DNA from: Thermococcus onnurineus NA1
Lineage (GTDB): Archaea; Methanobacteriota_B; Thermococci; Thermococcales; Thermococcaceae
Length of the DNA: 64,000 nt
Reading direction: 5' to 3'
Assembly: GCF_000018365.1 (NCBI RefSeq)
Contig: NC_011529.1
Span: forward strand, 930,001 to 994,000
Shown here: piece after piece, positions 1 through 64,000 of the stretch
Numbering within the stretch: position 1 is the first letter of the stretch
How the letters are laid out: every line of letters begins with the position of its first letter
Made by a program: the position numbers and the translations under genes
Notes under the pieces: model-generated
The model's input: the letters and a program-made list of their open reading frames with translations, nothing else
What the model was told of the DNA's origin: nothing
Databases searched by the model: none

Positions 1-207
1 TATGTGGCGGTGGCTTACTACCTTCACGACGAAATTGGAAACGAAAAAAACGGCATCTGCGTCTTCACCGCAGGCAGGCTAATCAAAATCGCCTGTAAGG
101 AATTTGAAGACGGTGAGAGACCACTAAAAGTCAAACTCGAAGGAAACATCGTTTACGTCCAGACAACAAAGGGGGTGAAAGCTTACAAGATACTCAGCCC
201 GTGGTGA
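1..207 (+). CDS. C-terminal end of an unidentified protein (5' end outside window)
   Basis: An open frame runs from base 1 to a TGA at 205-207 with no convincing start or ribosome-binding site inside the window, so this is read as the last 68 residues of a longer protein. The visible part alternates short hydrophobic beta-like stretches (ICVFTAGRLIKIAC, GNIVYVQTT) and ends in KILSPW. That is compatible with the final blades of a beta-propeller or another beta-rich fold, but no family can be named. The next gene is on the opposite strand and ends at 299, so the pair is convergent. Function unknown. Confidence 0.5.
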   Translation, partial: YVAVAYYLHDEIGNEKNGICVFTAGRLIKIACKEFEDGERPLKVKLEGNIVYVQTTKGVKAYKILSPW

Positions 208-298
208 CCAGTGGTGTGTCCGAGGATGCTCGTATAAGGAACTGCATCTGCATTCTCGATGTGGGCTTGAGAGAATCTTATGCGAGGAATGAGATGCT

Positions 299-889
299 TT
301 AAAGCACCCCCTCCTTTACGAGTTTCTCCCTTATCTTCTCGAACTCCCCAAGGGAGCCGCGCACCACCGGATACTTCGGCACGAACGGACAGGGCTCTTC
401 AGGTTCTATGCTTATTTCGAACGTGCCTATCTCCTTTGCTATTTTGACTATCTCCTCCTTGTCGCGGCCGATGAGGGGCCTCAAAATAGGCAGATCACTC
501 GCCTGACTTATTATCAGCAGGTTGTCGAGGGTCTGCGATGCCACCTGCCCGAGGGAGTCACCCGTAACTATAGCTTTTGCCCCGATTTCGTGCCCCACCC
601 TGCAGGCCTTCCTCAGCATCGTGTACTTGCAGAAAAGACACGTCCACTTGGCCTTTCCTATCTCGACCAGCTTGGAAAAGACTGGCGCCTGTTCCTCGTA
701 AGCATCAACGATTACGGGCTCGTTGAGCTTCCCGTACTTACTCAGAATCTCGCAGAGCTCCAGAACCTTTGACTCCTTCTTATCGCTCTGCTTGAAGTGG
801 ACCGGCGTTATCTCCATGCCCTTTCTGAGCATGAGGTATATCGCCACTGGAGAATCAATGCCCGAGCTGAGCAGTGCAACAGCTTTCAT
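299..889 (-). CDS. stand-alone ThiI-like PP-loop protein (no THUMP domain)
   Basis: A 196-residue protein with the ATP-pyrophosphatase loop SSGIDSPVA at residues 8-16 and the ThiI-type cysteine motif CLFCKYTM near residue 85. It aligns with the C-terminal catalytic half of the neighbouring full-length ThiI: both share GDSLGQVASQTL and DKEEIVKIAKEIGTFE. It lacks the N-terminal ferredoxin-like and THUMP tRNA-binding domains. By family it should adenylate a substrate and pass sulfur to it, but without THUMP the RNA substrate is uncertain. It could partner with another RNA-binding protein or act on a non-tRNA substrate. A TATA-like CATATATGG lies about 25 nt before the ATG, which suggests its own leaderless promoter. 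The family call is firm; the substrate is unknown. Confidence 0.8.
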   Translation of the reverse strand: MKAVALLSSGIDSPVAIYLMLRKGMEITPVHFKQSDKKESKVLELCEILSKYGKLNEPVIVDAYEEQAPVFSKLVEIGKAKWTCLFCKYTMLRKACRVGHEIGAKAIVTGDSLGQVASQTLDNLLIISQASDLPILRPLIGRDKEEIVKIAKEIGTFEISIEPEEPCPFVPKYPVVRGSLGEFEKIREKLVKEGVL

Positions 890-931
890 GTTCGGAAGAA
901 GGGGAGAGCCATATATGAAGTTTTCCTCAAC

Positions 932-1486
932 TTAGAGTTGGGAACCTCTAATCTGGAGCAGGCCAATATAGGTAAACCAGGCCAGTATCATGGCCGCACC
1001 TATAAGCTCGGGGATAGCAAGGCCCTTGAAAACGCGAGCTTTCACCATGTAGAGCATCACCACAAAAGTAACAACCGAAAGAATTGCCCAGAGCATCCCG
1101 ACGGAAAGGCCAGAACGAGCGAGCTTGAGCCCTATGAGGACTATATCCGCTAGCGCCAGGACATAGAAGAGAGTTGCTGAAGGAGTATGTAGGGAATATT
1201 CCTCAGGAAAGATGCCAACAAGGAAGAGCGAGACCATGGCGGTGGGCATGAGATAAGAGAGGCCGTTCTTGAAGGCCCCGAGCGAGGCTATGAAGCCCAG
1301 AACGGCAAAGAGCATTATGAAGCCGTTGAAGTAGTAGTTCACGGGATTCCGTACTGACCCCATGTCGCTGAGGGCGTTGTCGGTGAATGAAAACCAAGGA
1401 TTCTGGTAAATGACAACGATTAGCCCAATAAGAAATACGAGTGGTAGGAGGAGGGAGATGTATGCCGGGAGTTTTGTCGACTCCAT
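932..1486 (-). CDS. DUF998 family membrane protein
   Basis: A 184-residue hydrophobic protein with about six predicted membrane segments (first at residues 10-28). It has the N-terminal pattern of DUF998 proteins: a first helix followed by a loop containing SFTDNALSDMGS. The start at 1486 is supported by GAGGTGATGTT just upstream. It lies 9 bp downstream of thiI on the same strand and is probably cotranscribed with it. DUF998 members have no established biochemical role; they are integral membrane proteins of the cytoplasmic membrane. No catalytic motif is visible. Confidence 0.75.
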   Translation of the reverse strand: MESTKLPAYISLLLPLVFLIGLIVVIYQNPWFSFTDNALSDMGSVRNPVNYYFNGFIMLFAVLGFIASLGAFKNGLSYLMPTAMVSLFLVGIFPEEYSLHTPSATLFYVLALADIVLIGLKLARSGLSVGMLWAILSVVTFVVMLYMVKARVFKGLAIPELIGAAMILAWFTYIGLLQIRGSQL

Positions 1487-1495
1487 AACATCACC

Positions 1496-2641
1496 TCAAC
1501 ATGCCCTATTTTTCGGTTCTTCGCCGAAGACGGCCTTGTAGAGCTTTCTGAACTCCTCCCAGGAACCCCTTATTACTGGATGCCTCGGTATAAAGGGAAT
1601 CTCGTCATCAGGGAGAGTGGACAGCTCAAAGGTGCCTATCTCCTTTGCTATTTTGACGATTTCCTCCTTGTCCATGCCTATGAGCGGGCGGTAAATCGGC
1701 AGATCGCTCGCCCGGCTGACGATGTACATGTTCTCCAGGGTTTGAGAGGCCACCTGGCCGAGGGAGTCACCCATCACGATGCCCTTTGCCCCAAAGTCCT
1801 TCGCGATTCTATCGGCGTGGCGAACCATCATGAACTTGCAGAAGACACAGGTGTAGTTCTCTTTTTTAAGCTCCTTGAGTTTCTGGAGAATTCTTTCCCG
1901 CTCTTTGGGTTTAACCACAATCAGCTCGCCCTTTCCACCATAGCCGTACTTCCTAAGCTGGTTCCATATCTTCCTGACCTTTTCGAGGGTCTTCTCGCCC
2001 ATGTAGATGTGCACCGGGATTACCTCTACACCGCGCTTCATCATGAGGAAAGCGGCAACCGGTGAATCAATGCCGCCGCTGAGCAGAGCCACGACCTTGC
2101 CCTGAGTGCCGATGGGAAGGCCACCCCAGGCTTTGACCTTGTCCACGAAGATGTAGGCCTTGCCCTCCATTAGCTCAACGCCAACTTCTATGTCATACTC
2201 GTGGAGATTCACCTCGCTCTCTTCGTTCTCGAGGATGTACTCGCCGACCTTCGCCTGGATCTCCGGACTCTTCAGGGGGAACTCCTTGGTTATGCGCCTC
2301 GCGGTTACCCTAAAGCGAGGTTTTTCTAATCTAAGCTCTCTCTTCTTTCTGCGGAATAGCTTGAGGGCCATCCTGTTGATCTTCTCCATTTCTGCGTCGA
2401 TCTCCATCGCCGGGGAAAGCGAGACTATGCCGAAGACCCGCTTAAGAACCTCAACAGCCTCTTCAGCCCTGTTTGTCTTTACAAGAACCCTTCCGTGCTT
2501 TGCTTCTACCTTCTTGAACTCGACTTCCTCACTCACCAGGGCCTCACGGATGTTGTTCATGAGGATGTTCTCGAACCATCTCCTCGTCTGCCTCGACTTC
2601 GTGCCTATCTCACCGTAGCGGACTATGACGACGTTGAACAT
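1496..2641 (-). CDS. thiI: tRNA sulfurtransferase ThiI (4-thiouridine synthase)
   Basis: A 381-residue protein. Residues 1-60 form an N-terminal ferredoxin-like segment (VIVRYGEIGTKS), residues 60-165 a THUMP domain, and the rest a PP-loop ATPase domain with LSGGIDSPVAAF. The archaeal cysteine motif CVFCKFMM is present. ThiI activates U8 of tRNA with ATP and inserts sulfur to make 4-thiouridine. There is no C-terminal rhodanese domain, as is usual in archaea. The ATG at 2641 is chosen over upstream GTG/ATG codons because GAGGTGATG precedes it with normal spacing. It follows a small membrane-protein gene by 5 bp, and a THUMP-less paralogue lies two genes downstream. Confidence 0.92.
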   Translation of the reverse strand: MFNVVIVRYGEIGTKSRQTRRWFENILMNNIREALVSEEVEFKKVEAKHGRVLVKTNRAEEAVEVLKRVFGIVSLSPAMEIDAEMEKINRMALKLFRRKKRELRLEKPRFRVTARRITKEFPLKSPEIQAKVGEYILENEESEVNLHEYDIEVGVELMEGKAYIFVDKVKAWGGLPIGTQGKVVALLSGGIDSPVAAFLMMKRGVEVIPVHIYMGEKTLEKVRKIWNQLRKYGYGGKGELIVVKPKERERILQKLKELKKENYTCVFCKFMMVRHADRIAKDFGAKGIVMGDSLGQVASQTLENMYIVSRASDLPIYRPLIGMDKEEIVKIAKEIGTFELSTLPDDEIPFIPRHPVIRGSWEEFRKLYKAVFGEEPKNRAC

Positions 2642-2646
2642 GAGCA

Positions 2647-2973
2647 TCACCTCACCATATGAGGGAACTTAATCACAATCTCGACGTACTTTTGAATGAC
2701 GACACAAAGGACGATCGAGATGAGATATGAGGAAAGGAGTATCAGCTCGTTCATCTCGAAAATGTGGGCCGCTATCTCCTTCGCTCTCGGCGTGGCGTCA
2801 ACTATGGCGCCCATGTACTTCCTCTTGAGCCAGTGGTTTATCTGAATGGCCAGAACTAGGATCAGAACCCCAGCTAACCCCCACATCTTTCCAAGAGCGA
2901 TCATTAGGAACAGCGTCGAAGCCACTATTATCCAGCCGCCGATGACGCCGAGGAGTATGACGAACTCTATCAT
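2647..2973 (-). CDS. small membrane protein, unknown
   Basis: A 108-residue protein with two or three N-terminal hydrophobic helices (residues 3-50) and one C-terminal helix (about 78-98). Between them is a short charged, soluble stretch containing KRKYMGAIVDATPRAKEIAA. The start at 2973 is preceded by GGTGAAAGG. It sits immediately upstream of thiI on the same strand and is probably the first gene of that transcription unit. I do not recognise the family. The topology suggests a small integral membrane protein of the cytoplasmic membrane. Confidence 0.6.
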   Translation of the reverse strand: MIEFVILLGVIGGWIIVASTLFLMIALGKMWGLAGVLILVLAIQINHWLKRKYMGAIVDATPRAKEIAAHIFEMNELILLSSYLISIVLCVVIQKYVEIVIKFPHMVR

Positions 2974-3014
2974 CCTTTCACCAAAAGGAATTGAGGGAAG
3001 GAGAATAAAAACGT

Positions 3015-3623
3015 TTAGATGAAGCGAGTGACCTGTTCGAGGGTCTTCCTCCGCTTCCGTGGTGCTGCTTTTTCCAGCGGATAGCCAAGGGGTATAACAC
3101 CGACGAGATAGTAGTTCTCATCGAGGCCAGCCAGCGTTCTGACCTGCTCCTCGATGCCCCTGAAGTTCGTAACACCTATGTAAACAGTACCGAGGCCTAA
3201 CTCAACTGCTTTGAGCATTAAATTCTGTATCGCCATTGCCGCGCTCTCCACGCTCCAGAGAAACTCGAGTTCGTCAAACTCTTCACCTTCGAGGAAGCGG
3301 ACACGTTTGTCGATGAAAACTGCTATATAAACCGGTGCCCGGTACATCCCCCTTTCATACATCTTCTTTCTAAGCTTCTCTATCTTCTCTTCCGAGAGAT
3401 TCACCGCCCGATAGTACTCCTCCATCCCGCGTGCTATCAGGTGGTAAATCTTCTCCCGTGCTTCCTCACTCCTGAAAACAACGAAAAGCCAGTTCTCGAG
3501 GCTGCTGGCGGTAGGTGCCCTCACTGCCGCTTCAATGAGCGCCTTGATGGCATCCTCCGGAACATCCCTCTCCTCAAAATACCTCACAGAAGTCCTCTTG
3601 AGTATTGCCTCGCCGAGCTCCAC
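3015..3623 (-). CDS. nitroreductase-family flavoprotein
   Basis: A 202-residue FMN-dependent oxidoreductase of the nitroreductase fold. The N-terminal ILKRTSVRYF and the region AAVRAPTASSLENW are the conserved FMN-phosphate and ring-contact segments, and GLGTVYIGV is the C-terminal glycine-rich segment. The GTG start at 3623 is chosen because GGTGAT lies 4 nt upstream; the open frame continues further (to 3791), but that extension overlaps the divergent promoter and is not family-like. The enzyme would use NAD(P)H to reduce an unidentified electron-poor substrate. The family is clear and the substrate unknown. Confidence 0.82.
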   Translation of the reverse strand: MELGEAILKRTSVRYFEERDVPEDAIKALIEAAVRAPTASSLENWLFVVFRSEEAREKIYHLIARGMEEYYRAVNLSEEKIEKLRKKMYERGMYRAPVYIAVFIDKRVRFLEGEEFDELEFLWSVESAAMAIQNLMLKAVELGLGTVYIGVTNFRGIEEQVRTLAGLDENYYLVGVIPLGYPLEKAAPRKRRKTLEQVTRFI

Positions 3624-3719
3624 AGTATCACCCAGTGAAACGTTAGTGGGAAGGTTAATCAGTCTTTCCAAAACCAAAGGTTTAAGAGAGCCCTTGAGTA
3701 ATTCCCCCAAGGTGAAAGC

Positions 3720-4433
3720 ATGTACGGATGGAGAGGCAGGCTTGGTCTTATCGTTCCCTCTTCGAACACCACGATGGAGATGGAGCTTCACTCGGCCATC
3801 CCCGAGGGGGTCTCACTGCACACCGCGAGGGTTCCGCTCAGGAACGTCACGGAGGAAGAGCTCATCAAGATGAACGCTTTAGCGGTGGAGAGCGCCAAGC
3901 TCCTCCGCGATGCAGGGGTTGAGCTGATTCTTTACGGATGCACGAGCGGTTCATTCATCGGCGGCAAGGACTTCGAGAAGGAACTCGAGGCAAAGATAGA
4001 GAACGAAGTAAACGTCCCGGTGGTGAGCACGAGCACGGCCGTCGTTGAGGCCCTGAAGATGCTCGACGCCCAGTCGATACTCGTGATAACTCCTTACACC
4101 GACGAGATAAACGAACGCGAGAAGGAGTTCCTCGAGGCCAACGACTTCGAGGTTCTCGACATCAGGGGTCTTGGCATAGAGGACAACACCAAGATAGGGA
4201 AGCTCGAACCCTACGAGGCCTACCGCTTAGCTAAGGCCACCTTCGTGGACGAGGCTGATGCAATCTTCATAAGCTGCACCAACTTGAGGACGTTCGAGAT
4301 CATCGAGCCTCTGGAGGAAGACCTTGGTGTCCCAGTAATCACCAGCAACCAGGCTTCTCTCTGGCTGGCACTCAGAGAAATGGATGTCATGGAGAAGATT
4401 CCCTGGCTTGGAAGACTCCTAACACAGTTCTGA
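3720..4433 (+). CDS. Asp/Glu racemase-superfamily enzyme, maleate isomerase-like
   Basis: A 237-residue protein beginning GRLGLIVPSSNTTMEME, the typical start of the maleate cis-trans isomerase / arylmalonate decarboxylase group. The two catalytic-cysteine motifs of the superfamily are present: YGCTSGSF near residue 73 and SCTNLRTF near residue 182. By family the enzyme uses the cysteine pair to form a covalent or enediolate intermediate on a dicarboxylate. The exact reaction (racemase, isomerase or decarboxylase) cannot be decided from sequence. It is transcribed divergently from the nitroreductase; an AAGGTTTAAG TATA-like element lies about 40 bp upstream. Confidence 0.78.
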   Translation: MYGWRGRLGLIVPSSNTTMEMELHSAIPEGVSLHTARVPLRNVTEEELIKMNALAVESAKLLRDAGVELILYGCTSGSFIGGKDFEKELEAKIENEVNVPVVSTSTAVVEALKMLDAQSILVITPYTDEINEREKEFLEANDFEVLDIRGLGIEDNTKIGKLEPYEAYRLAKATFVDEADAIFISCTNLRTFEIIEPLEEDLGVPVITSNQASLWLALREMDVMEKIPWLGRLLTQF

Positions 4434-4532
4434 TCTTATCACCATTCAACATTTTTGTGTCCATTCAGTTTCCGAAACCCTTTTAAGAATACGTCCACAT
4501 TTTCCAAACGTTAGTCACTGAGGGTGATACAT

Positions 4533-5912
4533 ATGGAGCTCCTCCACAAGGCTAGGGAACTTTCGATATACACCGCGTACAACACGAACGTCGACGCGAT
4601 AGTCTTTCTCAAAGGAGAGACAGTCCAGAAACTGATAGACGAATTCGGTGCAACAGCCGTGAGGAGAAGGATGGAGGAGTACCCAAGGGAGATAAACGAG
4701 CCCATAGACTTCGTTGCAAGACTTGTTCATGCGCTTAAAACTGGCAAGCCGATGGCTGTGCCTTTGGTTAATGAAGAGCTCCACGAGTGGTTTGATTCCC
4801 ACTTCAAATATGACGTCGAGAGAATGGGGGGTCAGGCGGGCATAATAGCGAACCTTCTGGCGAACCTCGACTTCAGACGTGTTATAGTTTACACCCCTCA
4901 CCTGGCCAAAAAGCAGGCCAGAATGTTTGTTGATAAACCAAATCTCTTTTATCCTATTGTTGAGGACAGAAAGCTGACCTTCAAGCACCCGCGCGAGGCC
5001 TACCGCGAAGGCGACCCGATAAAGGTCAACAGGATATTCGAGTTCCGCGCGGGGACGACCTTCAAGCTCGGAAGCGAAACGATAACGGTTCCTTTCTCGG
5101 GCAGGTTTATCGTTTCGGCCAGATTCGAAAGCATAAAGATCCATACTAAGTCCGAGCTGAGACCTTTTCTCCCCGAAATAGGGGGCGAGGTTGATGGGGC
5201 GATCCTTTCGGGATACCAGGGGATAAAGCTCCGCTATTCCGACGGGAAGGATGCAAACTACTACCTCAAGAAGGCCAAAGAGGATATTATACTCCTTAAG
5301 AGGAAGAAGGACATCAAGGTCCACCTGGAGTTTGCCTCAATCCAGAACCGCGAGCTGAGGAAGAAAGTCATCTACAACCTCTTCCCACTCGTCGACAGCG
5401 TAGGCATGGACGAGTCAGAGATAGCCCACATCCTGAACGCTCTGGGATACTCAAAACTCTCGGACAGGATATTCACCTACAACCGCATCGAGGACACCGT
5501 TTTGGGAGGAAAGATACTCATTGACGAGATGAACCTCGAGGTTCTCCAGATTCATACGATCTATTACATCATGTACGTTACCCATGCTGACAATCCCTTG
5601 AGCGAGGAGGAGCTCATGCAGAGTCTCGAGCTGGCCACGACTTTAGCGGCAACGAGGGCTTCTCTGGGGGACATCAAATCGCCCGAGGACTTCAAGGTTG
5701 GCCTCAAAGTTCCCTACAACGAGCGCGGTGAATACGTCAAGCTCCGCTTCGAAGAGGCCAAGAGGAAGCTGAGAACTAGGGAGTACAAGGTCGTTATAAT
5801 CCCGACAAGGCTAGTCAAGAACCCGGTTTCAACGGTTGGCCTCGGAGACACGATTTCAGCTGGAGCCTTCACGAGCTACCTTGCCCTGCTGAAAGAGAAA
5901 GGAGAACTCTGA
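4533..5912 (+). CDS. pfkC: ADP-dependent phosphofructokinase
   Basis: A 459-residue ADP-dependent sugar kinase of the archaeal modified Embden-Meyerhof pathway. It phosphorylates fructose 6-phosphate with ADP, releasing AMP. Conserved blocks include GGQAGIIAN (about 95), VNRIFEFRAG, VDSVGMDE and the C-terminal VGLGDTISAGAF, whose aspartate is the catalytic base. Overall similarity is closer to Pyrococcus ADP-PFK than to ADP-glucokinase as I remember the sequences. The ATG at 4533 follows GGGTGAT with 4-nt spacing; the GTG at 4524 lies within that ribosome-binding site. A CTTTTAAG element at about 4480 is a likely TATA box. It is monocistronic, with the XerA gene convergent one base after its stop. 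Confidence 0.93.
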   Translation: MELLHKARELSIYTAYNTNVDAIVFLKGETVQKLIDEFGATAVRRRMEEYPREINEPIDFVARLVHALKTGKPMAVPLVNEELHEWFDSHFKYDVERMGGQAGIIANLLANLDFRRVIVYTPHLAKKQARMFVDKPNLFYPIVEDRKLTFKHPREAYREGDPIKVNRIFEFRAGTTFKLGSETITVPFSGRFIVSARFESIKIHTKSELRPFLPEIGGEVDGAILSGYQGIKLRYSDGKDANYYLKKAKEDIILLKRKKDIKVHLEFASIQNRELRKKVIYNLFPLVDSVGMDESEIAHILNALGYSKLSDRIFTYNRIEDTVLGGKILIDEMNLEVLQIHTIYYIMYVTHADNPLSEEELMQSLELATTLAATRASLGDIKSPEDFKVGLKVPYNERGEYVKLRFEEAKRKLRTREYKVVIIPTRLVKNPVSTVGLGDTISAGAFTSYLALLKEKGEL

Positions 5913-6761
5913 TTATTTCTCAATTAATCCCTCTATCAACCTCGCCTTCTCCTGTGCCTTCCTGAGATGCTCCACTGTGACTTTCGTGTAAATCTGAGTT
6001 GTTGACAGGTTCGAGTGACCGAGCAGTTCCTGAATAGCCCTTATATCAACGCCGTTTTCGAGCATGTGGGTGGCAAAGCTGTGGCGGAGCATATGGGGTG
6101 TAACCCGAATTCCAGCCCTGTCGCCGTATTTTTTAAGGAGGTACCAGACGGTCTTCGGAGAGAGCTTATCCTTCCTCTCCCGCCTGTCTTCCACAATAAG
6201 GTATTCGCTGTCGTCATCTCTTGTTTCAAGGTAAGCCTTAATCCCTTCCAGCAGGAAGGCAGGAATCGGCACAACGCGATCCTTGGCGCCCTTTCCGCCG
6301 CGAACGATTATAAGGGAGCGCTCGAAGTCGACATCGGACTTCTTCAGATTGCACAGCTCGCTGACGCGAAGACCTGCGCCGTAGAGGAGGAGAAAAATGA
6401 GCCTGTCGCGCTTCTTCGTCGGCGGGATAACGGAGAGAATTTTCCTGACCTCCTCCCTCGTCAGGCTCTTGGGGAGGCTCTTGGGTACCTTTGGCGGCCT
6501 GAGCTTTTCGGCCTCTTCATCATAGCCTTCAAAGCGGAAGTAGGAGCGCAGGGCTTGGACGACAAGGTTCAGACTCTTGTTGGAGTAACCTTCGCGCCTG
6601 AGCTTTGCGAGAAAACGGAGTGCGGAGCGGGCTTTAAGCTCCCCGCCCCCTTCCAGATAACGCCTCACGTAGTAGGAGTACATCCTAATGGTGTTCGGGC
6701 TCTTGCCCTCCAGATCAAGGTAAGTCTCGTACTCCTCGATTACCTCGTTGATGGCTTCCAT
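5913..6761 (-). CDS. xerA: tyrosine recombinase XerA
   Basis: A 282-residue site-specific recombinase. The N-terminal SAM-like core-binding domain (about 1-90) is followed by the catalytic domain carrying GAGLRVSEL (catalytic Arg), [14 protein letters not shown] (His-x-x-Arg) and [14 protein letters not shown] (His, then the nucleophilic Tyr). Archaeal XerA resolves chromosome dimers at dif without a partner recombinase. The ATG lies one base after the stop of the upstream Toprim-coiled-coil gene, so the two are probably cotranscribed. A complete dif site was not recognised in the window. Confidence 0.92.
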
Positions 6762-6762
6762 T

Positions 6763-7656
6763 TCACAGCCCCTTCAAGAGGCCCTCAATGTCGTCAGGCT
6801 TTATCTCTGCGTCAGCGACAACTTCTGGCTCTTCGGGAGGCTCAGACGGTTTTGGCGGCTCCTTCCTCGGTGGCTCTGGTGGCTTTGGAGGCTCCTCCCT
6901 TATGGAGAGACTAAGGTAGACTGTCTTGAGGAGTTCATCAACTAGTCCCTTGTCCTCGGCGAAGATGTATCCCTGGCCGACTATGACTTTACCCGCCAGT
7001 CCAAGCTTCTCGACGGCTATTGCGATGAGCCTCTCCTCAGGGGTGGGTTCAGCTGGAAAGAGATTCTTCCAGGCATCGTCTATTTTAACTGGTCTGCTCT
7101 TCTTGTTGAGGAGTTCTCTCAATCCTTCATTCTCGTGCCTAATTCTTACGTATTCCCCATGGAGTTCCTCATACTTCTTCTGAAGATCTTCGTACTCTTT
7201 GTAGAGGGCCTCGTAGTCATTTGCCAGCTGGTCGTACTTCCCCTTAACATCAAGGAGCTCCTTTCTCAGTTCCATGTAGCCGGGCAGCAATTGGAGTGTT
7301 TTGAGCCCTGCTCTCACCAGTGTGTTCTTGAGTTCCTTCCTGACGAGCTCGACATCTACGTGCTCAAGGTCATGGCCGAGAGGGAGCTTCATCCTCTCAA
7401 TGTGGCCGACCATCTCGCTCAGCTCATTAAAAAGCCTCTCAGCAAGGTCTCTTCCAACGCGGTCGGCGTCAGTGGCTATGATAAGCAGGTCAGCCCCAGC
7501 TGCGGCGCTCTTTGCAATCTCAACGTTGGTCGTCGGGATTATGGCAGAAATCGTTATGTTGTACTCACTTCCCAAGGCCAGACCTTGAAGAGCTTTACTT
7601 ACCACTTCAACGTCGCTCGCACCTTCAACCAAAATTCTAACATCGACTATGGCCAT
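6763..7656 (-). CDS. Toprim-domain coiled-coil protein
   Basis: A 297-residue protein. Residues 1-110 form a Toprim fold: [13 protein letters not shown] supplies the conserved Glu, and [16 protein letters not shown] the DxD motif. Residues 115-185 are a strong coiled coil ([19 protein letters not shown]), then a globular segment, and the end is rich in KPPEPP repeats before an acidic tail. Toprim domains bind metal and nick or synthesise nucleic acid (DnaG, topoisomerases, OLD nucleases). The biochemical role here is not established. The start at 7656 has GAGGTGATGGGA upstream. It is operonic with xerA, so a role in chromosome topology or segregation is a reasonable inference only. Confidence 0.8.
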
Positions 7657-7670
7657 TCCCATCACCTCGC

Positions 7671-7684
7671 GGGGTCGTTACCCC
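7671..7684. promoter_or_regulatory. inverted repeat in the leader of the Toprim-xerA operon
   Basis: GGGGT and ACCCC arms (5 bp) flank CGTT, directly upstream of the ribosome-binding site of the Toprim gene. It could be an operator or a small RNA hairpin in the 5' leader. The only evidence is the symmetry. Confidence 0.3.
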
Positions 7685-7705
7685 TTTGAAAATAGGGTGG
7701 GGTCT

Positions 7706-8428
7706 TTAAAAATCCTCCCTCAGCTCAACCTCAAGGCTCGGCCTTTCGAGGATCACCCTACCATCTGGAAGGAGTGAAATGCTCAGCGCGTGGATTTCAA
7801 CGCCAGCGTTCTTGGCTTCACTCAGAAGGCGCGCTATCTCAGGGTCGCCTCTCTCGTATGGCCTGAACTTCTCAACACTAGGTATGGCGCCGATGAAAAA
7901 AATCATTGCCTTCCTCCCGGCCTTTTGGAGCTCTATCAGCTCTTTTATGTGCTTCTGCCCCCGCAGGGTAGGACAGTCTGGATACATAGCATATTCTCCC
8001 CTCTCCCCACCTCTCAGAACCGCGCTCTTCATCTCAGCGTAAACCTCTCCGCCAGGACACTCGAAGAGGTAGTCCAGCCTTGAGCTTCCAATGGTTACCT
8101 CTCTCCTCTTTATCCTGCAGTCTTTAAGCCATGGAACCAAGCCAAGCTCCACTGCCTTCTCAAAGGCTTTGGCCTGAGTCCTCGTGTCTATGATGGCTCC
8201 CTTTCCACCTAGGTCTTCAAAGGCAACTAGGACGAAGTCTGTCTTTCCCCCGCTCTTGGGAACGCAGAAGGCCTTCCTCCCTGGAATCATGAACTCTTCC
8301 AAGCGGCCGGTGTTTGTAACTAGGGCTTTTCTTTCTTCCCCGTCAACATCTACTAGTGCCACGAAGCGGTTGAGCCTTTTGATGAATGTACATGGTACAA
8401 CATTAAGCCTGAGGAGTATCTTAATCAT
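7706..8428 (-). CDS. sfsA: SfsA family DNA-binding / nuclease-like protein
   Basis: A 240-residue SfsA homologue. The N-terminal OB-fold-like region begins LRLNVVPCTFIKRLNRF, and VTNTGRLEEFMIPGRKA is the family signature. The C-terminal PD-(D/E)xK-like domain includes GSSRLDYLF and EVYAEMKSAVL, matching a D...ExK core. The E. coli protein was linked to sugar-fermentation regulation; structure suggests a nuclease or DNA-binding role. The ATG at 8428 is chosen over longer frames because it matches the family N-terminus and lies about 27 nt from a TTTAAA box centred at 8455, implying a leaderless mRNA. Confidence 0.88.
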   Translation of the reverse strand: MIKILLRLNVVPCTFIKRLNRFVALVDVDGEERKALVTNTGRLEEFMIPGRKAFCVPKSGGKTDFVLVAFEDLGGKGAIIDTRTQAKAFEKAVELGLVPWLKDCRIKRREVTIGSSRLDYLFECPGGEVYAEMKSAVLRGGERGEYAMYPDCPTLRGQKHIKELIELQKAGRKAMIFFIGAIPSVEKFRPYERGDPEIARLLSEAKNAGVEIHALSISLLPDGRVILERPSLEVELREDF

Positions 8429-8450
8429 ATTTATATTTTGGTTTTCAAAA

Positions 8451-8460
8451 CTTTTAAATT
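8451..8460. promoter_or_regulatory. shared TATA element between sfsA and the V4R gene
   Basis: CTTTTAAATT contains the self-complementary TTTAAA centred at 8455.5. It lies about 27 bp from the sfsA ATG on the minus strand and about 37 bp from the V4R-protein ATG on the plus strand, where an AGGTG ribosome site allows a short leader. Either one bidirectional box or two overlapping boxes would serve both genes. Confidence 0.5.
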
Positions 8461-8492
8461 GATGTATGCATACTCTTTCATAGGTGTTGGGG

Positions 8493-9047
8493 ATGGAAAT
8501 TGAGTACATCGATCTAATCAAACAGTGGCGAAATATTTACAGGTCTGAGATTAAAGAAAAGCCCTCTCAACTTCAGAGAACTGAACTAACCCCCCAGAAT
8601 TACTTCCAAGTTAGAAGACCTTTTTTTGCGAAGCTTTTTCCAGAGGATCCAGAATACGTAAGAACTTTCAGAATGATTTCTTATGGTATGATGGAATATA
8701 GTCCCTCTCTAAGAAGCCTTATTCTGAGAGGTGCGGGATTAAAGCTCGCTAAAAGACTTGTAGAAAGTGGAGAAGTCAAAAGTCTAGATGACCTACCTAA
8801 AGTGTTCTTAAATCAAAAGATAGGGCTTCTTGATATCTTGGAAGAGTCTTTTAATAGGATAAAGCTAAATATCTATGAGTGTATGAGCTGTTACCATACT
8901 GTCCCTATAGGGAGAACTTTATGTGATTTTGAAGCAGGCCTGATCCAAGGTATCATAGAAGAGCTAGTAGGCAGAAACATTACAAGAGAGATATACTGTC
9001 AGGGACTTGGCTACTCTTTCTGTGGCTTTGAGGTAGTATTTGAGTGA
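8493..9047 (+). CDS. corQ: V4R-domain sensor protein, CorQ-like
   Basis: A 184-residue protein whose C-terminal half matches the V4R (4-vinyl reductase) small-molecule-binding domain: YECMSCYHTVPIG near 130, then CDFEAGLIQGIIEEL, and a closing C...G..FC..EV pattern. Five cysteines in this half could bind a metal or a thiol ligand. In Thermococcus onnurineus a V4R protein named CorQ acts with CorR in CO-responsive transcription; this gene has the same domain and sits directly upstream of the CO dehydrogenase cluster. The start at ATG 8493 follows AGGTG. It overlaps or abuts the next gene. Base composition is clearly more AT-rich than genes before 8430. The domain is well supported; the CorQ assignment is by family and context. 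Confidence 0.72.
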   Translation: MEIEYIDLIKQWRNIYRSEIKEKPSQLQRTELTPQNYFQVRRPFFAKLFPEDPEYVRTFRMISYGMMEYSPSLRSLILRGAGLKLAKRLVESGEVKSLDDLPKVFLNQKIGLLDILEESFNRIKLNIYECMSCYHTVPIGRTLCDFEAGLIQGIIEELVGRNITREIYCQGLGYSFCGFEVVFE

Positions 9048-9052
9048 TGGTT

Positions 9053-10156
9053 ATGGGAGTTATAGTTGTACAACCATCAGGAAGGTGTGACGCAACCTGT
9101 GCAAATTGCATTTGGAGAGAAAGGTTAAGTGGAGTAATGCTCCCTGGGGATGTTCTTCCTAGAATAGCCTCTCTTTTAGATGGGTTCAGATTCGATGAAG
9201 GAATATTGATGTGCCCTAACCCGTTTCTTCATCCAAAAATAAAGATTATCTACGATGAGCTGAGGGACATATCAAAAAGGGTGACCGTTTTTATACCCTT
9301 AACTGCCAGTCTCTCCAACCTCAGAGTAGATGTGCTTGCTGATGTGGACATGATCTCTATAATTGTTCCGCCCATGATAGATATTAAAAGAGGGGATACT
9401 CTAATTAGAGCCCTTGAATCGAGAGGTATTGATCACATTGAGGCTTATTTGGTATTTAACTCGAGCTCGGATCCAGGGGAGATCCTTAGGAAAATCGGGG
9501 AGTGCATGAAGCGAGGATTAAGAATAACTGTTGGACCCTCCCTTTTCAGCCCTCCATCCGGAGATATGTTCATTGAATCAATAAGTGCCAGAAAAGATGT
9601 CGAACTTGGCCTGCATTATGGAAGGAAATATCTTTATTCTGCTATGAAAGTGTTCCTAAATGATTATCCCATTACTCTGCTTATGTCCCCCATGGATCCA
9701 TGCAGGCATCTTTATGTTAATCCATATGGCATTATATCAAAGTGTCCAAACTCAAATTTTTCAGTGAGCTACCGGGAGATGACTAGAGAATTACTTCGGA
9801 AGATATTCTTTTCCCCATGTCCCAACAATAAGAATCCGAGTTTTGTACCCAAAGTTGAAATATCCTTTGTTACGTCATCAGGCATAAAAATTCCCGGAGA
9901 TATTATGGAACTCCTTGAACTTATTTCTCAGACCAGATCATTTAGAGCGGCATGTAAGATTATGGGAGTTTCTCCATCAACATACTGGGAAAGGATCAGG
10001 GATATTGAGGAAAAACTCGGGAGAAGATTGATTGTCTCCGTTAAGGGAGGTCGAAAAAAAGGAATAACTGTACTCACTGGAGTTGCCTTGGATCTCCTGA
10101 AAGAATACCAACGGATCCGAGAGAGAGTTTTACTGTCTCTAAATGAAAGGTTCTAA
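9053..10156 (+). CDS. corR: radical-SAM-like / HTH fusion regulator, CorR-like
   Basis: A 367-residue two-part protein. Residues 1-250 look like a radical SAM domain: a CxxxCxxC motif (CDATCANC, residues 12-19) at the end of the first strand, and near 217-233 a DPCRHLYVNPYGIISKC segment like the auxiliary-cluster region of SPASM proteins. Residues 275-345 form a winged helix-turn-helix of LysR/ModE type (RSFRAACKIMGVSPSTYWE, then a beta wing with SVKGGRKKG). The architecture suggests a DNA-binding protein that senses through an iron-sulfur cluster. It is translationally coupled to the V4R gene and precedes cooF. The equivalent T. onnurineus pair CorQ/CorR controls CO genes. Whether it performs radical chemistry or only binds a cluster is unknown. 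Confidence 0.68.
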   Translation: MGVIVVQPSGRCDATCANCIWRERLSGVMLPGDVLPRIASLLDGFRFDEGILMCPNPFLHPKIKIIYDELRDISKRVTVFIPLTASLSNLRVDVLADVDMISIIVPPMIDIKRGDTLIRALESRGIDHIEAYLVFNSSSDPGEILRKIGECMKRGLRITVGPSLFSPPSGDMFIESISARKDVELGLHYGRKYLYSAMKVFLNDYPITLLMSPMDPCRHLYVNPYGIISKCPNSNFSVSYREMTRELLRKIFFSPCPNNKNPSFVPKVEISFVTSSGIKIPGDIMELLELISQTRSFRAACKIMGVSPSTYWERIRDIEEKLGRRLIVSVKGGRKKGITVLTGVALDLLKEYQRIRERVLLSLNERF

Positions 10157-10162
10157 TACGGT

Positions 10163-10222
10163 GGATCGAATAATTTCTTGCGTTTTTATCCGGATCGCCG
10201 AACACGATTCCATCTTAAAATC
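10163..10222 (+). promoter_or_regulatory. cooF promoter with candidate operator
   Basis: The TATA-like TCTTAAAATC is at 10213-10222, about 30-40 bp before the cooF ATG. Just upstream are GGATCG at 10163-10168 and again at 10192-10197 (29 bp apart, close to three helical turns), and CGATTCC at 10205-10211, which forms an imperfect inverted repeat with the second GGATCG. ATCCGGAT at 10188-10195 is a perfect 8-bp palindrome. This is the expected position for an archaeal activator, and the adjacent HTH regulator is the obvious candidate binder. The binding itself is inference. Confidence 0.5.
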
Positions 10223-10253
10223 TTTTTGTTTACATTATACGAGGTGATCAACA

Positions 10254-10892
10254 ATGCCAGCTTTTTCCGGTTCCAACATGGAGAAGCTTACAATTTACAT
10301 AAATCCAGAGAGATGCACGGGGTGCAGGGCCTGCGAAATTGCCTGTGCAGTTGAACATTCAATGAGCAAAAACCTCTTTGGCGCAATTTTTGAAAAACCA
10401 ACCCCCAAACCCCGACTCCAAGTTGTTGTCGCCGACTTCTTTAATGTTCCAATGAGATGCCAGCACTGTGAGGACGCTCCCTGTATGGAGGCCTGCCCAA
10501 CAGGAGCGATCTCAAGGACCAAAGAAGGCTTTGTTGTCCTTAACGCCAACAAGTGCATAGGCTGTCTCATGTGTGTGATGGCCTGTCCATTTGGCCATCC
10601 CAAGTTCGAGCCCGAATACAAGGCTGTGATAAAATGCGACAGTTGTGTTGATAGGGTCAGAGAAGGCAAAGAGCCAGCATGTGTCGAGGCCTGTCCAACT
10701 AGAGCCCTGAAGTTCGGGACTCTCGGCGAAATACTGGAAGAGGTTAGAAAGGAGAAGGCAGAGAGTCTCATATCTGGGCTGAAATCGCAGGGGATGGTCT
10801 ACATGAAGCCCGTCTCCGAGTCAAAGAAGAAAGAGGATCTTGTTAGACCTATGGATCTGTATCTTGCCTATTCAAATGTAGTGTGGTATTGA
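10254..10892 (+). CDS. cooF: CooF-type polyferredoxin, electron carrier of CO dehydrogenase
   Basis: A 212-residue iron-sulfur protein with four cysteine clusters: CTGCRACEIAC, CQHCEDAPCMEACP, CIGCLMCVMACP and CDSC...CVEACP. These would bind four [4Fe-4S] clusters. CooF takes electrons from CooS and passes them to the membrane hydrogenase. The start is ATG 10254 with GAGGTGATCAACA upstream. It is the first gene of the catalytic operon and lies 10 bp before cooS. The family also includes electron-transfer subunits of formate dehydrogenase and DMSO reductase (HycB/DmsB type); position next to cooS decides the name. Confidence 0.92.
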   Translation: MPAFSGSNMEKLTIYINPERCTGCRACEIACAVEHSMSKNLFGAIFEKPTPKPRLQVVVADFFNVPMRCQHCEDAPCMEACPTGAISRTKEGFVVLNANKCIGCLMCVMACPFGHPKFEPEYKAVIKCDSCVDRVREGKEPACVEACPTRALKFGTLGEILEEVRKEKAESLISGLKSQGMVYMKPVSESKKKEDLVRPMDLYLAYSNVVWY

Positions 10893-10902
10893 GGTGGTGA
10901 AA

Positions 10903-12795
10903 ATGGCCGGAAAGAAGGTTCCCTCAAAGCAAGTCTCCATAACTCCAGGTGTTGGAAAGCTTATTGAGAAAGCCGAGGAGGATGGGGTCAAGACTGCCTG
11001 GCACAGATTTTTGGAGCAGCAGCCTCAGTGTGGATTCGGTCTCTTAGGTGTCTGCTGTAAGAACTGTACAATGGGACCATGTAGAATCGATCCGTTTGGG
11101 GTTGGCCCAACTAAGGGAGTTTGTGGTGCGGATGCAGATACAATAGTAGCAAGGAACATTGTAAGAATGATAGCGGCTGGTACTGCCGGTCACAGCGATC
11201 ACTCAAGAGATGTAGTCCATGTATTCAAGGGCATTGCTGAAGGAAAGTTCAAGGACTATAAACTAACAGATGTTGAAAAGCTCAAAGAGCTGGCTAAGAT
11301 TCTGGGTGTCGAAACAGAGGGCAAGAGCGAAAATGAAATTGCATTGGAAGTCGCCCACATTCTTGAGATGGAGTTCGGAAAACAGGATGAGGAGCCAGTA
11401 AGATTACTTGCAGCAACAGCACCAAAGAAGAGGATTAAGGTCTGGGAGAAGCTAGGAGTCTTACCAAGAGCCATCGACAGGGAGATATGTCTCAGTATGC
11501 ACAGAACCCACATAGGCTGTGATGCAGACCCTGCAAGCCTTCTACTGCATGGTGTGAGGACTGCCCTGGCCGACGGCTGGTGCGGCTCAATGATGGCCAC
11601 TTATCTGAGCGACATTCTCTTTGGAACACCAAAGCCGATAAAGTCGCTGGCGAACCTGGGAGTCTTGAAGGAAGACATGGTCAACATAATCGTTCACGGC
11701 CACAACCCGATTCTCTCCATGAAAATAGCAGAGATTGCCCAGAGTGAAGAGATGCAGAAGCTTGCAGAGCAGTACGGAGCAAAGGGAATTAACGTTGCTG
11801 GAATGTGCTGTACCGGAAACGAAGTTCTCTCAAGAATGGGAGTTCAGGTCGCTGGAAACTTCCTAATGCAAGAGCTGGCGATTATAACTGGTGCAGTTGA
11901 GGCCGTGATAGTTGACTACCAGTGCCTAATGCCCTCATTAGTTGATGTCGCTTCATGTTACCACACTAAGATAATAACTACTGAGCCAAAGGCTCGCATT
12001 CCGGGAGCAATACACGTCGAATTTGAACCTGAGAAAGCGGACGAGATCGCCAAAGAGATCATCAAGATTGCAATTGAGAACTATAAGAACAGAGTTCCGG
12101 CAAAAGTCTACATTCCAGAGCACAAGATGGAATTGGTTGCTGGATTTAGTGTCGAGGCAATACTTGAAGCCCTTGGTGGAACACTGGAGCCCCTCATAAA
12201 AGCCCTCCAGGACGGAACAATAAAGGGAATCGTCGGAATCGTTGGATGTAACAATCCAAGGGTCAAGCAGAACTACGGTCACGTCACCTTGGCCAAGGAG
12301 CTCATCAAGAGGGACATCCTGGTTGTTGGAACTGGTTGCTGGGGAATTGCTGCAGCAATGCATGGATTACTAACCCCCGAAGCAGCTGAAATGGCCGGTC
12401 CAGGGCTGAAGGCAGTATGCGAAGCGCTCGGAATTCCACCATGCCTGCACATGGGAAGCTGTGTTGACTGTTCGAGAATCCTGCTGGTCTTGAGTGCCCT
12501 TGCCAATGCTCTGAATGTTGACATTTCAGACTTGCCAGTTGCTGGCTCTGCTCCAGAATGGATGAGCGAGAAGGCAGTGGCAATAGGAACCTACTTCGTT
12601 GCAAGCGGCGTCTTCACGCACTTGGGAGTTATCCCACCAGTCCTTGGAAGCCAGAAGGTTACCAAACTCCTTACGGATGACATCGAGGATCTCCTTGGAG
12701 GGAAGTTCTACGTTGAGACAGATCCAGTGAAAGCGGCAGAAACAATATACAACGTGATAATTGAGAAGAGGAAAAAACTTGGATGGCCCATCTAA
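10903..12795 (+). CDS. cooS: Ni-dependent carbon-monoxide dehydrogenase catalytic subunit CooS
   Basis: A 630-residue anaerobic CODH. The N-terminal cysteine-rich segment CGFGLLGVCCKNCTMGPC (residues 45-62) matches the B- and D-cluster ligands. Later cysteines and histidines in GMCCTGNEVLSRMG, IVGCNNPRVKQ, GTGCWGI and HMGSCVDCSR match the C-cluster [Ni-4Fe-4S] environment. It oxidises CO with water to CO2, releasing two electrons and two protons. The ATG at 10903 follows GAGGTGGTG; upstream GTG codons lie inside that site. There is no ACS/CODH (Cdh) gene nearby, so the role is energy conservation rather than acetyl-CoA synthesis. Confidence 0.96.
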   Translation: MAGKKVPSKQVSITPGVGKLIEKAEEDGVKTAWHRFLEQQPQCGFGLLGVCCKNCTMGPCRIDPFGVGPTKGVCGADADTIVARNIVRMIAAGTAGHSDHSRDVVHVFKGIAEGKFKDYKLTDVEKLKELAKILGVETEGKSENEIALEVAHILEMEFGKQDEEPVRLLAATAPKKRIKVWEKLGVLPRAIDREICLSMHRTHIGCDADPASLLLHGVRTALADGWCGSMMATYLSDILFGTPKPIKSLANLGVLKEDMVNIIVHGHNPILSMKIAEIAQSEEMQKLAEQYGAKGINVAGMCCTGNEVLSRMGVQVAGNFLMQELAIITGAVEAVIVDYQCLMPSLVDVASCYHTKIITTEPKARIPGAIHVEFEPEKADEIAKEIIKIAIENYKNRVPAKVYIPEHKMELVAGFSVEAILEALGGTLEPLIKALQDGTIKGIVGIVGCNNPRVKQNYGHVTLAKELIKRDILVVGTGCWGIAAAMHGLLTPEAAEMAGPGLKAVCEALGIPPCLHMGSCVDCSRILLVLSALANALNVDISDLPVAGSAPEWMSEKAVAIGTYFVASGVFTHLGVIPPVLGSQKVTKLLTDDIEDLLGGKFYVETDPVKAAETIYNVIIEKRKKLGWPI

Positions 12796-12862
12796 TAGTT
12801 TCTATTATTTTAACTTTGAATTTTGTACATTAAACGTACAAACATTGCCGGAGGTGCCAACA

Positions 12863-13672
12863 ATGAAAATACTAGTAGCTGGAAAAGGAGGGGTTGGCAA
12901 GACAACAACAACAGCATTACTCGCCCATATAATCGCCGACAAAGGCTACAATGTACTGACCCTTGATACAGACTCCGTTCCAAACCTTGCTCAAAGCCTT
13001 GGTGTCCCATATGATGAGGCATTAGATATCGTTCCACTCTCGCGGAACGAGGAGCTTGCCCAAGAGAGAACGGGAGCAAAACCTGGTTCCGGTTGGGGGG
13101 TACTGTTCTCCCTCACACCGAAAGTTGACGACTTAGTGGACATGTACGGAATAAGGATAAAACCGAATCTAAGTCTCGTCGTGGTCGGGAGTACAGAACA
13201 GCCAAAGGAAGGCTGTCTGTGTCCGTCGATAGCACTCGCCAAAGCATTCCTGAATCATGTCCTTCTAAGAGAGAAGGACATTGTAATAGTTGATAGTGAG
13301 GCTGGTGCAGAGGTGTTCGGTAGAGGTCTAGCGGAAAAATTCGATGTTATGCTTTGTGTTGCGGAACCAACACTTAAATCGCTCACCATAGCCAAGAAAC
13401 TTCTCAAAATGGGTGAGGAGCTCAACATTTCGAACTTAATGCTCATAATTAACAAAGTACACGATTCCATGGAAGCCGCTAAGCTCTATTCACGTGTCTT
13501 CTCTGACTATCTGGTTCCCTATCACCTGGTGCATTTTGACACGTCCGTAATTAAAGCTGACAATGAAGGTCTGGGTGTCAATTCCATACCAAGAGATTCT
13601 AGGATTTACCGTGATGTTGAATCTCTTGCAAATAAACTTCTGAGCATGAAAAAACGCTCAAAGGTGGTATGA
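12863..13672 (+). CDS. cooC: CooC-type nickel-insertion ATPase
   Basis: A 269-residue MinD/ParA-family P-loop ATPase with the deviant Walker A GKGGVGKTTTT (residues 7-17), the switch DTDSVPNLAQSLG, and the CooC CxC motif GCLCP that binds metal at the dimer interface. CooC matures the C-cluster of CODH by ATP-dependent nickel insertion. The ATG at 12863 follows GAGGTGCCAACA; the open frame extends upstream into the cooS end, but those codons lack a ribosome site. cooS, cooC and cooT are consecutive on the same strand. A 67-bp gap after cooS has an AT-rich stretch but no clear promoter. Confidence 0.93.
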   Translation: MKILVAGKGGVGKTTTTALLAHIIADKGYNVLTLDTDSVPNLAQSLGVPYDEALDIVPLSRNEELAQERTGAKPGSGWGVLFSLTPKVDDLVDMYGIRIKPNLSLVVVGSTEQPKEGCLCPSIALAKAFLNHVLLREKDIVIVDSEAGAEVFGRGLAEKFDVMLCVAEPTLKSLTIAKKLLKMGEELNISNLMLIINKVHDSMEAAKLYSRVFSDYLVPYHLVHFDTSVIKADNEGLGVNSIPRDSRIYRDVESLANKLLSMKKRSKVV

Positions 13673-13867
13673 ATGTGTGAGTCAAAAGCCGTTGTTGTGG
13701 AAAATGGAAAGGAAGAAATCATAATGGAGGACGTGGCGTTTTTGTATTTTAAGGAAGGAAAGCCAGTGATAAGAGACATTCTCGGTAGAGAGATGCTACT
13801 CGAAGACTATGAGCTGGACAGCATTGATTTTCTGAGGCACATCATGAGGTTTAAACTCAGGAGGTGA
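13673..13867 (+). CDS. cooT: CooT-family nickel-binding accessory protein
   Basis: A 64-residue protein beginning MCESKAVVVENGKEE, the characteristic start of CooT proteins in which Cys2 provides the nickel site. The remainder, with an EEIIMEDVAFLYFKEG segment and a C-terminal beta-rich part, fits the small beta fold of that family. CooT is an accessory protein in nickel delivery to CooS. It begins immediately after the cooC stop, so the two are translationally linked. Short proteins of this family are often missed or left hypothetical; the N-terminal motif and the neighbourhood support the call. Confidence 0.78.
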   Translation: MCESKAVVVENGKEEIIMEDVAFLYFKEGKPVIRDILGREMLLEDYELDSIDFLRHIMRFKLRR

Positions 13868-13871
13868 TTCT

Positions 13872-15776
13872 ATGGAGGTAATTTTTCTTTTTATTGTCAT
13901 TATTCTGTCAGTTGCATCTTTCATTGGAGTCTTTTCGAGGAGCGCAATTTTAACGAAGTTAGTAAATGCTCTCTCCGCTCTTGGCTCATTGACAATAGCC
14001 TATGCCGGGATTGTAGGTCTTAAAGAGAGCGTTGAATTAAATATCACTCTGTTACATCTGAAATCGGATTCCATTATCAATGCGTTCTCAACTCTAACAC
14101 TCAAAGTCGACCCGCTGTCAGGCTTTTTCATGATAATACTCGGAATTCTGGGCTTCTGTACATCGGTTTATGGTATTGCATACTTAGACATGTATAAAGG
14201 AGACAAGAGACTATATGCCTTCAACTATCCCCTCTTCCTGCTCTTCATGTTCCTTGTTCTCGTCTCATGGAATCTCTTGTGGTTCGTTGTGTTTTGGGAA
14301 CTGATGACTCTCTTCTCCCAGTTCCTGGTAGCGTTTGAAAGGAACGAGAAGACTCTCATTGCGACCCTCAAGTACTTCTGCATGACTAAAGCCGCAGCAG
14401 ACTTTATGCTGATAGCCATAGTATTGGTACTCATAACAATCTCTGGCGGAGGTGATTACGATATCCTCTCGTCCCAGCTCGTAAACTATTTCCGCTCTCA
14501 TCCTCTGGAGATGTATCTTGTAAGTGCTGGATTCATGATCGGACTTGGTGTCAAGGCCGCCCTTGTGCCGTTCCACGTATGGCTTCCAGACGCATACGTG
14601 GAGGCACCAAGTAACGTCTCGTCATTGCTCAGTGGGGCCATGGAAAAAATGCCAGTGTATATGATGTTCCGCTTTTTCCTGAGTTTCACCCCACTAACCC
14701 CTAATATTGGTCTACTCATAGCACTGTTCGGAACATTAACCCTGTTTTTTGGTACGATGTACGCACTAAAGCAAACAGACTCAAAGCGCCTACTGGCCTA
14801 CCATAGTGTCGGCCAGATAGGTTACGTTGTCTTTGCCCTTGGGGCAGGGATATATCTCCTTTCCAAGGGGTACACCACATTCGGAGCTCTTGCCCTTATG
14901 GCATCCCTATTCCACGCTCTCAACCATGCATTCTTCAAGGGACTGCTCTTCCTAACAGCAGGCTCGATCCTTTATAGAACTGGAAGCAGGGATTTGGACC
15001 ACTTGGGAGGACTAGCGAGATTTATGCCGATAACGGCATTTGCTGCACTGATAGGTTCTCTTTCCATAGCTGGGATGCCACCATTCAACGGCTTTGTTAG
15101 CAAGTGGATGATATACGTTTCAACACTTCCGACTCCGACTCTCGTTTCCCTGTTTGGGGCCCTAGCACTATTCATAAGCGCTGTAACAACCGCATCTTTC
15201 GTTAAGTACTTCACTTCCATCTTTGTAAGACCGCCTGCCAAGGAGATAACGGTCAAAGAAGTCCCAGTATCAATGTGGGCGTCCCAGTTGATTCTCGCAG
15301 TTCTTTGTGTAATTTTTGGTGTTTATCCAGCATTGCCACTGGAAGCAATCTCAAAAGCGGTTGACTCAGTAGGCGTGACCACTCCATCAATCACGGTCTT
15401 TCCCGGTCTCATAGTGTCCGACGGTATTGGAAACATAGCTCCTCTGGCTCTCCTGGTATTCTCCGGAGCTCTGACCGCAGTGTTACTAGCCATTTTCCCA
15501 TACAAAATCAGTCTTCCGGTGTGGACAACTGGCACGAGACGGTCCCTGGCCATGAGGCTTCCAGCGAGCTCATACTATGCCTCCTTTGAGGAAGAATTCG
15601 AGGATGTTTATAGCTGGGGAGAATGGTGTGTATGTACCACGAAAAGACTATGGGACGCCACAAAAGCCGTCTTGTCCAACTTTGAGGAAGTATCCTTCGA
15701 CTTGGACAAGATGATGACTGGAGCTTGGCTAATGCTCCTTATACTCCTTACAATACTCGGGGGTGTTCTGTTATGA
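13872..15776 (+). CDS. hydrogenase membrane subunit, NuoL/MrpA-like proton-translocating antiporter type
   Basis: A 634-residue integral membrane protein with about 14-16 helices. FWELMTLFSQFLVAFE carries the conserved transmembrane Glu, and GVKAALVPFHVWLPDAYVEA the helix-7 Lys and broken-helix motif of the NuoL/M/N and MrpA/D family. NALNHAFFKGLLFLTAG supplies the downstream His and Lys. It corresponds to CooM or HyfB in CO-linked and formate-linked hydrogenases. It would translocate H+ or Na+ as the soluble hydrogenase module evolves H2. GGAGGTGATTCT precedes the ATG at 13872. It overlaps the next gene by four bases. Confidence 0.9.
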   Translation: MEVIFLFIVIILSVASFIGVFSRSAILTKLVNALSALGSLTIAYAGIVGLKESVELNITLLHLKSDSIINAFSTLTLKVDPLSGFFMIILGILGFCTSVYGIAYLDMYKGDKRLYAFNYPLFLLFMFLVLVSWNLLWFVVFWELMTLFSQFLVAFERNEKTLIATLKYFCMTKAAADFMLIAIVLVLITISGGGDYDILSSQLVNYFRSHPLEMYLVSAGFMIGLGVKAALVPFHVWLPDAYVEAPSNVSSLLSGAMEKMPVYMMFRFFLSFTPLTPNIGLLIALFGTLTLFFGTMYALKQTDSKRLLAYHSVGQIGYVVFALGAGIYLLSKGYTTFGALALMASLFHALNHAFFKGLLFLTAGSILYRTGSRDLDHLGGLARFMPITAFAALIGSLSIAGMPPFNGFVSKWMIYVSTLPTPTLVSLFGALALFISAVTTASFVKYFTSIFVRPPAKEITVKEVPVSMWASQLILAVLCVIFGVYPALPLEAISKAVDSVGVTTPSITVFPGLIVSDGIGNIAPLALLVFSGALTAVLLAIFPYKISLPVWTTGTRRSLAMRLPASSYYASFEEEFEDVYSWGEWCVCTTKRLWDATKAVLSNFEEVSFDLDKMMTGAWLMLLILLTILGGVLL

Positions 15777-16654
15777 ATGCAGTTTATGCTGCCCTCAATC
15801 TAATCTTCATAGTACTCTTTGCTCCGTTATTAGACGGAATCGAGAGGAAAGTCAAAGCAAGACTTCAGTCAAGACAAGGGCCGCCGTTAATCCAGACGTG
15901 GCTTGATTTATTAAAGCTCTTCAGAAGGCCAAACGTCAGGCCTAGGGAGTCCGTAAGATGGCTGTTCGAACCAGCACCAGCAATAGCGCTTGTATCTGTA
16001 TTGGCGGCGTCCCTGTTCATCCCATCACTGCTTCCTGGCTCTTTAGACACATGGGGGGATATAATCGCCTTCATATACCTCTCAACGCTCTCAGCCGTCG
16101 CCATAGCTCTCGGAGCGTTCTCAACTGGAAGTCCATATGCCCAAATAGGATCCCACAGAGAAGTTTCAATCATAATGGCAGAGGAATTCTCCTTGGCTTT
16201 TATAGTGGCCGCACTCGCAGCATCCAGTGGAGGTCTCTCGTTCTCGCGACTTTTCCCCCTCCAACTAAAAGTATCTACCATAACAGGTGCTCTGGCATTC
16301 GCAGTTATGGCATACGTCGCGGGAGCCAGAATCCCATTTGACGTCGCTGAAGCCGAACCAGAGATAGTCGAGGGTCCCTTCATAGAGTTCAGCGGGAAAG
16401 GCCTGGGAATGTTAAAGCTCTCAATCTACGTGAAACGGCTACTTCTCACCACGATACTCCTGAACTTCTTCCTACCCCAAGATGGCACAGTGAGAGTACT
16501 AGTCTACGTCATTGGACTAGTCATCATATCAGTTGTTTACGCGTCAATTGAAGCCCACTATGGAAGATTCAGGACTAAAGACGCCGCCAGATTCCTCAAG
16601 CGTTTTGCAATAGTTGGAATCCTAAGTTGGATTTTGGGAGTGGTGGGGTGGTAA
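15773..16654 (+). CDS. hydrogenase membrane-anchor subunit, NuoH-like
   Basis: A 293-residue protein with about eight helices. The second-helix segment ERKVKARLQSRQGPP and the loop FDVAEAEPEIVEGPFIEFSG are hallmark NuoH/EchB/HyfC/CooK motifs; the latter carries the acidic residues that couple cluster reduction to ion movement. It anchors the hydrogenase peripheral arm to the membrane. The start ATG 15773 overlaps the preceding TGA (ATGA arrangement), so the two are translationally coupled. The upstream open frame to 15725 lies inside the previous gene and is not used. Confidence 0.92.
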   Translation: MNAVYAALNLIFIVLFAPLLDGIERKVKARLQSRQGPPLIQTWLDLLKLFRRPNVRPRESVRWLFEPAPAIALVSVLAASLFIPSLLPGSLDTWGDIIAFIYLSTLSAVAIALGAFSTGSPYAQIGSHREVSIIMAEEFSLAFIVAALAASSGGLSFSRLFPLQLKVSTITGALAFAVMAYVAGARIPFDVAEAEPEIVEGPFIEFSGKGLGMLKLSIYVKRLLLTTILLNFFLPQDGTVRVLVYVIGLVIISVVYASIEAHYGRFRTKDAARFLKRFAIVGILSWILGVVGW

Positions 16655-16657
16655 ATT

Positions 16658-18280
16658 ATGGTATTTGATATCCTCAAAGGATGTAAAATACTGGAGCACA
16701 ATGATAAGATGACAGTCGCCGAGGTCGGCGCCAGCAATATACGGGAGATTGCAAGGGCGTTATTCGAGAGGGGTTATTACTACTCTAGTGGCATGGGAGT
16801 AGACGAACGGCCCATAAACGGGAGGTTTGCAATGTACCACATATTCAACTGCGATACAGAGGGAAGATATGTGGTTCTCAAGATAACATCCCCCGAAGGG
16901 AGCCCTGAGGTACCGTCAATAACCCCTGTTATCAAGGGTGCTGAATGGTCAGAGAGAGAAGCCATGGACATGCTCGGCATAGTTTTCAGTGGGCATCCAA
17001 AGCCCGAAAGGCTTATTCTACCGGACGATTGGCCAGAAGGAGTCTATCCCTTGAGAAAAGACTTTCCTTACAACAAAAAGCTTCCACCGTCAAAACCCAT
17101 AGAAAAAGAAAGGGAGCACAAAAAAGACGTCATGGAGATACCCCTGGGACCATATCATCCCTCCCTTCACGAACCAGAGTATTTTGAGCTCTATGTTAAA
17201 GGAGACAAAGTCGTAGATGCGGAATACAGGGGATTTCACATCCATAGGGGAATGGAGAAGCTTGCTGAATCACGAATGACAATAAACCAAATCCCATTCC
17301 TCGCGGAGAGGATATGTGGAATCTGTGGTTGCACCCATTCCGCCGCATACTGTCAGGCAGTTGAGGATGCTGCTGGCATCTACGTTCCGGAGAGAGCACA
17401 GTATATAAGGACAATAATGCTTGAGGTAGAGAGAATTCACAGCCACCTCCTTTGGTTCGGGGTTGTATGCCATCTTCTCGGCTTTGACAGCGGCTTCATG
17501 CACATCTGGAGGGCTAGAGAATACATAATGGACATAGCAGAGCTCATAACCGGCAACAGAAAGACCTACGGAATAAATATTGTCGGAGGGGTAAGAAGAG
17601 ACATCACGGAGGATAAAAAGGAAAAAACGCTGAAACTTCTGGACATGGTTGAAAAAGAGAGCAGGGAAGTACTTGATAACATCGCTGAGATGAAGGAGCT
17701 CAGAGAAAGGATGGAGGGTGTCGGAGTTCTACCGAAGAAAGAGGCCAGGGAGATAGGTGTGGTCGGTCCCATGGCCAGGAGCTCTGGGATTGATACTGAT
17801 GTAAGGCGAGACCATCCCTACGCGGCTTACAAGGACTTGGACTTCAAAGTCCCGGTTTACAAAGAAGGGGACGTTTTTGCAAGGTTCCTCGTAAGATACG
17901 AAGAAATTTTTGAGAGCTTCAATATGATAAGACAGGCCCTGGAAAATATGCCTCCAGGAGAACTGATAAATGACGAATATGAGATTCCTCCATTCAAACT
18001 CGGTATCGGAGTCACTGAAGCTCCACGTGGGGAGAACATCCACGCCGTGATAACATGGGGAGAGAACATGATTTACCGCTGGCATCCAAGAGCTGCAACC
18101 TATAACAACCTCCCGGCGGTTCCTATAATGCTCAGAGGGAATGACGTTGCAGATGCTCCCCTAATAATAGCCAGCATAGACCCATGCTTCTCCTGTACAG
18201 ACCACGTCTCAATAATTGATTCTGAAAGCGGGAAGATTCTGTGGAGAGGGCCGCTTAAGGAGGGCGTGAGGAGGGTCTGA
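16658..18280 (+). CDS. [NiFe] hydrogenase large subunit fused to NuoC-like domain
   Basis: A 540-residue fusion. Residues 1-155 form a NuoC/30-kDa-like domain (EWSEREAMDMLGIVFSGHP), and residues 158-540 the NuoD/large-subunit domain. Both nickel-site motifs are intact: ERICGICGC (Cys220, Cys223) and DPCFSCTDH (Cys510, Cys513), so the protein is a true hydrogenase and not a complex I subunit. The DPCxxC motif is followed by about 27 residues, as in large subunits that are not C-terminally processed. A fused C/D arrangement resembles HycE and HyfG. It starts 3 bp after the NuoH-like gene. It would reduce protons to H2 with electrons from CooF. Confidence 0.93.
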   Translation: MVFDILKGCKILEHNDKMTVAEVGASNIREIARALFERGYYYSSGMGVDERPINGRFAMYHIFNCDTEGRYVVLKITSPEGSPEVPSITPVIKGAEWSEREAMDMLGIVFSGHPKPERLILPDDWPEGVYPLRKDFPYNKKLPPSKPIEKEREHKKDVMEIPLGPYHPSLHEPEYFELYVKGDKVVDAEYRGFHIHRGMEKLAESRMTINQIPFLAERICGICGCTHSAAYCQAVEDAAGIYVPERAQYIRTIMLEVERIHSHLLWFGVVCHLLGFDSGFMHIWRAREYIMDIAELITGNRKTYGINIVGGVRRDITEDKKEKTLKLLDMVEKESREVLDNIAEMKELRERMEGVGVLPKKEAREIGVVGPMARSSGIDTDVRRDHPYAAYKDLDFKVPVYKEGDVFARFLVRYEEIFESFNMIRQALENMPPGELINDEYEIPPFKLGIGVTEAPRGENIHAVITWGENMIYRWHPRAATYNNLPAVPIMLRGNDVADAPLIIASIDPCFSCTDHVSIIDSESGKILWRGPLKEGVRRV

Positions 18281-18281
18281 A

Positions 18282-18778
18282 ATGGGGAGGCTGAAACTAC
18301 TGGGCAAGGCCATTTCCATAGGTAGTGTCACAGAAAAATATCCTTTCGCTCCGATTGACGTTCCAGATGATTACAGAGGAAAACCAGTTATCAACGAGGA
18401 AACATGCATAGGTTGCGGTGCCTGCGCTAACGCCTGCCTCCCCAAGCAATTAGAGTTTTCACAGACGAGGCTAGGGGCATCAGAGTTGTCCATCTTTTCA
18501 TTGGGAGATGTATATTCTGTGGTCGTTGCCAAGACGTATGTCCCGTGGGTGCGATAAAGCTAACCACACAATTCGAGCTTGCTACATCAGATCATGACGA
18601 ACTGCACCAGATTGTGGAACTACAGATGGCCCGCTGCAGTGAGTGCGGAAAGTCCTTCGACACATATAGGCATCTGATAGCTTCTCTCGAAAAAATACAC
18701 CCTTGGGAAAGAAAGAATCTCCTTCTGTGCCCTGAGTGTAGAGCGAAAAAAACGTCTGAGTGGAGGGTGTGGGGGTGA
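18282..18778 (+). pseudogene. hydrogenase ferredoxin subunit (NuoI/CooX-like), interrupted by a one-base frameshift
   Basis: Two frames are needed to read this subunit. From 18282 the first [4Fe-4S] motif CIGCGACANACLP is read, then the frame becomes non-family and stops at 18557. In the -1 frame, from about 18467 to 18778, the protein continues as RGIRVVHLFIGRC and the second motif CIFCGRCQDVCPVGAIK. It ends with a zinc-ribbon-like pair (CSECGKSF and CPECRAKK) typical of HycF-like subunits. Joining them after residue 61 gives about 165 residues, the expected length. A single missing base near 18464-18467 explains everything. It could be a sequencing error, a recent mutation, or recoding. It lies 1 bp after the large subunit and 5 bp before the small subunit, with no other disruption. 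Confidence 0.85.
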
Positions 18779-18783
18779 GATCC

Positions 18784-19359
18784 ATGGTAAAAAATAGTCT
18801 ATGGGTTTTTCATCTCAACTCCGGCTCGTGTAACGGCTGTGATATAGAGATCCTAAATATCTTTGCACCACGAAACGATGTTGAAAGACTCGGGATAAAG
18901 CTCGTTGGCTCTCCCAGACATGCAGACGCCATAGCATTTACCGGACCAATTACAAGGGAGTGTCTGCCAAAGGTTATTGACGCTCTGAAAGCGGTTCCGG
19001 AGCCAAAAGTGGTTCTGGCCATAGGAGCGTGCGCCTGTGGAGGGGGCATATGGTATGATACTTACTCCGTAATAGGTGGTGTTAAAGAGCTCTACAGGAT
19101 TCTAAAAGAAGAATACAACATGGAGCCTCCCGCGACGGTTTTTATACCTGGCTGTCCCCCAAAGCCAGAGGCCATAATCTACGGTGTGGCTGTTGCTAGT
19201 GGGATGCTAGAGTCAAAACAGAAGAAGACTGTCTATGTCGAGCCGGAGGAATCTGTGGCAAATGAGAAGCTAATGATCGCCGAGCTCATAAGTGAAACAG
19301 AAAAGACGAGGCACTTTATGCCGGGAATTGTCATCAGGGGGGTTGAGGATGAGCCTTGA
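18784..19359 (+). CDS. hydrogenase small subunit, NuoB-like
   Basis: A 191-residue subunit with the proximal [4Fe-4S] ligands: HLNSGSCNGCDIEI (residues 10-23), AIGACACGGG near 83, and PGCPPKPE near 124. This is the single-cluster small subunit of group 4 hydrogenases, which hands electrons to the NiFe site. The ATG at 18784 lies 5 bp after the frameshifted ferredoxin gene and follows GGGGGTGAGATCC. The C-terminal 50 residues are charged and less conserved. It overlaps the MrpF gene by 11 bp, physically joining the hydrogenase and antiporter modules. Confidence 0.93.
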   Translation: MVKNSLWVFHLNSGSCNGCDIEILNIFAPRNDVERLGIKLVGSPRHADAIAFTGPITRECLPKVIDALKAVPEPKVVLAIGACACGGGIWYDTYSVIGGVKELYRILKEEYNMEPPATVFIPGCPPKPEAIIYGVAVASGMLESKQKKTVYVEPEESVANEKLMIAELISETEKTRHFMPGIVIRGVEDEP

Positions 19360-19633
19360 GGACACATTCATTATCTTCATGAAGTTCATTATTCCGCTTT
19401 ACCTGCTTGCATTTGTGATTTATGCAATTAGAGCTTTCAGAGGTCCAACAATACCTGACATAATACTAGCAATAGACTGCATGAGCTTCGATATCGCAGC
19501 ATTCATGGCCATTCTGGCAGTCTACTTCAAAAGCGTCTTTCTGATTAGTGGTGCTATAACTCTAGCATTGTGGGCTTATCTTCTGGATATCTACATAGCC
19601 AAATACCTTGTGAGTAGAGAGGTGGGAGCATGA
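19349..19633 (+). CDS. mrpF: Mrp-type Na+/H+ antiporter subunit F
   Basis: A 94-residue membrane protein with three helices. The segment AIRAFRGPTIPDIILAIDCM matches the MrpF/MnhF signature between helices 1 and 2. The start at ATG 19349 is chosen because GGTTGAGG precedes it; the frame further upstream lies inside the small-subunit gene. It is the first gene of the antiporter block. Mrp subunits assemble into a hetero-oligomeric membrane complex that exchanges Na+ for H+; here the block is fused in order with a CO-driven hydrogenase. Confidence 0.88.
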   Translation: MSLEDTFIIFMKFIIPLYLLAFVIYAIRAFRGPTIPDIILAIDCMSFDIAAFMAILAVYFKSVFLISGAITLALWAYLLDIYIAKYLVSREVGA

Positions 19634-19989
19634 GTGAGGTGCTGTTCTACCTCGGAGCCATCATGATAATCATCGGCGGCATCTGCGACCTCTTTGGGGC
19701 CATAGGCCTACTCCGCTTCCCCAACTTCTACGTCAGGCTACACGCTGCAACTGTTGGAACTATCGGGGGTGCAGTAGTGCCGTTATTCGGTGTCGGATTT
19801 TTAGCATTGGGTAGCAATTTCCTTCCCCACAAGTATGCCATAGCAGGAGCTAGTTTCGTCACGGGGATAATAGTGCTTCTGGCAGCGCCTGCCGGTGCCC
19901 ATGCCTTAGCGTACGCCGCTCACAAAGCTAAGCTCGTCCAATGGAACCCCAAGTGCGACCACTTAACAGAGGTGAAGAAGCATGATTGA
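19630..19989 (+). CDS. mrpG: Mrp-type antiporter subunit G
   Basis: A 119-residue protein with three helices and the MrpG/MnhG signature GLLRFPNFYVRLHAATVG near residue 27, followed by GGAVVPLFGVG and a C-terminal GAHALAYAAH. It overlaps the mrpF stop by 4 bp (ATGA). It is a structural subunit of the Mrp antiporter in the cytoplasmic membrane, with no independent enzymatic activity known. Confidence 0.9.
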   Translation: MSEVLFYLGAIMIIIGGICDLFGAIGLLRFPNFYVRLHAATVGTIGGAVVPLFGVGFLALGSNFLPHKYAIAGASFVTGIIVLLAAPAGAHALAYAAHKAKLVQWNPKCDHLTEVKKHD

Positions 19990-20236
19990 AGTGCACTTAC
20001 TAATGCTGGCAATTACAACAATCATCGGATTAATATTCTCATACTTGGCAATTATTGAAAAAGACCTGCTTAGAGCCATTGGCTTTTCGGCAGTCCAAGC
20101 AATTGCCTATGCAATCGCATTTTACATCCTAATGGCACCAGACATTGTCCTGGCCTACGTTGCTATAGCGGTTGGAATATATTCAGCACTCCTGGTTTTC
20201 GTTGTGAGTAAAACAGGGAGATACGAGGTGGTGTAA
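19982..20236 (+). CDS. DUF4040-type Mrp/Mbh subunit (MbhD-like, MrpA C-terminal piece)
   Basis: An 84-residue protein of three helices with KDLLRAIGFSAVQAIAYAIA and APDIVLAYVAIAVGIYSALL, the DUF4040 pattern found as the C-terminal part of bacterial MrpA or as a separate MbhD subunit in Thermococcales. It overlaps mrpG by 8 bp. In this cluster no full-length MrpA is present, so the split pieces (this gene, the N-terminus of the next, and the NuoL-like protein at 13872) probably cover MrpA's role. Confidence 0.85.
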   Translation: MIEVHLLMLAITTIIGLIFSYLAIIEKDLLRAIGFSAVQAIAYAIAFYILMAPDIVLAYVAIAVGIYSALLVFVVSKTGRYEVV

Positions 20237-21007
20237 ATGAAAAAGCTAATCCCACTTGTAATCATACTTGTGGCAATATTGGGATTGGCTTATTATATTG
20301 CTCCAAAACTCCCCCAGCAAACTGATGTAAGACCTCTAGGTGAGTTTTACCTCCAGAATAGTTATTTCGGGGATTACTCGGCTAGAAGTCCAGAGGTCGT
20401 CACCTCAATCTTGTGGGACTATCGTGGTGTTGATACACTCTTTGAGACTGCGGTATTCTTCCTTGCGATTATTGGAAGCCTAACTCTCTTTAGGCTAAAT
20501 AAAAGACAGGAAAAGGCAGCAAAGCAGAAGACAGAGGAATTCACAGGAGGTCTTACCATAGTAGTCAAATCAGTTACGAAAATTATTGTCGTCATGATCC
20601 TTGCGGTTTCGGCTTCGATAGCCCTGCACGGTCACTTAACGCCCGGTGGTGGCTTCCAGGGCGGCTCTGCTCTCGCGGTCGCTCCGCTCCTTATAATAGC
20701 AGCATACTCAAAATATACCCTAGAAGAAAATGGCTTGGACAAGACGAGGGCATTAATTCTGCGTTCTATTGGACTCCTGGGAATAGCGTTAGTGGCGTTA
20801 GTTCCACTCCTTAGCGGAGGCTTCATCATGCAGAATCAGCCAGTATTTCCCGCAGAGATCGACAGCCAGCTTATTGGCGGTTCACTGATTTACTACAACT
20901 TCTTCGAATTCCTAGCAGTTGGAGCCGGCTTCACTGCAGTATTCCTCCTACTAGCAATCCCAGAAAGCATATTTAAGCGCTTTTTACGGGGGGATGTGGA
21001 TGAGTAG
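20237..21007 (+). CDS. mrpB: Mrp-type antiporter subunit B with N-terminal MbhE-like extension
   Basis: A 256-residue membrane protein. Residues 1-95 have two helices and an extracytoplasmic loop (QTDVRPLGEFYLQNSYFGDY), like MbhE or the MrpA C-terminal end. Residues 108-250 form the MnhB domain, with SIALHGHLTPGGGFQGGSA as its hallmark. It starts immediately after the stop of the DUF4040 gene. Such a fusion is normal for archaeal Mrp clusters. Its role is structural within the antiporter complex. Confidence 0.88.
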   Translation: MKKLIPLVIILVAILGLAYYIAPKLPQQTDVRPLGEFYLQNSYFGDYSARSPEVVTSILWDYRGVDTLFETAVFFLAIIGSLTLFRLNKRQEKAAKQKTEEFTGGLTIVVKSVTKIIVVMILAVSASIALHGHLTPGGGFQGGSALAVAPLLIIAAYSKYTLEENGLDKTRALILRSIGLLGIALVALVPLLSGGFIMQNQPVFPAEIDSQLIGGSLIYYNFFEFLAVGAGFTAVFLLLAIPESIFKRFLRGDVDE

Positions 21008-21404
21008 TGCGGTTCCCTTTATATTATCAATCATAATACTATCACTCATCGCGACAATCATGATCGGCCTGTATGGTATCGTGGGGAGGCCCAATCTAGT
21101 CAAAAAACTCATCGCACTAACAATTTTGGGAGATACTACAAACCTGCTTGTTGTTTTACTTGGATATCGCTCAATTTATCCTGTAATGCCACCAATATTG
21201 CCCGACTTAAGCAAGGAGACACTAAGTCAGTTCATCAGCACAGCAGTTGACCCTCTACCACAGGCCCTAGTGATTACTGCGGTGGTTATTGGAATGGCCG
21301 TTAACGTTCTCCTAGCCTTTGCAATAATCCAGATTTACCGTTTATACGGGACTGTTGACACGAGAGAGCTTCAACAGGAGCTACTTGGGGGTGGTGAACG
21401 ATGA
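21000..21404 (+). CDS. mrpC: Mrp-type antiporter subunit C
   Basis: A 134-residue NuoK/MnhC-like protein with three helices. Conserved blocks are GLYGIVGRPNLVKKLIALTI and DPLPQALVITAVVIGMAVNV, the latter being the MrpC/NuoK signature. ATG 21000 is preferred over 20994 because the GGGGGG ribosome site needs spacing. It overlaps mrpB by 8 bp and mrpE by 4 bp. Confidence 0.9.
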   Translation: MSSAVPFILSIIILSLIATIMIGLYGIVGRPNLVKKLIALTILGDTTNLLVVLLGYRSIYPVMPPILPDLSKETLSQFISTAVDPLPQALVITAVVIGMAVNVLLAFAIIQIYRLYGTVDTRELQQELLGGGER

Positions 21405-21886
21405 AAGGTGTGGTCCCCACTGCAACGCTGATATTCATCACATACCTCATATTTACGGGGTCTGCAAGTCCATTTGACTTAGTTACTGGGATAATCGTAG
21501 CCATTAGTGTCGGATTGCTTATTGGGAGATACTTAGTCCAGAATGATACAAAAGCCATGAACCCTACCAGATGGCTATGGACTGTGATATATTTCATTTG
21601 GTACATGCTCGTGGCCGAGACTAAGTCCCACGTTGACGTTATGGTGAGAACGATTACAGGAAAGTACGAGCCAGGGATTGTCAAAGTACCAATTGGAGTA
21701 AAAACAGACTATGCAAAGACACTAGTCGCAAATTCAATTACCAACACTCCAGGAACAGTAGTTGTAGATCTAGATGATAAGTACATGTATGTGAACTGGA
21801 TTAACGTAACTACAGAGGATCCTGAACAGGTTAAGGGAGAAATTTCTGCAGACTTTGAAAAGTTTGCGAAGAGGATATTCGAGTGA
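21401..21886 (+). CDS. mrpE: Mrp-type antiporter subunit E
   Basis: A 161-residue protein with an N-terminal helical hairpin and a soluble C-terminal domain. NTPGTVVVDLDDKYMYVNWI matches the MrpE signature (SITNTPGT...D). In bacterial operons mrpE is placed before F and G; here it stands between C and D. It overlaps mrpC by 4 bp and precedes mrpD by 10 bp. Confidence 0.9.
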   Translation: MKGVVPTATLIFITYLIFTGSASPFDLVTGIIVAISVGLLIGRYLVQNDTKAMNPTRWLWTVIYFIWYMLVAETKSHVDVMVRTITGKYEPGIVKVPIGVKTDYAKTLVANSITNTPGTVVVDLDDKYMYVNWINVTTEDPEQVKGEISADFEKFAKRIFE

Positions 21887-21896
21887 GGTGATGAAA

Positions 21897-23459
21897 ATGG
21901 ACGTTGTCGGCATTACTCCAGTCATTCCGGTAATCTTCGCATTCGCACTACCTTTATTCTCAATCATAATCAAAGGAAACAGAAAGATAATCCAGGCTTA
22001 CGTCCTAATAGGGACTGGCTTGGCTTTAGTTAGCACTTTCAAACTCTTCCAGAAAACCTACGCCTCGGACAGGCCATTAGTCTACACTTTCGGAGGATGG
22101 AGTGCACCAGTTGGTGTAATCTACGAAGTCGACAAGCTAAGCGCCTTAATTGCCTTGGTGACCGCTGGACTTATGTTCCTGATCTCAATTTACTCGTATA
22201 GATACCTAGAACACGAAAATGGTCTGGAGTGGTATTATACGCTCTATCTGGGTCTGGAGGCCGGACTATTGGGAGTCCTGTTGACCGGGGATGCATTCAA
22301 TCTTTTCGTCATGATAGAAGTTACGAGTATTGCAGCCTATGCCCTGGTGATGTTCTATCGCGATAGAGGCGATTCAGTGTACGCTGGCCTCAAATACGCC
22401 CTAATAGGTGCCGTAGGAACCACGATGTACTTTCTGGCCCTCGGAATACTCTACGGCGCCTTCGGTACTGTTAATCTTGCCGATTTGACGGCAAAGGTTC
22501 ACGGAATGGACTTTCCTCTAACTGGTGCTCCAGTTGGGGATATCGTGGTTGCCTCGGGTGTTGCCTTGGCCTTGGCCACCTGGGCGTTCCTCATAAAGGC
22601 CGCAATAGTCCCGAACCACTTCTGGCTCCCAGAAGCACACCCAGCAGCACCAAGCCCAATCTCAGCCATACTCTCAGGACTAGTCGTCAACGTCGGTGTC
22701 TACTCACTCATCAGATTCCTCTACACCGTCTATGGGGGTACACTAATTCCAGAATTGGCCCGCATAGTCAGCGTATTGAGTAACATCGTCGTTGTCCTTG
22801 GTGCAGTATCATCCCTTTTCGGCGCTGCAATGATGACAGTCCAGAAGGACGTTAAGAGACTCATTGCTTATTCAACAATAATGCACATGGGTTATCTATT
22901 CATGGCGGTTGGACTTGGCACTCAATTAGGACTACAGGCCGCATTGTTCCACCTGGTAAACCATGCCATTGCCAAAGCTCTGCTGTTCCTAGCGGCAGGA
23001 GCTTTTATTCACGCCATTGGTTCAAGGAACGTGGATGATCTGGCTGGCCTGGGTAAAAAGATGCCAGTTGCGACGTTCAGCCTTGCAATAGCTACATTAA
23101 GCCTCGTAGGTGTTCCACCATTAAACGTGTTCTTCAGCAAGCTGCTACTCTTCAATGCTTTAATGGAGAAGGGCCTTGGTCCAGCGTTAATCCTGGTGAT
23201 AAGCTCTGTAATTGCGCTGGTAGCTTATGTAAGGGTGTTCCACATTATTTGGCTGGGCAAACCAAGGAAGGATATAAAGATCAAAGAGCATGCCAGCATG
23301 AGCTTAGTTTGTTTGGTATTGGCGGTAATCTGTATTATAGTCGGACTGGCAACCCCAATTATTGTGGACGGCCTCATAAACCCAGCAGCGACACAGGCGA
23401 TGGACTATAACAGCTACATAAATGCAGTATTGGATCTTGCCTTAAAGACTATTCGTTAA
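21897..23459 (+). CDS. mrpD: Mrp-type antiporter subunit D
   Basis: A 520-residue ion-translocating subunit with about 14 helices. MIEVTSIAAYALVMFY carries the helix-5 Glu, and FLIKAAIVPNHFWLPEAHPA the helix-7 Lys, as in MrpD and NuoM/N. LVNHAIAKALLFLAAG gives the downstream conserved His and Lys. ATG 21897 is chosen because GAGGTGATGAAA precedes it with proper spacing. This is the last gene of the CO-hydrogenase-antiporter unit; a T-rich stretch (CTTCTACTCTTTTATC, about 23470-23485) follows and probably ends transcription. Confidence 0.93.
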   Translation: MDVVGITPVIPVIFAFALPLFSIIIKGNRKIIQAYVLIGTGLALVSTFKLFQKTYASDRPLVYTFGGWSAPVGVIYEVDKLSALIALVTAGLMFLISIYSYRYLEHENGLEWYYTLYLGLEAGLLGVLLTGDAFNLFVMIEVTSIAAYALVMFYRDRGDSVYAGLKYALIGAVGTTMYFLALGILYGAFGTVNLADLTAKVHGMDFPLTGAPVGDIVVASGVALALATWAFLIKAAIVPNHFWLPEAHPAAPSPISAILSGLVVNVGVYSLIRFLYTVYGGTLIPELARIVSVLSNIVVVLGAVSSLFGAAMMTVQKDVKRLIAYSTIMHMGYLFMAVGLGTQLGLQAALFHLVNHAIAKALLFLAAGAFIHAIGSRNVDDLAGLGKKMPVATFSLAIATLSLVGVPPLNVFFSKLLLFNALMEKGLGPALILVISSVIALVAYVRVFHIIWLGKPRKDIKIKEHASMSLVCLVLAVICIIVGLATPIIVDGLINPAATQAMDYNSYINAVLDLALKTIR

Positions 23460-23571
23460 TCACACTCTACTTCTACTCTTTTATCTGTTAACAGCGCTTA
23501 AATGAGCACATGACTATCAATGGGTTGTTACTACACCTAAAACCTTAAATATCTCCCACCCGAGCATTTAG

Positions 23572-24648
<1,077 letters not shown>

Positions 24649-24844
24649 CTTTATTTCCCTAAATTTAAAATAATATTCTTCTCTATTTCCATCTACATTA
24701 TCAACTATCCAGAATTGCTAGATAATACTATTGGAGTTCAATGCTATAATCATGCATAAAAGCTCTTCAAAACATCTATAAATCGAAAAGTTTTTATTAT
24801 CTTAGCAGATAATAAGAACGCCCTCACCACAAATGGGGGGAACG

Positions 24845-25219
24845 ATGGATAGAAGGAAAGTAGGGGCTGTTGGATTGGCTGTTCTGGCCATCTTCCTGAT
24901 GGTAGGGAGCGTGGCAGCACTCCACTACACCACAGTGAAGCCAGGGGCCATTGCAGGGGAGGATTATGAGTACAGAGATGTCAACTACTTCTTTGCCAGT
25001 GGGGGATTCAGTGCCTATGCGATGGGGCAGTGGGAAGTACCGCCAGAATACACTCTAACACTTGTCCTGTGGGATCACCAGGCAAGGTCATGGGGGGACG
25101 GCCTGCTCTGGAGAGTTGAAAGATGGGAGTCCGTGTACGAGGTTGGGACCAGAGTCTATGGAACCGTCGGTACATATGGTGACTGGATTGTAGCTCTTGT
25201 CCCAGCACCCGTAGGGTAA
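24845..25219 (+). CDS. small secreted protein, unknown (first gene of an ABC-linked cluster)
   Basis: A 124-residue protein with a signal peptide: RRK, a hydrophobic core VGLAVLAIFLMVGSVA, and likely cleavage near AALH. The mature part of about 97 residues is rich in Gly, Trp and Tyr (FFASGGFSAYAMGQW, RSWGDGLLWRVERWE) and predicted as beta-strand, with no cysteines. GGGGGG precedes ATG 24845, and GAAAAGTTTTTATT at about 24787 is a likely TATA box for the cluster. No family is recognised. Its position before a membrane-anchored protein and an ABC exporter resembles secreted-peptide (bacteriocin-like) gene clusters in layout only. Confidence 0.65.
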   Translation: MDRRKVGAVGLAVLAIFLMVGSVAALHYTTVKPGAIAGEDYEYRDVNYFFASGGFSAYAMGQWEVPPEYTLTLVLWDHQARSWGDGLLWRVERWESVYEVGTRVYGTVGTYGDWIVALVPAPVG

Positions 25220-25261
25220 TGATCCATGAACCCCTAATAGCTCAGATAGAGGTGGTAGGGA

Positions 25262-26338
25262 GTGAAAAAGAGTGCCCTTATTCTTCTCTTTTTATTTGGT
25301 GCCTGCCTTGTGACGCCCGCAGCAAAGGGCACCACTTACAGCCCGTTTTGGTTTGAACCAGGAACGTATACTGCATACTACGCCGTTGACAATTTCAGCA
25401 ATGCAATGTTAGTCTATTGGTTTAACGGGACGTATTATCTTGTAAAGTCAGTCAAAGTAATCCTGATAAATTTCACAATCATATCCGTGGACTCTCAAAA
25501 AGGAATTGCAACAGTGGGTGTTGAGGTAGTTCTCACTCCGAACCCCAACGATATCGAGAGAAATGACACGTCTAACGGAATAAACATAGTATTCGTCCCT
25601 CAGGACAACGCTCCAAATCTCCCTAGAAATCCCTTCTGGGATGAGACGGTATATGTGGCCAACAACTCCATAGAGATAGGTAACAAGGACGTCTTACAGG
25701 TGGAAGTGACGTCTCTTCGGCCGATAACAATAAGGGGCAAATACTTGATATTCTTGGAGAATGGAAGCGTTTACGATTTAGAGGGCAGGTATTACGGCCA
25801 CACCTCACTGTGGGGATTAAGAGACCTGAATGTGAATGACACCCTCCTAATACACAACGGCACTCCAATAAAGATTCGTTCAAACCAAATCATCAACACG
25901 ACCATATTGACGTACTATGGTCCCATTGAGAAGCCCAATGGAATTCTTATAACCGAACCTTCGGTGACTGATTTGCTGTTCTTTGAGTCACAGGGTGCCA
26001 GTATTGTTTCCTACAATCCCCAGCTGGACATTATGCTGACTTTTATGGGGCCCATCGCTGATCTCCAGGCGATAGGAATCCTGGACGTTTCAGTGGCAGA
26101 TAAAAAGGCAATAAGTTATGCCCGTGAACACATGAAAGAATTGGTCGGTACGAAAGAACCCAAGGAGTTGTGGATGCACGGGGTTTCCCTTTTCAAGACA
26201 AACATTCAGAAGAACAATCAAGTCGTCGAGAGTGATCCCCCAAAAAGCGGACTTAAAATTGGATTTTTCATTTCATTATCTGTCCTCGTTGTGATAATCC
26301 TTCTGAAAGGGGGTGTCCTGCGTGGGAAGTCTGCGTGA
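25262..26338 (+). CDS. membrane-anchored extracytoplasmic protein, unknown
   Basis: A 358-residue protein starting at GTG 25262 after GGTGGTAGGGA. It has a signal peptide (KKSALILLFLFGACLVTPA), a beta-rich ectodomain of about 300 residues with many NxS/T sites typical of exported archaeal proteins, and one C-terminal helix (SLSVLVVIILLKGG) ending in a short basic tail, so it is anchored with the bulk outside. No domain is recognised. It lies 42 bp after the small secreted protein and overlaps the permease gene by 17 bp. It could be a receptor, an immunity-like or an assembly factor for the secreted protein; all are inference. Confidence 0.65.
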   Translation: MKKSALILLFLFGACLVTPAAKGTTYSPFWFEPGTYTAYYAVDNFSNAMLVYWFNGTYYLVKSVKVILINFTIISVDSQKGIATVGVEVVLTPNPNDIERNDTSNGINIVFVPQDNAPNLPRNPFWDETVYVANNSIEIGNKDVLQVEVTSLRPITIRGKYLIFLENGSVYDLEGRYYGHTSLWGLRDLNVNDTLLIHNGTPIKIRSNQIINTTILTYYGPIEKPNGILITEPSVTDLLFFESQGASIVSYNPQLDIMLTFMGPIADLQAIGILDVSVADKKAISYAREHMKELVGTKEPKELWMHGVSLFKTNIQKNNQVVESDPPKSGLKIGFFISLSVLVVIILLKGGVLRGKSA

Positions 26339-27080
26339 AGCGTTCACCTGGGAGCTAAACGAACACATGCGCCTGTTTGTTTTGGCCATCAGTATTCCGA
26401 CCCTCGTTCTCATCTTTGCCTCCAAGCTCTTCGAAGCACGCAGCTCGTTAGGAGCGTCAGGATTTGGCTCGGGAACAATGCAAATCGTTACTGGAACAGC
26501 CATCATATCCACCTTAGGTTTTTCTGGGATATGGATGATTCTGGTATCTATAATACCGGTACTGTCTATATTGGTGTTCAGGCAGGAAAGGGATGTAGGA
26601 TACGCACTTTCACTCTACACCCTTCCTCTGTCAAAGAGGGAGTTCTTCTTCGTGAAGACTGCTACCGTTTATCTGCTCTCTCTGCTGGTTACTTACATTC
26701 CAATATTTTTTGTCATCCTGATAACTCAGGCCGATAACTGGGGTGCCCTTACCAAAGTAATGAGCAGCGGGAACTTCGTTTCGGCAATGATTCTTGTCCT
26801 TTACTTCGTTCTCTACTCCGTGGCTGTTTCCATAGTGGTATCCCTTACCTTTAGAAACGCCTTCCTTGATTTTCTCGTCTCCTTTTTCATCCTCGCCGTT
26901 CCCAATTTCATTGGTCTGAGTGTTCCTCCGTTCAGGTTCATTAACCGAATAGTGATGTTGGTGCTAACCACTCCCGATACCTCCAAGATCGCTAAGACGG
27001 AGTTCTTTGCTGGAGTGGTTGTACCGGCAATACTCCTATTGGTGGGCATTGTGATGATAGAGAGGAGGGATGTGCTGTGA
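26322..27080 (+). CDS. ABC-2 type transporter permease
   Basis: A 252-residue membrane protein with six predicted helices in the ABC-2 permease pattern: an N-terminal amphipathic EAFTWELNEHMR, then RQERDVGYALSLYTLPLSKREFFFVK, the typical cytoplasmic coupling segment of this class. GTG 26322 is preferred as the start because GGGGGTG lies upstream. It overlaps its neighbours on both sides. With the ATPase encoded at 27535 it would form an ABC exporter, or a lipid/peptide extraction pump, in the cytoplasmic membrane. Confidence 0.75.
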   Translation: MGSLREAFTWELNEHMRLFVLAISIPTLVLIFASKLFEARSSLGASGFGSGTMQIVTGTAIISTLGFSGIWMILVSIIPVLSILVFRQERDVGYALSLYTLPLSKREFFFVKTATVYLLSLLVTYIPIFFVILITQADNWGALTKVMSSGNFVSAMILVLYFVLYSVAVSIVVSLTFRNAFLDFLVSFFILAVPNFIGLSVPPFRFINRIVMLVLTTPDTSKIAKTEFFAGVVVPAILLLVGIVMIERRDVL

Positions 27081-27538
27081 GGAGGCTTATAATGACAATA
27101 CTCATTGCACTACTTATGTCATCTCTCGGATTAATGGCGGCCTATTCAATCAAATCGAACGTTGAAATAAACACGTCCCCCGTCGCTCTCAAGAGCACGG
27201 AGGGTGGAGAGTACGATTCATTTGTCTTCTACGTTCCTGGATGGATGAAAGCAAGGCTAACCTGTTCAGGAGGCACTGGAGTTGTTTATATCAAAAACGT
27301 TTTTTCAAACTCGACCATCTTTGAGGCAAACATGAACCAACAGCTCACGGCCGAGTTCCCTATTCCATATGAAGGCGACTACGTCCTTCAGTTTAGGGGT
27401 TCTGGAATGCCAACCTGTGCCCTCCTTATGAGAGACCTACATCCCCCCAAACAGGTTCAGGATACCTACTATGGCCTTGGAATTCTCGTAAGTGTAATCC
27501 TTTCTATGATCTTAGCAGGGATGAGGTGGTTCAAGTGA
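27077..27538 (+). CDS. small protein with two terminal membrane helices, unknown
   Basis: A 153-residue protein with an N-terminal helix (LIMTILIALLMSSLGLMAA) and a C-terminal helix (LGILVSVILSMILAGM), enclosing an extracytoplasmic beta-rich domain of about 95 residues with two cysteines (LTCSGG, PTCALL) that could form a disulfide. The GTG start overlaps the permease stop. It lies inside the ABC cluster between permease and ATPase, so it probably is an accessory subunit of the transporter. No family is recognised. Confidence 0.6.
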   Translation: MRRLIMTILIALLMSSLGLMAAYSIKSNVEINTSPVALKSTEGGEYDSFVFYVPGWMKARLTCSGGTGVVYIKNVFSNSTIFEANMNQQLTAEFPIPYEGDYVLQFRGSGMPTCALLMRDLHPPKQVQDTYYGLGILVSVILSMILAGMRWFK

Positions 27539-28188
27539 TAACTGCCGAGAAACTGACGAAGAGATTCAGGAGCATCACGGCCCTCAACGGCGTCACGGTT
27601 AAGATCCCCAAAGGAACCAACCTTATCGTAGGTCCAAACGGAGGTGGAAAGAGCACATTCTTGAAGATAGCAGCAGGAGTCTATCGGCCTACTTCAGGAG
27701 ACATCAAAGTTTTCGGAAAGAACCCTTGGTCAGATGGCGCCGTGAGAAAACGTATTGGCGTCGCTTTTGACCCACCAAGGTTTCCCACATTCGTCACGGG
27801 ACGAGAATGGCTTTCTATCTTCGCACGGGCGCGTGGAAAAGACGACGTGGAAGAGGTTGCAGAAATACTCGGGATAGACTACCTTGACAGGAGGATAGTT
27901 TCGTACTCCTCCGGAATGCTTAAGAGGCTCAGCTTGGCTCAGGCATTAGTGGGAAATCCATATCTGGTGATGCTCGACGAACCACTGGCAAACTTAGACT
28001 TCAGTGGAATAAGGGACATCATTGGAACTATCAAGGAACTGAGGGAAGAAAAAAGCTTTCTGATAATCAGCCACATGTGGGAGCCTCTGCTCCCAGTGGT
28101 GGATAGGGTCTATGTGATAGCCGACGGCAGGCTTGTGGCCCAGGGAGATGCAGGAGAGATAGAGGAGACCCTTCGGCGGCTCTACTAG
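27535..28188 (+). CDS. ABC transporter ATP-binding protein
   Basis: A 217-residue nucleotide-binding subunit. Walker A is GPNGGGKST (residues 30-38); the signature is a variant YSSGMLKRLSLAQAL; Walker B is YLVMLDEPLANLD; the switch His is in IISHMWE. The Q-loop position reads VAFDPPRFP, without a clear glutamine, as often in ABC-2 exporters. GTG 27535 follows GAGGTGGT. It overlaps the preceding gene by 4 bp and ends the cluster. It supplies ATP hydrolysis for the permease at 26322. Confidence 0.85.
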   Translation: MITAEKLTKRFRSITALNGVTVKIPKGTNLIVGPNGGGKSTFLKIAAGVYRPTSGDIKVFGKNPWSDGAVRKRIGVAFDPPRFPTFVTGREWLSIFARARGKDDVEEVAEILGIDYLDRRIVSYSSGMLKRLSLAQALVGNPYLVMLDEPLANLDFSGIRDIIGTIKELREEKSFLIISHMWEPLLPVVDRVYVIADGRLVAQGDAGEIEETLRRLY

Positions 28189-28399
28189 GGACTCAAAGGA
28201 TAGTGAATTTCCCCACTCTCAGACAAAGACCAGCAACGTACATGGTTCGATACTCATGCACCCCCAAGTTGGAACAGACAGGCTTCATATAGAAGTATGT
28301 CCACTCAGCGGGCAACTAGTTTATACTCCCCTCTCTTCCGCCAACTTTAAAAACCGGTCCGAGCATCTCTTAGAGGGACAATGTACAAGGGTGCTCGGC

Positions 28400-29104
28400 A
28401 TGGAGTCAAAGACGGCAAGGGTGCCCTTCTCAGGAGGATGGGAAGCTCTAATAAGCGTCGCGGTGAATCCTGAGGAGCTCTTCCCAACGTTTCCATACCG
28501 GGCAGAGGTTACTAAGACAGAAGAGAGGCTTATTGCGAAACTCTCCATTAAGAGCTTCCTCTGGAAGTTCGAGTTCGAGGGAGCCCTTGAGCTGGCCTTC
28601 AACGAACCTCACGTCACCTACGTAATGAAAGGTCGGAAGGGTCTTTTAATCCTGTCATTCATGGCAGACAATAGGAATCTGCTGGCTAGAGCTTCTGCCG
28701 ACATTCCCGGCGAGAAGTTGCTCGGAAAGAAGCTCAGGCTAATCGCCGAGGGCTCCGGTAAGACCCTCGCCAGAATGGCGGAGAGCCACCACATCGTTGC
28801 CCCGCTCGTCTTCGGTTCTGCGCGGGAGTTCATCCTCAAGGAGTTTAGGGCCCCACTGCTTGCCCATTTGCTCCGCTACGTGATGCTAAAAACAGGGAGG
28901 AGGTCATTCAGAATAATTGGGGAGGCAGGGGATAGTAGGTTTGTCGCGGAAGTTCTCGGAGGAGTCATTGAAAAGGTAGAGTACGAGACGGCGTCGGGAA
29001 GTTCTATAATAGAGGTTAGGAAGAGCATTCTGGACGTGTCAGAGGACGATTTTACTGGAATGGAGCTGGCCGGAAGATATATGGTTAAAATTGAGGAGCA
29101 CTGA
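28400..29104 (+). CDS. hypothetical protein, possibly START/SRPBCC-like
   Basis: A 234-residue soluble protein. The first 120 residues alternate beta-strands around FPYRAEVTKTEERLIAKL and LELAFNEPHVTYVMKG, reminiscent of the SRPBCC (START-like) ligand-binding fold, but no signature is decisive. The C-terminal 100 residues are mixed alpha/beta. ATG 28400 is chosen because a TATA-like ACTTTAAAAACC lies about 50 bp upstream and GGTGCTC precedes it; the longer frame to 28256 crosses that promoter. The genes on both sides are separate units. Function unknown. Confidence 0.6.
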   Translation: MESKTARVPFSGGWEALISVAVNPEELFPTFPYRAEVTKTEERLIAKLSIKSFLWKFEFEGALELAFNEPHVTYVMKGRKGLLILSFMADNRNLLARASADIPGEKLLGKKLRLIAEGSGKTLARMAESHHIVAPLVFGSAREFILKEFRAPLLAHLLRYVMLKTGRRSFRIIGEAGDSRFVAEVLGGVIEKVEYETASGSSIIEVRKSILDVSEDDFTGMELAGRYMVKIEEH

Positions 29105-29116
29105 CAGTAAACGATT

Positions 29117-29446
29117 TCAGAGAACCTCATCATTCATGAGATCCTCGTTAAGAAGTTCCTGAGAGCCCTCTTCTGGCATCTTTTTGGTGATAGTTGGGGT
29201 TCCAGAGGTTCCTTCCGTGGAAACGCTCCCCTCGGAAAGCTCCTTTTCGAACTTCCTCCATTCATTCCAGAAGAAAAGTGCACCTATGCCAATGCCCACC
29301 AGGAGGAAGGGCCACTTCGAGGGGAGAGGCAGCCCACGGTGCCAGTTGTAAAGCAGATAGTTCTGGTAGAAGAACAGATAGCTCAGCCAGGCTACGATCA
29401 ACGCCTCTACGGTGTATTCGATGAGCCTCTTGTCCTTTTCTTCCAT
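29117..29446 (-). CDS. small membrane protein, unknown
   Basis: A 109-residue protein with two predicted helices (TVEALIVAWLSYLFFY and WPFLLVGIGIGALFFW) and a hydrophilic, acidic, Ser/Thr-rich C-terminal tail (GSVSTEGTSGTPTITKK), probably cytoplasmic. The start at 29446 follows GGTGGGAGGA; an upstream ATG at 29497 is possible but would overlap the divergent xpd promoter. It is convergent with the gene at 28400. No family is recognised. Confidence 0.55.
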   Translation of the reverse strand: MEEKDKRLIEYTVEALIVAWLSYLFFYQNYLLYNWHRGLPLPSKWPFLLVGIGIGALFFWNEWRKFEKELSEGSVSTEGTSGTPTITKKMPEEGSQELLNEDLMNDEVL

Positions 29447-29495
29447 TCCTCCCACCTGGGGAAAAGTTAAAAGCGAGCCGTTAAAACTCTTTCCC

Positions 29496-31421
29496 ATGAG
29501 CGAATACTTCCCCTACGAGAGCCTCAGGCCCCACCAGCGAGAGTTCATAGAACTCGTTAACGAAGCCGTCAAAAACGGTGAAAACGCTATAATCGAGGCC
29601 CCAACGGGCTTTGGAAAAACTGTAAGCGTTTTAGCTGGAATTCTACCGTACGCTATTGAAATGGGCTACAAGGTTCTTTATCTGGCGAGAACTCACCGAC
29701 AGATGGACCGGGTTATAGAGGAACTGAAGGCGATAAACAGGAAAACGCCTATTTCCGGCGTGGAGCTAAGGAGCAGGAAGGATTTGTGCCTTCACAGCTA
29801 TCTGACCCAGTTCACAACCGACGCTTACAACGCCATGGTTGTCTGCAAAAACCTGAAAAAGCTTGGCAAGTGTCCCTTCTATGAGAACGAGAAGAAGAAA
29901 AAGACCGAGTTCGACGAGCTGATCAAGTTTTTCCTTCAGGAGCCGAGCCATCCGATGGAGATACTCGACTACGCTCAAACGCTGGAGCTCTGCCCTTATG
30001 ACCTGACGAGAAGGATAGCGGAAAAGGCCAACGTCATAGTCGCGAGCTACCTCTACCTGCTAAGCCCAACGATAAGGGAGAACTTCCTCAGCTCACTCGA
30101 CATCGATTATTCTGACCTAATTGTCGTCTTCGATGAGGCCCACAACCTTCCTGACCAGGCTATTTCCGCCCTGAGCGACAGGCTGAGCATCCACACCGTC
30201 AACAGGGCGATAAAGGAGGCCGACGAGTACAGAGAGCACGAGATAGCAAACTTTCTGAGCATCTTCGGAAAGGGGCTTGAAATGCTCTATGAGGAGAAGC
30301 TGAGAGAAAGGGACGTTCACGAGGTACCGATTCAGCCGGAGCTTGTCTTCGCCCACGTCGTGGATATACTCAACCTCGACGGCCGCTATTTGGTCAAAAC
30401 CCTCAACGAGATGGTGGCGGTTGGAGACTCAATAAGGGAGGACAAGATAGAGAAGGGCAAGCCGCCGCGCTCCTACATCGGCCGCGTTGGGGAGTTCCTC
30501 CTCTTCTGGCTCTCGCTCATAGGCAGGGAAGATTACCTCTTTCTAATGAGCAGGGACAAAGGCCTCAGCCTTGAGCTCGTGGCTTTGGATCCTTCAAAGG
30601 CGCTGAGCTTCGTAAAGAACGTCCAGTCAGCGATATTCATGTCTGGAACATTAACACCTCTAGAGGCCTTCCGCGACGTTATGGGCATCGAAAACGCCAA
30701 GCTGAAGAAGTTCCCACGCATGGTGAAGCGCGAAAACGCTCAGGTTTTGGTTGCAAAGGATGTTTCAACACGTGGTGAGGAGCGCTCGATGGAAGTCTAT
30801 AAGCGGATGGTTGACTACATCGTCGAAGCAGTTAAGCTCATTCCGAAGAACGTCGGTGTCTTTACCGCATCATATGAGGTTCTGCAGGGTCTGCTCTCGG
30901 CAAACCTCGAGGTTCGCCTTGAAGGGACGGGGAAGGCAATATTCATAGAGAAACAGGGCGCTACATCCCAGGAGAACGATTTGCTCGTTGCCAAGTTCAA
31001 AGCCCACGCCAGGGGGAAGGGTGCGGTTCTCCTCGGTGTTATGGGTGGGAGAAACAGCGAAGGACAGGACTACAGCGGTGACGAGATGAACGGAGTCATT
31101 TTAGTTGGTATTCCATACGCGAGGCCGACGCCAAGGGTTCAAGCACAGATAAGGTATTTCGAGAGAAAGTTCCCGGGCAAAGGCAGATACTACGGTTATT
31201 ACCTGCCGGCCCACAGAAAGCTCGTCCAAGCGGCAGGAAGGGTTCACCGCTCGGCGGAGGAGAAGGGGTCAATAATCGTCCTCGACTACCGCCTGCTGTG
31301 GAAGGGCATAAAGAAGGACCTACCAGACTGGATGCGGGAGACAATGAGACCCGTTGATCTGGGAAGAATGAGGCTGTATTTGAGGCGGTTCTGGCAGCAA
31401 CCTTTACGAGGCAAAGCTTGA
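29496..31421 (+). CDS. xpd: XPD/Rad3-family DNA helicase with iron-sulfur cluster
   Basis: A 641-residue SF2 helicase. Walker A is IIEAPTGFGKTVS (about 33-45), the DEAH box is VVFDEAHNLPD, and motif VI is QAAGRVHRS. Between motifs I and II four cysteines (CLHS, VVCKN, GKCPF, LELCPYD) match the [4Fe-4S] cluster of XPD/FancJ. It unwinds DNA 5' to 3' in archaeal repair. ATG 29496 is chosen because GAAAAGTTAAAAG lies about 27 bp upstream, suggesting a leaderless mRNA, and no ribosome site precedes it. The stop codon lies in a repeat-like CTTTACGAGGCAAAG segment. Confidence 0.92.
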   Translation: MSEYFPYESLRPHQREFIELVNEAVKNGENAIIEAPTGFGKTVSVLAGILPYAIEMGYKVLYLARTHRQMDRVIEELKAINRKTPISGVELRSRKDLCLHSYLTQFTTDAYNAMVVCKNLKKLGKCPFYENEKKKKTEFDELIKFFLQEPSHPMEILDYAQTLELCPYDLTRRIAEKANVIVASYLYLLSPTIRENFLSSLDIDYSDLIVVFDEAHNLPDQAISALSDRLSIHTVNRAIKEADEYREHEIANFLSIFGKGLEMLYEEKLRERDVHEVPIQPELVFAHVVDILNLDGRYLVKTLNEMVAVGDSIREDKIEKGKPPRSYIGRVGEFLLFWLSLIGREDYLFLMSRDKGLSLELVALDPSKALSFVKNVQSAIFMSGTLTPLEAFRDVMGIENAKLKKFPRMVKRENAQVLVAKDVSTRGEERSMEVYKRMVDYIVEAVKLIPKNVGVFTASYEVLQGLLSANLEVRLEGTGKAIFIEKQGATSQENDLLVAKFKAHARGKGAVLLGVMGGRNSEGQDYSGDEMNGVILVGIPYARPTPRVQAQIRYFERKFPGKGRYYGYYLPAHRKLVQAAGRVHRSAEEKGSIIVLDYRLLWKGIKKDLPDWMRETMRPVDLGRMRLYLRRFWQQPLRGKA

Positions 31422-31427
31422 CCAAAG
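31402..31427. repeat. short repeat copy at xpd 3' end
   Basis: CTTTACGAGGCAAAG followed by CTTGACCAAAG. It matches the sequence at 35581-35605 (CTTTGCAGGCAAAG then TTTGATCAAAG) with few differences. It overlaps the last codons and stop of xpd, so the repeat has been recruited into coding sequence or the gene end evolved from it. Confidence 0.45.
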
Positions 31428-31959
31428 AAGGGCTACTTTTAGATGACCACTTTATCAGTGTGCGACTCTCTGGGATCCTTCTATAGAGGATTTCTCAAAT
31501 GAAGAAGTGCTTAACGTGAGTCCCCTCTTCTTTTTGACGCCCTCTGGACACTCACTTGGGGTTGAGCACTCTAAAACTGCCCACTAAAAAGTGAGCCCAC
31601 TCCCAAAGAGGGCACTTCAAGAAGATGTACGGGCTTTGATCAAACTTTTGCTTGGCAAACAGCCTTTAGAAAGACCGGCGAAAAGTCAGACACTGCTGAA
31701 GTGGCAAGTTTGGAGTGCATTTCTAGTTATGCCGAGCATTTAGCAGGGAATTTACTAATGAGAAGGCAATCCCATCTGAGTCCTTTCCCTTTAGACACCC
31801 CAAAGGCATCAATTTTGGGTGAACCCACTGTTTAAAGGGTCGATTAAAAGGAATTCACCGCAAAATATAGCTATTATTATTGTATCGAACGCAATTTCAA
31901 AACAGCCTGTTAGAACAGTCAGAAACTTTTGATGAAATTTTTCCCAGAAAAGTTTCTTA
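31428..31959. repeat. gene-free region with diverged repeat units
   Basis: No credible gene is present over about 530 bp. Two related units can be seen: one at about 31493-31600 (starting AATGAAGAAG, with GTGAGTCCCCTC) and one at about 31753-31850 (starting AATGAGAAGG, with CTGAGTCCTTTCC), both continuing through TTGGGGTT / TTTGGGTG and ending near CTAAAAAG-type A-rich runs. A segment at 31576-31650, including GGCTTTGATCAAACTT, recurs diverged at 35728-35800. The stretch ends at a minus-strand tRNA gene. It reads as decayed repeat or mobile-element material rather than coding sequence. Confidence 0.5.
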
Positions 31960-32047
31960 TGGTGCGGGGGCGGGGATTTGAACCCCGGAACCCCTACGGG
32001 ACGGGACCCTCAATCCCGCGCCTTTGACCAGGCTCGGCAACCCCCGC
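31960..32047 (-). tRNA. tRNA-Leu (anticodon GAG), CCA encoded
   Basis: Minus strand. The acceptor stem is GCGGGGG/CCCCCGC, the D arm is GCCGAGCCTGGTCAAAGGC, the anticodon arm CGGGA-TTGAGGG-TCCCG has anticodon GAG, then come a long class II variable arm, the T arm CGGGG-TTCAAAT-CCCCG, discriminator A, and an encoded CCA at 31962-31960. GAG reads CUC and CUU leucine codons. A TATA box on the minus strand at 32086-32073 ends 25 bp before the first tRNA base. Confidence 0.95.
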
Positions 32048-32072
32048 GTTGCCAAAGTATAACGCTCGGAGA

Positions 32073-32086
32073 GGCTTTATAAATTT
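32073..32086 (-). promoter_or_regulatory. TATA box of tRNA-Leu
   Basis: AAATTTATAAAGCC on the minus strand, 25 bp before the tRNA 5' end. The identical 14-mer stands 26 bp before the tRNA-Lys at 32981, so this is a strong stable-RNA promoter element in which transcription probably starts at or next to the mature 5' end. Confidence 0.8.
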
Positions 32087-32121
32087 TGTGGTCCGTGAAG
32101 AGAACACATTCCAACGTAGCG

Positions 32122-32868
32122 TCATTTCAGTATCCATTTGAATTCCCTTTCGAGCATCGCGATGTGCTTCTTCTCCAAGGTTTCAGGATCAACGATCAAT
32201 ACAATACCAGCACCCTTTTCAAGGAGGACATCCTTAAGGGACATGAGAAATTTGATTGTTGATTCAAATCCGTTCTGGAGTATGAGGTAATTGAGTCCAT
32301 CGAAAATAACGAAAGTATCCTTATCAGCACTCTCTATTATGGTGTGCAGAAGGGGAGCGAGCCTTGTGGGGGATATCGCCTTTGGATGGTCTACGTTCGT
32401 TATCCAGATGTAAGGAACACCAAGGGACTCGTAGAGTTGGGGCCTTCTAGTTACAACAAGTACCTTCTTTCCCGATAGAAGCCCCAGAATCATCTGGGGA
32501 GATGTGGGCTTAACGAGATACGCCCCACGATGGAGTCCAGACTCTCCGTCGAGAACGACTCTGGGTTTCACGTGCATTACTATCTGTTTTCTAACTCTAA
32601 CCGCCGAGAGAGCTATTATCCCAATACCTATTGTTGCTATAACGTCGTCCAGTATCTTCAGGAGCTCCAGCGGAAAAATATCATTGAGAACATTTATCAG
32701 ATACCCAGACCAGAAAATTAGCACCCCAAGAAATATTCCCCTGACTACTGAGATCCCCAAAAATTCTCTCAGCACCCTTCTAATGGAGATCAGCAAATAA
32801 GCTACCCCAGTGAGGGAAACGAAGGCAACTATTTCAGCTACGAGTTTAACGTGTTCGTAGGTTATCAT
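32122..32868 (-). CDS. DUF835-domain membrane protein
   Basis: A 248-residue protein. Residues 1-90 hold three hydrophobic helices; the C-terminal domain of about 130 residues has the DUF835 pattern, with KVLVVTRRP, PYIWITNVDHPKAISPTRLAPL and VIFDGLNYLILQNGFE, followed by VLIVDPETL. DUF835 resembles a RecA/KaiC-like fold that lost its P-loop; its function is unknown, though it is common and multi-copy in Thermococcales. A second DUF835 protein, lacking membrane helices, is at 61250. It is flanked by tRNA genes on both sides. It could be a membrane signalling protein; this is inference. Confidence 0.8.
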   Translation of the reverse strand: MITYEHVKLVAEIVAFVSLTGVAYLLISIRRVLREFLGISVVRGIFLGVLIFWSGYLINVLNDIFPLELLKILDDVIATIGIGIIALSAVRVRKQIVMHVKPRVVLDGESGLHRGAYLVKPTSPQMILGLLSGKKVLVVTRRPQLYESLGVPYIWITNVDHPKAISPTRLAPLLHTIIESADKDTFVIFDGLNYLILQNGFESTIKFLMSLKDVLLEKGAGIVLIVDPETLEKKHIAMLEREFKWILK

Positions 32869-32940
32869 TGTTTCTACATATAACAGTGGGTTTATATTCT
32901 TTTCCCAAGCGTAACACCCGGCGTCCCACCTCAGACCAAA

Positions 32941-32954
32941 AAATTTATAAAGCC
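32941..32954 (+). promoter_or_regulatory. TATA box of tRNA-Lys
   Basis: AAATTTATAAAGCC, 26 bp before the tRNA-Lys 5' end, identical to the tRNA-Leu element on the opposite strand at 32073-32086. Confidence 0.8.
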
Positions 32955-32980
32955 ACCTCCCGTCTATGGTTTCGGGTTGA

Positions 32981-33058
32981 GGGCCGGTAGCTCAGCATGG
33001 TTAGAGCGCGGGACTCTTAATCCCGTGGTCGGGGGTTCGAATCCCCCCCGGCCCGCCA
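32981..33058 (+). tRNA. tRNA-Lys (anticodon CTT), CCA encoded
   Basis: The acceptor stem is GGGCCGG/CCGGCCC, the anticodon arm CGGGA-CTCTTAA-TCCCG has anticodon CTT, the T arm is GGGGG-TTCGAAT-CCCCC, discriminator G, and CCA is encoded at 33056-33058. There is no intron. It reads AAG lysine codons. Confidence 0.95.
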
Positions 33059-33129
33059 AATCGCGGTTCTTCTCGACGCGTTCGAGTCTTGAAGGAGCGC
33101 GTTTGAGCAGTTGAAAGGAGTTAAGAAAA

Positions 33130-34341
33130 ATGAGTTTTGAAAACTTAGGCCTATCTGAGGCGACGTTAGTTGCCGTTAGGAGGAAGGGCTTCTCACAGCC
33201 CACCGACATTCAGAAAGAGGTCATTCCGCGTCTTTTATCTGGCGATGCGGATATAATCGGGCAGTCCCAGACTGGGACCGGAAAGACGGCCGCTTTTGCC
33301 TTGCCCATAATCGAGGCAATTGATGAAAAGGAAAAGAGCGTCCAGGCGATTATCCTGGCGCCCACAAGAGAGCTCGCCCTTCAGGTGGCAGACGAGATAA
33401 AGAGCCTCCGCGGGAGGAAGAGGGTTTACGTTTACGCAGTCTATGGCGGCCAGCCGATTGGTCCGCAGATAAGGGCCCTTGAGAGAGGTACTCACGTCGT
33501 CGTTGGCACCCCCGGAAGGGTTCTCGATCATATAAGGCGCGGAACCCTAGATCTGAGTAAGGTGAAGTTCTTCATCCTTGACGAGGCCGACAGGATGCTC
33601 GACATGGGCTTCATAGATGACATAGAGGCAATCTTTAGGGAAACACCGAAGAAGAAGCGCGTGCTGATGTTCTCGGCAACGATGCCGCGTGAGATTTTAA
33701 GGCTGGCGAGGCGCTATATGAACGATTACGAGGTAATCAAAGTCAGCAGCGACGAGCTCGTTCCAGGGATGGTGGAGCAGGAGTACATTGAAGTCGTCCC
33801 TGCCAGAAAGTTCTCAACCCTTAAGAAAATTCTAAGCGACGACTTCTACGGGATAGTCTTCTGCGCGACGAAGAGGGAAACACGGGAGCTGAGCGAGAAG
33901 CTCAGGAAGCAGGGCTACAGCGCCGAAGCCCTCAACGGAGACATGAGTCAGGCGGCCAGAGAAAGGACGTTCTGGCGCTTCAAGACCAAGAGGACAAGGA
34001 TTCTCGTAGCGACTGACGTTGCAGCGAGGGGCCTCGACGTCCAGGACATAAGCCACATAGTGAACTACTCCTTGCCCATGACGGCCGAAGACTACGTCCA
34101 CAGGATAGGCAGAACCGGCAGGATGGGCAAGAAAGGTAAGGCGGTCACCTTCATCATGCCTGGCGAGTTCAAGAGGCTCCGCTACATAGCAAGCGTCGCG
34201 GGTGTTGATATCCAGAAGTCCGAGCTCAGCGAGGAGCTACCTAGGGAGTACCATGAGAGGTACAAGCGCGAGGAGAGACCACAGAGATACCGGAAAAACG
34301 GAAGAAGAGACTACTCCCGCGGCTATTCAAGGCGCTACTGA
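33130..34341 (+). CDS. DEAD-box ATP-dependent RNA helicase
   Basis: A 403-residue SF2 helicase with the full motif set: Q motif GFSQPTDIQ, motif I SQTGTGKT, Ia PTRELALQ, II DEAD (LDEADRMLDMGF), III SAT, V VATDVAARGLDV and VI HRIGRTGRMG. The basic Arg/Tyr-rich C-terminal tail (RNGRRDYSRGYSRRY-like) would bind RNA. It resembles the archaeal DeaD proteins that remodel RNA structure and RNPs. ATG 33130 lies 72 bp after tRNA-Lys, with GAAAGGAG about 10 bp upstream. It is convergent with the lipoprotein gene, overlapping it by 7 bp. Confidence 0.93.
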   Translation: MSFENLGLSEATLVAVRRKGFSQPTDIQKEVIPRLLSGDADIIGQSQTGTGKTAAFALPIIEAIDEKEKSVQAIILAPTRELALQVADEIKSLRGRKRVYVYAVYGGQPIGPQIRALERGTHVVVGTPGRVLDHIRRGTLDLSKVKFFILDEADRMLDMGFIDDIEAIFRETPKKKRVLMFSATMPREILRLARRYMNDYEVIKVSSDELVPGMVEQEYIEVVPARKFSTLKKILSDDFYGIVFCATKRETRELSEKLRKQGYSAEALNGDMSQAARERTFWRFKTKRTRILVATDVAARGLDVQDISHIVNYSLPMTAEDYVHRIGRTGRMGKKGKAVTFIMPGEFKRLRYIASVAGVDIQKSELSEELPREYHERYKREERPQRYRKNGRRDYSRGYSRRY

Positions 34342-35516
34342 CGCTGGCCGAGGTAGAGGGTGACAACGAGGTCGTTGCCCTCAATCCCCACTTCTATCCA
34401 CGCTGAAGCACTCTTTTCAAGGTGTTCTACAGTTTCTGAATCCAGTGTCATCCTTTCGAGGAGCCACTTCACATACTGTTCGTAGAATATGGGATGATAG
34501 TAATCGGCCAGATTGTAGAAGGTCGTGCTCCACATCCAGCCGGCCTTGTAACCTTCCGGAAGCTTGCCCTCGGAGATAAGCGAGAGAGAATTATCGGCGC
34601 CAATTCCAAAATCTTGGGCAAGTAGGTTCAGCATACCATAAGCCAGAGCCTTTGCGTCGTTCTCCGTCATGGTGTAGTCCTGTATGAGAAAGTCTTTTCC
34701 ACTCAAGACCCCGAGGGTCTTCACTTCAGCAAGGTTCTCTCCTAGCATTATCTCGTAAAGCGTTGCGTTGATTATTATGCTCCCATGCCTCTTCCAGTAG
34801 CGATAGTAGGAGCCGAGATCCATCGGGGGCAGATGCTGGTCAAGGACGAAGAACCAGCCGTCTATCCTTACAAGTGCCGCCGCATGGCCAAGGTCGGTAA
34901 GGTTTATCGCCATCGCGTAAACGGGGGTGTAGTTCATGGCCAAGAGCAGGGCGTCGGTGAGAACAGTGTAGTCAGTGCATATGCCCTTTCCCCTCATAAT
35001 CGTCTCATAGGGAGTCTGTATCGTGTTGTTCTGTCCCTCAACAACTTCCTGTCTTCCGTCAGGGTAAATGATAACCTTGGCAAAAGGCTCTTTGGCCTTC
35101 TCTCGGTCGTAGATTATCCATTGATCTTCCCAGTCAAGGACGTTCCAGGCACTCTGGACTAAATTTTCGCCTTTAAGCTTCTCCGCGAGTGGGGAGATAA
35201 CCTCAAGCTCCGGCCTGCTCAGCATGCAGGGAAGGGCGTCTTTGAGTATGTAGCGCCAGAGTATCCCTGAGCAGTTCAACTGGGCATCCTGACTTGGCAG
35301 GAGAACGGTTAAGTTGCCCCACTGAACTTCGGGATTCGTCCATGTCGCAGGAGACGTTGTTGTGGTTGTAGTGGTGGTCGGAGCGGGCGTGCTCCAGGTA
35401 GAAGTTGTTGGGGAATACGTGGAAGACGAAGTTTCGGTCTGCTGAACTACAGTGATACATCCTGAAACGAACACCATGAGCACGATTACCAGCGCGAAGA
35501 CTGCCCTTCTCATCAT
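34335..35516 (-). CDS. lipoprotein with transglutaminase-like fold
   Basis: A 393-residue exported protein. Residues 1-20 form a signal with a lipobox-like VSGC. Residues 25-60 form a Ser/Thr-rich, probably glycosylated stalk (many TTTTTT). Residues 60-390 contain a transglutaminase-like fold with the Cys-His-Asp triad plausible at GKGICTDYTVL, TDLGHAAALVRI and FFVLDQHLP. Such archaeal proteins are thought to act as peptidases or protein-crosslinking enzymes at the cell surface. The substrate is unknown. CCTTTATAAC on the minus strand, centred near 35545, is the likely TATA box. Confidence 0.8.
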   Translation of the reverse strand: MMRRAVFALVIVLMVFVSGCITVVQQTETSSSTYSPTTSTWSTPAPTTTTTTTTSPATWTNPEVQWGNLTVLLPSQDAQLNCSGILWRYILKDALPCMLSRPELEVISPLAEKLKGENLVQSAWNVLDWEDQWIIYDREKAKEPFAKVIIYPDGRQEVVEGQNNTIQTPYETIMRGKGICTDYTVLTDALLLAMNYTPVYAMAINLTDLGHAAALVRIDGWFFVLDQHLPPMDLGSYYRYWKRHGSIIINATLYEIMLGENLAEVKTLGVLSGKDFLIQDYTMTENDAKALAYGMLNLLAQDFGIGADNSLSLISEGKLPEGYKAGWMWSTTFYNLADYYHPIFYEQYVKWLLERMTLDSETVEHLEKSASAWIEVGIEGNDLVVTLYLGQRQ

Positions 35517-35580
35517 GACATAAAATCGTCAGTGAAAGTTATAAAGGAAACCTTCATGGAGCAACCTCTGCGCCAGTAAA

Positions 35581-35605
35581 CTTTGCAGGCAAAGTTTGAT
35601 CAAAG
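35581..35605. repeat. short palindromic repeat copy
   Basis: CTTTGCAGGCAAAG is an inverted repeat (6-bp arms), directly followed by TTTGATCAAA, a 10-bp palindrome. Related copies are at 31402-31427 and, in reverse orientation, around 31634-31656. The region 35517-35862 has no gene; besides this it holds AT-rich sequence, the repeat segment at 35728-35800 and two hairpins. Confidence 0.45.
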
Positions 35606-35727
35606 TTTTCTAACTGCGAGGATTGGCGAGAATGAGTTTGTATGTCCTCTACAATTAGCCGTGAATACATATTTCACTTAAAAACAACCTTTTATTGAGT
35701 TTCAGATTATTTTAGGCGTTCAAAGAA

Positions 35728-35800
35728 CGCCAGTAAGAGTGAAACCCTTTGAGGAGGCATTCAATTTAGAAGGGCATACGAGCTTTGATGAAACTTCAGC
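35728..35800. repeat. diverged copy of the 31576-31650 repeat
   Basis: Reads CGCCAGTAAGAGTGAAACCC, then GAGGAGGCATTCAATTTAG, then GGGCATACGAGCTTTGATG. It aligns with 31576-31650 (CCCACTAAAAAGTGAGCCC, then GAGGGCACTTCAAGAAG, then GTACGGGCTTTGATC). Both copies lie just 3' of a minus-strand tRNA gene. The frame is open here but has no start or ribosome site. Confidence 0.5.
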
Positions 35801-35841
35801 GGAGAACGAAGTTCTCCATGTGTTGGAGCGAAGCTCCAACA
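35801..35841. other. two tandem hairpins with GAA loops
   Basis: GGAGAAC-GAA-GTTCTCC at 35801-35817 and TGTTGGAGC-GAA-GCTCCAACA at 35821-35841 are perfect stems of 7 and 9 bp, each closing the same GAA triplet. They lie 22 bp beyond the 3' end of tRNA-Met (minus strand). They could be a processing or termination signal, or part of the repeat family. Confidence 0.6.
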
Positions 35842-35862
35842 TTGCTTGGCAGAAGTTTCTAA

Positions 35863-35970
35863 TGGTGCCGGGGCGGGGCTTTGAACCCCGGACCTCTCGG
35901 TTTCTCAGGCTCCCCCGAAGGGGAGCGGCCCTATGAGCCGAGCGCTCTGACCAGGCTAAGCTACCCCGGC
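35863..35970 (-). tRNA. elongator tRNA-Met (CAT) with a 30-nt intron
   Basis: Minus strand. The acceptor is GCCGGGG/CCCCGGC, the anticodon stem CTCGG/CCGAG, the anticodon CAT, the T arm CGGGG-TTCAAAG-CCCCG, discriminator A, and CCA is encoded. The intron is 35931-35902 on the minus strand (30 nt), inserted after position 37. The junction folds as a canonical bulge-helix-bulge: central helix CTCA/TGAG, 3-nt bulges TAG and AAA, then an inner GGC/GCC helix. The G1-C72 end argues for elongator rather than initiator Met. Confidence 0.94.
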
Positions 35971-36021
35971 ACAAGCGCCCGGGTTATACCTTTCGGGGGG
36001 TATTTTTAAATCTTTCGTTCA

Positions 36022-36630
36022 CTAGGCATAGCTGTAGGTCATTGCCACGAGTTTTTTCTTGAGTTTCTTGCCATAGTGGAGACCAAGCAGGATGCCAGTT
36101 ATGAGGCCTCCCAGGTGGGCATAGGCGTTTACTCCCGGAAACATGCTGTTTATCAGGAAGAGGATGAAAGCATTCACGAAGACACTCTGGATGTTGCCAC
36201 CGAGTATCCCCGATACCATTATCAGAACGCCTACGATTCCGAAGAGAGCCCCACTCGCGCCGGCGCTGATCGAGTTCGGCGGGAGGAGGAAGAGCGTGAC
36301 CAGATTACCGACAAGACCAGCGGCCAAGTAAGTAAAGACAAGAACCCTGCCCCCGAAAAGGCGTTCCAGCTGACTGCCAAGCATAAGGAGGAAGTACATG
36401 TTGAAGACTATGTGAAGTATTCCCACGTGAACGAACATGGCGGTGAAGAGCTGCCACCAAGCACCATTAAGGACTGCATAGTTCCACTGACCGATTCTGG
36501 CAAGAACCTCGATGCTGATGTCTATGGGGTTACCACTCAGTATGGCCTCGAAAATGTAAACGACAACGTTAATCACGAAGAGCGCCGTTGTGACCTTCCC
36601 GTATTTCATTGTGGAGCCTTTAAAGATCAT
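36022..36630 (-). CDS. rhomboid-family intramembrane serine protease
   Basis: A 202-residue six-helix membrane protein with the catalytic dyad in place: Ser in SAGASGALFGIVG and His in NAYAHLGGLITG. WWQLFTAMFVHVGILHIVFN is the conserved segment after the L1 loop. It cleaves substrates within the membrane; substrates are unknown. The ATG at 36630 overlaps the upstream phosphatase stop by 11 bp and has GGAGGAACTC upstream; an internal ATG at 36609 also fits the family N-terminus. It is the third gene of a DUF63-phosphatase-rhomboid unit. Confidence 0.9.
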   Translation of the reverse strand: MIFKGSTMKYGKVTTALFVINVVVYIFEAILSGNPIDISIEVLARIGQWNYAVLNGAWWQLFTAMFVHVGILHIVFNMYFLLMLGSQLERLFGGRVLVFTYLAAGLVGNLVTLFLLPPNSISAGASGALFGIVGVLIMVSGILGGNIQSVFVNAFILFLINSMFPGVNAYAHLGGLITGILLGLHYGKKLKKKLVAMTYSYA

Positions 36631-37402
36631 TGGCGAGTTCCTCCAGAATTAGGTCAAGTAAATATCTGTCATTCACAGCTATTAGATTGGTTGTCTCCGT
36701 GGCGCTGAGGTTGAGCTTGAGCTCGTTTCCCTTCTCATCCGTCACTATCGCGCCGGCTTCCCTTGCAATTATAACTCCCGCCGCTATGTCCGTTGGGCGA
36801 ACGTAATTCCTTATGTCGAGAACGCCGTCGAGAGCCCCCCTAGCGAGGTAAGTCAGCTCAACTGCTATAGCTCCAAGAACACGGACGCGTTTGACCTTCT
36901 TTATGAGGCGTATGCACCTTCCGCGCGTGTAGAAGCTCAGTGCTTCCTTTCCACGTTCCGGCTTTCTAACGTGTATCCTCTCTCCGTTCATGAAGGCGCC
37001 GTTTCCAGGAATGCCCTCATAGAAATGTTTGGTAACGAACTCATATATCGCACCATAGACCGGCTTTCTACCTGCAAAGACTGCAAAGCTGAAAGCAAAT
37101 ATAGGTATCCCCGCGGCGAAGTTGTAGGAGCCGTCTATGGGATCAACGACAACCGTGTAATCGCTCCCGTTGTCTATGAGTCCAACCTCCTCGCTCACGA
37201 CGTTGACGTCGAGGGGCTGCAGTCTGCTCAAGACGATGTCCTCGGCCACTTTGTCAACGTACTTAGTGACGTCACCGCTCACGTTAGTCCCAATAGTTTC
37301 CCCAGCCTTTGGGGTTCCAAAGAGGGGCATTACAACCTTCTCAACTTCCTTGGCCATCTCAATGGCCACTTCGTTCCAGGAGATCTCACCAAATTTTTCC
37401 AT
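36620..37402 (-). CDS. inositol monophosphatase / fructose-1,6-bisphosphatase family protein
   Basis: A 260-residue phosphatase with the metal-binding motifs EEVGL (motif 1 Glu), VVDPIDGSYNF (motif 2), and YVRPTDIAAGV (C-terminal Asp). Archaeal members hydrolyse both inositol 1-phosphate and fructose 1,6-bisphosphate (type IV FBPase), with Mg2+. It may feed di-myo-inositol phosphate synthesis or gluconeogenesis. The ATG at 37402 follows GGTGAT with 4-nt spacing. It lies 5 bp after the DUF63 gene and overlaps the rhomboid gene. An unusual feature is the PTDIA variant of the more common WDxAAG. Confidence 0.88.
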   Translation of the reverse strand: MEKFGEISWNEVAIEMAKEVEKVVMPLFGTPKAGETIGTNVSGDVTKYVDKVAEDIVLSRLQPLDVNVVSEEVGLIDNGSDYTVVVDPIDGSYNFAAGIPIFAFSFAVFAGRKPVYGAIYEFVTKHFYEGIPGNGAFMNGERIHVRKPERGKEALSFYTRGRCIRLIKKVKRVRVLGAIAVELTYLARGALDGVLDIRNYVRPTDIAAGVIIAREAGAIVTDEKGNELKLNLSATETTNLIAVNDRYLLDLILEELANDL

Positions 37403-37407
37403 ACGTA

Positions 37408-38217
37408 TCACCCCATCAGGGTTATCAACAGATTCCTAGTCCCGGGTCCAAAGCCAAGTATGAACATTGCGAGCTTGACGAAGTTTATCAGCTCCGGATC
37501 TTCATCCTTCATCTCCCTGTCGAGTATCCAGACTATTGGGAGCAGTATTAGGAGCTTCTCGGGATAAATCACCGCGGGAGTACCGGAGAACTCCATGAGT
37601 TTTCTGGCTAAAACGTGTTGCTCCCAGAAACCGAAGAACTGAATTCCCACGAAGGTAGTGGTCGCGTCGTAGAAGTGGGTGTAAAAGAGAAGCGAGTTGT
37701 CTCCCACAAGCTTGACCTTTTTCGAGAGCACCCATATGAATGCTTCCGCGGCGATAAGAATTGGCACGAAGTACTTGAAGACCTCCCACCTGAAGTTGAC
37801 CTTGTCTAGGTTTATCAGCAGTATAAAGACCAGTCCACCAAGGAGGACGTATCCGAAATCGCGGTAGAGGGGGTAAAACTTCTCCCCTGACCCAACGTGC
37901 CGCCAGACGACGTAGAGGGAAGCGAGGGCAAAGGCTGCGATGACGAAGTAGCCGCCTGGACTGACTGTCAAGTACGTCCTTGGGAGGATTCCCACATCTG
38001 TCATCGCCCTCATAAGCGGGCCGAGGATCATGTACGGAATCAGCGCCTTGAAAAAGTGCTCGTCTATTTTTATCCCCATCTTCTTCAGGAGCCTGTACAG
38101 CAGGAGGACGGCTATTCCAAGGATTATTGCATAAACGAATGTGTTGACGATGTTGTAGCCCTCGTTGTTGATTATAGGCTCGATGAAGTACCTGTAAAAG
38201 AACTCGTAGAGACCCAT
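37408..38217 (-). CDS. DUF63 family membrane protein
   Basis: A 269-residue archaeal membrane protein with about seven helices. MGLYEFFYRYFIEP at the start, ALIPYMILGPLMRAMTDVG, and FYDATTTFVGIQFFG are typical DUF63 segments. The ATG at 38217 follows GGTGGTCGA; the frame upstream to 38394 lies inside the divergent egsA gene and is rejected. Function is unknown. Conserved polar residues within helices (HFYDATTT) suggest transport or a membrane enzyme. Confidence 0.8.
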   Translation of the reverse strand: MGLYEFFYRYFIEPIINNEGYNIVNTFVYAIILGIAVLLLYRLLKKMGIKIDEHFFKALIPYMILGPLMRAMTDVGILPRTYLTVSPGGYFVIAAFALASLYVVWRHVGSGEKFYPLYRDFGYVLLGGLVFILLINLDKVNFRWEVFKYFVPILIAAEAFIWVLSKKVKLVGDNSLLFYTHFYDATTTFVGIQFFGFWEQHVLARKLMEFSGTPAVIYPEKLLILLPIVWILDREMKDEDPELINFVKLAMFILGFGPGTRNLLITLMG

Positions 38218-38246
38218 TCGACCACCATAGACGGTTGTTCCGATAG

Positions 38247-38259
38247 CCTTAAAGCTTTT
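38247..38259. promoter_or_regulatory. divergent TATA region between DUF63 gene and egsA
   Basis: CCTTAAAGCTTTT contains AAAGCTTT (8-bp palindrome, 38251-38258). It is about 33 bp from the DUF63 start on the minus strand and about 38 bp from egsA on the plus strand, so it can serve both. Confidence 0.5.
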
Positions 38260-38290
38260 CCCACTATAGTTCCTACGGACGGTGATGGGG

Positions 38291-39331
38291 ATGCACTTAA
38301 TGCAGCTGCCGCGGGAAGTGTTGCTGGGCGAGAACCTCAAGGGAGAAGTCGTTAACGTTGCAAAGAGGCTGAGTCTTGGCGAGAGGGCTCTCATACTCTA
38401 CGGCCCAAAGACTAAGGAAATCGCCGGGAAGGACGTCGAGAAAAACCTAAAGGAGGCCTTCGAGGTTAGTTCGCTCATCGTAAGAGATGCCACAATGGGC
38501 GAGGTTGAAAGAACGCTGGATAAAATAAGGGACGAAAACGTTAACTGGCTCATAGCCGTTGGCGGCGGGAGTATAATAGACGTCGCCAAGCTAGCATCCT
38601 TCAAGGCGAGTATCCCGTTCATCAGCTTTCCAACCACAGCTTCCCACGATGGGATAGCAAGCGCTAACGCCTCGATAAAGGATTTGGGGGCGAAGACCTC
38701 TATCAAAGCTATTCCCCCGATAGCAGTCATAGCCGACGTTGAGGTTATCAAAACCGCCCCGTACCGCTATTTAGCGGCCGGCGTCGGAGACATAATCTCG
38801 AACTTCACCGCTGTAAAGGACTGGCAACTGGCTCACAGAATAAGGGGCGAGTACTACAGCGAATACGCTGCCTCCTTAAGTCTGATGAGCGCCAAAATGG
38901 TGATAAGGAATGCTGATATCATACGGCTCGGCAACGAGGATAGCGTGAGAAAGGTCATAAAGGGTTTAATCTCGAGCGGCGTTGCTATGAGCATAGCCGG
39001 TTCCTCACGGCCGGCAAGCGGCGCTGAGCACCTATTCAGCCACGCGCTCGACATCATAGCGCCAAAACCGGCTCTGCATGGCGAACAGTGCGGAGTAGGG
39101 ACCATAATAGTGGCCTACCTTCATGGCCTTAGATGGGAGAAAATTAGGGAAACCTTAAAGAAGGTGGGAGCACCAACTAACGCATATGAGTTGGGAATTG
39201 ACCCCGAGTATATCATCGAGGCGCTCACGATTGCTCACACGATAAGGCCAGAGCGCTATACAATCTTCGGAAAGGATGGCCTGACGAGGGAGGCAGCCGA
39301 AAAGGCCGCTAAAATCACAGGAGTCATCTAA
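38291..39331 (+). CDS. egsA: sn-glycerol-1-phosphate dehydrogenase
   Basis: A 346-residue NAD(P)-dependent enzyme of the iron/zinc alcohol-dehydrogenase-like family. It reduces dihydroxyacetone phosphate to sn-glycerol 1-phosphate, the archaeal lipid backbone. GGGSIIDVAK (about 94-103) is the cofactor loop, SFPTTASHDGIASANAS the phosphate-binding loop, and GAEHLFSHALD with HGEQCGVG supply the metal-binding histidines. ATG 38291 follows GGTGATGGGG. The next pathway enzyme, GGGP synthase, is in the same window at 51227. Confidence 0.95.
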   Translation: MHLMQLPREVLLGENLKGEVVNVAKRLSLGERALILYGPKTKEIAGKDVEKNLKEAFEVSSLIVRDATMGEVERTLDKIRDENVNWLIAVGGGSIIDVAKLASFKASIPFISFPTTASHDGIASANASIKDLGAKTSIKAIPPIAVIADVEVIKTAPYRYLAAGVGDIISNFTAVKDWQLAHRIRGEYYSEYAASLSLMSAKMVIRNADIIRLGNEDSVRKVIKGLISSGVAMSIAGSSRPASGAEHLFSHALDIIAPKPALHGEQCGVGTIIVAYLHGLRWEKIRETLKKVGAPTNAYELGIDPEYIIEALTIAHTIRPERYTIFGKDGLTREAAEKAAKITGVI

Positions 39332-39358
39332 GGATCATCATTCATGGAGGTGTTTGGA

Positions 39359-39793
39359 ATGGCAATAATCACGTTAGTCGGAGAAAAACTGGCAAGGCCT
39401 GGGGTTGAATTCATATATTACGGCCCAGCAGAACCGTGCAGGACCTGTAAGCTCGCAGGGGTCTGCGTTGGAAACCTCGAACCAGGAAGGCGCTACAAGA
39501 TTCTGCGCGTAAGGAGCATGCCCTCGCACTCCTGCCCTCTCCACGAGGGCAAGGTCAGGGTCGTCGAGGTTGTGGAGCCTTCAATCGAGGTAGCCATCGA
39601 ACCAAGGCTGGCCATAGCGGGTTCTGTGATAAAGCTGAGCTTCGTGGACTGCAGTGACCCGGAGAAACGTGACCTGTTCCGTCCGGAGGGGCTCTTCGAG
39701 GGCGACAGCGTCAAAATCATAGAAATCCTCGGCGATGTGGAGTGCAACGGAAGAACCTACAAGCTCGTCAAAGTAATGAGGAAAAAGGAGTGA
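39359..39793 (+). CDS. UPF0179 family protein
   Basis: A 144-residue archaeal protein with a conserved cysteine cluster near the N-terminus ([13 protein letters not shown]) and further cysteines in [10 protein letters not shown] and [10 protein letters not shown]. These four to six cysteines could bind zinc or an iron-sulfur cluster. The family has no assigned activity. ATG 39359 follows GGAGGTG; an upstream ATG at 39344 overlaps that site. It lies 27 bp after egsA on the same strand. Confidence 0.82.
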
Positions 39794-39802
39794 CGCCCTC
39801 TT

Positions 39803-40804
39803 CTATTCTTTTTCTACTTCTGCAAACGCTATCAACTCTTCTCCTCCTGTTTTGATCCTGTACGCCCTGAGCTCTCCATTAAGAAATGCTTTTATCGCCG
39901 TCATCATCTTCTCACGCCTCCTTAAAAGTTCATGTGCTTCTTCGACACTCACCGCTTTGAACCTCAGCCTCTCACCCGGTCTGCTCTGAGCTACCAGCGG
40001 AACCTCAACCCGAGCAACGACCCCTATCTTCGCGTAGCCGCCAGTGGTTTGGGCATCGGCCATCATGATTATCGGCTTCCCGTTTGCCGGAACCTGAATT
40101 GAGCCGATTGGAACGGCGTCCGTTACGATGTCGGCTCCTTTTTCCGAGTGCTCTATCGCCGGTCCGTCGAGGCGGTAGCCCATCCTGTCGGATTCGGGGG
40201 TCACCGTGTAGGTCTCGCTCAGAAAGGTTTCTATTCCGTGTTCGGTAAAGTGGTCAAGATTCGGCCCGAGGATTACGCGGATAACTTTCTCCTTTGCCAA
40301 ATAATCGGGCCTCAGCTCCCGGGGAAGAACTCTACCTTCCTTACCCGTTAGCAGGACGTATCCGAGCGTTAGCCTATCGCCTGCCTTTAAGGGCCTGCCA
40401 AGGCCCGCCCGCGTATAGGTCGCGCAGCTGCCGAGGAGCCTTTCGCACTTAATCCCTCCAGCGAAAGCGATATAGCCGTATAGACCGCTCCTCAGCGTTC
40501 CAACTTCTAGAACATCGCCGCGCTTTGCCCAGTAACTCCTCCAGGGTTCTATGGGAACGCCGTTGAGCTTAACCCCCACGTCCCCAGCGATGACAAAGAC
40601 AGCCGAAGCGTTGAAGCGGATGGTTGGGCCTGCAAGGAGGAACTCAAGAACCGGGGCGTTGTCCGGGTTGCCAACTATGTAGTTGGCTAGCCTCGCGCTC
40701 ACTTCGTCCATGACGCCGCTTACTGGGACGCCAAGCTTTCTGTAGCCGGTTCTGCCAAGATCTTGGACGGTTAGGAGCGAGGGGACTTGGAGAAGCTCAA
40801 TCAT
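39803..40804 (-). CDS. pxpC: 5-oxoprolinase subunit C (KipA / biotin-dependent carboxyltransferase-like)
   Basis: A 333-residue protein of the KipA/AHS2 family: LLTVQDLGRTGYRKLGVPVSG at the start is split here as LLTVQDLGR then KLGVPVSGVMD. GPNLDHFTEHGIE and TPESDRMGYRLDG are further hallmarks. With PxpB and PxpA it forms the prokaryotic ATP-dependent 5-oxoprolinase that opens pyroglutamate to glutamate. The ATG at 40804 overlaps the pxpB stop by 8 bp. It is the last gene of pxpA-pxpB-pxpC. Confidence 0.92.
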   Translation of the reverse strand: MIELLQVPSLLTVQDLGRTGYRKLGVPVSGVMDEVSARLANYIVGNPDNAPVLEFLLAGPTIRFNASAVFVIAGDVGVKLNGVPIEPWRSYWAKRGDVLEVGTLRSGLYGYIAFAGGIKCERLLGSCATYTRAGLGRPLKAGDRLTLGYVLLTGKEGRVLPRELRPDYLAKEKVIRVILGPNLDHFTEHGIETFLSETYTVTPESDRMGYRLDGPAIEHSEKGADIVTDAVPIGSIQVPANGKPIIMMADAQTTGGYAKIGVVARVEVPLVAQSRPGERLRFKAVSVEEAHELLRRREKMMTAIKAFLNGELRAYRIKTGGEELIAFAEVEKE

Positions 40805-41483
40805 TGTCCTGACCCCCTCTGTAAAGCTCCCAGAACTCCTCCTCACTTATCGGCACAAACTTCACGTAGTCGCCAGGCTGGAGGAGCGTCGGTGGGTCTT
40901 TCCTTGGATCAAAAAGCTTCAGAGGAGTTCTGCCGATAAGCCGCCAGCCACCGGGACTTTCGAGGGGATATATGCCCGTCTGCTTTCCAGCTATGCCCAC
41001 GCTTCCGGCGGGAACTTTCAGCCTCGGTTTTTCCAAGCGGGGGGTGGCTATCTTCTCGTCCATTCCACCCAGATAGGCAAAGCCTGGGGTGAAGCCTAGC
41101 ATGTAGACCCTGTACAAAGGCTTCGAGTGGATATCGATGACGTCATCCACGCTGAGGCCATTGTATTGAGCGACGAACTCGATGTCAGGCCCGAATTCAC
41201 CGCCGTAAACCGTTGGAATCTCGACTATTCTCGACTTCTCCTCATCAGGCTCAGCGGAGAGGAAATGTTTCACTGCCTCGGCGACCTCGGTATAGCTCAC
41301 CATGAACGGATCGTAGTAGACGTAAACGGTTGAGTAAGTTGGGACAACCTCGATGAGCCACTGAGGACTAGCTTCTTCGATGGCTCTCGCCACGGCGTGG
41401 ACTTTTCTGTTTACATTCTCATCTATTACCTCGCCGAAGGAGATAACAAGCGCTGAGTCGCCGGCTGGTTTGAACTCGACCAT
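40797..41483 (-). CDS. pxpB: 5-oxoprolinase subunit B (KipI family)
   Basis: A 228-residue AHS1/KipI protein: PAGDSALVISFG at the start, YMLGFTPGFAYLGGMD in the middle, VPAGSVGIAGKQTGIYP and GGWRLIGRTP as conserved C-terminal motifs. It forms the PxpBC complex with PxpC. It starts 4 bp after pxpA. Confidence 0.93.
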   Translation of the reverse strand: MVEFKPAGDSALVISFGEVIDENVNRKVHAVARAIEEASPQWLIEVVPTYSTVYVYYDPFMVSYTEVAEAVKHFLSAEPDEEKSRIVEIPTVYGGEFGPDIEFVAQYNGLSVDDVIDIHSKPLYRVYMLGFTPGFAYLGGMDEKIATPRLEKPRLKVPAGSVGIAGKQTGIYPLESPGGWRLIGRTPLKLFDPRKDPPTLLQPGDYVKFVPISEEEFWELYRGGQDND

Positions 41484-41487
41484 GCTC

Positions 41488-42255
41488 TCACCTTATGAAC
41501 TCACCCATAGGCACTACATTGATGCCCTCATCTTCGAGGACGCGCCTGATATAAGCTGCTATCTCCACTGCCTTCGGGTTGTCTCCATGGACACAGATTG
41601 TGTCGGCTCTGAGCTCGATCCACTCCCCGTTGATGGCCTTAACGCCGCCGTCCTTCACCATAGAGACAACGCGCTCGGCTATGAGCTCTTTGTCGTGTAT
41701 TACCGCCCCGGGCTTCCCCCTTAGAACAAGCGTACCGTCCGGGTTATAGGCTCTGTCGGCGAAGACCTCATGGGCAACCTTTAGTCCCATCTCCTCGGCA
41801 ATCTCTGCCGGTCTTGAGCCGGAGAGCATCACGAAAATAATCCTTCTGTCGAAGTCGGTGATTCCCTCAATCACGGCCCTTGCGAGCTCTTCATCCTTCA
41901 CGAGGGCATTGTAAAGGGCACCGTGGGGCTTGACGTGCTGGAGTTCCATCCCCTCAGCCTTTGTGAAGGCGTGAAGCGCACCTATCTGGTAGAGAATGTA
42001 GTTCCTCGCCTCTTCAGGAGTCAGCTTCATGTATCTCCTCCCGAAGCCAAGCAAATCTGGATAACCCGGATGCGCTCCAACGGCAACACCCTTCTCCTTC
42101 GCAAGTCTGACAGTCTTCCTCATGACGAGCGGGTCTCCCGCATGCCAGCCAGTGGCAACGTTAGCGCTGGTAATGTATTTCATGACTTCCTCATCGAGAC
42201 CAAGTTTATAGCGGCCGAAGCTCTCACCCAGGTCCGAGTTCAGGTCAACCTTCAC
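41488..42255 (-). CDS. pxpA: 5-oxoprolinase subunit A (LamB/YcsF family)
   Basis: A 255-residue LamB/YcsF protein with [17 protein letters not shown] at the N-terminus, [28 protein letters not shown], and [10 protein letters not shown] as signatures; the conserved Asp and His residues fit a metal-dependent carbohydrate-esterase-like barrel. GTG at 42255 is preferred because GGTGGTGA precedes it and the length matches Pyrococcus homologues as I recall; GTG codons at 42261 and 42264 are alternatives. The ATP-dependent ring opening needs all three Pxp proteins. It is divergent from nob1. Confidence 0.92.
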
Positions 42256-42315
42256 CTTCACCACCGGGGTTCATTTCGACCCAAATCTAAAAAAGGGTTT
42301 CCACGAGTTAAGAAC

Positions 42316-42801
42316 ATGTTCGTGATAGATGCCGCGATATTCATCCAGGGGGTTGACGTCGAAGGCGTAACTACCCCCAAGGTGGTGGAGGAGGTTAAAG
42401 ACCCCGAGTCAAGGCTCTTTTTGGAGGGCCTGATTAACGCAGGGAAGGTTAGAGTGCTGACGCCTTCACGCGAGAGCATTGAGACCGTTAAGGAAGCGGC
42501 CAAAAGAACCGGCGAGCTCGGAGAACTGAGCGAAGCAGATATAGAAATCCTCGCCTTGGCTTACGAGCTTAAGGGAACGCTCTTCACTGACGACTATAAC
42601 CTCCAGAACATCGCAAGGGTTCTTGGGATAGAGTTCAAGACCCTTAAGCGCGGAATAAAGAAGGTCATCCGCTGGAACTACGTCTGCATCGGCTGCGGAA
42701 GGAAGTTCAAGAGCGAACCTCCTGACGGAATCTGTCCAGATTGTGGGAGCCCCGTGAGGCTCATTCCAAGAAAGCGCCCGAGGAGGCGTCGGCGCTCATA
42801 G
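42316..42801 (+). CDS. nob1: Nob1-type endoribonuclease (PIN domain with zinc ribbon)
   Basis: A 161-residue protein. The PIN domain (1-115) has the acidic residues in [24 protein letters not shown] and [13 protein letters not shown] zinc ribbon follows with CIGCGRKF...CPDCG, and the end is very basic ([10 protein letters not shown]). Nob1 cleaves the 3' end of precursor 16S rRNA during small-subunit maturation. ATG 42316 fits the family start, and AATCTAAAAAAG about 25 bp upstream suggests a leaderless mRNA. A box C/D sRNA lies convergent just downstream. Confidence 0.92.
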
Positions 42802-42843
42802 GGTATATCATCGGTTCTCCTCATCCCGTCTTGGATTCGTCAC

Positions 42844-42859
42844 CCGCCTCCCCAGGCGG
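42844..42859. other. GC-rich hairpin between nob1 and the C/D sRNA
   Basis: CCGCCT-CCCC-AGGCGG (6-bp stem, 4-nt loop) at the point where the plus-strand nob1 transcript and the minus-strand sRNA converge. It may be a bidirectional processing or stop signal. Confidence 0.45.
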
Positions 42860-42918
42860 CGTCAGGGCCAGTCCTCGTCATCACGAAGCTCGGTGCAATT
42901 CGCTGTCATCATCCGCGG
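42856..42918 (-). ncRNA. box C/D guide sRNA (2'-O-methylation guide)
   Basis: On the minus strand the order is: box C ATGATGA (42912-42906), 12-nt guide CAGCGAATTGCA, box D' CCGA (42893-42890), 5-nt spacer, box C' GTGATGA (42884-42878), 12-nt guide CGAGGACTGGCC, box D CTGA (42865-42862). Both guides are exactly 12 nt, the archaeal standard. GCGG before C and CCGC after D allow a short terminal stem. By the D+5 rule both guides would direct methylation of an adenosine in targets reading UGCAAUUCGCUG and GGCCAGUCCUCG. It starts 4-8 nt after the stop codon of the coiled-coil gene on the same strand. Confidence 0.87.
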
Positions 42919-42922
42919 TCGT

Positions 42923-43327
42923 TCATTGGAGGTAGTAGGATATAAGCTTTCTCAGCTCGAGGTTTCTTTCAGGCTTCAATCTCAAGAAGCGCCTGAGCTG
43001 GCTGTTCTCAGCGATAAGGCCAGAGAGCTCAATTGCGAGGATTTTGTTGTCTTCACTCACACCGTAAGCCTTGAAGCGCAGTGGAGCGTACTCCTTCTCC
43101 AGCTCCCACACCTTCTCCTCGAGTTCTTCAACCTTCTTTTCAAGTTCCTCAAGTTCCCCCTTGGGCATCTTAAACTCTCCGAGAAGGGCGATTTCGATAA
43201 CATCCTCTGGAGAAACGCTGTATTCCTCACTAAGCCTCTCTATTTTCCCCCAGAGCTCGTTGCTGAGTTCAATCTCAATTTTGCCGAACCCTTTATCGGG
43301 TTTGACTATGAGCTTCACTTTGTTCAC
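42923..43327 (-). CDS. coiled-coil protein, unknown
   Basis: A 134-residue protein. The N-terminal 50 residues look like a small alpha/beta or ribbon-helix-helix-like unit (KIEIELSNELWGKIERLSEE followed by SVSPEDVIEIALLGEF). Residues 55-80 form a Glu/Lys-rich coiled coil (GELEELEKKVEELEEKV), then comes a helical C-terminus. The RHH-like start and coil suggest a small DNA-binding or scaffolding protein, but nothing decisive is seen. It lies 18 bp downstream of another coiled-coil gene, which follows alkA. Confidence 0.6.
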   Translation of the reverse strand: MNKVKLIVKPDKGFGKIEIELSNELWGKIERLSEEYSVSPEDVIEIALLGEFKMPKGELEELEKKVEELEEKVWELEKEYAPLRFKAYGVSEDNKILAIELSGLIAENSQLRRFLRLKPERNLELRKLISYYLQ

Positions 43328-43345
43328 GCCCCATAAACGAATCGT

Positions 43346-43678
43346 TCACGATTTGTGGAAGTTCTCCAGCTCTCTCTTTTTCTCTTCCAGCTTCCTCCTC
43401 AGCTCCTCGTTCTCCTTCCTCAGCCTGTTCCTCTCGGCCATCATGAGCTCTCTATCTTTCAAAGCCTTCTTGTAAAACTCTCTCAGCTCCTCAAACTCGC
43501 TCTCCATCTCGCGGAGCTTCTCCTCAAGTGCTTTAGCTTTCTCCCCCAAAATCTCTTCGCGCTCGGCTTTCAACGTTTTCTCAACTTTTGGAAGATATTC
43601 TTTGATAAGGGCTTCAAGGTCTTTGTCCTTCAGAGATTTGAACTTCTCACGAGGCAAGACTATCTGGAGTCTATTCAT
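43346..43678 (-). CDS. coiled-coil protein, unknown
   Basis: A 110-residue, almost entirely helical protein: residues 35-108 form a long coiled coil with many Glu and Lys (EEKLREMESEFEELREF; RNRLRKENEELRRKLEEKK). The first 20 residues (NRLQIVLPREKFKSLKDKDL) could form a small folded cap. It overlaps the alkA stop by 4 bp and is cotranscribed. No family is recognised; it may dimerise with the next gene's coiled coil. Confidence 0.6.
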   Translation of the reverse strand: MNRLQIVLPREKFKSLKDKDLEALIKEYLPKVEKTLKAEREEILGEKAKALEEKLREMESEFEELREFYKKALKDRELMMAERNRLRKENEELRRKLEEKKRELENFHKS

Positions 43679-44502
43679 TTTCTCTTCCGCTCCATCTCAG
43701 TTTTCCTATCATAGCAGAGGACATAGAATGCCAGAAGGCTCTTCCACTTTCCGTAGGGTTCAATGAGCTCGCGGACGTCTTTCTCTTTGACTTCTTTCAC
43801 GTTCTTCCCAAAAATCTTTGCTACCCCCCTTCTCAGCCCCAGGTCACCCGCAGGATAAACATTCTTCCTTAGACCGTAGAGGAGAAACAGCTCGGCGCTC
43901 CACTTCCCGATTCCGCGGAACTTTGTGAGGTATTTAATGGAGTCCTCTTCCCTCCAGTCCCATAGCTCAAGGTTCAGCTCGCCATTAAGGTAGAGCTCCG
44001 TGAGGAACTTTATGTATCCCGCGCGGTAGCCAAGCTTTGCCTTCTTAAGCTCCTCTTCACTCAGCGACGTTATTTTTTCAGCGCTCGGGAAGACGTAAAG
44101 ATCACCAATCCTTTTGCCGGCCAGTTTGACGAGGTTCCTTATCGTCCTCTGGGCGAACTCAAAGTTAATCTGTTGCTGCGCTACCACCTCAACAAGGGCC
44201 TGGTACGGGCTTGGGGCGGCGGGAACTGTTAGGCCGTAGAACTCATCGATAAGAAAAGCGAATCTTGAATCGACAATTTCGTTGTAAAAGGAGTCCAGAT
44301 CTGTATCGAGGCCAAGGATGAATTTCAGCTTGTTCTTTGCTTCTTTCCTTTCATGCTTACCCCATTCATCAGGGAATATGAAGTTCTCTCCGTCAAAGCC
44401 AGCCAGACCGTTCTCGAAGGCCTGCCAGAAGATTCCGTCGAACTTCCACGTGCCGTTCTTTACCATCTCATGGGTCGTTTTCTTCAGGTCAATCCCAGCC
44501 AT
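43675..44502 (-). CDS. alkA: HhH-GPD DNA glycosylase, AlkA-like
   Basis: A 275-residue base-excision glycosylase. The N-terminal domain (1-95) is followed by SPYQALVEVVAQQQINFEFA and the helix-hairpin-helix plus catalytic loop FRGIGKWSAELFLLYGLRKN ... YPAGDLGLRRG, where the Asp of AGDLG is the predicted catalytic residue. There are no iron-sulfur cysteines, as in AlkA rather than EndoIII. The likely substrate is alkylated purine. The ATG at 44502 overlaps the upstream winged-helix gene by 19 bp. Confidence 0.88.
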   Translation of the reverse strand: MAGIDLKKTTHEMVKNGTWKFDGIFWQAFENGLAGFDGENFIFPDEWGKHERKEAKNKLKFILGLDTDLDSFYNEIVDSRFAFLIDEFYGLTVPAAPSPYQALVEVVAQQQINFEFAQRTIRNLVKLAGKRIGDLYVFPSAEKITSLSEEELKKAKLGYRAGYIKFLTELYLNGELNLELWDWREEDSIKYLTKFRGIGKWSAELFLLYGLRKNVYPAGDLGLRRGVAKIFGKNVKEVKEKDVRELIEPYGKWKSLLAFYVLCYDRKTEMERKRK

Positions 44503-44783
44503 CGGTCAAGCTTAACGGGGTTCTCCTTTATATCCTTTAGCGTCAAGACATAAAGACGCCTACCATCTGTGGAGCGTTTGATCTCGAGTTCTCCGGATTC
44601 CTCCAAAAAGCGCATCGCCTCCTTTATATCCTCTGCCCGAACGTTAAAAGTTTCCTTCAGAAACTCCCAGTACGGTTCATAATGAGCGTATTTAGCCGAC
44701 TCACGGACAAGTTTCCAGGCTCTCCCCACCTTCTCCTTACCCCTCGAGACTCGATAAAGTTTGACGAGCGCCCTCAGACTCAT
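44484..44783 (-). CDS. small winged-helix-like protein
   Basis: A 99-residue, mainly helical protein. FNVRAEDIKEAMRFLEESGELEIKRSTDGRRLYVLT at residues 46-81 (read in parts) looks like a recognition helix followed by a beta wing. The first 40 residues are helical and aromatic-rich. It could be a local transcriptional regulator, but no family match is certain. It overlaps alkA and may be coexpressed with it. Confidence 0.6.
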   Translation of the reverse strand: MSLRALVKLYRVSRGKEKVGRAWKLVRESAKYAHYEPYWEFLKETFNVRAEDIKEAMRFLEESGELEIKRSTDGRRLYVLTLKDIKENPVKLDRWLGLT

Positions 44784-44874
44784 GGTCTGGAGTTGGCCTT
44801 AGTCATATAAATCACTTTTGGAAAATAGGCAAAAGATTTAAACTATGTAGTAGTATTAATAATAGGCGATAGAT

Positions 44875-46200
44875 ATGAAGCTAAAGATTGTCCTGATCGT
44901 GCTCATTTTGTTCGTCACGTTCTTTCCCAGTGCACATGCTCAGGGCAACACAGTTTATGTTGCCAAAATAGACGGCATGATAACCGGCTACACCGTGGAT
45001 CAGTTCGACAGGTACATCAGCGAGGCGGAGAAGGCCAATGCATCGGCGATCATCATCGAGCTCAACACCCCCGGAGGAAGGGCCGACGCAATGCAGGAGA
45101 TAGTGATGAGGATACAGAACGCCAAGGTTCCAGTTATAATCTACGTCTATCCCTCAGGGGGAATGGCCGCTTCCGCGGGAACGTATATAGCCCTGGGCTC
45201 TCACCTGATAGCCATGGCTCCCGGAACCGTCATTGGGGCTTGCAGGCCAATACTCGGCTACGGTGCAAACGGCAGCATAGTTGAGGCACCCGCTAAGATA
45301 GTCAACTTCTACATAACGTACCTGCGCGAGCTGGCCGAGATGAGCGGAAGGAACGCCACCCTTGCAGAACAGTTCATCACTGAGGACAGGAGCGTCACCT
45401 CACAAGAGGCTCTTGAATACGGCGTTATCGAAGTCGTAGCGACCGATGTCAACGACCTTCTCCAGAAGACAGATGGGATGGAGACCAAGATTCCGGTCAA
45501 AGGGAAGGGAAAAGTCGTTCTCAACTTCAAAGATGCGCGCGTTGTTTACCTGAAGCCATCTTTCAAGGACACCGTCGTTAAGTACATAACCGACCCCACT
45601 ATAGCCTATATCCTTCTCAACCTTGGCTTTATCGGAATAATCTTTGGATTCCTAACTCCCGGTTGGCACGTGCCGGAGACAGCGGGAGCCATAATGCTCG
45701 TCCTTGGATTGATAGGCCTCGGATACTTCGGCTACAGCAGTGCAGGACTCCTTCTGATAGTCCTCGCAATGATATTCTTCATAGCTGAGGCCCTGACGCC
45801 AACCTTTGGCCTTTTCACTGTGGCGGGAACCATTACATTCATTCTCGGAGGGATAATGCTATTCGGAAGCGGTGGAGGTGAGTACCTGGTGAGCGGAGCC
45901 ATTTACGAAATGTTAAGGATAGTTATCATCGTCATGGCAATACTAATGGGGCTATTTTTCGCCTTCGGAGCAGCGGCGGCAGTGAAAGCCCACAGGAGGA
46001 GACCAGAATCAGGAAAAGAAGAGCTAATTGGAGCCAAAGGGAAAGTCATCCAGGAGCTCAACCCTGAAGGCATGATCAGGGTTCACGGAGAGCTCTGGAA
46101 GGCCCTCAGCAAAGACGGAAGCAGGATTCCAGCAGGGGAGAAGGTCAGGATTGTTGAAATCAAGGGACTAACTCTTATAGTGGAAAAGGAGGGAGATTGA
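44875..46200 (+). CDS. nfeD: NfeD-family membrane serine protease (stomatin operon partner)
   Basis: A 441-residue protein. A signal peptide ([21 protein letters not shown]) precedes a ClpP/SppA-like protease domain with catalytic Ser in [15 protein letters not shown] (about 102) and the general-base Lys in [11 protein letters not shown]. It is followed by four to five helices and a C-terminal OB-fold NfeD domain ([18 protein letters not shown]). It matches Pyrococcus 1510-N protease, which cleaves the C-terminal tail of its stomatin partner. TTTAAACTATG at about 44836 is a likely TATA region. It is one base upstream of the stomatin gene. Confidence 0.93.
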
Positions 46201-46201
46201 G

Positions 46202-47008
46202 ATGGTGGCAGTTAGCACAATGGTTTTGGGTATTGTTTTGTTGTTTGTTTTGATTATTTTGGCCTCCGCCATAAAGATAGTCAAGGAGTACGAAAGGGCC
46301 GTTATCTTCAGGCTTGGTAGGATAGTCGGAGCAAGAGGCCCAGGTCTGTTCTTCATCATACCAATATTCGAAAAAGCTGTTATAGTAGACCTCAGAACGC
46401 GCGTCCTCGACGTTCCGGTTCAGGAGACCATAACCAAGGACAACGTCCCGGTCAGGGTCAACGCGGTCGTCTACTTCCGCGTCATTGATCCGATCAAAAC
46501 CGTCACCCAAGTCCGCAACTACATAATGGCCACCAGCCAGATTGCTCAGACGACGCTAAGGAGCGTGATCGGCCAGGCCCACCTCGACGAGCTCCTCAGT
46601 GAGAGGGATAAGCTCAACCTTCAGCTCCAAAAGATAATCGACGAGGCTACTGATCCGTGGGGAATAAAGGTCAGCACCGTCGAGATCAAGGATGTCGAAC
46701 TGCCGAGTGGAATGCAGAGGGCCATGGCAAGGCAGGCAGAAGCCGAGAGGGAGAGGAGAGCAAGAATCCTTCTGGCAGAGGCCGAGAGGCAGGCCGCCGA
46801 GAAGCTTAGAGAAGCTGCCGAGATAATCTCCGAACATCCGATGGCACTCCAGCTCAGGACGCTCCAGACGATAAGCGATGTCTCCAGTGACAAGAGCAAC
46901 GTAATAGTACTAACGCTGCCAATGGAGATGCTCAAGCTCTTCAGGAGTCTAGCTGACACCGCAGATGCTGCCAGAGCAAAACTCGAAAAAGAAGCTGAGA
47001 AAGAGTAA
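46202..47008 (+). CDS. stomatin/prohibitin (SPFH) membrane protein
   Basis: A 268-residue protein with one N-terminal membrane helix, an SPFH domain ([21 protein letters not shown], then [16 protein letters not shown]), and a coiled coil with [21 protein letters not shown]. The hydrophobic C-terminal stretch [11 protein letters not shown] is the site type cleaved by the NfeD protease in Pyrococcus. It organises membrane microdomains. It is operonic with nfeD, with a one-base gap and GGAGGGAGA upstream. The first 60 bases use AT-rich codons unlike the rest. Confidence 0.93.
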
Positions 47009-47147
47009 GTAGTGAATAGCTTTTCTTCTATCTTTTCTTTTCCCGGGTTGGACGAACCGCAAAAAATAAAAGTATTGCCAGCATACTTCATACACGCAAA
47101 ACAGCAGCCCGTATAAAATCGAGACTCAAAACGCTTTATAGGAAAGG

Positions 47148-47158
47148 GCGGTTACCGC
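47148..47158. promoter_or_regulatory. palindrome near the MinD-like gene start
   Basis: GCGGT-T-ACCGC, 10-15 bp downstream of the TATA-like CGCTTTATAGG (47132-47142), placing it at or close to the expected transcription start. It could be an operator; only the symmetry and position support this. Confidence 0.35.
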
Positions 47159-47178
47159 TCATACTGGGGGTGTCAACT

Positions 47179-47958
47179 TTGGAAGGCCGTTCAATTGTTT
47201 TTGCATCTGGAAAAGGTGGAACAGGTAAAACAACGACGGTTGCAAACCTGGGTGTCGCACTGGCCCAGTTTGGAAAGGAAGTTATTCTGCTGGACGCTGA
47301 CATCACAATGGCCAACCTGAGCCTCGTCCTTGGCATGGAGGACATTCCAATAACACTCCACGATGTCCTCGCAGGAGAGGCAGATCTCAAGGATGCAATC
47401 TACGAGGGTCCCGCCGGCGTCAAGGTCATCCCGGGTGGTCTCAGTCTTGAGAAAATAAAAAAGGCCAAGCCTGAGAGACTCAGGCAACTAATCAGAGAAA
47501 TCGGCCAGATGGCAGATTTCGTTCTCATCGATGCTCCTGCTGGTCTCGAGATGACGTCAGTTACTGCCCTTCTCATAGGTAAGGAGCTTATAATCGTTAC
47601 CAACCCGGAGATTTCAGCCATTACTGACTCTCTCAAGACTAAACTCATCGCAGAGAAGCTAGGAACTCTCCCGCTCGGTGCCATCCTCAACAGAGTCACC
47701 AACGAGAAGACCGAGCTCACCCAGGAAGAAATCGAGGCCATCCTTGAGGTTCCGGTTCTGGCGATGATTCCTGAGGATCCTGAGGTCAAGCGCGCCAGTG
47801 CCTATGGTGTTCCACTCGTCATCAAGAACCCAACCAGCCCAGCTGCGATAGCCATCAAGCAGCTTGCGGCAAAGCTCGCAGGTATCAGGTGGCAGGCCCC
47901 CGAGCCCGAGAGCCCGATCAAGAGAGTGTTCAAAGCACTGTTCGGAGGGAAGAAATGA
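47179..47958 (+). CDS. MinD/ParA-family ATPase
   Basis: A 259-residue P-loop ATPase. The deviant Walker A ASGKGGTGKTTT is near residue 9; the switch is LDADITMANLSLVLG; Walker B is DFVLIDAPAGLE. The C-terminal SPIKRVFKALFGGKK is a basic amphipathic helix like the MinD membrane-targeting sequence. It probably cycles on and off the membrane to position a partner, perhaps the small protein encoded next. The start is either TTG 47179 (GGGGGTG at good spacing) or GTG 47170. It overlaps the next gene by 4 bp. Confidence 0.85.
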   Translation: MEGRSIVFASGKGGTGKTTTVANLGVALAQFGKEVILLDADITMANLSLVLGMEDIPITLHDVLAGEADLKDAIYEGPAGVKVIPGGLSLEKIKKAKPERLRQLIREIGQMADFVLIDAPAGLEMTSVTALLIGKELIIVTNPEISAITDSLKTKLIAEKLGTLPLGAILNRVTNEKTELTQEEIEAILEVPVLAMIPEDPEVKRASAYGVPLVIKNPTSPAAIAIKQLAAKLAGIRWQAPEPESPIKRVFKALFGGKK

Positions 47959-48206
47959 TGGCCAGCGCGCTCCTCTACGGAATAGTCATCATCCTCATAG
48001 TGCTTAATATCGTACTGCTGATGCTCTACTACTCCGCCAAAAGCAACCCGTACTACGTCGTTTACGACGAAGAAACCAAGAATGCCCTTAAGAGGCGTGT
48101 CACCAGTCTCAAGGAGGACCTCGAGAGCGAGTTGGTCGATTTTGACATCGAGGAATGGGAGAAGACCCTCGAAGAATCCATAGACGAAGAAGTTAGGAAC
48201 CTCTGA
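47955..48206 (+). CDS. small single-helix membrane protein partner of the MinD-like ATPase
   Basis: An 83-residue protein with one N-terminal helix (LLYGIVIILIVLNIVLLMLYY) and an acidic helical tail (SLKEDLESELVDFDIEEW). It overlaps the ATPase stop by 4 bp (ATGA), so expression is coupled. No family is recognised. The acidic tail beside a basic ATPase membrane helix suggests they interact; that is inference. Confidence 0.65.
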   Translation: MMASALLYGIVIILIVLNIVLLMLYYSAKSNPYYVVYDEETKNALKRRVTSLKEDLESELVDFDIEEWEKTLEESIDEEVRNL

Positions 48207-48296
48207 GCTTTTCTAACCCTTTTGTTATTAAACATTTATGTGGCGTTAAATTTTAAAAGTCCCATTCTACTAATCCTAAAGTGGAGGTGGGGCGCT

Positions 48297-48545
48297 ATGA
48301 AAGTCAGGCTCGGCTATCCAGATAGGATAGTCGAGGTCGATGATAAGGCCGTCCATGTCTTCAATGGCAAACTAGTAAGCGCCCCACTGAGTGAGGTCGT
48401 GAAATACTATCTCAAAGGAGAAGGTCTTCTGCCCCCTTCAGTTAAAGCTGTGGTACCAGACATAATTAGGGTGCTTCTAAGCACTGGAGAGCTTCATGGA
48501 GAGTTCCAGCCCACCGTCGAATACGGTCAAGGACTCAGCGGCTGA
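48297..48545 (+). CDS. hypothetical protein, 82 residues
   Basis: A small, soluble protein (MKVRLGYPDRIVEVDDKAVH at the start) with a beta-rich N-terminus and a helical C-terminal half (LSEVVKYYLKGEG, VVPDIIRVLLSTGE). GGAGGTGGGG precedes ATG 48297, and AAATTTTAAAAG at about 48249 is a clear TATA box, so it is a genuine single-gene unit. Function unknown. Confidence 0.65.
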   Translation: MKVRLGYPDRIVEVDDKAVHVFNGKLVSAPLSEVVKYYLKGEGLLPPSVKAVVPDIIRVLLSTGELHGEFQPTVEYGQGLSG

Positions 48546-48672
48546 CCTTCTTTTACATTTGTCTGCCTAGCCCTATGGACGGTTGGGTGCATTTTAACAG
48601 TCTTTCAGTTGAAAACATTTAAGTACTCTTTTGCGCAATATTGGGAACTCGTGAGTGAACGGAGGGATGAAA

Positions 48673-50184
48673 ATGAAGGCGAAGGTTAGGATACTGGACA
48701 TGTACAGCGGGAGGTATTCGGTGTTTATCAATGAGAAAGAGGCGAAGAAAGCAAAGCTCCACCCGGATGACCTTGTTAAGCTTGAGACAGGGAAGAAGAC
48801 TGTATACGGCAGCGTCACCATAAGCAACCTCGTGAAAGAAGGTGAAATCGGAATCAGCAAAGATGTACTCCAACTCCACAACTTTTCCGAGGGAGAGGTC
48901 GTTACGGTGCTACCCAGCGGGGCCCCTGAGAGCGTCCGCTATATAAAGAAGAAGATGAACGGCGAAAAGCTCAGGAAGGTCGAGATTGAGACCATAGTCA
49001 AGGACATCGTTGATAGGAAGCTGCGCGACATCGAGATAAGCTCCTTCGTCACTGCCCTTGAGATAAATGGCCTCGACATGGACGAGATAGCAGCCCTGAC
49101 CATAGCCATGGCAGAGACCGGCGACATGCTCGACATAGACAGGAAGCCCATCATGGACGTCCACAGCATTGGCGGTGTCCCAGGAAACAAGACCAACATC
49201 CTAGTTGTCCCGATAGTTGCAGCGGCAGGCCTTACCATACCAAAGACATCTTCGAGGGCCATCACCAGCGCCGCAGGAACGGCCGATGTTGTCGAGGTTT
49301 TTGCAGAGGTCAGCTTCAGTCTAGACGAGATAAAGAGAATAGTCGAAAAGATAGGTGCTTGTATGGTCTGGGGTGGCGCGCTCAACCTCGCTCCAGCAGA
49401 TGATATTACCATTAAAGCCGAGCGCGCGCTGAGCATCGATCCGGTCGGCCTCATGCTGGCGAGCATAATGTCAAAGAAATACGCTATGGGTAGCCAGTAC
49501 GTCCTTATAGACATCCCGACCGGAAAGGGTGTCAAGGTAGAGACCGTTGACGAAGCCCGTGCACTGGCAAGAGACTTCATAGAGCTCGGAAAGAGGCTCG
49601 GCCAGTACGTTGAGGTCGCGATAACCTACGGTGGCCAGCCGATAGGCCACACCGTTGGCCCCGCCCTCGAGGCCAGAGAGGCGCTTCAAGCACTGATGAG
49701 CGGAACCGGTCCTGGAAGCCTCATAGAGAAGGCGACAGGCCTGGCTGGAATCCTCCTCGAGATGGGCGGTGTTGCTCCATCAGGAATGGGTAAGAAGATG
49801 GCGCGTGAGATACTCGAGAGCGGAAAGGCCTACCAGAAGATGCGTGAAATCATAGAGGAGCAGGGCGGAAACCCGGACATCAAGCCGGAGGAAATACCGA
49901 TAGGTGACAAGACCTACACCTTTACCGCACCAACGAGCGGCTACATCACCGCAATAGACAACAAGGCGATAACCGGAATCGCAAGGGCCGCCGGAGCGCC
50001 GGAGGACAAGGGCGCCGGAATAGAGCTCTACGTCAAAGTTGGCGAGAAGGTCAAGGAAGGCGACCCACTATTCACTATATACGCCGAGAGCGAGGCTAGG
50101 CTCGACCAGGCGATAGTCTTCGCCAGAAGGGCAGAGCCGATAAGGATCGAGGGAATGGTGCTCCAGCGAATCGGCAACATCTGA
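48673..50184 (+). CDS. deoA: AMP phosphorylase (DeoA-like)
   Basis: A 503-residue nucleoside-phosphorylase family enzyme. The N-terminal extension of about 85 residues is typical of archaeal AMP phosphorylase, followed by the pyrimidine-phosphorylase core: [31 protein letters not shown] and [15 protein letters not shown]. It phosphorolyses AMP to ribose 1,5-bisphosphate and adenine, feeding ribose-bisphosphate isomerase and form III RuBisCO. ATG 48673 follows GGAGGG with 6-nt spacing. GAAAACATTTAAGTAC at about 48615 is the likely TATA box. The 503-residue length equals that of the characterised Thermococcus protein as I recall it. Confidence 0.94.
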
Positions 50185-50257
50185 GGTTGAGAATTTTTGT
50201 TTCTTGCCTTATTCTTCTCATCTTGTATTTCCAAGTGTTCAGGACATCTTTTGAGAA

Positions 50258-50272
50258 GTTCCATCATGGAAC
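50258..50272. terminator. hairpin between deoA and the DUF2095 gene
   Basis: GTTCCA-TCA-TGGAAC (6-bp stem) in the convergent gap. T-rich stretches lie just before it (ATTTTTGTTTCTT at about 50190 and TTATTCTTCTC), which are the more likely archaeal stop signals for deoA. Confidence 0.35.
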
Positions 50273-50335
50273 GCAACAATCCCTTAAAAGTTATAATAAG
50301 GCCTTGAGAGAACACAGCAGGAGCAGGAATAAGCC

Positions 50336-50725
50336 TTACCTCCCCCCGTGTCGCTCGTACCAACCCCACTCCTTCTTCGGACCGAATGCCCTCACACCCT
50401 TCTGGACAAGGGTTATCCTGAGCTCCTTAGCCATCTCGTGGGTTATCTCTCCGCGCTTCTCCATCCAATTGATTATTTCGAGCGCCTCGTCGTCTGTCTC
50501 ACATCTCCTCAGGAAGTCTATGACAGTTGGGTTGTAGCCGGAGAAGTCCCTGAGCTCATCTTCCTCAGCTATGGCTTTGGCCTCATCCGTTCTGTAAGCG
50601 TCTATCGGAACGCCCTCCCCCTCAAGCTCCCTCGCCAAAGCTGGAAAGCGTTCTTCAAACTCTCCTTTATCGTACTCCTGCCAGGCGAACTCATCTATAG
50701 GGCGCTTCTTCTTTTTCTCATCCAT
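50336..50725 (-). CDS. DUF2095-like archaeal protein
   Basis: A 129-residue charged, helical protein (EFAWQEYDKGEFEERFPALA; NPTVIDFLRRCETDDEALEI; ending KKEWGWYERHGGR). The sequence agrees with what I remember of DUF2095, a Thermococcales/archaeal family without assigned function. Its second half (EITHEMAKELRITLVQKGVRAFG) resembles a helical nucleic-acid- or peptide-binding unit. The start at 50725 has AGGTGTGATGC upstream. The promoter is the palindromic TATA at 50754-50769 shared with the next gene. Confidence 0.65.
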   Translation of the reverse strand: MDEKKKKRPIDEFAWQEYDKGEFEERFPALARELEGEGVPIDAYRTDEAKAIAEEDELRDFSGYNPTVIDFLRRCETDDEALEIINWMEKRGEITHEMAKELRITLVQKGVRAFGPKKEWGWYERHGGR

Positions 50726-50753
50726 GCATCACACCTGAGGGAACTATGAGTCA

Positions 50754-50769
50754 AGGGTTTATAAACCCT
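50754..50769. promoter_or_regulatory. 16-bp palindromic TATA box, divergent promoter
   Basis: AGGGTTTATAAACCCT is a perfect palindrome. Its centre is 25 bp from the ATG of the plus-strand DUF123 gene and 36 bp from the minus-strand DUF2095 ATG, which has a ribosome site in the extra 11 nt. A single box can therefore serve both directions, giving a leaderless mRNA on one side and a short leader on the other. Confidence 0.7.
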
Positions 50770-50786
50770 GAGTGGAATCCAGGTCC

Positions 50787-51230
50787 ATGAAGGGTTCGTA
50801 TTTTCTAGTCATCAAACTCGGGGAGGATAAAAGGATAGCTACCAAAAGGCGGGAGTTCTTCCTGAAGAGAGGTTACTACGTTTACGTTGGCTCTGCCATG
50901 AACTCCCTCGAAAAGCGGGTGGAGAGACATTTCAGGAGGGAGAAGAAGTTCCACTGGCACATCGATTACCTGCTGAGAGAAGCAGAGCTTCTGAAGGCCT
51001 ATCTGATACCGAGCGAGAAGAGACTTGAGGAGAAATTATCACTGGAGATCGCGAAGTACGGTGAGCCCGTTGAGGGCTTCGGCGCCGGAGATGTCAGGGT
51101 GAGCACCAACTTATACCGCATTGAAAAGGAACCAGACAGTGTGCTCATCGAAATCCTCGAAAGGCTCGGCCTCAAGTGGAAAAGGGTTAAAAGCAGGGAA
51201 GAGATTATAGAATTCGGTGAGAGAAAATGA
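50787..51230 (+). CDS. DUF123 (GIY-YIG-like) nuclease-family protein
   Basis: A 147-residue protein. KGSYFLVIKLGED and RGYYVYVGSAMNSLEKRVERH carry the GIY-YIG core (Y..V, YVYVGSA and the following Arg), then HWHIDYLLREAEL and a C-terminal LSLEIAKYGEPVEGFGAGD. DUF123/Uri-like proteins are small GIY-YIG nucleases, often fused to EndoIII in other archaea. ATG 50787 fits a leaderless mRNA from the palindromic TATA box. It overlaps the GGGP synthase gene by 4 bp and may be cotranscribed. Confidence 0.82.
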   Translation: MKGSYFLVIKLGEDKRIATKRREFFLKRGYYVYVGSAMNSLEKRVERHFRREKKFHWHIDYLLREAELLKAYLIPSEKRLEEKLSLEIAKYGEPVEGFGAGDVRVSTNLYRIEKEPDSVLIEILERLGLKWKRVKSREEIIEFGERK

Positions 51231-51994
51231 AGGTCAAAATTGGGAAGGTAGAAGCTTACATCCACGAAAAGCTCGAAAAAGAAAAGCTTCACTTCGTTCT
51301 TCTCGACCCAGACGATTTTGCGGACAAAGTATGGGAGGCTGGAGAGATAGCCCGGATGAGTGAAGAGACCGGCGTTGATGCGATAATGGTTGGTGGCTCG
51401 ACCGGAGCCGAAGGAGAAGTCCTTGACAACGTCGTGAAGGCGATAAAGGAGAGTTCAAACCTTCCGGTTATACTCTTTCCGGGTTCTCATGGTGGAATAA
51501 GCAAATATGCCGATGCAATATTCTTCATGAGTCTGCTTAATTCGACCAATCCGTTCTTCATAACCGGTGCTCAGGCTTTGGGTGCGTTCCAGGTCAAGCG
51601 CTACGGGGTGGAGCCGATACCAATGGCATACCTCATAATAGAGCCCGGAGAAACCGTCGGCTGGATCGGTGATGCAAAGCCCATTCCTCGGCACAAACCA
51701 AAGATAGCAGCAGCTTATGCCCTGGCTGGCCAGTACCTCGGAATGCGCCTCGTTTACCTTGAAGCCGGAAGCGGCGCTCCGCAGCCGGTTCCTCCCGAGA
51801 TGATAGCCCTCGTGAAAAAGGTAATCGATGTTCCCCTCATCGTCGGCGGCGGCATAAGGAGCGAGGAACAAGCAAAGACCGCTGTGAAAGCTGGAGCAGA
51901 TATAATTGTCACGGGAACGGCAATCGAGAAGGCGGGCTCTCTGGAAGAGGCCAAAAACAGACTGGAGAGTATAATAAGAGGGGTCAAGGGGTAA
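51227..51994 (+). CDS. geranylgeranylglyceryl phosphate synthase
   Basis: A 255-residue TIM barrel. HFVLLDPDDF (Mg2+/PPi site), VGGSTGAEGE, LFPGSHGGISKYADA, EAGSGAPQPV and the phosphate-binding loop VGGGIRSEEQAK ... TGTAIEKAG are the GGGP synthase signatures. It joins geranylgeranyl diphosphate to sn-glycerol 1-phosphate, the first ether bond of archaeal lipids, using the product of egsA at 38291. Overlap with the upstream nuclease gene (ATGA) indicates coupling. Confidence 0.94.
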   Translation: MKVKIGKVEAYIHEKLEKEKLHFVLLDPDDFADKVWEAGEIARMSEETGVDAIMVGGSTGAEGEVLDNVVKAIKESSNLPVILFPGSHGGISKYADAIFFMSLLNSTNPFFITGAQALGAFQVKRYGVEPIPMAYLIIEPGETVGWIGDAKPIPRHKPKIAAAYALAGQYLGMRLVYLEAGSGAPQPVPPEMIALVKKVIDVPLIVGGGIRSEEQAKTAVKAGADIIVTGTAIEKAGSLEEAKNRLESIIRGVKG

Positions 51995-51996
51995 AA

Positions 51997-52236
51997 TTAA
52001 GCTTCGGAGAGCACTTTGAAAGTTATGGTTCCCTTTTTGATTATCTTTCTGAGCTCCGCGAGAAGTCTGGGAGCGTCATCCTCGACTATCTCCATTTTAA
52101 TTTCACTTATACCCTCTGCGTCAGGCGGGAAGAAGTGTATGTCACGAATCTCGCCCCGAATCTTCTCGTACAGACGACCCAGAATTTTCCCCCTGCCCTC
52201 ATAGGGCAATTTTATGTCAAGTTCAACGATTTGCAT
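51997..52236 (-). CDS. small conserved-looking protein, unknown
   Basis: A 79-residue alpha/beta protein (QIVELDIKLPYEGRGKILGR; IRDIHFFPPDAEGISEIKME) with an ACT- or ferredoxin-like beta-alpha-beta look. The ATG at 52236 has GGTGATGGGT upstream, and a minus-strand GGTTATATAGG at about 52270 is a good TATA box 30 bp away. It is convergent with GGGP synthase, 2 bp apart. No family is recognised. Confidence 0.6.
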   Translation of the reverse strand: MQIVELDIKLPYEGRGKILGRLYEKIRGEIRDIHFFPPDAEGISEIKMEIVEDDAPRLLAELRKIIKKGTITFKVLSEA

Positions 52237-52388
52237 ACCCATCACCGCTCTATTTTATGAAAAAAGACCTATATAACCTTTCTCATGAGCGTGGATTATC
52301 GAATCCCATCAGGAATATTCCCAGAGGTTATGAAAAGCCACCGGAAAACTTTTCTTTTATCGTTTCGATTTTTATTTTGGTGGTGACC

Positions 52389-53231
52389 ATGCGTGCTTTT
52401 ATTTCCCTTGACCTAGAAGGTCTGCCTTACATAGTCAGCAGGGAGCACCTTTTCGTAAAGGGGGCTCTCTACTCTGAGGCCAGGAGAATAGCAACCGAGA
52501 TAGTCAAAGTAACGGCCGAAGCACTTCACGAGAACGGTTTCGACGAAATTATTGTTGCCGATAGCCACGGACCAATGGTGAACATCCTCCCGGAGGAGAT
52601 GCCCGAGTACGTTGAGCTTGTCCGCGGCTTTCCGAGGCCGCTCAGCATGGTGGCCTTCGCCAAAGACAGCGACGCTGCGCTCTTCCTTGGCTATCACGCC
52701 AAGGCTGGAACGGCTTATGCAACCTTTGACCACACATACAGCGGCGCTTCAATAGACAGGCTGGAAATCAATGGCGTTGAGGTTAGCGAGTTCCTCCTGA
52801 ATGCCTATCTCCTGGGAAGCTGGAATGTTCCGGTGATTCTCGTAGGTGGAGACAAAAAGCTCATAGAGGACGATGTGAGAAAGTTCACACCCTGGGTAGA
52901 GGGAGTTGTTTTCAAGGAGTCGCCCTCGCGCTACTCTGCCAAGAGTCCTAGTATGGTGAAGCTGAAGAATGAGCTCAGGGAAAGTGTTTCCAGAGCCGTT
53001 GATAGACTTAAGAACGGCGAGGCAAAGCCGCTCAAGACAGAAGAGCCGGTTCACGTTAAAGTCCGCTTCCTGAGGAGCGACATGGCAGATACCGCCGAGC
53101 TTCTTCCGTTCATCAAGAGACTGGACGGAAAGACTGTTGAGTTCAAGGCAAAGACTGTTGAAGAAGCGTACAGGGTGTTCGAGCTCCTTACCCTTGCATC
53201 CGCGGGTGTAAGCGCAATAGTCATGAGGTAA
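52389..53231 (+). CDS. M55 family D-aminopeptidase (DppA-like)
   Basis: A 280-residue zinc peptidase. ISLDLEGLPYIV (Asp and Glu ligands), VADSHGPMVN, LFLGYHAKAGTAYATFDHTYSG and RLEINGVEVSE match the DppA ligands and the Cys-less active-site region; the family removes N-terminal D-amino acids from peptides. ATG 52389 follows GGTGGTGACC. The upstream frame to 52257 is not used because it crosses a promoter (AAAACTTTTCTTTTATC at about 52350). Substrate in Thermococcus unknown. Confidence 0.9.
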   Translation: MRAFISLDLEGLPYIVSREHLFVKGALYSEARRIATEIVKVTAEALHENGFDEIIVADSHGPMVNILPEEMPEYVELVRGFPRPLSMVAFAKDSDAALFLGYHAKAGTAYATFDHTYSGASIDRLEINGVEVSEFLLNAYLLGSWNVPVILVGGDKKLIEDDVRKFTPWVEGVVFKESPSRYSAKSPSMVKLKNELRESVSRAVDRLKNGEAKPLKTEEPVHVKVRFLRSDMADTAELLPFIKRLDGKTVEFKAKTVEEAYRVFELLTLASAGVSAIVMR

Positions 53232-53261
53232 AGCTTAAGTTTCCGGATGGCTAACACTATG

Positions 53262-53336
53262 ACGCCCCCGGGAAACCGCGGGGAGGAGAGCGCCTCGGCG
53301 AGCTGTGACCTCCCTTCGCTCCCCGGGGGCACATCA
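53262..53336 (+). ncRNA. H/ACA guide sRNA (pseudouridylation guide)
   Basis: The lower stem is GCCCCCGGG (53264-53272) with CCCGGGGGC (53322-53330), 9 bp. An internal pocket has AAACCGCG on the 5' side and TTCGCTC on the 3' side. The upper stem is GGGAGG/CCTCCC (53281-53286 / 53309-53314). A K-turn-like UGA/GA element and a CGC-CTCG-GCG tip follow. ACA (53331-53333) stands right after the lower stem, 16 nt from the top of the pocket, the archaeal 14-16 nt rule. TATA-like GCTTAAG at 53234-53240 is about 25 bp before the expected 5' end. The predicted target is GAGCGAA-U-N-CGCGGUUU. Confidence 0.85.
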
Positions 53337-53400
53337 CCAGTATACATTCAAAGTCGATATTCTTTTATACCACACAAGCGTAAATTCAGTGGTGACCAGT

Positions 53401-54144
53401 GTGCAGAGAAAAATACTTACTGCCCTGATGATCGGGATTATGATAGGCTTCGTACTTGGAGCACTCTTCTCATATTCAAGTGAGGATTCAGCCAATCAAC
53501 TGCCGGAAATGAGAGTATGCCCGATAGTAGACTACAAAATCCTCGAAGGATACACTATCCCGCTGGGCAGGACAATCTCAAATGAAACGGAAGTTGCCGA
53601 AGCCCTTGAGAGAGCATACATAGAGCAGAAGAGCCCAAACTACCCCCTAGAAATTTTGAAAGAGCTCTACCGGGCTAAAAAACCAAACGCGGAACTTTTT
53701 GGAATATCATACGTTTTCAAAAACAACACACTAGGATACGGGAGGTACGGCCTAAGGAATGGCACCACTGAGGGAGACTTTACCTTCGAACCATTTACGG
53801 AAGATGAGAGTCAGAGAATAGACGGAGTGGGCCTCATAACAAAGAGATGGGCCGTGATTTTCCTCAGCATCTACGATGCAGAAGGAGCAAACAACGTAGA
53901 GACCATAACCGTGGAAGTCCCGATCGAATGGAAGCGAGTGTATTACAGCGGAAGCGGGAAGATTGCAGTAACCTCACCCAATTATGTAAAAGTTAAGCTT
54001 CCAGAGAACCGGCGGATCAACTACCTCGTACTGGCCTTTCTGACCGACGGAAAGCTCCGGAGCATGGGAGACATCCCCAAGATTACCGTAAGAGTGAATG
54101 GAATGGACTCAGTGCTTTCCAAGCCTCACTCCTCTTCCACATAA
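53401..54144 (+). CDS. exported or membrane-anchored protein, unknown
   Basis: A 247-residue protein with an N-terminal helix (ALMIGIMIGFVLGALFSYSS) that acts as signal anchor, and a beta-rich ectodomain of about 215 residues (YYSGSGKIAVTSPNYVKVK; YLVLAFLTDGKLRSM). No motif identifies it. GTG 53401 follows GGTGACCA; TCTTTTATACC at about 53361 is the likely TATA box. It is convergent with hef, overlapping it by 19 bp. Function unknown. Confidence 0.6.
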   Translation: MQRKILTALMIGIMIGFVLGALFSYSSEDSANQLPEMRVCPIVDYKILEGYTIPLGRTISNETEVAEALERAYIEQKSPNYPLEILKELYRAKKPNAELFGISYVFKNNTLGYGRYGLRNGTTEGDFTFEPFTEDESQRIDGVGLITKRWAVIFLSIYDAEGANNVETITVEVPIEWKRVYYSGSGKIAVTSPNYVKVKLPENRRINYLVLAFLTDGKLRSMGDIPKITVRVNGMDSVLSKPHSSST

Positions 54145-56495
54145 GGTGCCGTTATCACCTTCCTTATCTCCCTCGCCTTCTTCGGGCCGATGCCTTCAAC
54201 TTCCTGAAGCTCCTCCTCCGTGGCGGTGAAAACCCTCTCGACGTTGCCGAAGTGCTTGAGGAGCCTCTTTGCCAGAGTGGCCGAGACGTTGGGCAGTCCC
54301 TCGACTATCAACCGCTGCCTTTCGGCAAGAGTTAGGGCCTTCTTCTCGCTCCTCAGTCTTACCTCCTTCTTCCTCTCCTCCTGCTCGCGCTTGGCCATCA
54401 GGTAGATGAACTGGGCAGTCTCTTCCGGCCCAGAGGAGAAGAGTATCGGCACGCCCCAGTCCAAAGTGACAGCCGCTATGGCACCCCTAATCGCGTTGGG
54501 GTGAACGTTCCTTATACCGTAGAGTTGCCCCTCGATAATTATCACGGGCTTCTCATAGGCCTTCTTCAACCTCTCCACCTGGTCAAAGAGCCTTCCATCG
54601 ATTATGGACTGTATGAAGTCGTTGGCGCTCTTGCGCTCTATTCCGACCTCTTCGCTCACCACATAGTCAGCAACGTCAAGCGTCTTTACCTCGACCTCGG
54701 CCCCGAGCCCCCTGAGATGCTTTGGCACGCCGCTTCTTAGCTCCCTGCTGTCAACGTAAACAACTATGCCCTTTGGCCTTCTGACAAAGACGGGCTTTAT
54801 CGGGAGCTTCTCGTAGAGCTCCTCTTTCGAGGGCTCGGCCTTTTCGTATTTTTCCACTTTCCCCTCAGAGGGCTTCTCAGCCTCTTCAATTCCTTCGGCT
54901 TTTTCTTCAGCCGGCTTCTTCTTGGGCTTTAGAAAAGCATCGAGGGAAGTGATCTTACCCCTCTTCATATCCTCCCTCTCCTTCATCTCGGCCTCAAGCT
55001 CACGGGCTATCTTCCTAATCGCCTCAAACATTCCCCTTTCCTTCCGTCTGGAGCTCCAGTAGTAGGCCTCGTCGCGCGTTCCCTTCGCCATGAGGATAAC
55101 GACCCTACCCGGCCTGTGCCTTCCAGTCCGTCCACGTCTCTGGATGCTTCTGATGGCGGAAGGCACGGGCTCGTAGAAGATTACCAGGTCGACTTCGGGG
55201 ACATCGAGACCTTCCTCACCGACGCTTGTGGCGACCAGAACGCTGAACTCACCCCTAGAAAAGCGCTCTAACGTCTCTTTCTGCTGTTTCTGACTCATGC
55301 CCCGGTCGTTGCTCCTGCTGGCCTGACCAATGAAGCGCTCCGCACTGACACTCATCGCTCGAAGCTCCTCAACTATCTTCTTTCCTGTGTCGCGGTAGTT
55401 GGTAAAGACGATTATCTTGGAGTTCGGCTTTTTCTCCAGCTGGGCCTTAACGAGCTCCTTGAGCTTCTCCATCTTGGGGTGGTCTATTCCAAGCTCCTTC
55501 GCCTGGACTAAGAGATATATCACTTTTCTCATACGAGGATCTTCCATCAGCTCTCTGCTTGACTTCGTCCGTTTGTCCTCGCGAAGCTTTTTGAGATAAG
55601 CACGGAGGGCGGTCAGTCCCTGCGTCTCAAGGAGCTCAATCGCGTGCTGGAGCTTGACTGCTTTAGCCTGGTACATCCTCAGCCTCCCAATCTCGTAGTT
55701 GCCCCTCGCGACCTCCTGATTGATTTTTGAGCCCGCCTGGAGAACTTCCTTCTTTGAGATATCTGGCGAGTATGAACTCACGAGCTTAAACTGGGCGAGG
55801 GGTTTGAGGCTCTCCTTGAGCATCCCCCTCAGGAGGGAGCGGACCTCCTTGTAGACGCCTGGAAGGTCGACCTTGACCCACTCAAAGGCTATCCTATGGA
55901 CGTAGGGCTTCACATCCGGTGAGCTCTCGGTTCTTATCTCGATGCGCTCTATTCCGAGGTTATTGATTATTTCCCTTATCCTCACCTCGTCGCTTCCAGG
56001 GGAGGCCGTAAGGCCAAGAACAAGCGGATGTTTAGCAGTCTTGAGGTACTCCCTTGCGATGAAGACGTAGGAGTAGTTGCCCACCGCCCTGTGGGCCTCG
56101 TCGAAGACGAGAAGTACGACGTCCTCAAGGGAGATCCTGCCTGTTAAAATGTCATTCTCTATCGTTTGAGGCGTGGCAGTTATTATCACGCTTTTCTCCC
56201 AGATTTCCTGCCTTGTTTTAGGCGAGAGCTCCCCTGTCAGGACGTTTATTTTCTCCGGAGGAATGTCAAAGAGCTTTTTGAAGCTCTCCGCGTGCTGTAA
56301 AGCCAGGGGCTTTGTAGGGGCGAGCATTAAAACTTTACCGCCGTATTTTTGAAGCCTGTAGTCGGCGATAAGCATCGCGATGAGAGTCTTTCCTAATCCG
56401 GTTGGCAGAACAACAAGGCAGTTACTCTCCTTACACCTCGCGTAGATGACCTCCTGGTAAACGCGCGGCTGGATTAAGTCCCTGCGGAGATACAT
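54126..56495 (-). CDS. hef: Hef helicase-nuclease (FANCM/XPF-type)
   Basis: A 789-residue protein. The N-terminal SF2 helicase has LPTGLGKTLIAM (I), VFDEAHRAVG (II), LTASPGSDE (III) and SIQRRGRTGRH (VI). A charged linker is followed by an XPF-type nuclease with VADYVVSEEVGIERKSANDF (the ERKxxxD core), and a C-terminal tandem helix-hairpin-helix (LPNVSATLAKRLLKHFG; VEGIGPKKAREI). Hef processes stalled replication forks. The ATG at 56495 lies 25 bp from the palindromic TATA box at 56517. It is divergent from the gene at 56545. Confidence 0.95.
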   Translation of the reverse strand: MYLRRDLIQPRVYQEVIYARCKESNCLVVLPTGLGKTLIAMLIADYRLQKYGGKVLMLAPTKPLALQHAESFKKLFDIPPEKINVLTGELSPKTRQEIWEKSVIITATPQTIENDILTGRISLEDVVLLVFDEAHRAVGNYSYVFIAREYLKTAKHPLVLGLTASPGSDEVRIREIINNLGIERIEIRTESSPDVKPYVHRIAFEWVKVDLPGVYKEVRSLLRGMLKESLKPLAQFKLVSSYSPDISKKEVLQAGSKINQEVARGNYEIGRLRMYQAKAVKLQHAIELLETQGLTALRAYLKKLREDKRTKSSRELMEDPRMRKVIYLLVQAKELGIDHPKMEKLKELVKAQLEKKPNSKIIVFTNYRDTGKKIVEELRAMSVSAERFIGQASRSNDRGMSQKQQKETLERFSRGEFSVLVATSVGEEGLDVPEVDLVIFYEPVPSAIRSIQRRGRTGRHRPGRVVILMAKGTRDEAYYWSSRRKERGMFEAIRKIARELEAEMKEREDMKRGKITSLDAFLKPKKKPAEEKAEGIEEAEKPSEGKVEKYEKAEPSKEELYEKLPIKPVFVRRPKGIVVYVDSRELRSGVPKHLRGLGAEVEVKTLDVADYVVSEEVGIERKSANDFIQSIIDGRLFDQVERLKKAYEKPVIIIEGQLYGIRNVHPNAIRGAIAAVTLDWGVPILFSSGPEETAQFIYLMAKREQEERKKEVRLRSEKKALTLAERQRLIVEGLPNVSATLAKRLLKHFGNVERVFTATEEELQEVEGIGPKKAREIRKVITAPYVEEE

Positions 56496-56516
56496 ACTCC
56501 TATCTCCTCGACGAAG

Positions 56517-56524
56517 TTTATAAA
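56517..56524. promoter_or_regulatory. palindromic TATA box shared by hef and the gene at 56545
   Basis: TTTATAAA, an 8-bp palindrome. Its centre is 25.5 bp from the hef ATG on the minus strand and 24.5 bp from the plus-strand ATG at 56545. Both distances equal the usual TATA-to-start interval, so both messages should be leaderless from one box. Confidence 0.72.
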
Positions 56525-56544
56525 TTCTCGGACGAACTGAGGTC

Positions 56545-56970
56545 ATGCTACTCACGAGACACGCCAAGGAGAGACTCGTCAAAAGACTCGCTAAAAGAAG
56601 AAAGCTCGAAAGGGTTTATTCTGCACTTTGGGAGTTTTTGGAGCGCTCGAAAAGGATAGACGTGAACGATAAGGTCGTGATATTCACTGACGGGCAAAAG
56701 AGCCTCGTCTGTGTTAGGCTCGAGTGCGAAAGGCTCCCTCTGGAGGAAATAAGGCACCGTGTTGAAAAGATAAAACGTCCTTACGAGTGTGTCTTTCTCG
56801 ATGGCAGACTCGCTAGGGAGACCGTTCCTAGGAAGTTCGTCGAGCTGATTCCAGAAGGTGAATACTGCTTCTACATCAACCAAGAGAAGAGGAGCCTTTA
56901 CATAGGCAGCGAAGGGCCGCTTTTGGCAATAACCTTAAGGCCAGCGAAGAGAAAGGAGAGAGAATGCTAA
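56545..56970 (+). CDS. hypothetical protein divergent from hef
   Basis: A 141-residue basic alpha/beta protein ([60 protein letters not shown]). The start HA-x-ER-(5)-R recalls the opening of DUF4258/RelE-like small proteins, but this is weak. It begins about 25 bp after the palindromic TATA, consistent with a leaderless mRNA. It overlaps scpA convergently by 4 bp. Function unknown; the shared promoter with hef suggests a possible link to DNA repair. Confidence 0.62.
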
Positions 56971-57629
56971 GCATTTTCCCCGACAGGCACTATGTATATC
57001 TCCCCGAAGGGTTCCTCTTGAATCAGCTCGACCTTGCCCATGTTGGAGAGAAAGAGAAGGTAGAGAAAGGTTCTGGCAACTATTTTCGGAGTGGGGTCAA
57101 AGACCAGATCCCAGAACCTTATCGGCTCCCTAGTCTCGCTGTAGAGCTTCCTGACTATCTCGTGGAGCCTGTTGACGTGCTTCTCAATGTCAACTCTGAA
57201 GTCATCGACGACGAATATCTCCTCCTCTATCTCGACCTTCTTCTTTTTCCGCGGCTTCCTCTTCTCGGCTTCCTCAAGGGCATCCATAAGGGCATCCAGC
57301 AGGTCATCAAAGGTGTAGTAGCGCTCCACCCTCCTGAGCGGAGGTGCCAGAGGCTCGACCTCGACGCGGATGTGCTCCTCGTGCTTTTCTTCCTCATCTT
57401 CCTCGTCCGCGTACAGCAAAGCTTCGCTCTTCATCCTGACAAGAATTGAAGCAGCTAAGATAGCCCTCGCTGAAACGCGGAGGTCGAGCTCCTTCATCTC
57501 CCTGAGCCTTTCTATGTACTTTTCTGTAAGGTCGACTATATCGATGTTCCACGGATCCACCTTTCCCATCTGGACGAGCTGAAGGAGTATATCGACGGGA
57601 GTGATTTCCTCTTCCCTTCGGGACTCCAT
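56967..57629 (-). CDS. scpA: segregation and condensation protein ScpA (kleisin)
   Basis: A 220-residue kleisin. The N-terminal [19 protein letters not shown] and [20 protein letters not shown] form the SMC-neck-binding helices; the middle is acidic ([10 protein letters not shown]); the C-terminal winged helix ([23 protein letters not shown]) binds the SMC head. The start at 57629 follows GGTGAGAACC and overlaps the smc stop region, so the two are coupled. No ScpB gene is adjacent. Confidence 0.93.
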
Positions 57630-57634
57630 GGTTC

Positions 57635-60600
57635 TCACCCGCTTAGATGGCCGAACATCTCGGAGTGCTCGGCCTCGCTCTTCTTCCTTGCCTCCTCGAG
57701 TATCTTCATGGCCTTCTCAAGGCTGAGCGCGACGACCCTGCTGACGCCATTCCTCATGCTCACACCTATTATCTTCTCTGCGTTGGCCATCATGACGTCT
57801 CTGAGAGTTATGACAATGAACTGGCTGTTCTCTGAGGCCTCTTTTATCAGGTCAGCAACGCGCTTAACGTTTGCATCGTCAAGGTGGGCGTCTATCTCAT
57901 CGAAGAGGTAGAAGGGCGCTGGCTTGTAGCGCTGGATTGCAAAGACGAAAGCCAGAGCCGTCAAAGCCTTCTCGCCACCGCTCATGGCCTCAATCCTCTT
58001 GACGTCCTTGCCGGCTGGCTTGGCTTCTATCTCCAGTCCACCAGCGAATGGATCATCGGGATTCTCGAGGATGAGCCTCGCGCTTCCACCCGGTGAGAGC
58101 TTGGCGAAGAGCTCGGAGAAGTTCTTGGCGATCTCATTGAGGGTCTGCATGAAGACGTTCCTCTTCTGGCCTTCTATCTCCTCGATGAACTCCTCTATGC
58201 TCTCCTTCTCGGCGACGACCTGCTCGCGCTTGCTCTTCAGCTCAAGATAACGCCTCTCGACGACCTCAAAGTCCTCGATGGCCTTCATGTTAACCGGCTC
58301 GAGGGAGCGTATTTCCTCCTCCATGCGCTCTATCTCTTCCTTCAGTGCCTCGAGCTCCAGCGGTATCTCCTTGATAGACTTGATGAGCTTGGCGTCGTGG
58401 TGCTTGAGCTCCGCCTGCTTCTCCTTGAGGGTAGCCTCGTACTGAGCGAGGCGTATCTTCAGCGTGTTGGCCTCTATCCTGAGGTTCTGGATCTTGTTCG
58501 TGAGCTCTTCCTTCTCGGCGCGGAGCTCAACTATCTCGTTCCTGAGCGTCTCCCTTCTCTCGCGGAGCTCCTTGAGCTCGTCCTTAACGTTCTCCTCTGC
58601 TTTCTTGAGCTCCTCAAGATCCTTCTCAAACTCCTCGATGGTCTTCTCATTTTCGACTATGTTGCTCTTAAGGGCGTTTATCCTGTTGATTAAGCCCTCA
58701 ATCTCCTCCTCCAGGTCAGCTTTCCTCGGGAGGAGCTCTTCGTTTATCCTTATCTCGAGGTTCTCCAGCTTGCTCTCGACCTTGCTGAGCTCTTCTCTGA
58801 GGGCGCTTATCTCGTGCTCGACCTCTCTTATCTTCTGGTTGAGCTCTCTGGCCTCCGGGTTCTCCAGGGCCTTTTTGAGCTTCTCCTTCTTCTTCTCGAG
58901 CCTCTCTATCCTTCCGCGGAGCTTTGCCATCTCACCTTTTGTATCGTGGATCTTCTTTTCGAGAGCCTTGATGAGCTTCTCGCTCCCCCCAATCTCCTCT
59001 TTCAGAGCCCTGTCCTCCGCTAAAAGCCTGTCCATCTCGCGCTGGATGACCTGAAGGTCCTTGCTCAGGTCGCTCCTCCTCATTCTCAGCTCAAAGATCT
59101 CGTTCTGTAGACCCTTAATCTCAAGCTTGAGAGCGTTGATTGCAGACTCGAGGGTTTCCTTTTCCCTCTCGAGGGCTTCGACCTTTCTCCTCAGCTCGTC
59201 GGTGTTGATTGAGAGCTTGCCCCTCGGTCTATAGTGACCACCTGTAATCGCTCCGCTCCTCTCAAGGAGTTCGCCCCCAAGGGTCACCATCCTGACCTTT
59301 CCGATGCCAACTGCCCTCGCCTCGTCCATGTCGTTCACTATGAGTGTGTCCCCGAGGGCATAGGCAACGGCGTTCTTGAAGCGCGGATCGTACTGGACGA
59401 CGTCCATCGCAGGGATGCCCAGCGAGGGCCTCTCCTTCATGGAGCGCGGCTTTATCTTGTTGAGCGGGAGGAATGTTAATCTTCCGAGCTTTTTCTCCTT
59501 GAGAAGCTTTATCGCCTTCTCAGCAACCTTATCATCTTCAACAACAACGTTGTCGTAGTTGCCGCCGAGGGCGACCTCCACGGCCAGCGCGTAGTTTTCG
59601 TCTCTAACACTTATCAGCTCACCCAGAGACCCGTAGAGGCCGGGGATGTTCTGGGATTTCAGGAACTCTATCGCCCTATTGCCCCTCACTTCCCTCTGGG
59701 CTTCAGCCTTTATCAGCTCCTCCCTGACCTTAACGAGTTCACTCGAAACCTTGTTCAGCTTCTTCGTCTTCTCCTCCAGTTCCTTCTCAGCTTTCCTCAG
59801 GCGAGCCTCGGCCTTTGTCATTTTACCATCTATTTCACCAAGTTCGGAGCGTTTGCTTTCCAGGGAGTTCCTCGCTTCCTCGATCTTGGATTTGAGAGCA
59901 ACCCTCTTTGCATTGTCCTGGGCCATCTTGGCCTTGAGGCGCTCTATCTCCTCCTCAAACTTCCTCACGTCGCTCTCTTTCATGTAGAGTTCCTTCTTGG
60001 CCTCTTCCAGCTCGTCGACGACTCTGTCGAAGTCCTGCTTGGCTATCGCAAAGTCCCTGTCTATCTCTCCCAGCTTGATGACAAGCTCGTTCTTGACGAC
60101 TTCCTTCTCCTTTATCTCAGCCTTGAGCTTCTCCCTTCTCTTGCTCCAGCGCTGGATCGCGCTTTTGTTCTTCTCTATCTCCTCCGAAACCTTCCTGAGT
60201 TCCTCCTTAGCCTTAGCAAGGCGGCGCTGGCTGTCTTCTATCTCCTTCTGAGCGAGCTCAATGTTCTTCCTGGCCATCTCTATCTTCGACTGAACCTCGC
60301 TTATCTTTCTGGTGACCTCCAGGATACCATCCTCGCTCTTCTCCTCCAGCTCCCTCTCGACAGCGTTAAGCTCCCTCTCCCTCGCTACTATCTCCTTGGC
60401 TATCTCCTTGAGGCGCTCCTCTATAGCCGCTATCTCGGCCTCTATACCCCTGTCACGGACGGTGCTTTCTTCGATAAGATTCTCGAGCTTCCTAATTTCT
60501 CCAAGAAGGAGCGTAACCTTAGCCTTCTCAACACGCTCCTTCAGGTCGAGGTACCTCAAGGCGTCGTTTCTCTCCTTTTCAAGTTTGTCGAGCTGGGCCT

Positions 60601-61201
60601 TTACCTCTCTTATGAGCAGGTCAACGCGCGCGAGGTTCTCCTCCGCCTGTTTAAGCTCCTTCAAAGCCTTCTCCTTCTTAGCATCGTATTCCGCTATGCC
60701 TGATATCTCATCGATGATCATCCTTCTCTCAGTAGGGCTCATCTTGATGAACTTGGTGATGTCTCCCTGAAGGACTAAATTGTAGCCCTCTGGAGAGATC
60801 ATGGCCGCACTTAGCACGTCAAGGATGTCGCTTCTGCTCGTCCTCTTGCCGTTGAGCCAGTAAGTGCTCCTACCATCGGGATAGACGCGGCGCTTGATAA
60901 CGACTTCATCCTCATCTATCGGGAAGCCCCTGTCCTCGTTGTTGAAGTACATCGCAACCTCTGCGTATTTAGCGGGAGGTTCAGTCTTTGTACCAGCGAA
61001 TATGAGGTCGCTTATCCTCGTTGCACGCATGGCTTTTGCGGATAGACCACCAAGAACGAAGAGAACGGCGTCACCGATGTTGCTCTTTCCAGAACCGTTG
61101 GCACCCACTATTGCTGTAAATCCTTTAGAAAGTGGAACAACGACTTTTCGATTACCGTAGGATTTGAAACCTTTCATTTCAATCTTCTCGATGTACGGCA
61201 T
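57635..61201 (-). CDS. smc: chromosome segregation protein SMC
   Basis: A 1188-residue SMC ATPase. Walker A is GANGSGKSN (33-41), then come a first coiled coil (170-500), the hinge with NIPGLYGSLGELI and VALGGNYDNVVVED, a second coiled coil (670-1000), signature MSGGEKALTALAF, and Walker B PAPFYLFDEIDAHLD. It compacts and organises the chromosome with ScpA. The message probably starts from the GTTATATAAC TATA box at 61235-61244; AGGTGTAGGGC precedes the ATG. Confidence 0.96.
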   Translation of the reverse strand: MPYIEKIEMKGFKSYGNRKVVVPLSKGFTAIVGANGSGKSNIGDAVLFVLGGLSAKAMRATRISDLIFAGTKTEPPAKYAEVAMYFNNEDRGFPIDEDEVVIKRRVYPDGRSTYWLNGKRTSRSDILDVLSAAMISPEGYNLVLQGDITKFIKMSPTERRMIIDEISGIAEYDAKKEKALKELKQAEENLARVDLLIREVKAQLDKLEKERNDALRYLDLKERVEKAKVTLLLGEIRKLENLIEESTVRDRGIEAEIAAIEERLKEIAKEIVARERELNAVERELEEKSEDGILEVTRKISEVQSKIEMARKNIELAQKEIEDSQRRLAKAKEELRKVSEEIEKNKSAIQRWSKRREKLKAEIKEKEVVKNELVIKLGEIDRDFAIAKQDFDRVVDELEEAKKELYMKESDVRKFEEEIERLKAKMAQDNAKRVALKSKIEEARNSLESKRSELGEIDGKMTKAEARLRKAEKELEEKTKKLNKVSSELVKVREELIKAEAQREVRGNRAIEFLKSQNIPGLYGSLGELISVRDENYALAVEVALGGNYDNVVVEDDKVAEKAIKLLKEKKLGRLTFLPLNKIKPRSMKERPSLGIPAMDVVQYDPRFKNAVAYALGDTLIVNDMDEARAVGIGKVRMVTLGGELLERSGAITGGHYRPRGKLSINTDELRRKVEALEREKETLESAINALKLEIKGLQNEIFELRMRRSDLSKDLQVIQREMDRLLAEDRALKEEIGGSEKLIKALEKKIHDTKGEMAKLRGRIERLEKKKEKLKKALENPEARELNQKIREVEHEISALREELSKVESKLENLEIRINEELLPRKADLEEEIEGLINRINALKSNIVENEKTIEEFEKDLEELKKAEENVKDELKELRERRETLRNEIVELRAEKEELTNKIQNLRIEANTLKIRLAQYEATLKEKQAELKHHDAKLIKSIKEIPLELEALKEEIERMEEEIRSLEPVNMKAIEDFEVVERRYLELKSKREQVVAEKESIEEFIEEIEGQKRNVFMQTLNEIAKNFSELFAKLSPGGSARLILENPDDPFAGGLEIEAKPAGKDVKRIEAMSGGEKALTALAFVFAIQRYKPAPFYLFDEIDAHLDDANVKRVADLIKEASENSQFIVITLRDVMMANAEKIIGVSMRNGVSRVVALSLEKAMKILEEARKKSEAEHSEMFGHLSG

Positions 61202-61234
61202 GCCCTACACCTAAACTGGAGAACGACGAAGAAG

Positions 61235-61244
61235 GTTATATAAC
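61235..61244 (-). promoter_or_regulatory. palindromic TATA box of smc
   Basis: GTTATATAAC (10-bp palindrome) 38 bp before the smc ATG, leaving a leader of about 12 nt containing the ribosome site AGGTG. The gene on the other side (61250-61675) is on the same strand as smc and ends 6 bp away. Confidence 0.6.
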
Positions 61245-61249
61245 TTTAC

Positions 61250-61675
61250 CTACTCGATGATCCTCTTGAGGATGTTGAAAACTCTGTCGTCCAGCCCATC
61301 ACCAACTGTCACATAGAAGTCCGAATTCATGAGAAGAGCTATATCACGCAGCTTGCTAACAAAGCGGAGGGTTGGTTCAACACCATTCTCAATTATGAGA
61401 TACTCAACAGCATCGAGAACAACGTCTGCCTCCTCCTGCTGAAGATGCTCCCAGACCGCCTGTTCGATCACATGAAGCCTAGAAGGATGAACCGCACTTG
61501 GATGGGACACCTTGGCAAGCCATATCGGATGGACATTGTGTGCCTGGATTTCAAAGGGAGGTCTTCGAGTTATAAGTATTTTCTTACGATCCACGTCTTT
61601 CATGAGTATATCATTAAGCCGCCGATAGTCCATTATCCTTGACCCCCTTCGTAGGGGCCTTCCCTTTAGTAACAT
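61250..61675 (-). CDS. DUF835-domain protein, soluble
   Basis: A 141-residue protein with the DUF835 pattern: KKILITRRPP, HPIWLAKVSHPSAVHPSRLHV, VVLDAVEYLIIENGVEPTLRF, and VTVGDGLDD. It lacks membrane helices, unlike the DUF835 protein at 32122. The domain may be a degenerate RecA-like nucleotidase without a P-loop; function unknown. The ATG at 61675 is chosen because GTGATGG precedes it; frames further upstream start with TTG and cross a promoter. CATTTATATAGGG (minus strand, about 61750) is the likely TATA box. It lies directly upstream of smc. Confidence 0.75.
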   Translation of the reverse strand: MLLKGRPLRRGSRIMDYRRLNDILMKDVDRKKILITRRPPFEIQAHNVHPIWLAKVSHPSAVHPSRLHVIEQAVWEHLQQEEADVVLDAVEYLIIENGVEPTLRFVSKLRDIALLMNSDFYVTVGDGLDDRVFNILKRIIE

Positions 61676-61855
61676 AACCATCACTTCACACAGATCACTT
61701 GATACATCAGGATTAGGGTATGACCAACGCAAGTTCGGTATGCCCTATATAAATGTTACTGTGAGTTAAGTAAAGGATTCCACAACAAGTCATTTGGTTC
61801 AACCAACTCCTGGAAAAATAACAAGAAATTGGGGATTTCTGAATCCTGTACCAGA

Positions 61856-62260
61856 TCACTCTCCATTTCTCTCACAGAGTTCGAGCAAAACGCCCGTTAC
61901 AGCCTTTGGATGTATGAATGCGATTTTTGCACCACCTGCACCGATTCTAGGCTGTTCGTCGATCAGTCTGTAACCCGTTTCCTTCAGCTTTGTAAGGTGT
62001 TCCTCTATGTTATCAACTCCAAGTGCTATGTGGTGTATGCCTTCACCACGCTTGGCAATGAACTTGGCTATTGGGGAGTCCTCGGCCGTTGGCTCCAGAA
62101 GCTCGATTCTGCTCTCGCCGACATGGATTATCGCAGTTCTAACCTTCTGATCCGGCACTTCTTCAATCTCCTCGACCTTGAGGCCGAGACCTTCCCAGAT
62201 CTTTATGGCCTCTTCAAGGTTCTTCACTGCAATACCGACGTGGTCAATTTTCTTTATCAT
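61856..62260 (-). CDS. mce: methylmalonyl-CoA epimerase
   Basis: A 134-residue VOC-fold enzyme: [19 protein letters not shown] (metal-ligand His), [34 protein letters not shown] (His) and GVLLELCER (Glu) supply the metal ligands of the methylmalonyl-CoA epimerase group. It interconverts (R)- and (S)-methylmalonyl-CoA. It overlaps the meaB stop by 4 bp, so it is the last gene of the mutase unit. Confidence 0.93.
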
Positions 62261-63216
62261 ACCCTCACCCCCAGAGTTTTTTCAAGAACCAAATCCGCGG
62301 CAGAGTACGGGTCTATCTCCCGCTTCACAATTCTATCTATCAGGCCCGAAACCTCTTCCTCGTCGAGGCGCTCACTTATCATCTTCGCGATTCTACCGGA
62401 GATTATAGTCTTAACCTCTTCTTCTGCACGGAACTTCCTCTTGCGCTCTATTTCGCCACTCCTTTCAAGGAACTCATGGTGATCTTGTATTGCCTTCCAG
62501 AGGTCTCTTATGCCTCTCATTGTCGTCGCCACGGTCTCGACTATCGGCGGCCTCCAGCCGCGCTTCTCCCAGCGCTCCTTCTCGAGGTCGAGCATCATAT
62601 TAAGTTCGAAGTAAGTGGCATCTGCCCCTTCTTTGTCGGCCTTATTTATGACGAAAATGTCCGCTATCTCCATAAGGCCGGCCTTAATAGCCTGTATGTC
62701 GTCGCCCAGTCCTGGAACTGTAACAAGGACGACTGTGTCTGCAGTTTTGACGATGTCAATCTCTATTTGGCCCACACCAACCGTCTCAACGAAAATAACG
62801 TCACAACCGTAAGCATCAAGCACCTTTATCGCGTCACTTGTGGCCTTGGCCAGTCCACCAAGGGAGCCGCGTGTGGCCATGCTTCTGATAAAAACGCCGG
62901 GATCAGTCGAGTGCCTTTGCATCCTTATCCTGTCGCCGAGCAGAGCGCCGCCGGTGAAAGGCGAGGTCGGATCGATGGCTATGACGCCGACAACTTTGCC
63001 TTCCTCCCTCGCGACCCTGATCAGCTTGTCGAGAAGAGTTGATTTTCCAGCTCCAGGGGGGCCAGTGATACCGACGATATAGGCATTGCCCGTGTGGGGG
63101 TAGATCTTTTTGATTACTTCTCTAGCTTTATCCTCGTCGTTCTCTACTAGGGTTATCAGCCTGGCCGTGGCGCGCTTATCTCCCTGGAGCATGCGTTCGA
63201 TCAGGTCGTCTATCAT
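62257..63216 (-). CDS. meaB: MeaB-type GTPase of methylmalonyl-CoA mutase
   Basis: A 319-residue G3E-type P-loop GTPase: [18 protein letters not shown] (Walker A, about 51-68), [34 protein letters not shown] (Walker B and switch), [13 protein letters not shown] (base specificity). MeaB guards and loads the B12 cofactor of methylmalonyl-CoA mutase. The ATG at 63216 follows GTGATGACG. Order is mutase small subunit, meaB, epimerase. The catalytic large mutase subunit is not in the window. Confidence 0.93.
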
Positions 63217-63250
63217 CGTCATCACTCGGACAAATTATCCAAGAAAGAAA

Positions 63251-63691
63251 TTATAAAGTTAAGCCTTCCCTAAAGCGCTTGAGGTTCTCTACGGCCCTAT
63301 CAATGAAATCAATAGTCTTCTGAAGCGGCGTCCCCGGTCCAAACACTTCCGCAACACCCATCTTTTTGAGTTCCTCGGCATCGTCGGGCGGGATTATTCC
63401 ACCGGCAAAAACAACGATATCCTCGTTCAGCTTAAGACCCCTTTCCTCAAGGAGCTTGAGGATCTTAGGTATTAGAACCATATGTGCACCTGAGAGAATG
63501 CTTATTCCCAGTACGGCGGCATCTTCCTGTATGACTGTCTCAACTATCTGTTCCGGAGTCTGTCTTATACCCGTGTAAATGACTTCATACCCTGCATCTC
63601 TCAGCGCCCTCGCAACGACCTTGGCGCCTCTATCATGGCCATCAAGACCGGGCTTGGCGATAACGACCCTAACCTTTGAGCGCTCGACCAT
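63251..63691 (-). CDS. methylmalonyl-CoA mutase B12-binding subunit
   Basis: A 146-residue B12-binding domain protein: PGLDGHDRGAKVVARALRDAG holds the DxHxxG motif whose His binds cobalt; SILSGAHMVLIPKI and GGIIPPDDAEELKKMG are the S-x-L and GG motifs of the family. In Thermococcales the mutase is split into a large catalytic and this small subunit. ATG 63691 follows GGTGGTTGAA; CTTTAAATACT on the minus strand, near 63728, is a likely TATA box. First gene of the unit. Confidence 0.92.
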   Translation of the reverse strand: MVERSKVRVVIAKPGLDGHDRGAKVVARALRDAGYEVIYTGIRQTPEQIVETVIQEDAAVLGISILSGAHMVLIPKILKLLEERGLKLNEDIVVFAGGIIPPDDAEELKKMGVAEVFGPGTPLQKTIDFIDRAVENLKRFREGLTL

Positions 63692-63806
63692 TTCAACCAC
63701 CGGAAGGATTTTGTTCCGGATAGTATTTAAAGATTGTCAAAACTAAAGGTTGGACTTTACATTGGATATTTTGTCCAGAAGTCTTTTTAATGCCCAGCGA
63801 GGAATC

Positions 63807-64000
63807 ATGATCATGATAGATCTCCACACCCACACCACATACTCGGACGGAACCGGGAGCGTTCCCGAAAACATAGCCGCAGCTGAACAAAAAGGGCTGA
63901 GACTCCTCGGAATAAGCGATCACATCCATTACCTCACCCCAAAGAGCCTCAACCGATACGTCAGAGAGATACGCCAGTGGAGCGAAAGTGCCGAGCTCGT
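63807..64000 (+). CDS. PHP-domain metal-dependent phosphoesterase family protein (3' truncated)
   Basis: The first 64 residues are visible, up to the window end. DLHTHTTYSDGTGSVPENIAAAE and LGISDHIHYLT carry the metal-binding histidines and aspartates of the PHP domain (HTH and SDH motifs). The full protein continues outside. Such proteins are histidinol-phosphatase- or DNA-polymerase-X-associated phosphoesterases; which one cannot be seen. Two ATGs (63807 and 63813) are possible; GAGG precedes the first. Confidence 0.8.
   Translation, partial: MIMIDLHTHTTYSDGTGSVPENIAAAEQKGLRLLGISDHIHYLTPKSLNRYVREIRQWSESAEL

Follow-up and report, generated by a model that had tools for sequence, protein, structure and literature searches.

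A radical SAM-derived domain as a candidate iron-sulfur sensor in CorR, the DNA-binding member of the CorQR activator pair from Thermococcus onnurineus NA1

Where, and by what chemistry, does the CorQR pair of Thermococcus onnurineus NA1 sense carbon monoxide? Where we found a cofactor defined for the CO sensor of an anaerobic CO dehydrogenase (CODH) operon, it was heme; CorQR, known for a decade, still has no defined sensing site. We analyzed a stretch of 64,000 nucleotides from T. onnurineus NA1 (hereafter the window) that carries the genes in question, focusing on a 367-residue protein that a first-pass annotation had described as a regulator fusing a radical SAM-like domain to a winged helix-turn-helix (HTH).

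The corR gene and its neighbors

The layout of the locus is that of CorQR, in which CODH genes are accompanied by one gene for a V4R protein and one for a LysR-type HTH protein (Table 1). The 36-bp footprint published for the repressor EnfR (TON_1525) on the codh promoter of T. onnurineus NA1 (PMC10570040) matches the window exactly and only once. This match identifies our gene as the LysR-type gene of the pair and the frame ahead of it as the V4R gene, so that we are dealing with corR of the known activator pair and with no new regulator. The gene does lie in a CODH operon; the first-pass annotation had missed both this identity and CorQ as an alternative sensor. We call the V4R protein CorQ and the HTH protein CorR, which we take to be the usage of Kim et al. 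2015; this study (AEM 81:1708) reportedly described CorQR of T. onnurineus NA1 and found that loss of either gene impairs growth on CO, and corQ and corR deletions of T. onnurineus are said to exist already. The two names are swapped relative to ours in PMC6557876, and CorQR is credited in PMC4791640 with activating the codh cluster. The corR frame is free of stops; the earliest start codon in this frame, GTG, lies at 9044, and the homologues begin at the ATG at 9053.

Table 1. Features of the corQR-cooFS region, in window coordinates
Feature	Position	Strand	Evidence or remark
corQ, V4R-domain partner of CorR	8484..9047	+	PF02830 V4R, 1.4e-11
corR	9053..10156	+	Radical SAM-derived N-terminal domain fused to ModE/LysR HTH; 367 aa
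CxxxCxxC (C12-C16-C19)	9086..9109	+	Invariant in 23/23
C54-P-N-P, replacing SAM-binding GGEP	9212..9223	+	HHalign to MoaA and L052; C54 and P55 invariant in 23/23
C217-x13-C231, auxiliary-cluster-like pair	9701..9745	+	Aligned with MoaA CxxC-x13-C cluster cysteines; invariant in 23/23
C256, third auxiliary-set cysteine	9818..9820	+	Invariant in 23/23
ModE/LysR-type winged HTH	9848..10147	+	Residues 266-365; family scans, Foldseek to 2ijl and 1b9m
CCGAACACG, probable CorR operator	10199..10207	+	Upstream of cooF, -55 to -47; conservation
EnfR (TON_1525) repressor footprint, codh promoter	10210..10245	+	Exact 36-bp match
cooF-like ferredoxin gene, TON_1017	10254..10892	+	Start agrees with footprint numbering -44..+3
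cooS, Ni-CO dehydrogenase, regulated target	10894..12795	+	TIGR01702, 782 bits

CorR occurs in 16 of 115 genomes of the same phylum (T. onnurineus included; the others at 49% to 97% identity), and a second archaeal phylum (29 genomes), presumably Korarchaeota, adds six orthologs and one paralog at 24% to 27% identity, giving the 23 homologues used below. A scan of genome contigs with the single protein found no relatives, and an alignment-based scan found eight, all of them Thermococcales-like. In a set of 394 genomes drawn from around the second phylum, the N-terminal domain (residues about 1 to 262) was matched in these two groups alone, with all remaining matches covering the HTH only. The gene order corQ-corR-cooF-cooS is kept in every locus where the contig extends far enough. 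CorR is present in 15 of 15 genomes with the highest-scoring CODH of the family, and the sixteenth CorR genome is the fragmented G084, in which the contig bearing corR breaks off within cooF. The regulator is confined to one CODH clade and missing from genomes that have only the other.

Some neighboring genes and distant relatives deserve mention in their own right. Upstream of corQ, the minus strand of the window (5913-8521) carries a xerC-type integrase gene, a gene for a TOPRIM-like coiled-coil protein (assigned by eye) and an sfsA-like gene, and several other Thermococcales keep this order beside their CODH clusters. One contig assigned to a Thermotogota MAG (L036) holds a Thermococcus-like corQ-corR-cooF-cooS cluster and is probably mis-binned. 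In the second phylum, the paralog (L092:1480-2514, minus strand) lies beside a gene for an NADPH-oxidoreductase-like protein and not beside cooF. CorR-like ModE HTHs also occur there in fusion with a solute-binding-protein-like domain, with several such proteins in each genome (L105, L106, L086, and L089).

Descent of the N-terminal domain

The C-terminal winged HTH of ModE/LysR type was recognized correctly from the start: profile searches match it to PF00126 (5.5e-8), to TIGR00637 ModE (1.8e-10; found in 16 of 16 homologues, with scores under the full-family cut-off) and to the ModE-like structure 2ijl (7.9e-13 with our alignment profile A3). Pfam and NCBIfam scans of CorR returned no molybdate-binding domain, no LysR substrate-binding domain (HTH_1 being the sole LysR part) and neither CRP-type nor PAS matches that would suggest a heme-sensor domain.

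The larger N-terminal domain is almost certainly of radical SAM descent, and its derivation from a MoaA-like protein is well supported. HHalign comparison of the 23-sequence alignment of this domain with 25 archaeal MoaA sequences gave 93% (P 2.7e-7) over 237 columns, and it placed the C-terminal cluster cysteines of MoaA on C217 and C231 of CorR. As a control, we ranked 19 radical SAM proteins of the same genome together with 51 other long open reading frames of the window against the N-domain profile; the top 18 ranks all went to radical SAM proteins, so that 18 of the 19 scored above every one of the 51 control frames. Profile A3 also matches MoaA chains in the PDB (2.9e-4), and the ortholog L079 exceeds the Pfam cut-off of PF04055 Radical_SAM (32.3 versus 29.5 bits), a family to which 4 of the 16 Thermococcales homologues show weak matches. 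CorR of T. onnurineus alone has no radical SAM match in PF04055 or in the Pfam/NCBIfam scans, and the case therefore rests on its homologues and on profiles.

Structure prediction had been proposed earlier as a check, with the absence of a TIM barrel as grounds for refutation; the models gave no such grounds, at moderate confidence. Foldseek ranked MoaA first for both of two AlphaFold models (E 6e-4 and 3e-4), followed in the full-length model by LysR and ModE domains, and the models show about six beta/alpha units with MoaA as the best PDB match (pLDDT 63.5 and 69.0; TM 0.31-0.47). Both were built on Thermococcales sequences only, and omission of the more diverse orthologs is why they stay at pLDDT 63-69. 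Since confidence is lowest round the N-terminal cluster loop in both models, we read no geometry from them, such as that of C54 relative to the cluster. The proposed fusion of a radical SAM-like domain, with its second, C-terminal set of cysteines, to a ModE/LysR HTH is supported.

Conserved cysteines and the possible site of CO sensing

Seven of the nine cysteines among the 367 residues of CorR (C12, C16, C19, C54, C217, C231, and C256) are cysteine in all 23 homologues across two archaeal phyla; the other two, C151 and C301, are not invariant. The sequence CDATCANC at residues 12-19 does have the radical SAM spacing that was first noticed. Of 20,000 shuffled versions of CorR, 69 contain CxxxCxxC, and conservation is the stronger test. 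Cluster cysteines follow the pattern CxxC-x13-C in MoaA and C-x9-15-G-x4-C plus a further C in Twitch domains. CorR has an invariant C217-x8-G226-x4-C231 followed by C256, with x8 against the x9-15 of Twitch, and the second phylum shows C-x3-C-x13-C where the first MoaA cysteine is missing in Thermococcales. The later cysteines of the auxiliary-like set suspected in the first-pass annotation lie at these positions and not "near 219-233 and 255"; that list left out the invariant C54.

This seventh cysteine stands at the first glycine of the radical SAM GGEP motif, given that HHalign aligns CPNP of CorR with GGEP of MoaA and the GEPLLYP segment of L052 with PNPFLHP of CorR. A GGE-type motif is found in none of the 23 CorR homologues versus 25 of 25 MoaA sequences, CP[N/D]P is kept in 22 of the 23 (the exception is the paralog L092), and the TTNGS segment of MoaA is not conserved. 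The paralog itself retains all seven cysteines; from its CPNPLLHP motif, PxxHP is missing. The swap of GGEP for CP[N/D]P places an invariant cysteine beside the cluster site, and loss of GGEP from all 23 homologues indicates that the domain probably does no SAM chemistry, in line with the earlier idea that it is not a radical enzyme; canonical SAM binding appears to have been lost as well. That CorR is an active radical SAM enzyme modifying CorQ, itself or a small molecule in addition to binding DNA is accordingly very unlikely, even though CxxxCxxC is intact in 23 of 23 sequences of MoaA-like architecture and a rough scan shows that some radical SAM enzymes also miss the textbook GGE motif: GGEP is replaced throughout, TTNGS is not retained, and the operon offers no obvious substrate gene.

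Retention of all cluster ligands together with loss of the SAM-contacting motif is the pattern expected if a cluster has been kept for sensing, and the domain would seem to be a radical SAM fold repurposed as an Fe-S sensor. We consider it likely that CorR contains Fe-S clusters. Fe-S and zinc ligands look the same in a sequence, and the seven cysteines could in principle bind zinc in a purely structural role while the signal is something else; this seems highly improbable to us, as they are spaced like the ligands of radical SAM [4Fe-4S] sites and, at both ends, line up with the cluster cysteines of MoaA.

Our main reading, to which we assign a probability of roughly 45%, is that CorR senses CO through a cluster. 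CorR would be the DNA-binding half of CorQR as activator of the CO dehydrogenase/hydrogenase cluster, with the C12/C16/C19 site kept, C54 positioned as a fourth ligand and C217/C231/C256 forming a second site, and both sites would most likely hold [4Fe-4S] clusters. CO, or a ligand exchange that it causes at one cluster, would then alter the N-terminal domain. In a more specific and quite tentative version, CO would bind directly at the cluster of the defunct radical SAM barrel, where C54, judging from its position, may have replaced SAM as ligand of the unique iron.

The same features could also serve a redox signal, with the CorR cluster being reduced either by electrons that reach it from CO oxidation through CODH and CooF or by a general low-potential state, and activation following from that. 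An Fe-S-type domain would suit this task, and corR lies directly beside the ferredoxin gene cooF in every locus. Moreover, the V4R domain, detected in 16 of 16 CorQ homologues, has three cysteines (C147, C172, and C180) that are invariant in 16 homologues from both groups, and their spacing of 25 and 8 resembles that in MsvR, a redox regulator whose V4R domain also has three conserved cysteines (C206, C232, and C240, spaced 26 and 8; PMC3729527). We nevertheless regard a redox trigger as rather unlikely, because the cell also reduces its ferredoxin on other substrates, and redox state by itself would be no CO-specific signal.

These cysteines also bear on CorQ itself, whose gene adjoins corR wherever the sequence reaches far enough upstream and which is a credible alternative or joint sensor. 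Indeed, in PMC6557876 the role of sensor is given to the 4-vinyl-reductase domain; the N-terminal domain of CorR would then be a structural or dimerization scaffold whose metal sites stabilize the fold. Apart from the invariant cysteines, such a role would fit with CorQ diverging less than CorR between loci (about 66-75% versus 49-54% identity). A scaffold, however, needs neither seven invariant cysteines nor an invariant replacement at the GGEP position, and no V4R domain is known to us to carry a cofactor that binds CO, so that sensing by CorQ with CorR as mere scaffold appears improbable. At one locus (L047 in G110; 10703-11261, minus strand), CorQ is split into two overlapping pieces in different frames (query 1-158 and 152-187), which suggests a frameshift or sequencing error; CorR is intact there.

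A candidate operator, and CorR among known systems

In the cluster-sensing model, the CorR HTH, together with CorQ, would bind CCGAACACG just upstream of the core promoter of cooF and recruit the transcription machinery from there. The element is identical in all Thermococcales corR-cooF gaps examined and is probably the CorR binding site, judging by conservation. Several Thermococcales gaps also contain its mirror CGTGTTC exactly 47 bp upstream, and T. onnurineus and its near relative L046 have the proximal half-site only. In a comparison of two lineages, the proximal site was 100% and the distal one 90% conserved versus 41% for the surrounding columns. As CCGAACACG ends two bases before the EnfR footprint, the activator and repressor sites would be adjacent and non-overlapping. 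We found no sign of a wider CorR regulon: in genome-wide statistics, which were a pattern search only, CCGAACACGR occurs four times, no more commonly than a control pattern, and the other three copies lie inside open reading frames. Four loci of the second phylum (L078, L081, L082, and L093) have a short TTCGGAA/CGGAAC-like element before cooF that resembles CCGAACAC; we rejected it as operator candidate because it is too short to support a claim.

The regulator itself is known, and what appears undescribed, as far as we searched, is the radical SAM ancestry of the sensing half of CorR. Searches of the open-access literature yielded nothing relevant on regulators that join radical SAM and HTH domains, or on Fe-S clusters having a role in CorR, though this is weak evidence. 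If direct sensing via a C54-ligated cluster holds true, CorR would be a transcription factor that senses CO without heme, and a case of a radical SAM fold that became a gas sensor, and if the change from GGEP to CPNP marks a switch of cluster ligand, it would reveal a route from a radical SAM enzyme scaffold to a regulator. With the seven invariant cysteines, the place of CO sensing can be tested precisely, residue by residue.

Our locus is the published CorQR locus, with the same V4R gene and LysR-type HTH gene beside codh; the published summaries that we read cover only the HTH and V4R domains and mention neither the radical SAM-derived domain nor its cysteines. CorR shares with MoaA (GTP 3',8-cyclase) the fold (by profile and structure search), the N-terminal CxxxCxxC and the C-terminal C-x13-C, but lacks GGEP, TTNGS and, in Thermococcales, the first C-terminal cysteine, and has gained C54 and the HTH. 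Like ModE and LysR regulators it has a winged HTH, though at the C-terminus behind an Fe-S-type domain and with neither a molybdate-binding nor a LysR effector domain. MsvR, the V4R redox regulator of methanogens, combines HTH and V4R in one chain, whereas CorQR consists of separate proteins and CorR adds the radical SAM-derived domain. Finally, CooA and RcoM likewise control CODH genes in response to CO but sense it with heme (PMC6557876), whereas family scans of CorR return no heme-sensor domain.

What the first reader, a model, noticed from the sequence alone, without database searches (positions are those of the whole stretch)
24845..28188. Five-gene secreted-protein plus ABC exporter cluster of unknown role
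A small Gly/Trp-rich exported protein, a large ectodomain anchored by a C-terminal helix, an ABC-2 permease, a double-anchored small protein and an ATPase are closely packed. None but the ABC parts is recognisable. The layout is that of a peptide toxin/immunity or surface-modification system; archaeal examples are few. This is the best candidate in the window for an undescribed system.
Basis: inference. Interest (0 to 1): 0.7.

Follow-up and report, generated by a model that had tools for sequence, protein, structure and literature searches.

The report
Swappable secreted-protein/partner module in Thermococcales
Many heat-loving archaea carry a small secreted protein, a membrane-anchored partner and a pump, and related species exchange the secreted protein and its partner together as one block while keeping the pump, which looks like an undescribed weapon-and-protection (or self-recognition) system.

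Summary
They are not rare: the permease occurs in 61 of 94 Thermococcales genomes (129 copies), mostly in the order [small secreted protein P1] - [ectodomain protein, 1-4 copies] - ABC-2 permease - small double-anchored protein - ATPase. The three non-ABC proteins match no Pfam, NCBIfam or PADLOC family.

The new result is polymorphism. Between related modules the permease stays 80-97% identical, but the C-terminal half of P1 and the ectodomain gene next to it are replaced together: 64 of 66 close pairs are concordant; r = 0.88 in the two largest backbone clades, with almost no correlation with the permease. Breakpoints lie inside P1 in 9 of 10 mapped pairs. P1 is lost while the ectodomain stays in 34 of 106 modules; the reverse occurs in 2.

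Best explanation (inferred): a polymorphic antagonism or kin-recognition system. P1 is a Sec-secreted effector, the first ectodomain its cognate protector, and the ABC complex powers removal or signalling. No toxicity or binding was shown; pheromone/receptor and virus-driven surface variation remain open. The "exporter" reading is weak because P1 carries its own signal-peptide-like N-terminus.

The parts
24845..25219 (+). P1: small secreted protein (124 aa), the variable effector-like member; group 3 of six P1 groups
   Evidence: 90% identical in G040; AF2 model six antiparallel strands, moderate confidence
25262..26338 (+). P2: ectodomain protein (358 aa) anchored by a C-terminal helix; in relatives present in 1-4 copies, the first one co-exchanged with P1
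26322..27080 (+). P3: ABC-2-type permease (252 aa, 6 hydrophobic segments), backbone
27077..27538 (+). P4: small double-anchored extracellular protein (153 aa), backbone
27535..28188 (+). P5: ABC ATPase (217 aa), backbone

Best explanation
A polymorphic antagonism or kin-recognition module of Thermococcales. P1 is exported by Sec and acts outside the cell, probably on relatives that lack the matching partner. The adjacent ectodomain protein (P2; in multi-copy modules the first one) is its cognate protector: it binds the matching P1 at the cell surface and hands it to, or gates, the conserved ABC complex (permease P3, small anchored P4, ATPase P5), which uses ATP to clear it or to signal its presence. 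Specificity lies in the C-terminal half of P1 plus the neighbouring ectodomain, and these are exchanged between strains as one cassette. Shown: the architecture, its distribution, the joint replacement, the breakpoints and the one-sided loss of P1. Inferred: secretion by Sec, physical P1-P2 binding, antagonistic activity, protection and the role of ATP.
For: Fixed gene set: of 99 intact permeases 99 are followed by the small protein, 94 by the ATPase (four of the other five are the first of two tandem modules), 92 have an intact ectodomain gene upstream. P1 homologues are tied to the module: group 1 profile 23 of 27 hits within 10 kb of a permease plus one beside an ectodomain gene; group 0 profile 36 of 43 plus 3 beside an ectodomain gene. 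Joint replacement: of 66 module pairs with permease identity >= 0.80, P1 C-part and first ectodomain are both alike in 26, both unlike in 38, discordant in 2; 113 within-clade pairs give r = 0.82 against a maximum of 0.64 in 5000 permutations; in the 11- and 8-module clades r(P1, first ecto) = 0.88 but r(P1, permease) = -0.16 and 0.20; the last ectodomain follows the permease (0.80) rather than P1 (0.44). Breakpoints: in 9 of 10 mapped pairs the 5' homology ends inside P1 (codon 17-83), and the backbone resumes in an ectodomain gene or 14 bp before the permease. One-sided decay: P1 absent or remnant with first ectodomain intact 34 of 106, P1 intact with first ectodomain broken 2 of 106; in assemblies of <= 5 contigs 22 against 1 of 60. 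Cassette stacking: 26 of 99 modules have 2-4 intact ectodomain genes, and three modules have 2-3 P1 genes.
Against: No activity, binding or expression data. P1 is acidic (net -6), unlike a cationic pore-former, and matches no known toxin. Adjacent genes swapped in one tract correlate even without physical interaction. dN/dS is low (median 0.21 for P1, 0.12 permease), so no point-mutation arms race is seen. Loss of a signal while keeping the receptor would look the same. The 4-module clade gives no significant correlation (r = 0.28, p = 0.27). In the window itself only one close relative exists (G040), with P1 and P2 both kept (90% and 93%).
Confidence: 0.5

Rival explanations
1. Pheromone and receptor: P1 is a secreted signal, P2 its cognate receptor, and the ABC complex a sensor or uptake unit. 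Cassette exchange creates signalling types (pherotypes).
For: The same co-exchange of a small secreted protein with a membrane-anchored ectodomain; low dN/dS; receptor kept after loss of the signal.
Against: No regulator or kinase gene is part of the conserved set. P1 is large for a pheromone. Stacks of up to four ectodomain genes beside one P1 fit accumulated protection better.
Confidence: 0.18
2. Virus- or predator-driven surface variation: P1 and P2 are structural surface proteins, and cassettes are exchanged because surface epitopes are virus receptors; P1 is not an effector.
For: P2 is a sequon-rich surface protein. Cassette exchange is typical of exposed surface loci. VARTIG is another recombining surface locus of this order (PMC8416519, abstract and passages read).
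Against: Does not explain why P1 is lost so much more often than the neighbouring, longer gene, nor the constant ABC backbone.
Confidence: 0.17
3. The ABC complex exports or assembles P1, or modifies the surface with it.
For: Tight linkage of P1 to the ABC genes.
Against: P1 carries a signal-peptide-like N-terminus.
Confidence: 0.08
4. An envelope lipid or lipoprotein shuttle: P2 is a LolA-like carrier that feeds the ABC transporter, and P1 is an accessory or cargo.
For: The best structural neighbours of the P2 model are LmcA (Z 8.7) and other open-barrel carrier-like folds (BF2203 7.4, DUF1849 6.6, RseB 4.2, LolA3 3.5).
Against: These Z values are in the range found for models without a clear relative, and Foldseek gave nothing at E <= 0.001. 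A housekeeping shuttle need not be absent from 33 of 94 genomes or exchange cassettes.
Confidence: 0.07

Closest known systems
Lactococcin 972-type bacteriocin loci (for example streptococcin B, scbABC)
   Same: A Sec-secreted, non-helical small protein followed by membrane-protein and transporter genes of presumed immunity role; variable presence; bacteriocin lost while the other genes persist in some strains (PMC11796350, passages read).
   Different: No sequence match to that family. Five genes instead of three, with an anchored ectodomain protein and a double-anchored small protein. The P1-partner cassette exchange is the feature described here.
VARTIG modules of Thermococcales
   Same: Same order of archaea; variable secreted or surface protein with recombination in its C-terminal part; compared by its authors to polymorphic toxin systems (PMC8416519, abstract and passages read).
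   Different: VARTIG centres on a large protein (>500 aa) with Ig domains and has heterogeneous downstream genes; the terms 'ABC', 'ATPase' and 'permease' do not occur in that paper's main text. Here the variable protein is about 110-150 aa and the downstream ABC set is constant.
Polymorphic toxin systems (CDI-like logic; recalled)
   Same: Constant N-terminal part, exchangeable C-terminal part and an exchangeable neighbouring partner gene.
   Different: No large delivery protein, no recognised toxin or immunity domain; the partner is an extracellular anchored protein tied to an ABC transporter.
Lantibiotic-protection ABC transporters (LanFEG type)
   Same: ATPase is closest to such subfamilies among NCBIfam models (TIGR01188 112.8 bits, TIGR03740 108.4 bits).
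   Different: Far below the curated cut-off (309.75 for TIGR03740); permease not of that family; no lantibiotic genes.

Membership tests
ABC-2-type ABC transporter | ATPase subunit with ABC_tran domain | tested here: met
   P5: PF00005 80.3 bits, cut-off 25
ABC-2-type ABC transporter | Six-TM permease matching an ABC-2 family | tested here: inconclusive
   Six hydrophobic segments; PF12730 24.4 bits, below the cut-off of 27
Lactococcin 972-type bacteriocin locus | Structural protein matches the lactococcin 972 family | tested here: not met
   No such match at E <= 10 for P1 or for seven P1-type proteins from other groups in Pfam and NCBIfam
Lactococcin 972-type bacteriocin locus | Secretion by Sec | tested here: inconclusive
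   Signal-peptide-like N-terminus by hydropathy and a V-A-A motif before the mature part; no dedicated predictor was run
Lactococcin 972-type bacteriocin locus | Beta-sandwich structural protein | tested here: inconclusive
   P1 model is six beta strands, pLDDT 71.6, pTM 0.58, the five models ranging from 71.6 to 39.8; the family's own structure was not among the listed neighbours
Lactococcin 972-type bacteriocin locus | Inhibitory activity on relatives | not testable with these tools
   No experiment
VARTIG module | Large 5' protein with Ig domains | tested here: not met
   5' gene is P1, 124 aa; no Ig domain in P1 or P2
Polymorphic toxin system | Exchangeable C-terminal region co-inherited with a neighbouring partner gene | tested here: met
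   (in relatives of the window's module)
Polymorphic toxin system | Long N-terminal trafficking region and a recognisable toxin domain | tested here: not met
   P1 is 124 aa with no family match
Lantibiotic-protection ABC transporter | ATPase above the TIGR03740 cut-off | tested here: not met
   108.4 bits against 309.75
LolA/RseB-like carrier fold (P2) | Open half-barrel fold | tested here: inconclusive
   LmcA Z 8.7, rmsd 4.3 over 176 residues; RseB 4.2; LolA3 3.5; no Foldseek match at E <= 0.001

The most novel reading that the evidence does not exclude
A new, order-wide archaeal antagonism system of polymorphic cassettes: a Sec-secreted beta-protein whose C-terminal half is matched to a carrier-like, membrane-anchored ectodomain, which delivers the bound effector to a dedicated ABC-2 complex that expels it; strains trade effector/protector cassettes by recombination inside the effector gene.
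Probability: 0.38. Interest if true: 0.82.

Novelty: new variant of a known kind. Interest (0 to 1): 0.66.

Why it matters
Interference between hyperthermophilic archaea is hardly known. If true, most Thermococcus species carry an exchangeable effector/protector module built on an ABC transporter, with defined parts in genetically tractable strains; this would make kin discrimination in hot vents directly testable. It also gives a role to several hundred proteins without any family assignment and a natural series of matched pairs for studying how a binding interface diversifies at 80-100 degrees C. Even if P1 proves to be a signal or a surface protein, the cassette exchange with breakpoints inside a small secreted gene is a clear and measurable phenomenon.

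Tried and rejected
Family searches: Pfam, NCBIfam, PADLOC and PHROGs gave nothing for P1, P2, P4 beyond chance-level rows; sequence search of solved structures with the P1 and P2 alignments gave none or only aquaporin rows at E >= 1.3, judged chance. Structure: Foldseek gave no match at E <= 0.001 for P2 or P1; the best P1 neighbour was a Listeria protein of unknown function, Z 6.4, too weak to use. The P1 model rests on nine sequences of which four (group 1) are not shown to be homologous to P1. Profile comparison of the six P1 groups found no support for common ancestry (best probability 16.7%), so 'one P1 family' is not claimed; the groups are small and the test has little power.

Rejected: permease-small gene fusion (open frames of about 400 aa come from an overlapping frame). 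Positive selection on P1 (median dN/dS 0.21). Phage origin (no PHROGs match for P1, P2, P4). Common tRNA-borne island (two tRNAs at 31960-33058, 3.8 kb downstream, not examined in relatives).

Choices that affect counts: 17 name prefixes were removed by eye from the P1 candidates (truncated remnants and 3' ends of unrelated upstream genes), leaving 64. Identity limits 0.65 (P1 C-part) and 0.62 (first ectodomain) were set; the correlation and permutation test need no limits, apart from its concordance count. In one search the remnant label was set per locus, so two loci with two modules (L113, L115) are labelled twice; the sum remnant + none (34 of 106) is not affected. Pairs are not independent. 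Some broken genes in draft genomes may be sequencing errors, hence the separate count for assemblies of <= 5 contigs.

Literature: Makarova et al. 2019 (mBio, archaeal antimicrobial peptides and polymorphic toxins), recalled, is not held; it may mention parts of this module. Searches for a published description found none; only open-licence PMC papers are covered.
Full report
WHAT IS THERE. Five + strand genes between an M42 peptidase gene (23602-24648, PF05343) and a 282-aa ORF of no known family (28256-29104). P1 (124 aa) is a small protein with a signal-peptide-like N-terminus. P2 (358 aa) has an N-terminal hydrophobic segment, a sequon-rich ectodomain and a C-terminal TM helix. P3 is a six-TM ABC-2-like permease, P4 a 153-aa protein with a hydrophobic segment at each end, P5 an ABC ATPase. 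P2 to P5 overlap by 4-17 bp; P1 ends 42 bp before P2.

DISTRIBUTION. The window lies in a 1,847,607-bp single-contig genome. A profile of the permease finds the family in 61 of 94 genomes of the order and 3 of 21 other genomes of the class (129 copies in the order, counting fragments of one gene once). A profile of the ectodomain protein finds 61 of 115 genomes, all in the order. By single-sequence search P1 itself was found only in the own genome, in G040 (90%) and weakly in G067, because the P1 slot is highly variable.

ARCHITECTURE. I read 100 neighbourhoods. Of 99 intact permeases, 99 are followed by the small protein, 94 by the ATPase, 92 have at least one intact ectodomain gene upstream, and 87 have all three. 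Four of the five without an ATPase are the first of two tandem modules that share one. Ectodomain genes per module: 1 in 66, 2 in 18, 3 in 5, 4 in 3, none intact in 7. Before the first ectodomain gene there is usually a small ORF with a hydrophobic N-terminus. After removal by eye of 17 name prefixes, 64 such proteins remain. They fall into groups of 27, 18, 8, 5, 5 and 1, without detectable similarity between groups (best hhalign probability 16.7%). The window's P1 is in the group of five. P1 groups largely follow permease clades (group 4 occurs in two of them). P. horikoshii-sized genome G006 (name from recalled length) has the same five-gene order with a group 2 P1.

P1 IS TIED TO THE MODULE. 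A group 1 profile hits 27 places in 25 of 94 genomes: 23 lie within 10 kb of a permease and one more beside an ectodomain gene at a contig end; the other three are weak (E >= 2.5e-4). A group 0 profile hits 43 places in 26 of 94 genomes: 36 within 10 kb of a permease and 3 more beside an ectodomain gene (L233, L234, L237); the last four are fragments of a degenerate copy in G007 and G011, where I saw no ectodomain gene in the one stretch read (G007, L235).

CASSETTE EXCHANGE. Comparing genes between modules showed an odd pattern. L131 and L162 have permeases 95% identical (dS 0.07), yet mature P1 parts 52% and first ectodomains 32% identical with saturated dS; L153/L163 and L125/L126 are alike. 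In one search the last ectodomain gene goes with the backbone (86% and 92%), while the first does not. Over all 66 pairs of modules with permease identity >= 0.80, the P1 C-part and the first ectodomain are both similar in 26, both dissimilar in 38, discordant in 2 (P1 similar, ectodomain not), and never the other way (limits set after seeing the data). A test with permutation inside permease clades gives r = 0.82 over 113 pairs against a maximum of 0.64 in 5000 permutations. By clade: 11 modules r = 0.88; 8 modules r = 0.88; 7 modules r = 0.74 (p = 0.0135); 4 modules r = 0.28 (p = 0.27, not significant). In the two largest clades P1 does not follow the permease (r = -0.16 and 0.20). In 19 pairs with a separate last ectodomain, r(P1, first) = 0.97, r(P1, last) = 0.44, r(last, permease) = 0.80.

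BREAKPOINTS. Nucleotide comparison of ten pairs with a backbone >= 85% identical places the end of 5' homology inside the P1 gene in nine (codon 17-83); in the tenth it lies in the first ectodomain gene. Homology resumes inside an ectodomain gene in nine, three of them at nt +67 to +72, just after the N-terminal hydrophobic region, and 14 bp before the permease in one. So the unit that moves is the C-terminal part of P1 plus the ectodomain gene(s) behind it.

THE WINDOW'S OWN COPY. Against G040, dS is 0.47 for the M42 peptidase, 0.23 for P1, 0.10 for P2, 0.57 for P3, 0.50 for P4 and 0.04 for P5, but 0.98-1.50 for the three genes downstream. The module is therefore a mosaic of recent exchange between species, though P1 and P2 are both retained in this pair.

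ONE-SIDED DECAY. In 106 module copies P1 is intact with an intact first ectodomain in 60; P1 is missing or a remnant with the first ectodomain intact in 34; P1 is intact with a broken first ectodomain in 2; both impaired in 8; no ectodomain gene in the stretch in 2. In assemblies of at most five contigs the two one-sided classes are 22 and 1 of 60. Remnants were read. P1 is the shorter gene, so random decay would favour the opposite.

STRUCTURES. The P2 model (15 sequences) has pLDDT 75.2 and pTM 0.73: a large beta structure with a C-terminal helix. Best neighbours by VIA-align are LmcA (Z 8.7), BDI_3050 (7.6), BF2203 (7.4) and DUF1849 (6.6), with RseB (4.2) and LolA3 (3.5) lower; Foldseek found nothing significant. 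This hints at an open barrel of carrier type but is within the range of models without relatives. P1 (nine sequences, four of doubtful homology) gives six antiparallel strands at pLDDT 71.6, with poor agreement between models and no convincing neighbour.

MECHANISM. The data show that P1 and its neighbouring ectodomain are inherited as one specificity unit on a constant ABC backbone, and that P1 is the dispensable member. An effector with its protector explains this best: the ectodomain recognises its own P1, the ABC complex clears it or signals. Inferred steps are secretion by Sec, binding, toxicity and protection. Linked exchange alone would give the correlation without binding, and a pheromone/receptor pair fits most observations too, so confidence is 0.5.

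KNOWN SYSTEMS. Lactococcin 972-type loci have a similar logic: a Sec-secreted beta-sandwich protein followed by presumed immunity and transporter genes whose roles are unproven (PMC11796350, passages read); but P1 does not match that family. VARTIG in the same order is the nearest precedent for recombining variable secreted proteins (PMC8416519, abstract and passages); it has other genes. PMC12328743 (abstract and passages) describes an unrelated bacteriocin class with an ABC transporter. PMC9425974 and PMC6393860 (passages) did not show this module. The searches found no description, within an open-licence library; the one paper most likely to touch it (Makarova 2019) was not available.

VERDICT. 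It is a new variant of a known kind (polymorphic effector/partner modules), with unproven function.

Noticed in passing
L133:6665-8263, L134:6619-8247 (+) and similar ORFs in L136, L138, L188: Proteins of 533-578 aa, two of them tested and carrying PEGA domains (PF08308), stand between an ectodomain gene and the permease or after the ATPase in modules with a group 0 P1. They may be a further surface component.
   Followed up: partly
L113, L115, L118, L119: Tandem double modules (ecto-perm-small twice) share one ATPase.
   Followed up: partly
L227:6083-9819 (-), G109, another family of the class: A locus with a 368-aa anchored protein, a 112-aa secreted-looking protein, permease, 149-aa protein and ATPase, in a different order and without detectable ectodomain homology: possibly a distant version of the same system.
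   Followed up: partly
window 24134-28300 against L109 (G040): Sharp mosaic of nucleotide identity (75-99%) across the module, with downstream genes at dS about 1: recent exchange between species.
   Followed up: partly
L130, L186, L191 (G028): Three modules of one complete genome each show a lost or broken P1, two also broken ectodomain genes: a lineage that is losing the system.
   Followed up: no
window 28256-29104 (+): A 282-aa ORF right after the ATPase, no Pfam or NCBIfam match, 76% identical in G040; not part of the conserved set.
   Followed up: no

Follow-up and report, generated by a model that had tools for sequence, protein, structure and literature searches.

Does the GC-rich interval that follows a dppA-like gene in Thermococcus onnurineus NA1, and that looks like empty sequence between two protein-coding genes, hold a guide RNA gene of its own, and which nucleotide would such an RNA guide? 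The interval lies in a window of 64,000 nucleotides (contig NC_011529.1, positions 930,001 to 994,000), to which all coordinates below refer. A sequence-only reading of the locus had placed at 53262-53336 an unannotated H/ACA guide RNA with its own promoter, built from a 9-bp GC stem, a two-sided pocket, an upper stem with a K-turn-like element and an ACA box 16 nt from the top of the pocket; it had asked for a covariance-model search and had made its case depend on compensatory changes in relatives and on an rRNA target.

A member of the Pab160 family

The segment 53264-53333 of the forward strand is a real archaeal H/ACA guide RNA gene and a member of the Pab160 family. A cmscan search of the whole window matched this segment to Rfam RF02796 (Pab160 H/ACA sRNA) with 84.4 bits (E 1.8e-13) against a gathering score of 47.4 bits, the match running over the full length of the model (positions 1-68 of 68). 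Only one other Rfam match in the whole window exceeded its gathering score, a tRNA at 32981-33055. Open reading frames that overlie the RNA on both strands were dismissed as mechanical. The claim of an H/ACA guide RNA is thus upheld by an end-to-end match to a curated model, by compensatory changes and by a plausible 16S target, and every structural part that had been proposed is present within the matched segment. The proposed interval fell on the right locus and was a few nucleotides too wide. The implied novelty of the RNA does not stand, as Pab160-type genes are an ordinary, already catalogued family carried by the majority of genomes in its archaeal order. RF02796 scored above its cut-off in 85 of the 115 phylum genomes searched (72 of the 84 of good quality), while M. 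jannaschii alone among the control genomes gave a match. One genome, G091, carries two different Pab160 copies (L068, G091:C27:139122-139188, being the locus concerned), for which an estimated contamination of 6% is a likely cause.

Pab160 is an H/ACA sRNA of Pyrococcus abyssi and the functional homologue of P. furiosus Pf9 (PMC3726423; PMC4652768), the latter having been used in structural work on H/ACA RNPs (PDB 2RFK), although the two are reported to differ in internal-loop subfamily (55 for Pab160, 65 for Pf9). The window copy shares with Pab160 both stems, the pocket strands, the K-turn and the ACA over its whole length and differs from it in an additional A at 53287, 5' in the K-turn, where a few near relatives also carry an extra nucleotide, and in its upper-stem pairs, which are GGGAGG/CCUCCC and not of the commoner GGGGAU type. 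In T. kodakarensis, all H/ACA genes are reported as orthologues of Pyrococcus ones (PMC4652768), and seven H/ACA sRNAs were detected there by dRNA-seq (PMC4247193).

Table 1. Features of the H/ACA sRNA locus (window coordinates) and the evidence for each.
Feature	Position	Strand	Evidence or detail
BRE/TATA-like promoter element AAA-GCTTAAG	53230..53239	+	conserved upstream of 68 loci
Pab160-family H/ACA sRNA, entire RNA	53264..53333	+	cmscan RF02796, covariation
Lower stem, 9 bp	5' arm 53264..53272; 3' arm 53322-53330	+	4 pairs with two-sided changes
5' guide strand AAACCG, followed by (C)	53273..53278	+	AACCG invariant in 34/34 homologues; target scan
Upper (GA) stem	5' arm 53280..53286; 3' arm 53309-53315	+	two-sided changes in 5/7 pairs, 95% of cells paired
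K-turn	53287..53308	+	GC/GC C-stem and UGA invariant in 34/34 homologues
K-turn parts	A insertion 53287; GA 53288-53289; 3-nt bulge 53304-53306; GA 53307-53308		also GC/GC C-stem
3' guide strand CGCUCC, preceded by (UU)	53317..53322	+	invariant in 34/34 homologues; target scan
ACA box	53331..53333	+	invariant in 34/34 homologues
Candidate substrate sequence for the guide RNA			GGAGCGUGCGGUUU

Covariation and fold

The compensatory changes on which the sequence-only reading had relied were found in an alignment of 34 distinct homologues made without awareness of structure. In these, 93.3% of cells pair in the proposed fold, and two-sided changes occur in nine of the 18 pairs; they fill 54 cells, as compared with a shuffle expectation of 18.6. 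None of 500 shuffles reached the observed covariation score, and sliding the partners by one to three columns reduced the nine two-sided pairs to between none and two. Because the alignment is not structure-aware, it gives too low a count for the two outermost pairs of the lower stem. The covariation is real and supports both stems. While the stems vary, AACCG, CGCUCC, the UGA of the K-turn, the GC/GC C-stem and the ACA stay constant throughout the sample.

The fold itself has an energy of -44.9 kcal/mol (z = -3.6), equalled by none of 200 shuffles, and the GC content of the RNA is 75.7% as compared with 50.0% for the window. This high GC content, and nothing more, would favour a chance GC-rich inverted repeat, a reading whose probability we regard as negligible in view of the fold statistics and the homologues in 85 genomes, and which the covariation and the RF02796 family match have already refuted.

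Archaeal box H/ACA RNAs carry an ACA/ANA box 14-16 nt from the position of the target U in the pocket (PMC7991803). Here the ACA lies 16 nt from the pocket-closing U52, as the sequence-only reading had measured; its distance from the first paired guide base, beside the target U, is 14 nt, and both spacings agree with this rule. Above the upper stem, the invariant UGA and GC C-stem (n = 34) form the K-turn or K-loop of an archaeal H/ACA RNA, which by analogy with the Pab160 family is the expected site for L7Ae.

A conserved, probable promoter

The TATA-like GCTTAAG, at 53233-53239, stands 25-31 nt before the start of the RNA, the right distance for the promoter that had been proposed, and the extended element AAA-GCTTAAG takes in the final bases of the upstream gene's stop codon. 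This gene encodes a D-aminopeptidase of the Peptidase_M55 (DppA) family and ends at 53231. The next gene probably starts near GTG 53392, after a TTTATA-like box of its own at about 53364-53369, which puts the RNA between the dppA-like gene and its neighbour, as had been supposed. In a profile of 68 upstream regions, anchored on the RNA and with no further alignment, information peaks at -33 to -31 (AAA) and at -28 to -24 (T-T-T/A-A-A/G), with little from -23 to -11. A BRE/TATA-like element is found some 25-33 nt upstream in most of these 68 loci, including those with a different neighbouring gene or an inverted RNA gene; where the arrangement is the opposite one, this element falls on the stop codon of hef, a helicase gene. 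Its retention through rearrangement and inversion argues that the element is most likely part of the RNA gene and not of a neighbour, and, judged by this conservation, the RNA probably has its own promoter. A scan with bacterial sigma-70 promoter and terminator patterns found nothing, no T-run terminator included.

The same comparison bears on whether the hairpin could instead be a cis-acting leader or terminator of a neighbouring mRNA, with no separate RNA. The position of the RNA between two genes would suit such a role, and other snoRNA-like K-turns in 5' regions of T. kodakarensis have been suggested as cis elements (PMC4247193). Nevertheless, the RNA and its TATA element stay together across species despite differing neighbours and orientations, conservation extends to the guide strands and is not confined to the stems, and the scan with bacterial patterns found no T-run terminator. 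We consider a cis-regulatory role very improbable, and dropped it because the RNA is conserved through inversion.

The predicted rRNA target

When the 16S and 23S rRNA of the same genome were scanned with the two pocket strands, the best site was U899 of 16S rRNA, GGAGCG-U-G-CGGUUU, in which an unpaired UN is flanked by 6+6 contiguous pairs, with 14 nt to the ACA. AAACCG pairs with CGGUUU on the 3' side of the target U, and CGCUCC pairs with GGAGCG on its 5' side. This is a plausible rRNA target; of the target string GAGCGAA-UN-CGCGG that had been suggested, the GAGCG part was right and the remainder wrong. We take U899 to be E. coli U950, counting from the standard 907-926 primer site. Sites in P. 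abyssi were reportedly assigned by Muller in 2008. The site is identical in seven further 16S genes read from six genomes; in one additional fetched 16S gene, L084, the search string was not matched.

By itself the match has modest significance: a score as good came from 23 of 500 shuffles of the rRNA and from 14 of 300 shuffles of the guide (p about 0.05). Such values leave room for the alternative that the RNA acts mainly on one or several other rRNA positions, with U899 as a secondary site or a match by chance, and the literature allows that a single archaeal H/ACA motif may serve several target positions and that two guides may share one position. We nonetheless think this alternative unlikely, since the next site reaches a score of 20.8 as compared with 32 for U899, and the guide bases complementary to U899 are invariant.

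Cbf5, Nop10, Gar1 and L7Ae are each encoded in the genome above the curated cut-off. What the analysis shows is the family membership, fold, covariation, promoter conservation and presence of these four proteins; that the RNA is transcribed, assembles into an RNP and directs the modification of U899 is inferred. We are close to certain that the locus holds a stand-alone H/ACA sRNA gene with a single hairpin, orthologous to Pab160/Pf9, that would guide this modification. The RNA would probably be transcribed from its own BRE/TATA promoter; L7Ae would bind at the K-turn, the ACA and the pocket would be bound by Cbf5-Nop10-Gar1, and pairing of the pocket strands with the 16S rRNA would present U899 to Cbf5 for conversion to pseudouridine. 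A known guide RNA thereby gains one correctly placed copy and a candidate 16S site, U899 (E. coli U950), together with a comparison in which the covariation is clean and the promoter conserved.

Orientation and apparent absence of the gene

The RNA gene sits between convergent M55 and hef genes. Among the 68 loci, which are not all independent, some being duplicates from one genome, the RNA is oriented as in the window in 37 and in the opposite way in 19, with other or unresolved neighbours in 12. A quick tree of the M55 proteins needs five changes of orientation, at least three of them forced by well-supported branches, so that repeated flipping of the RNA gene seems likely on this comparison, though transfer of the M55 gene or rearrangement of the flanks could mimic it.

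Two relatives, G019 (closed) and G022 (70 contigs), both 99% complete, gave no Pab160 gene by blastn or by the family model at a lax threshold, which returned nothing near the cut-off, and the guide-strand pattern had only chance-level matches there, in unrelated sequence. Both keep an intact 16S site as well as Cbf5, Nop10, Gar1 and L7Ae; G019 is without an M55 match, and G022 has its M55 gene divided between two frames. A tentative reading, possible rather than probable, is that Pab160 is a small autonomous cassette of promoter and RNA that has flipped in place more than once between M55 and hef within the genus, and that at least two relatives retaining its intact 16S target and the H/ACA proteins have lost it. 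If so, U950 in relatives lacking Pab160 may stay without the modification or depend on a different guide, and, if confirmed, two apparent natural losses with an intact target would allow ribosomes with and without this modification to be compared.

The two orientations in different species were seen when the window was set beside other loci (L010, L032, L049, L069, L042 and others) from the end of M55 to the end of hef. Between the RNA and hef the window encodes, at 53392-54144, a 250-aa protein without a Pfam match; of the other fetched loci, only four (L059, L065, L053 and L070) encode related proteins, and L067 gives a weak match.
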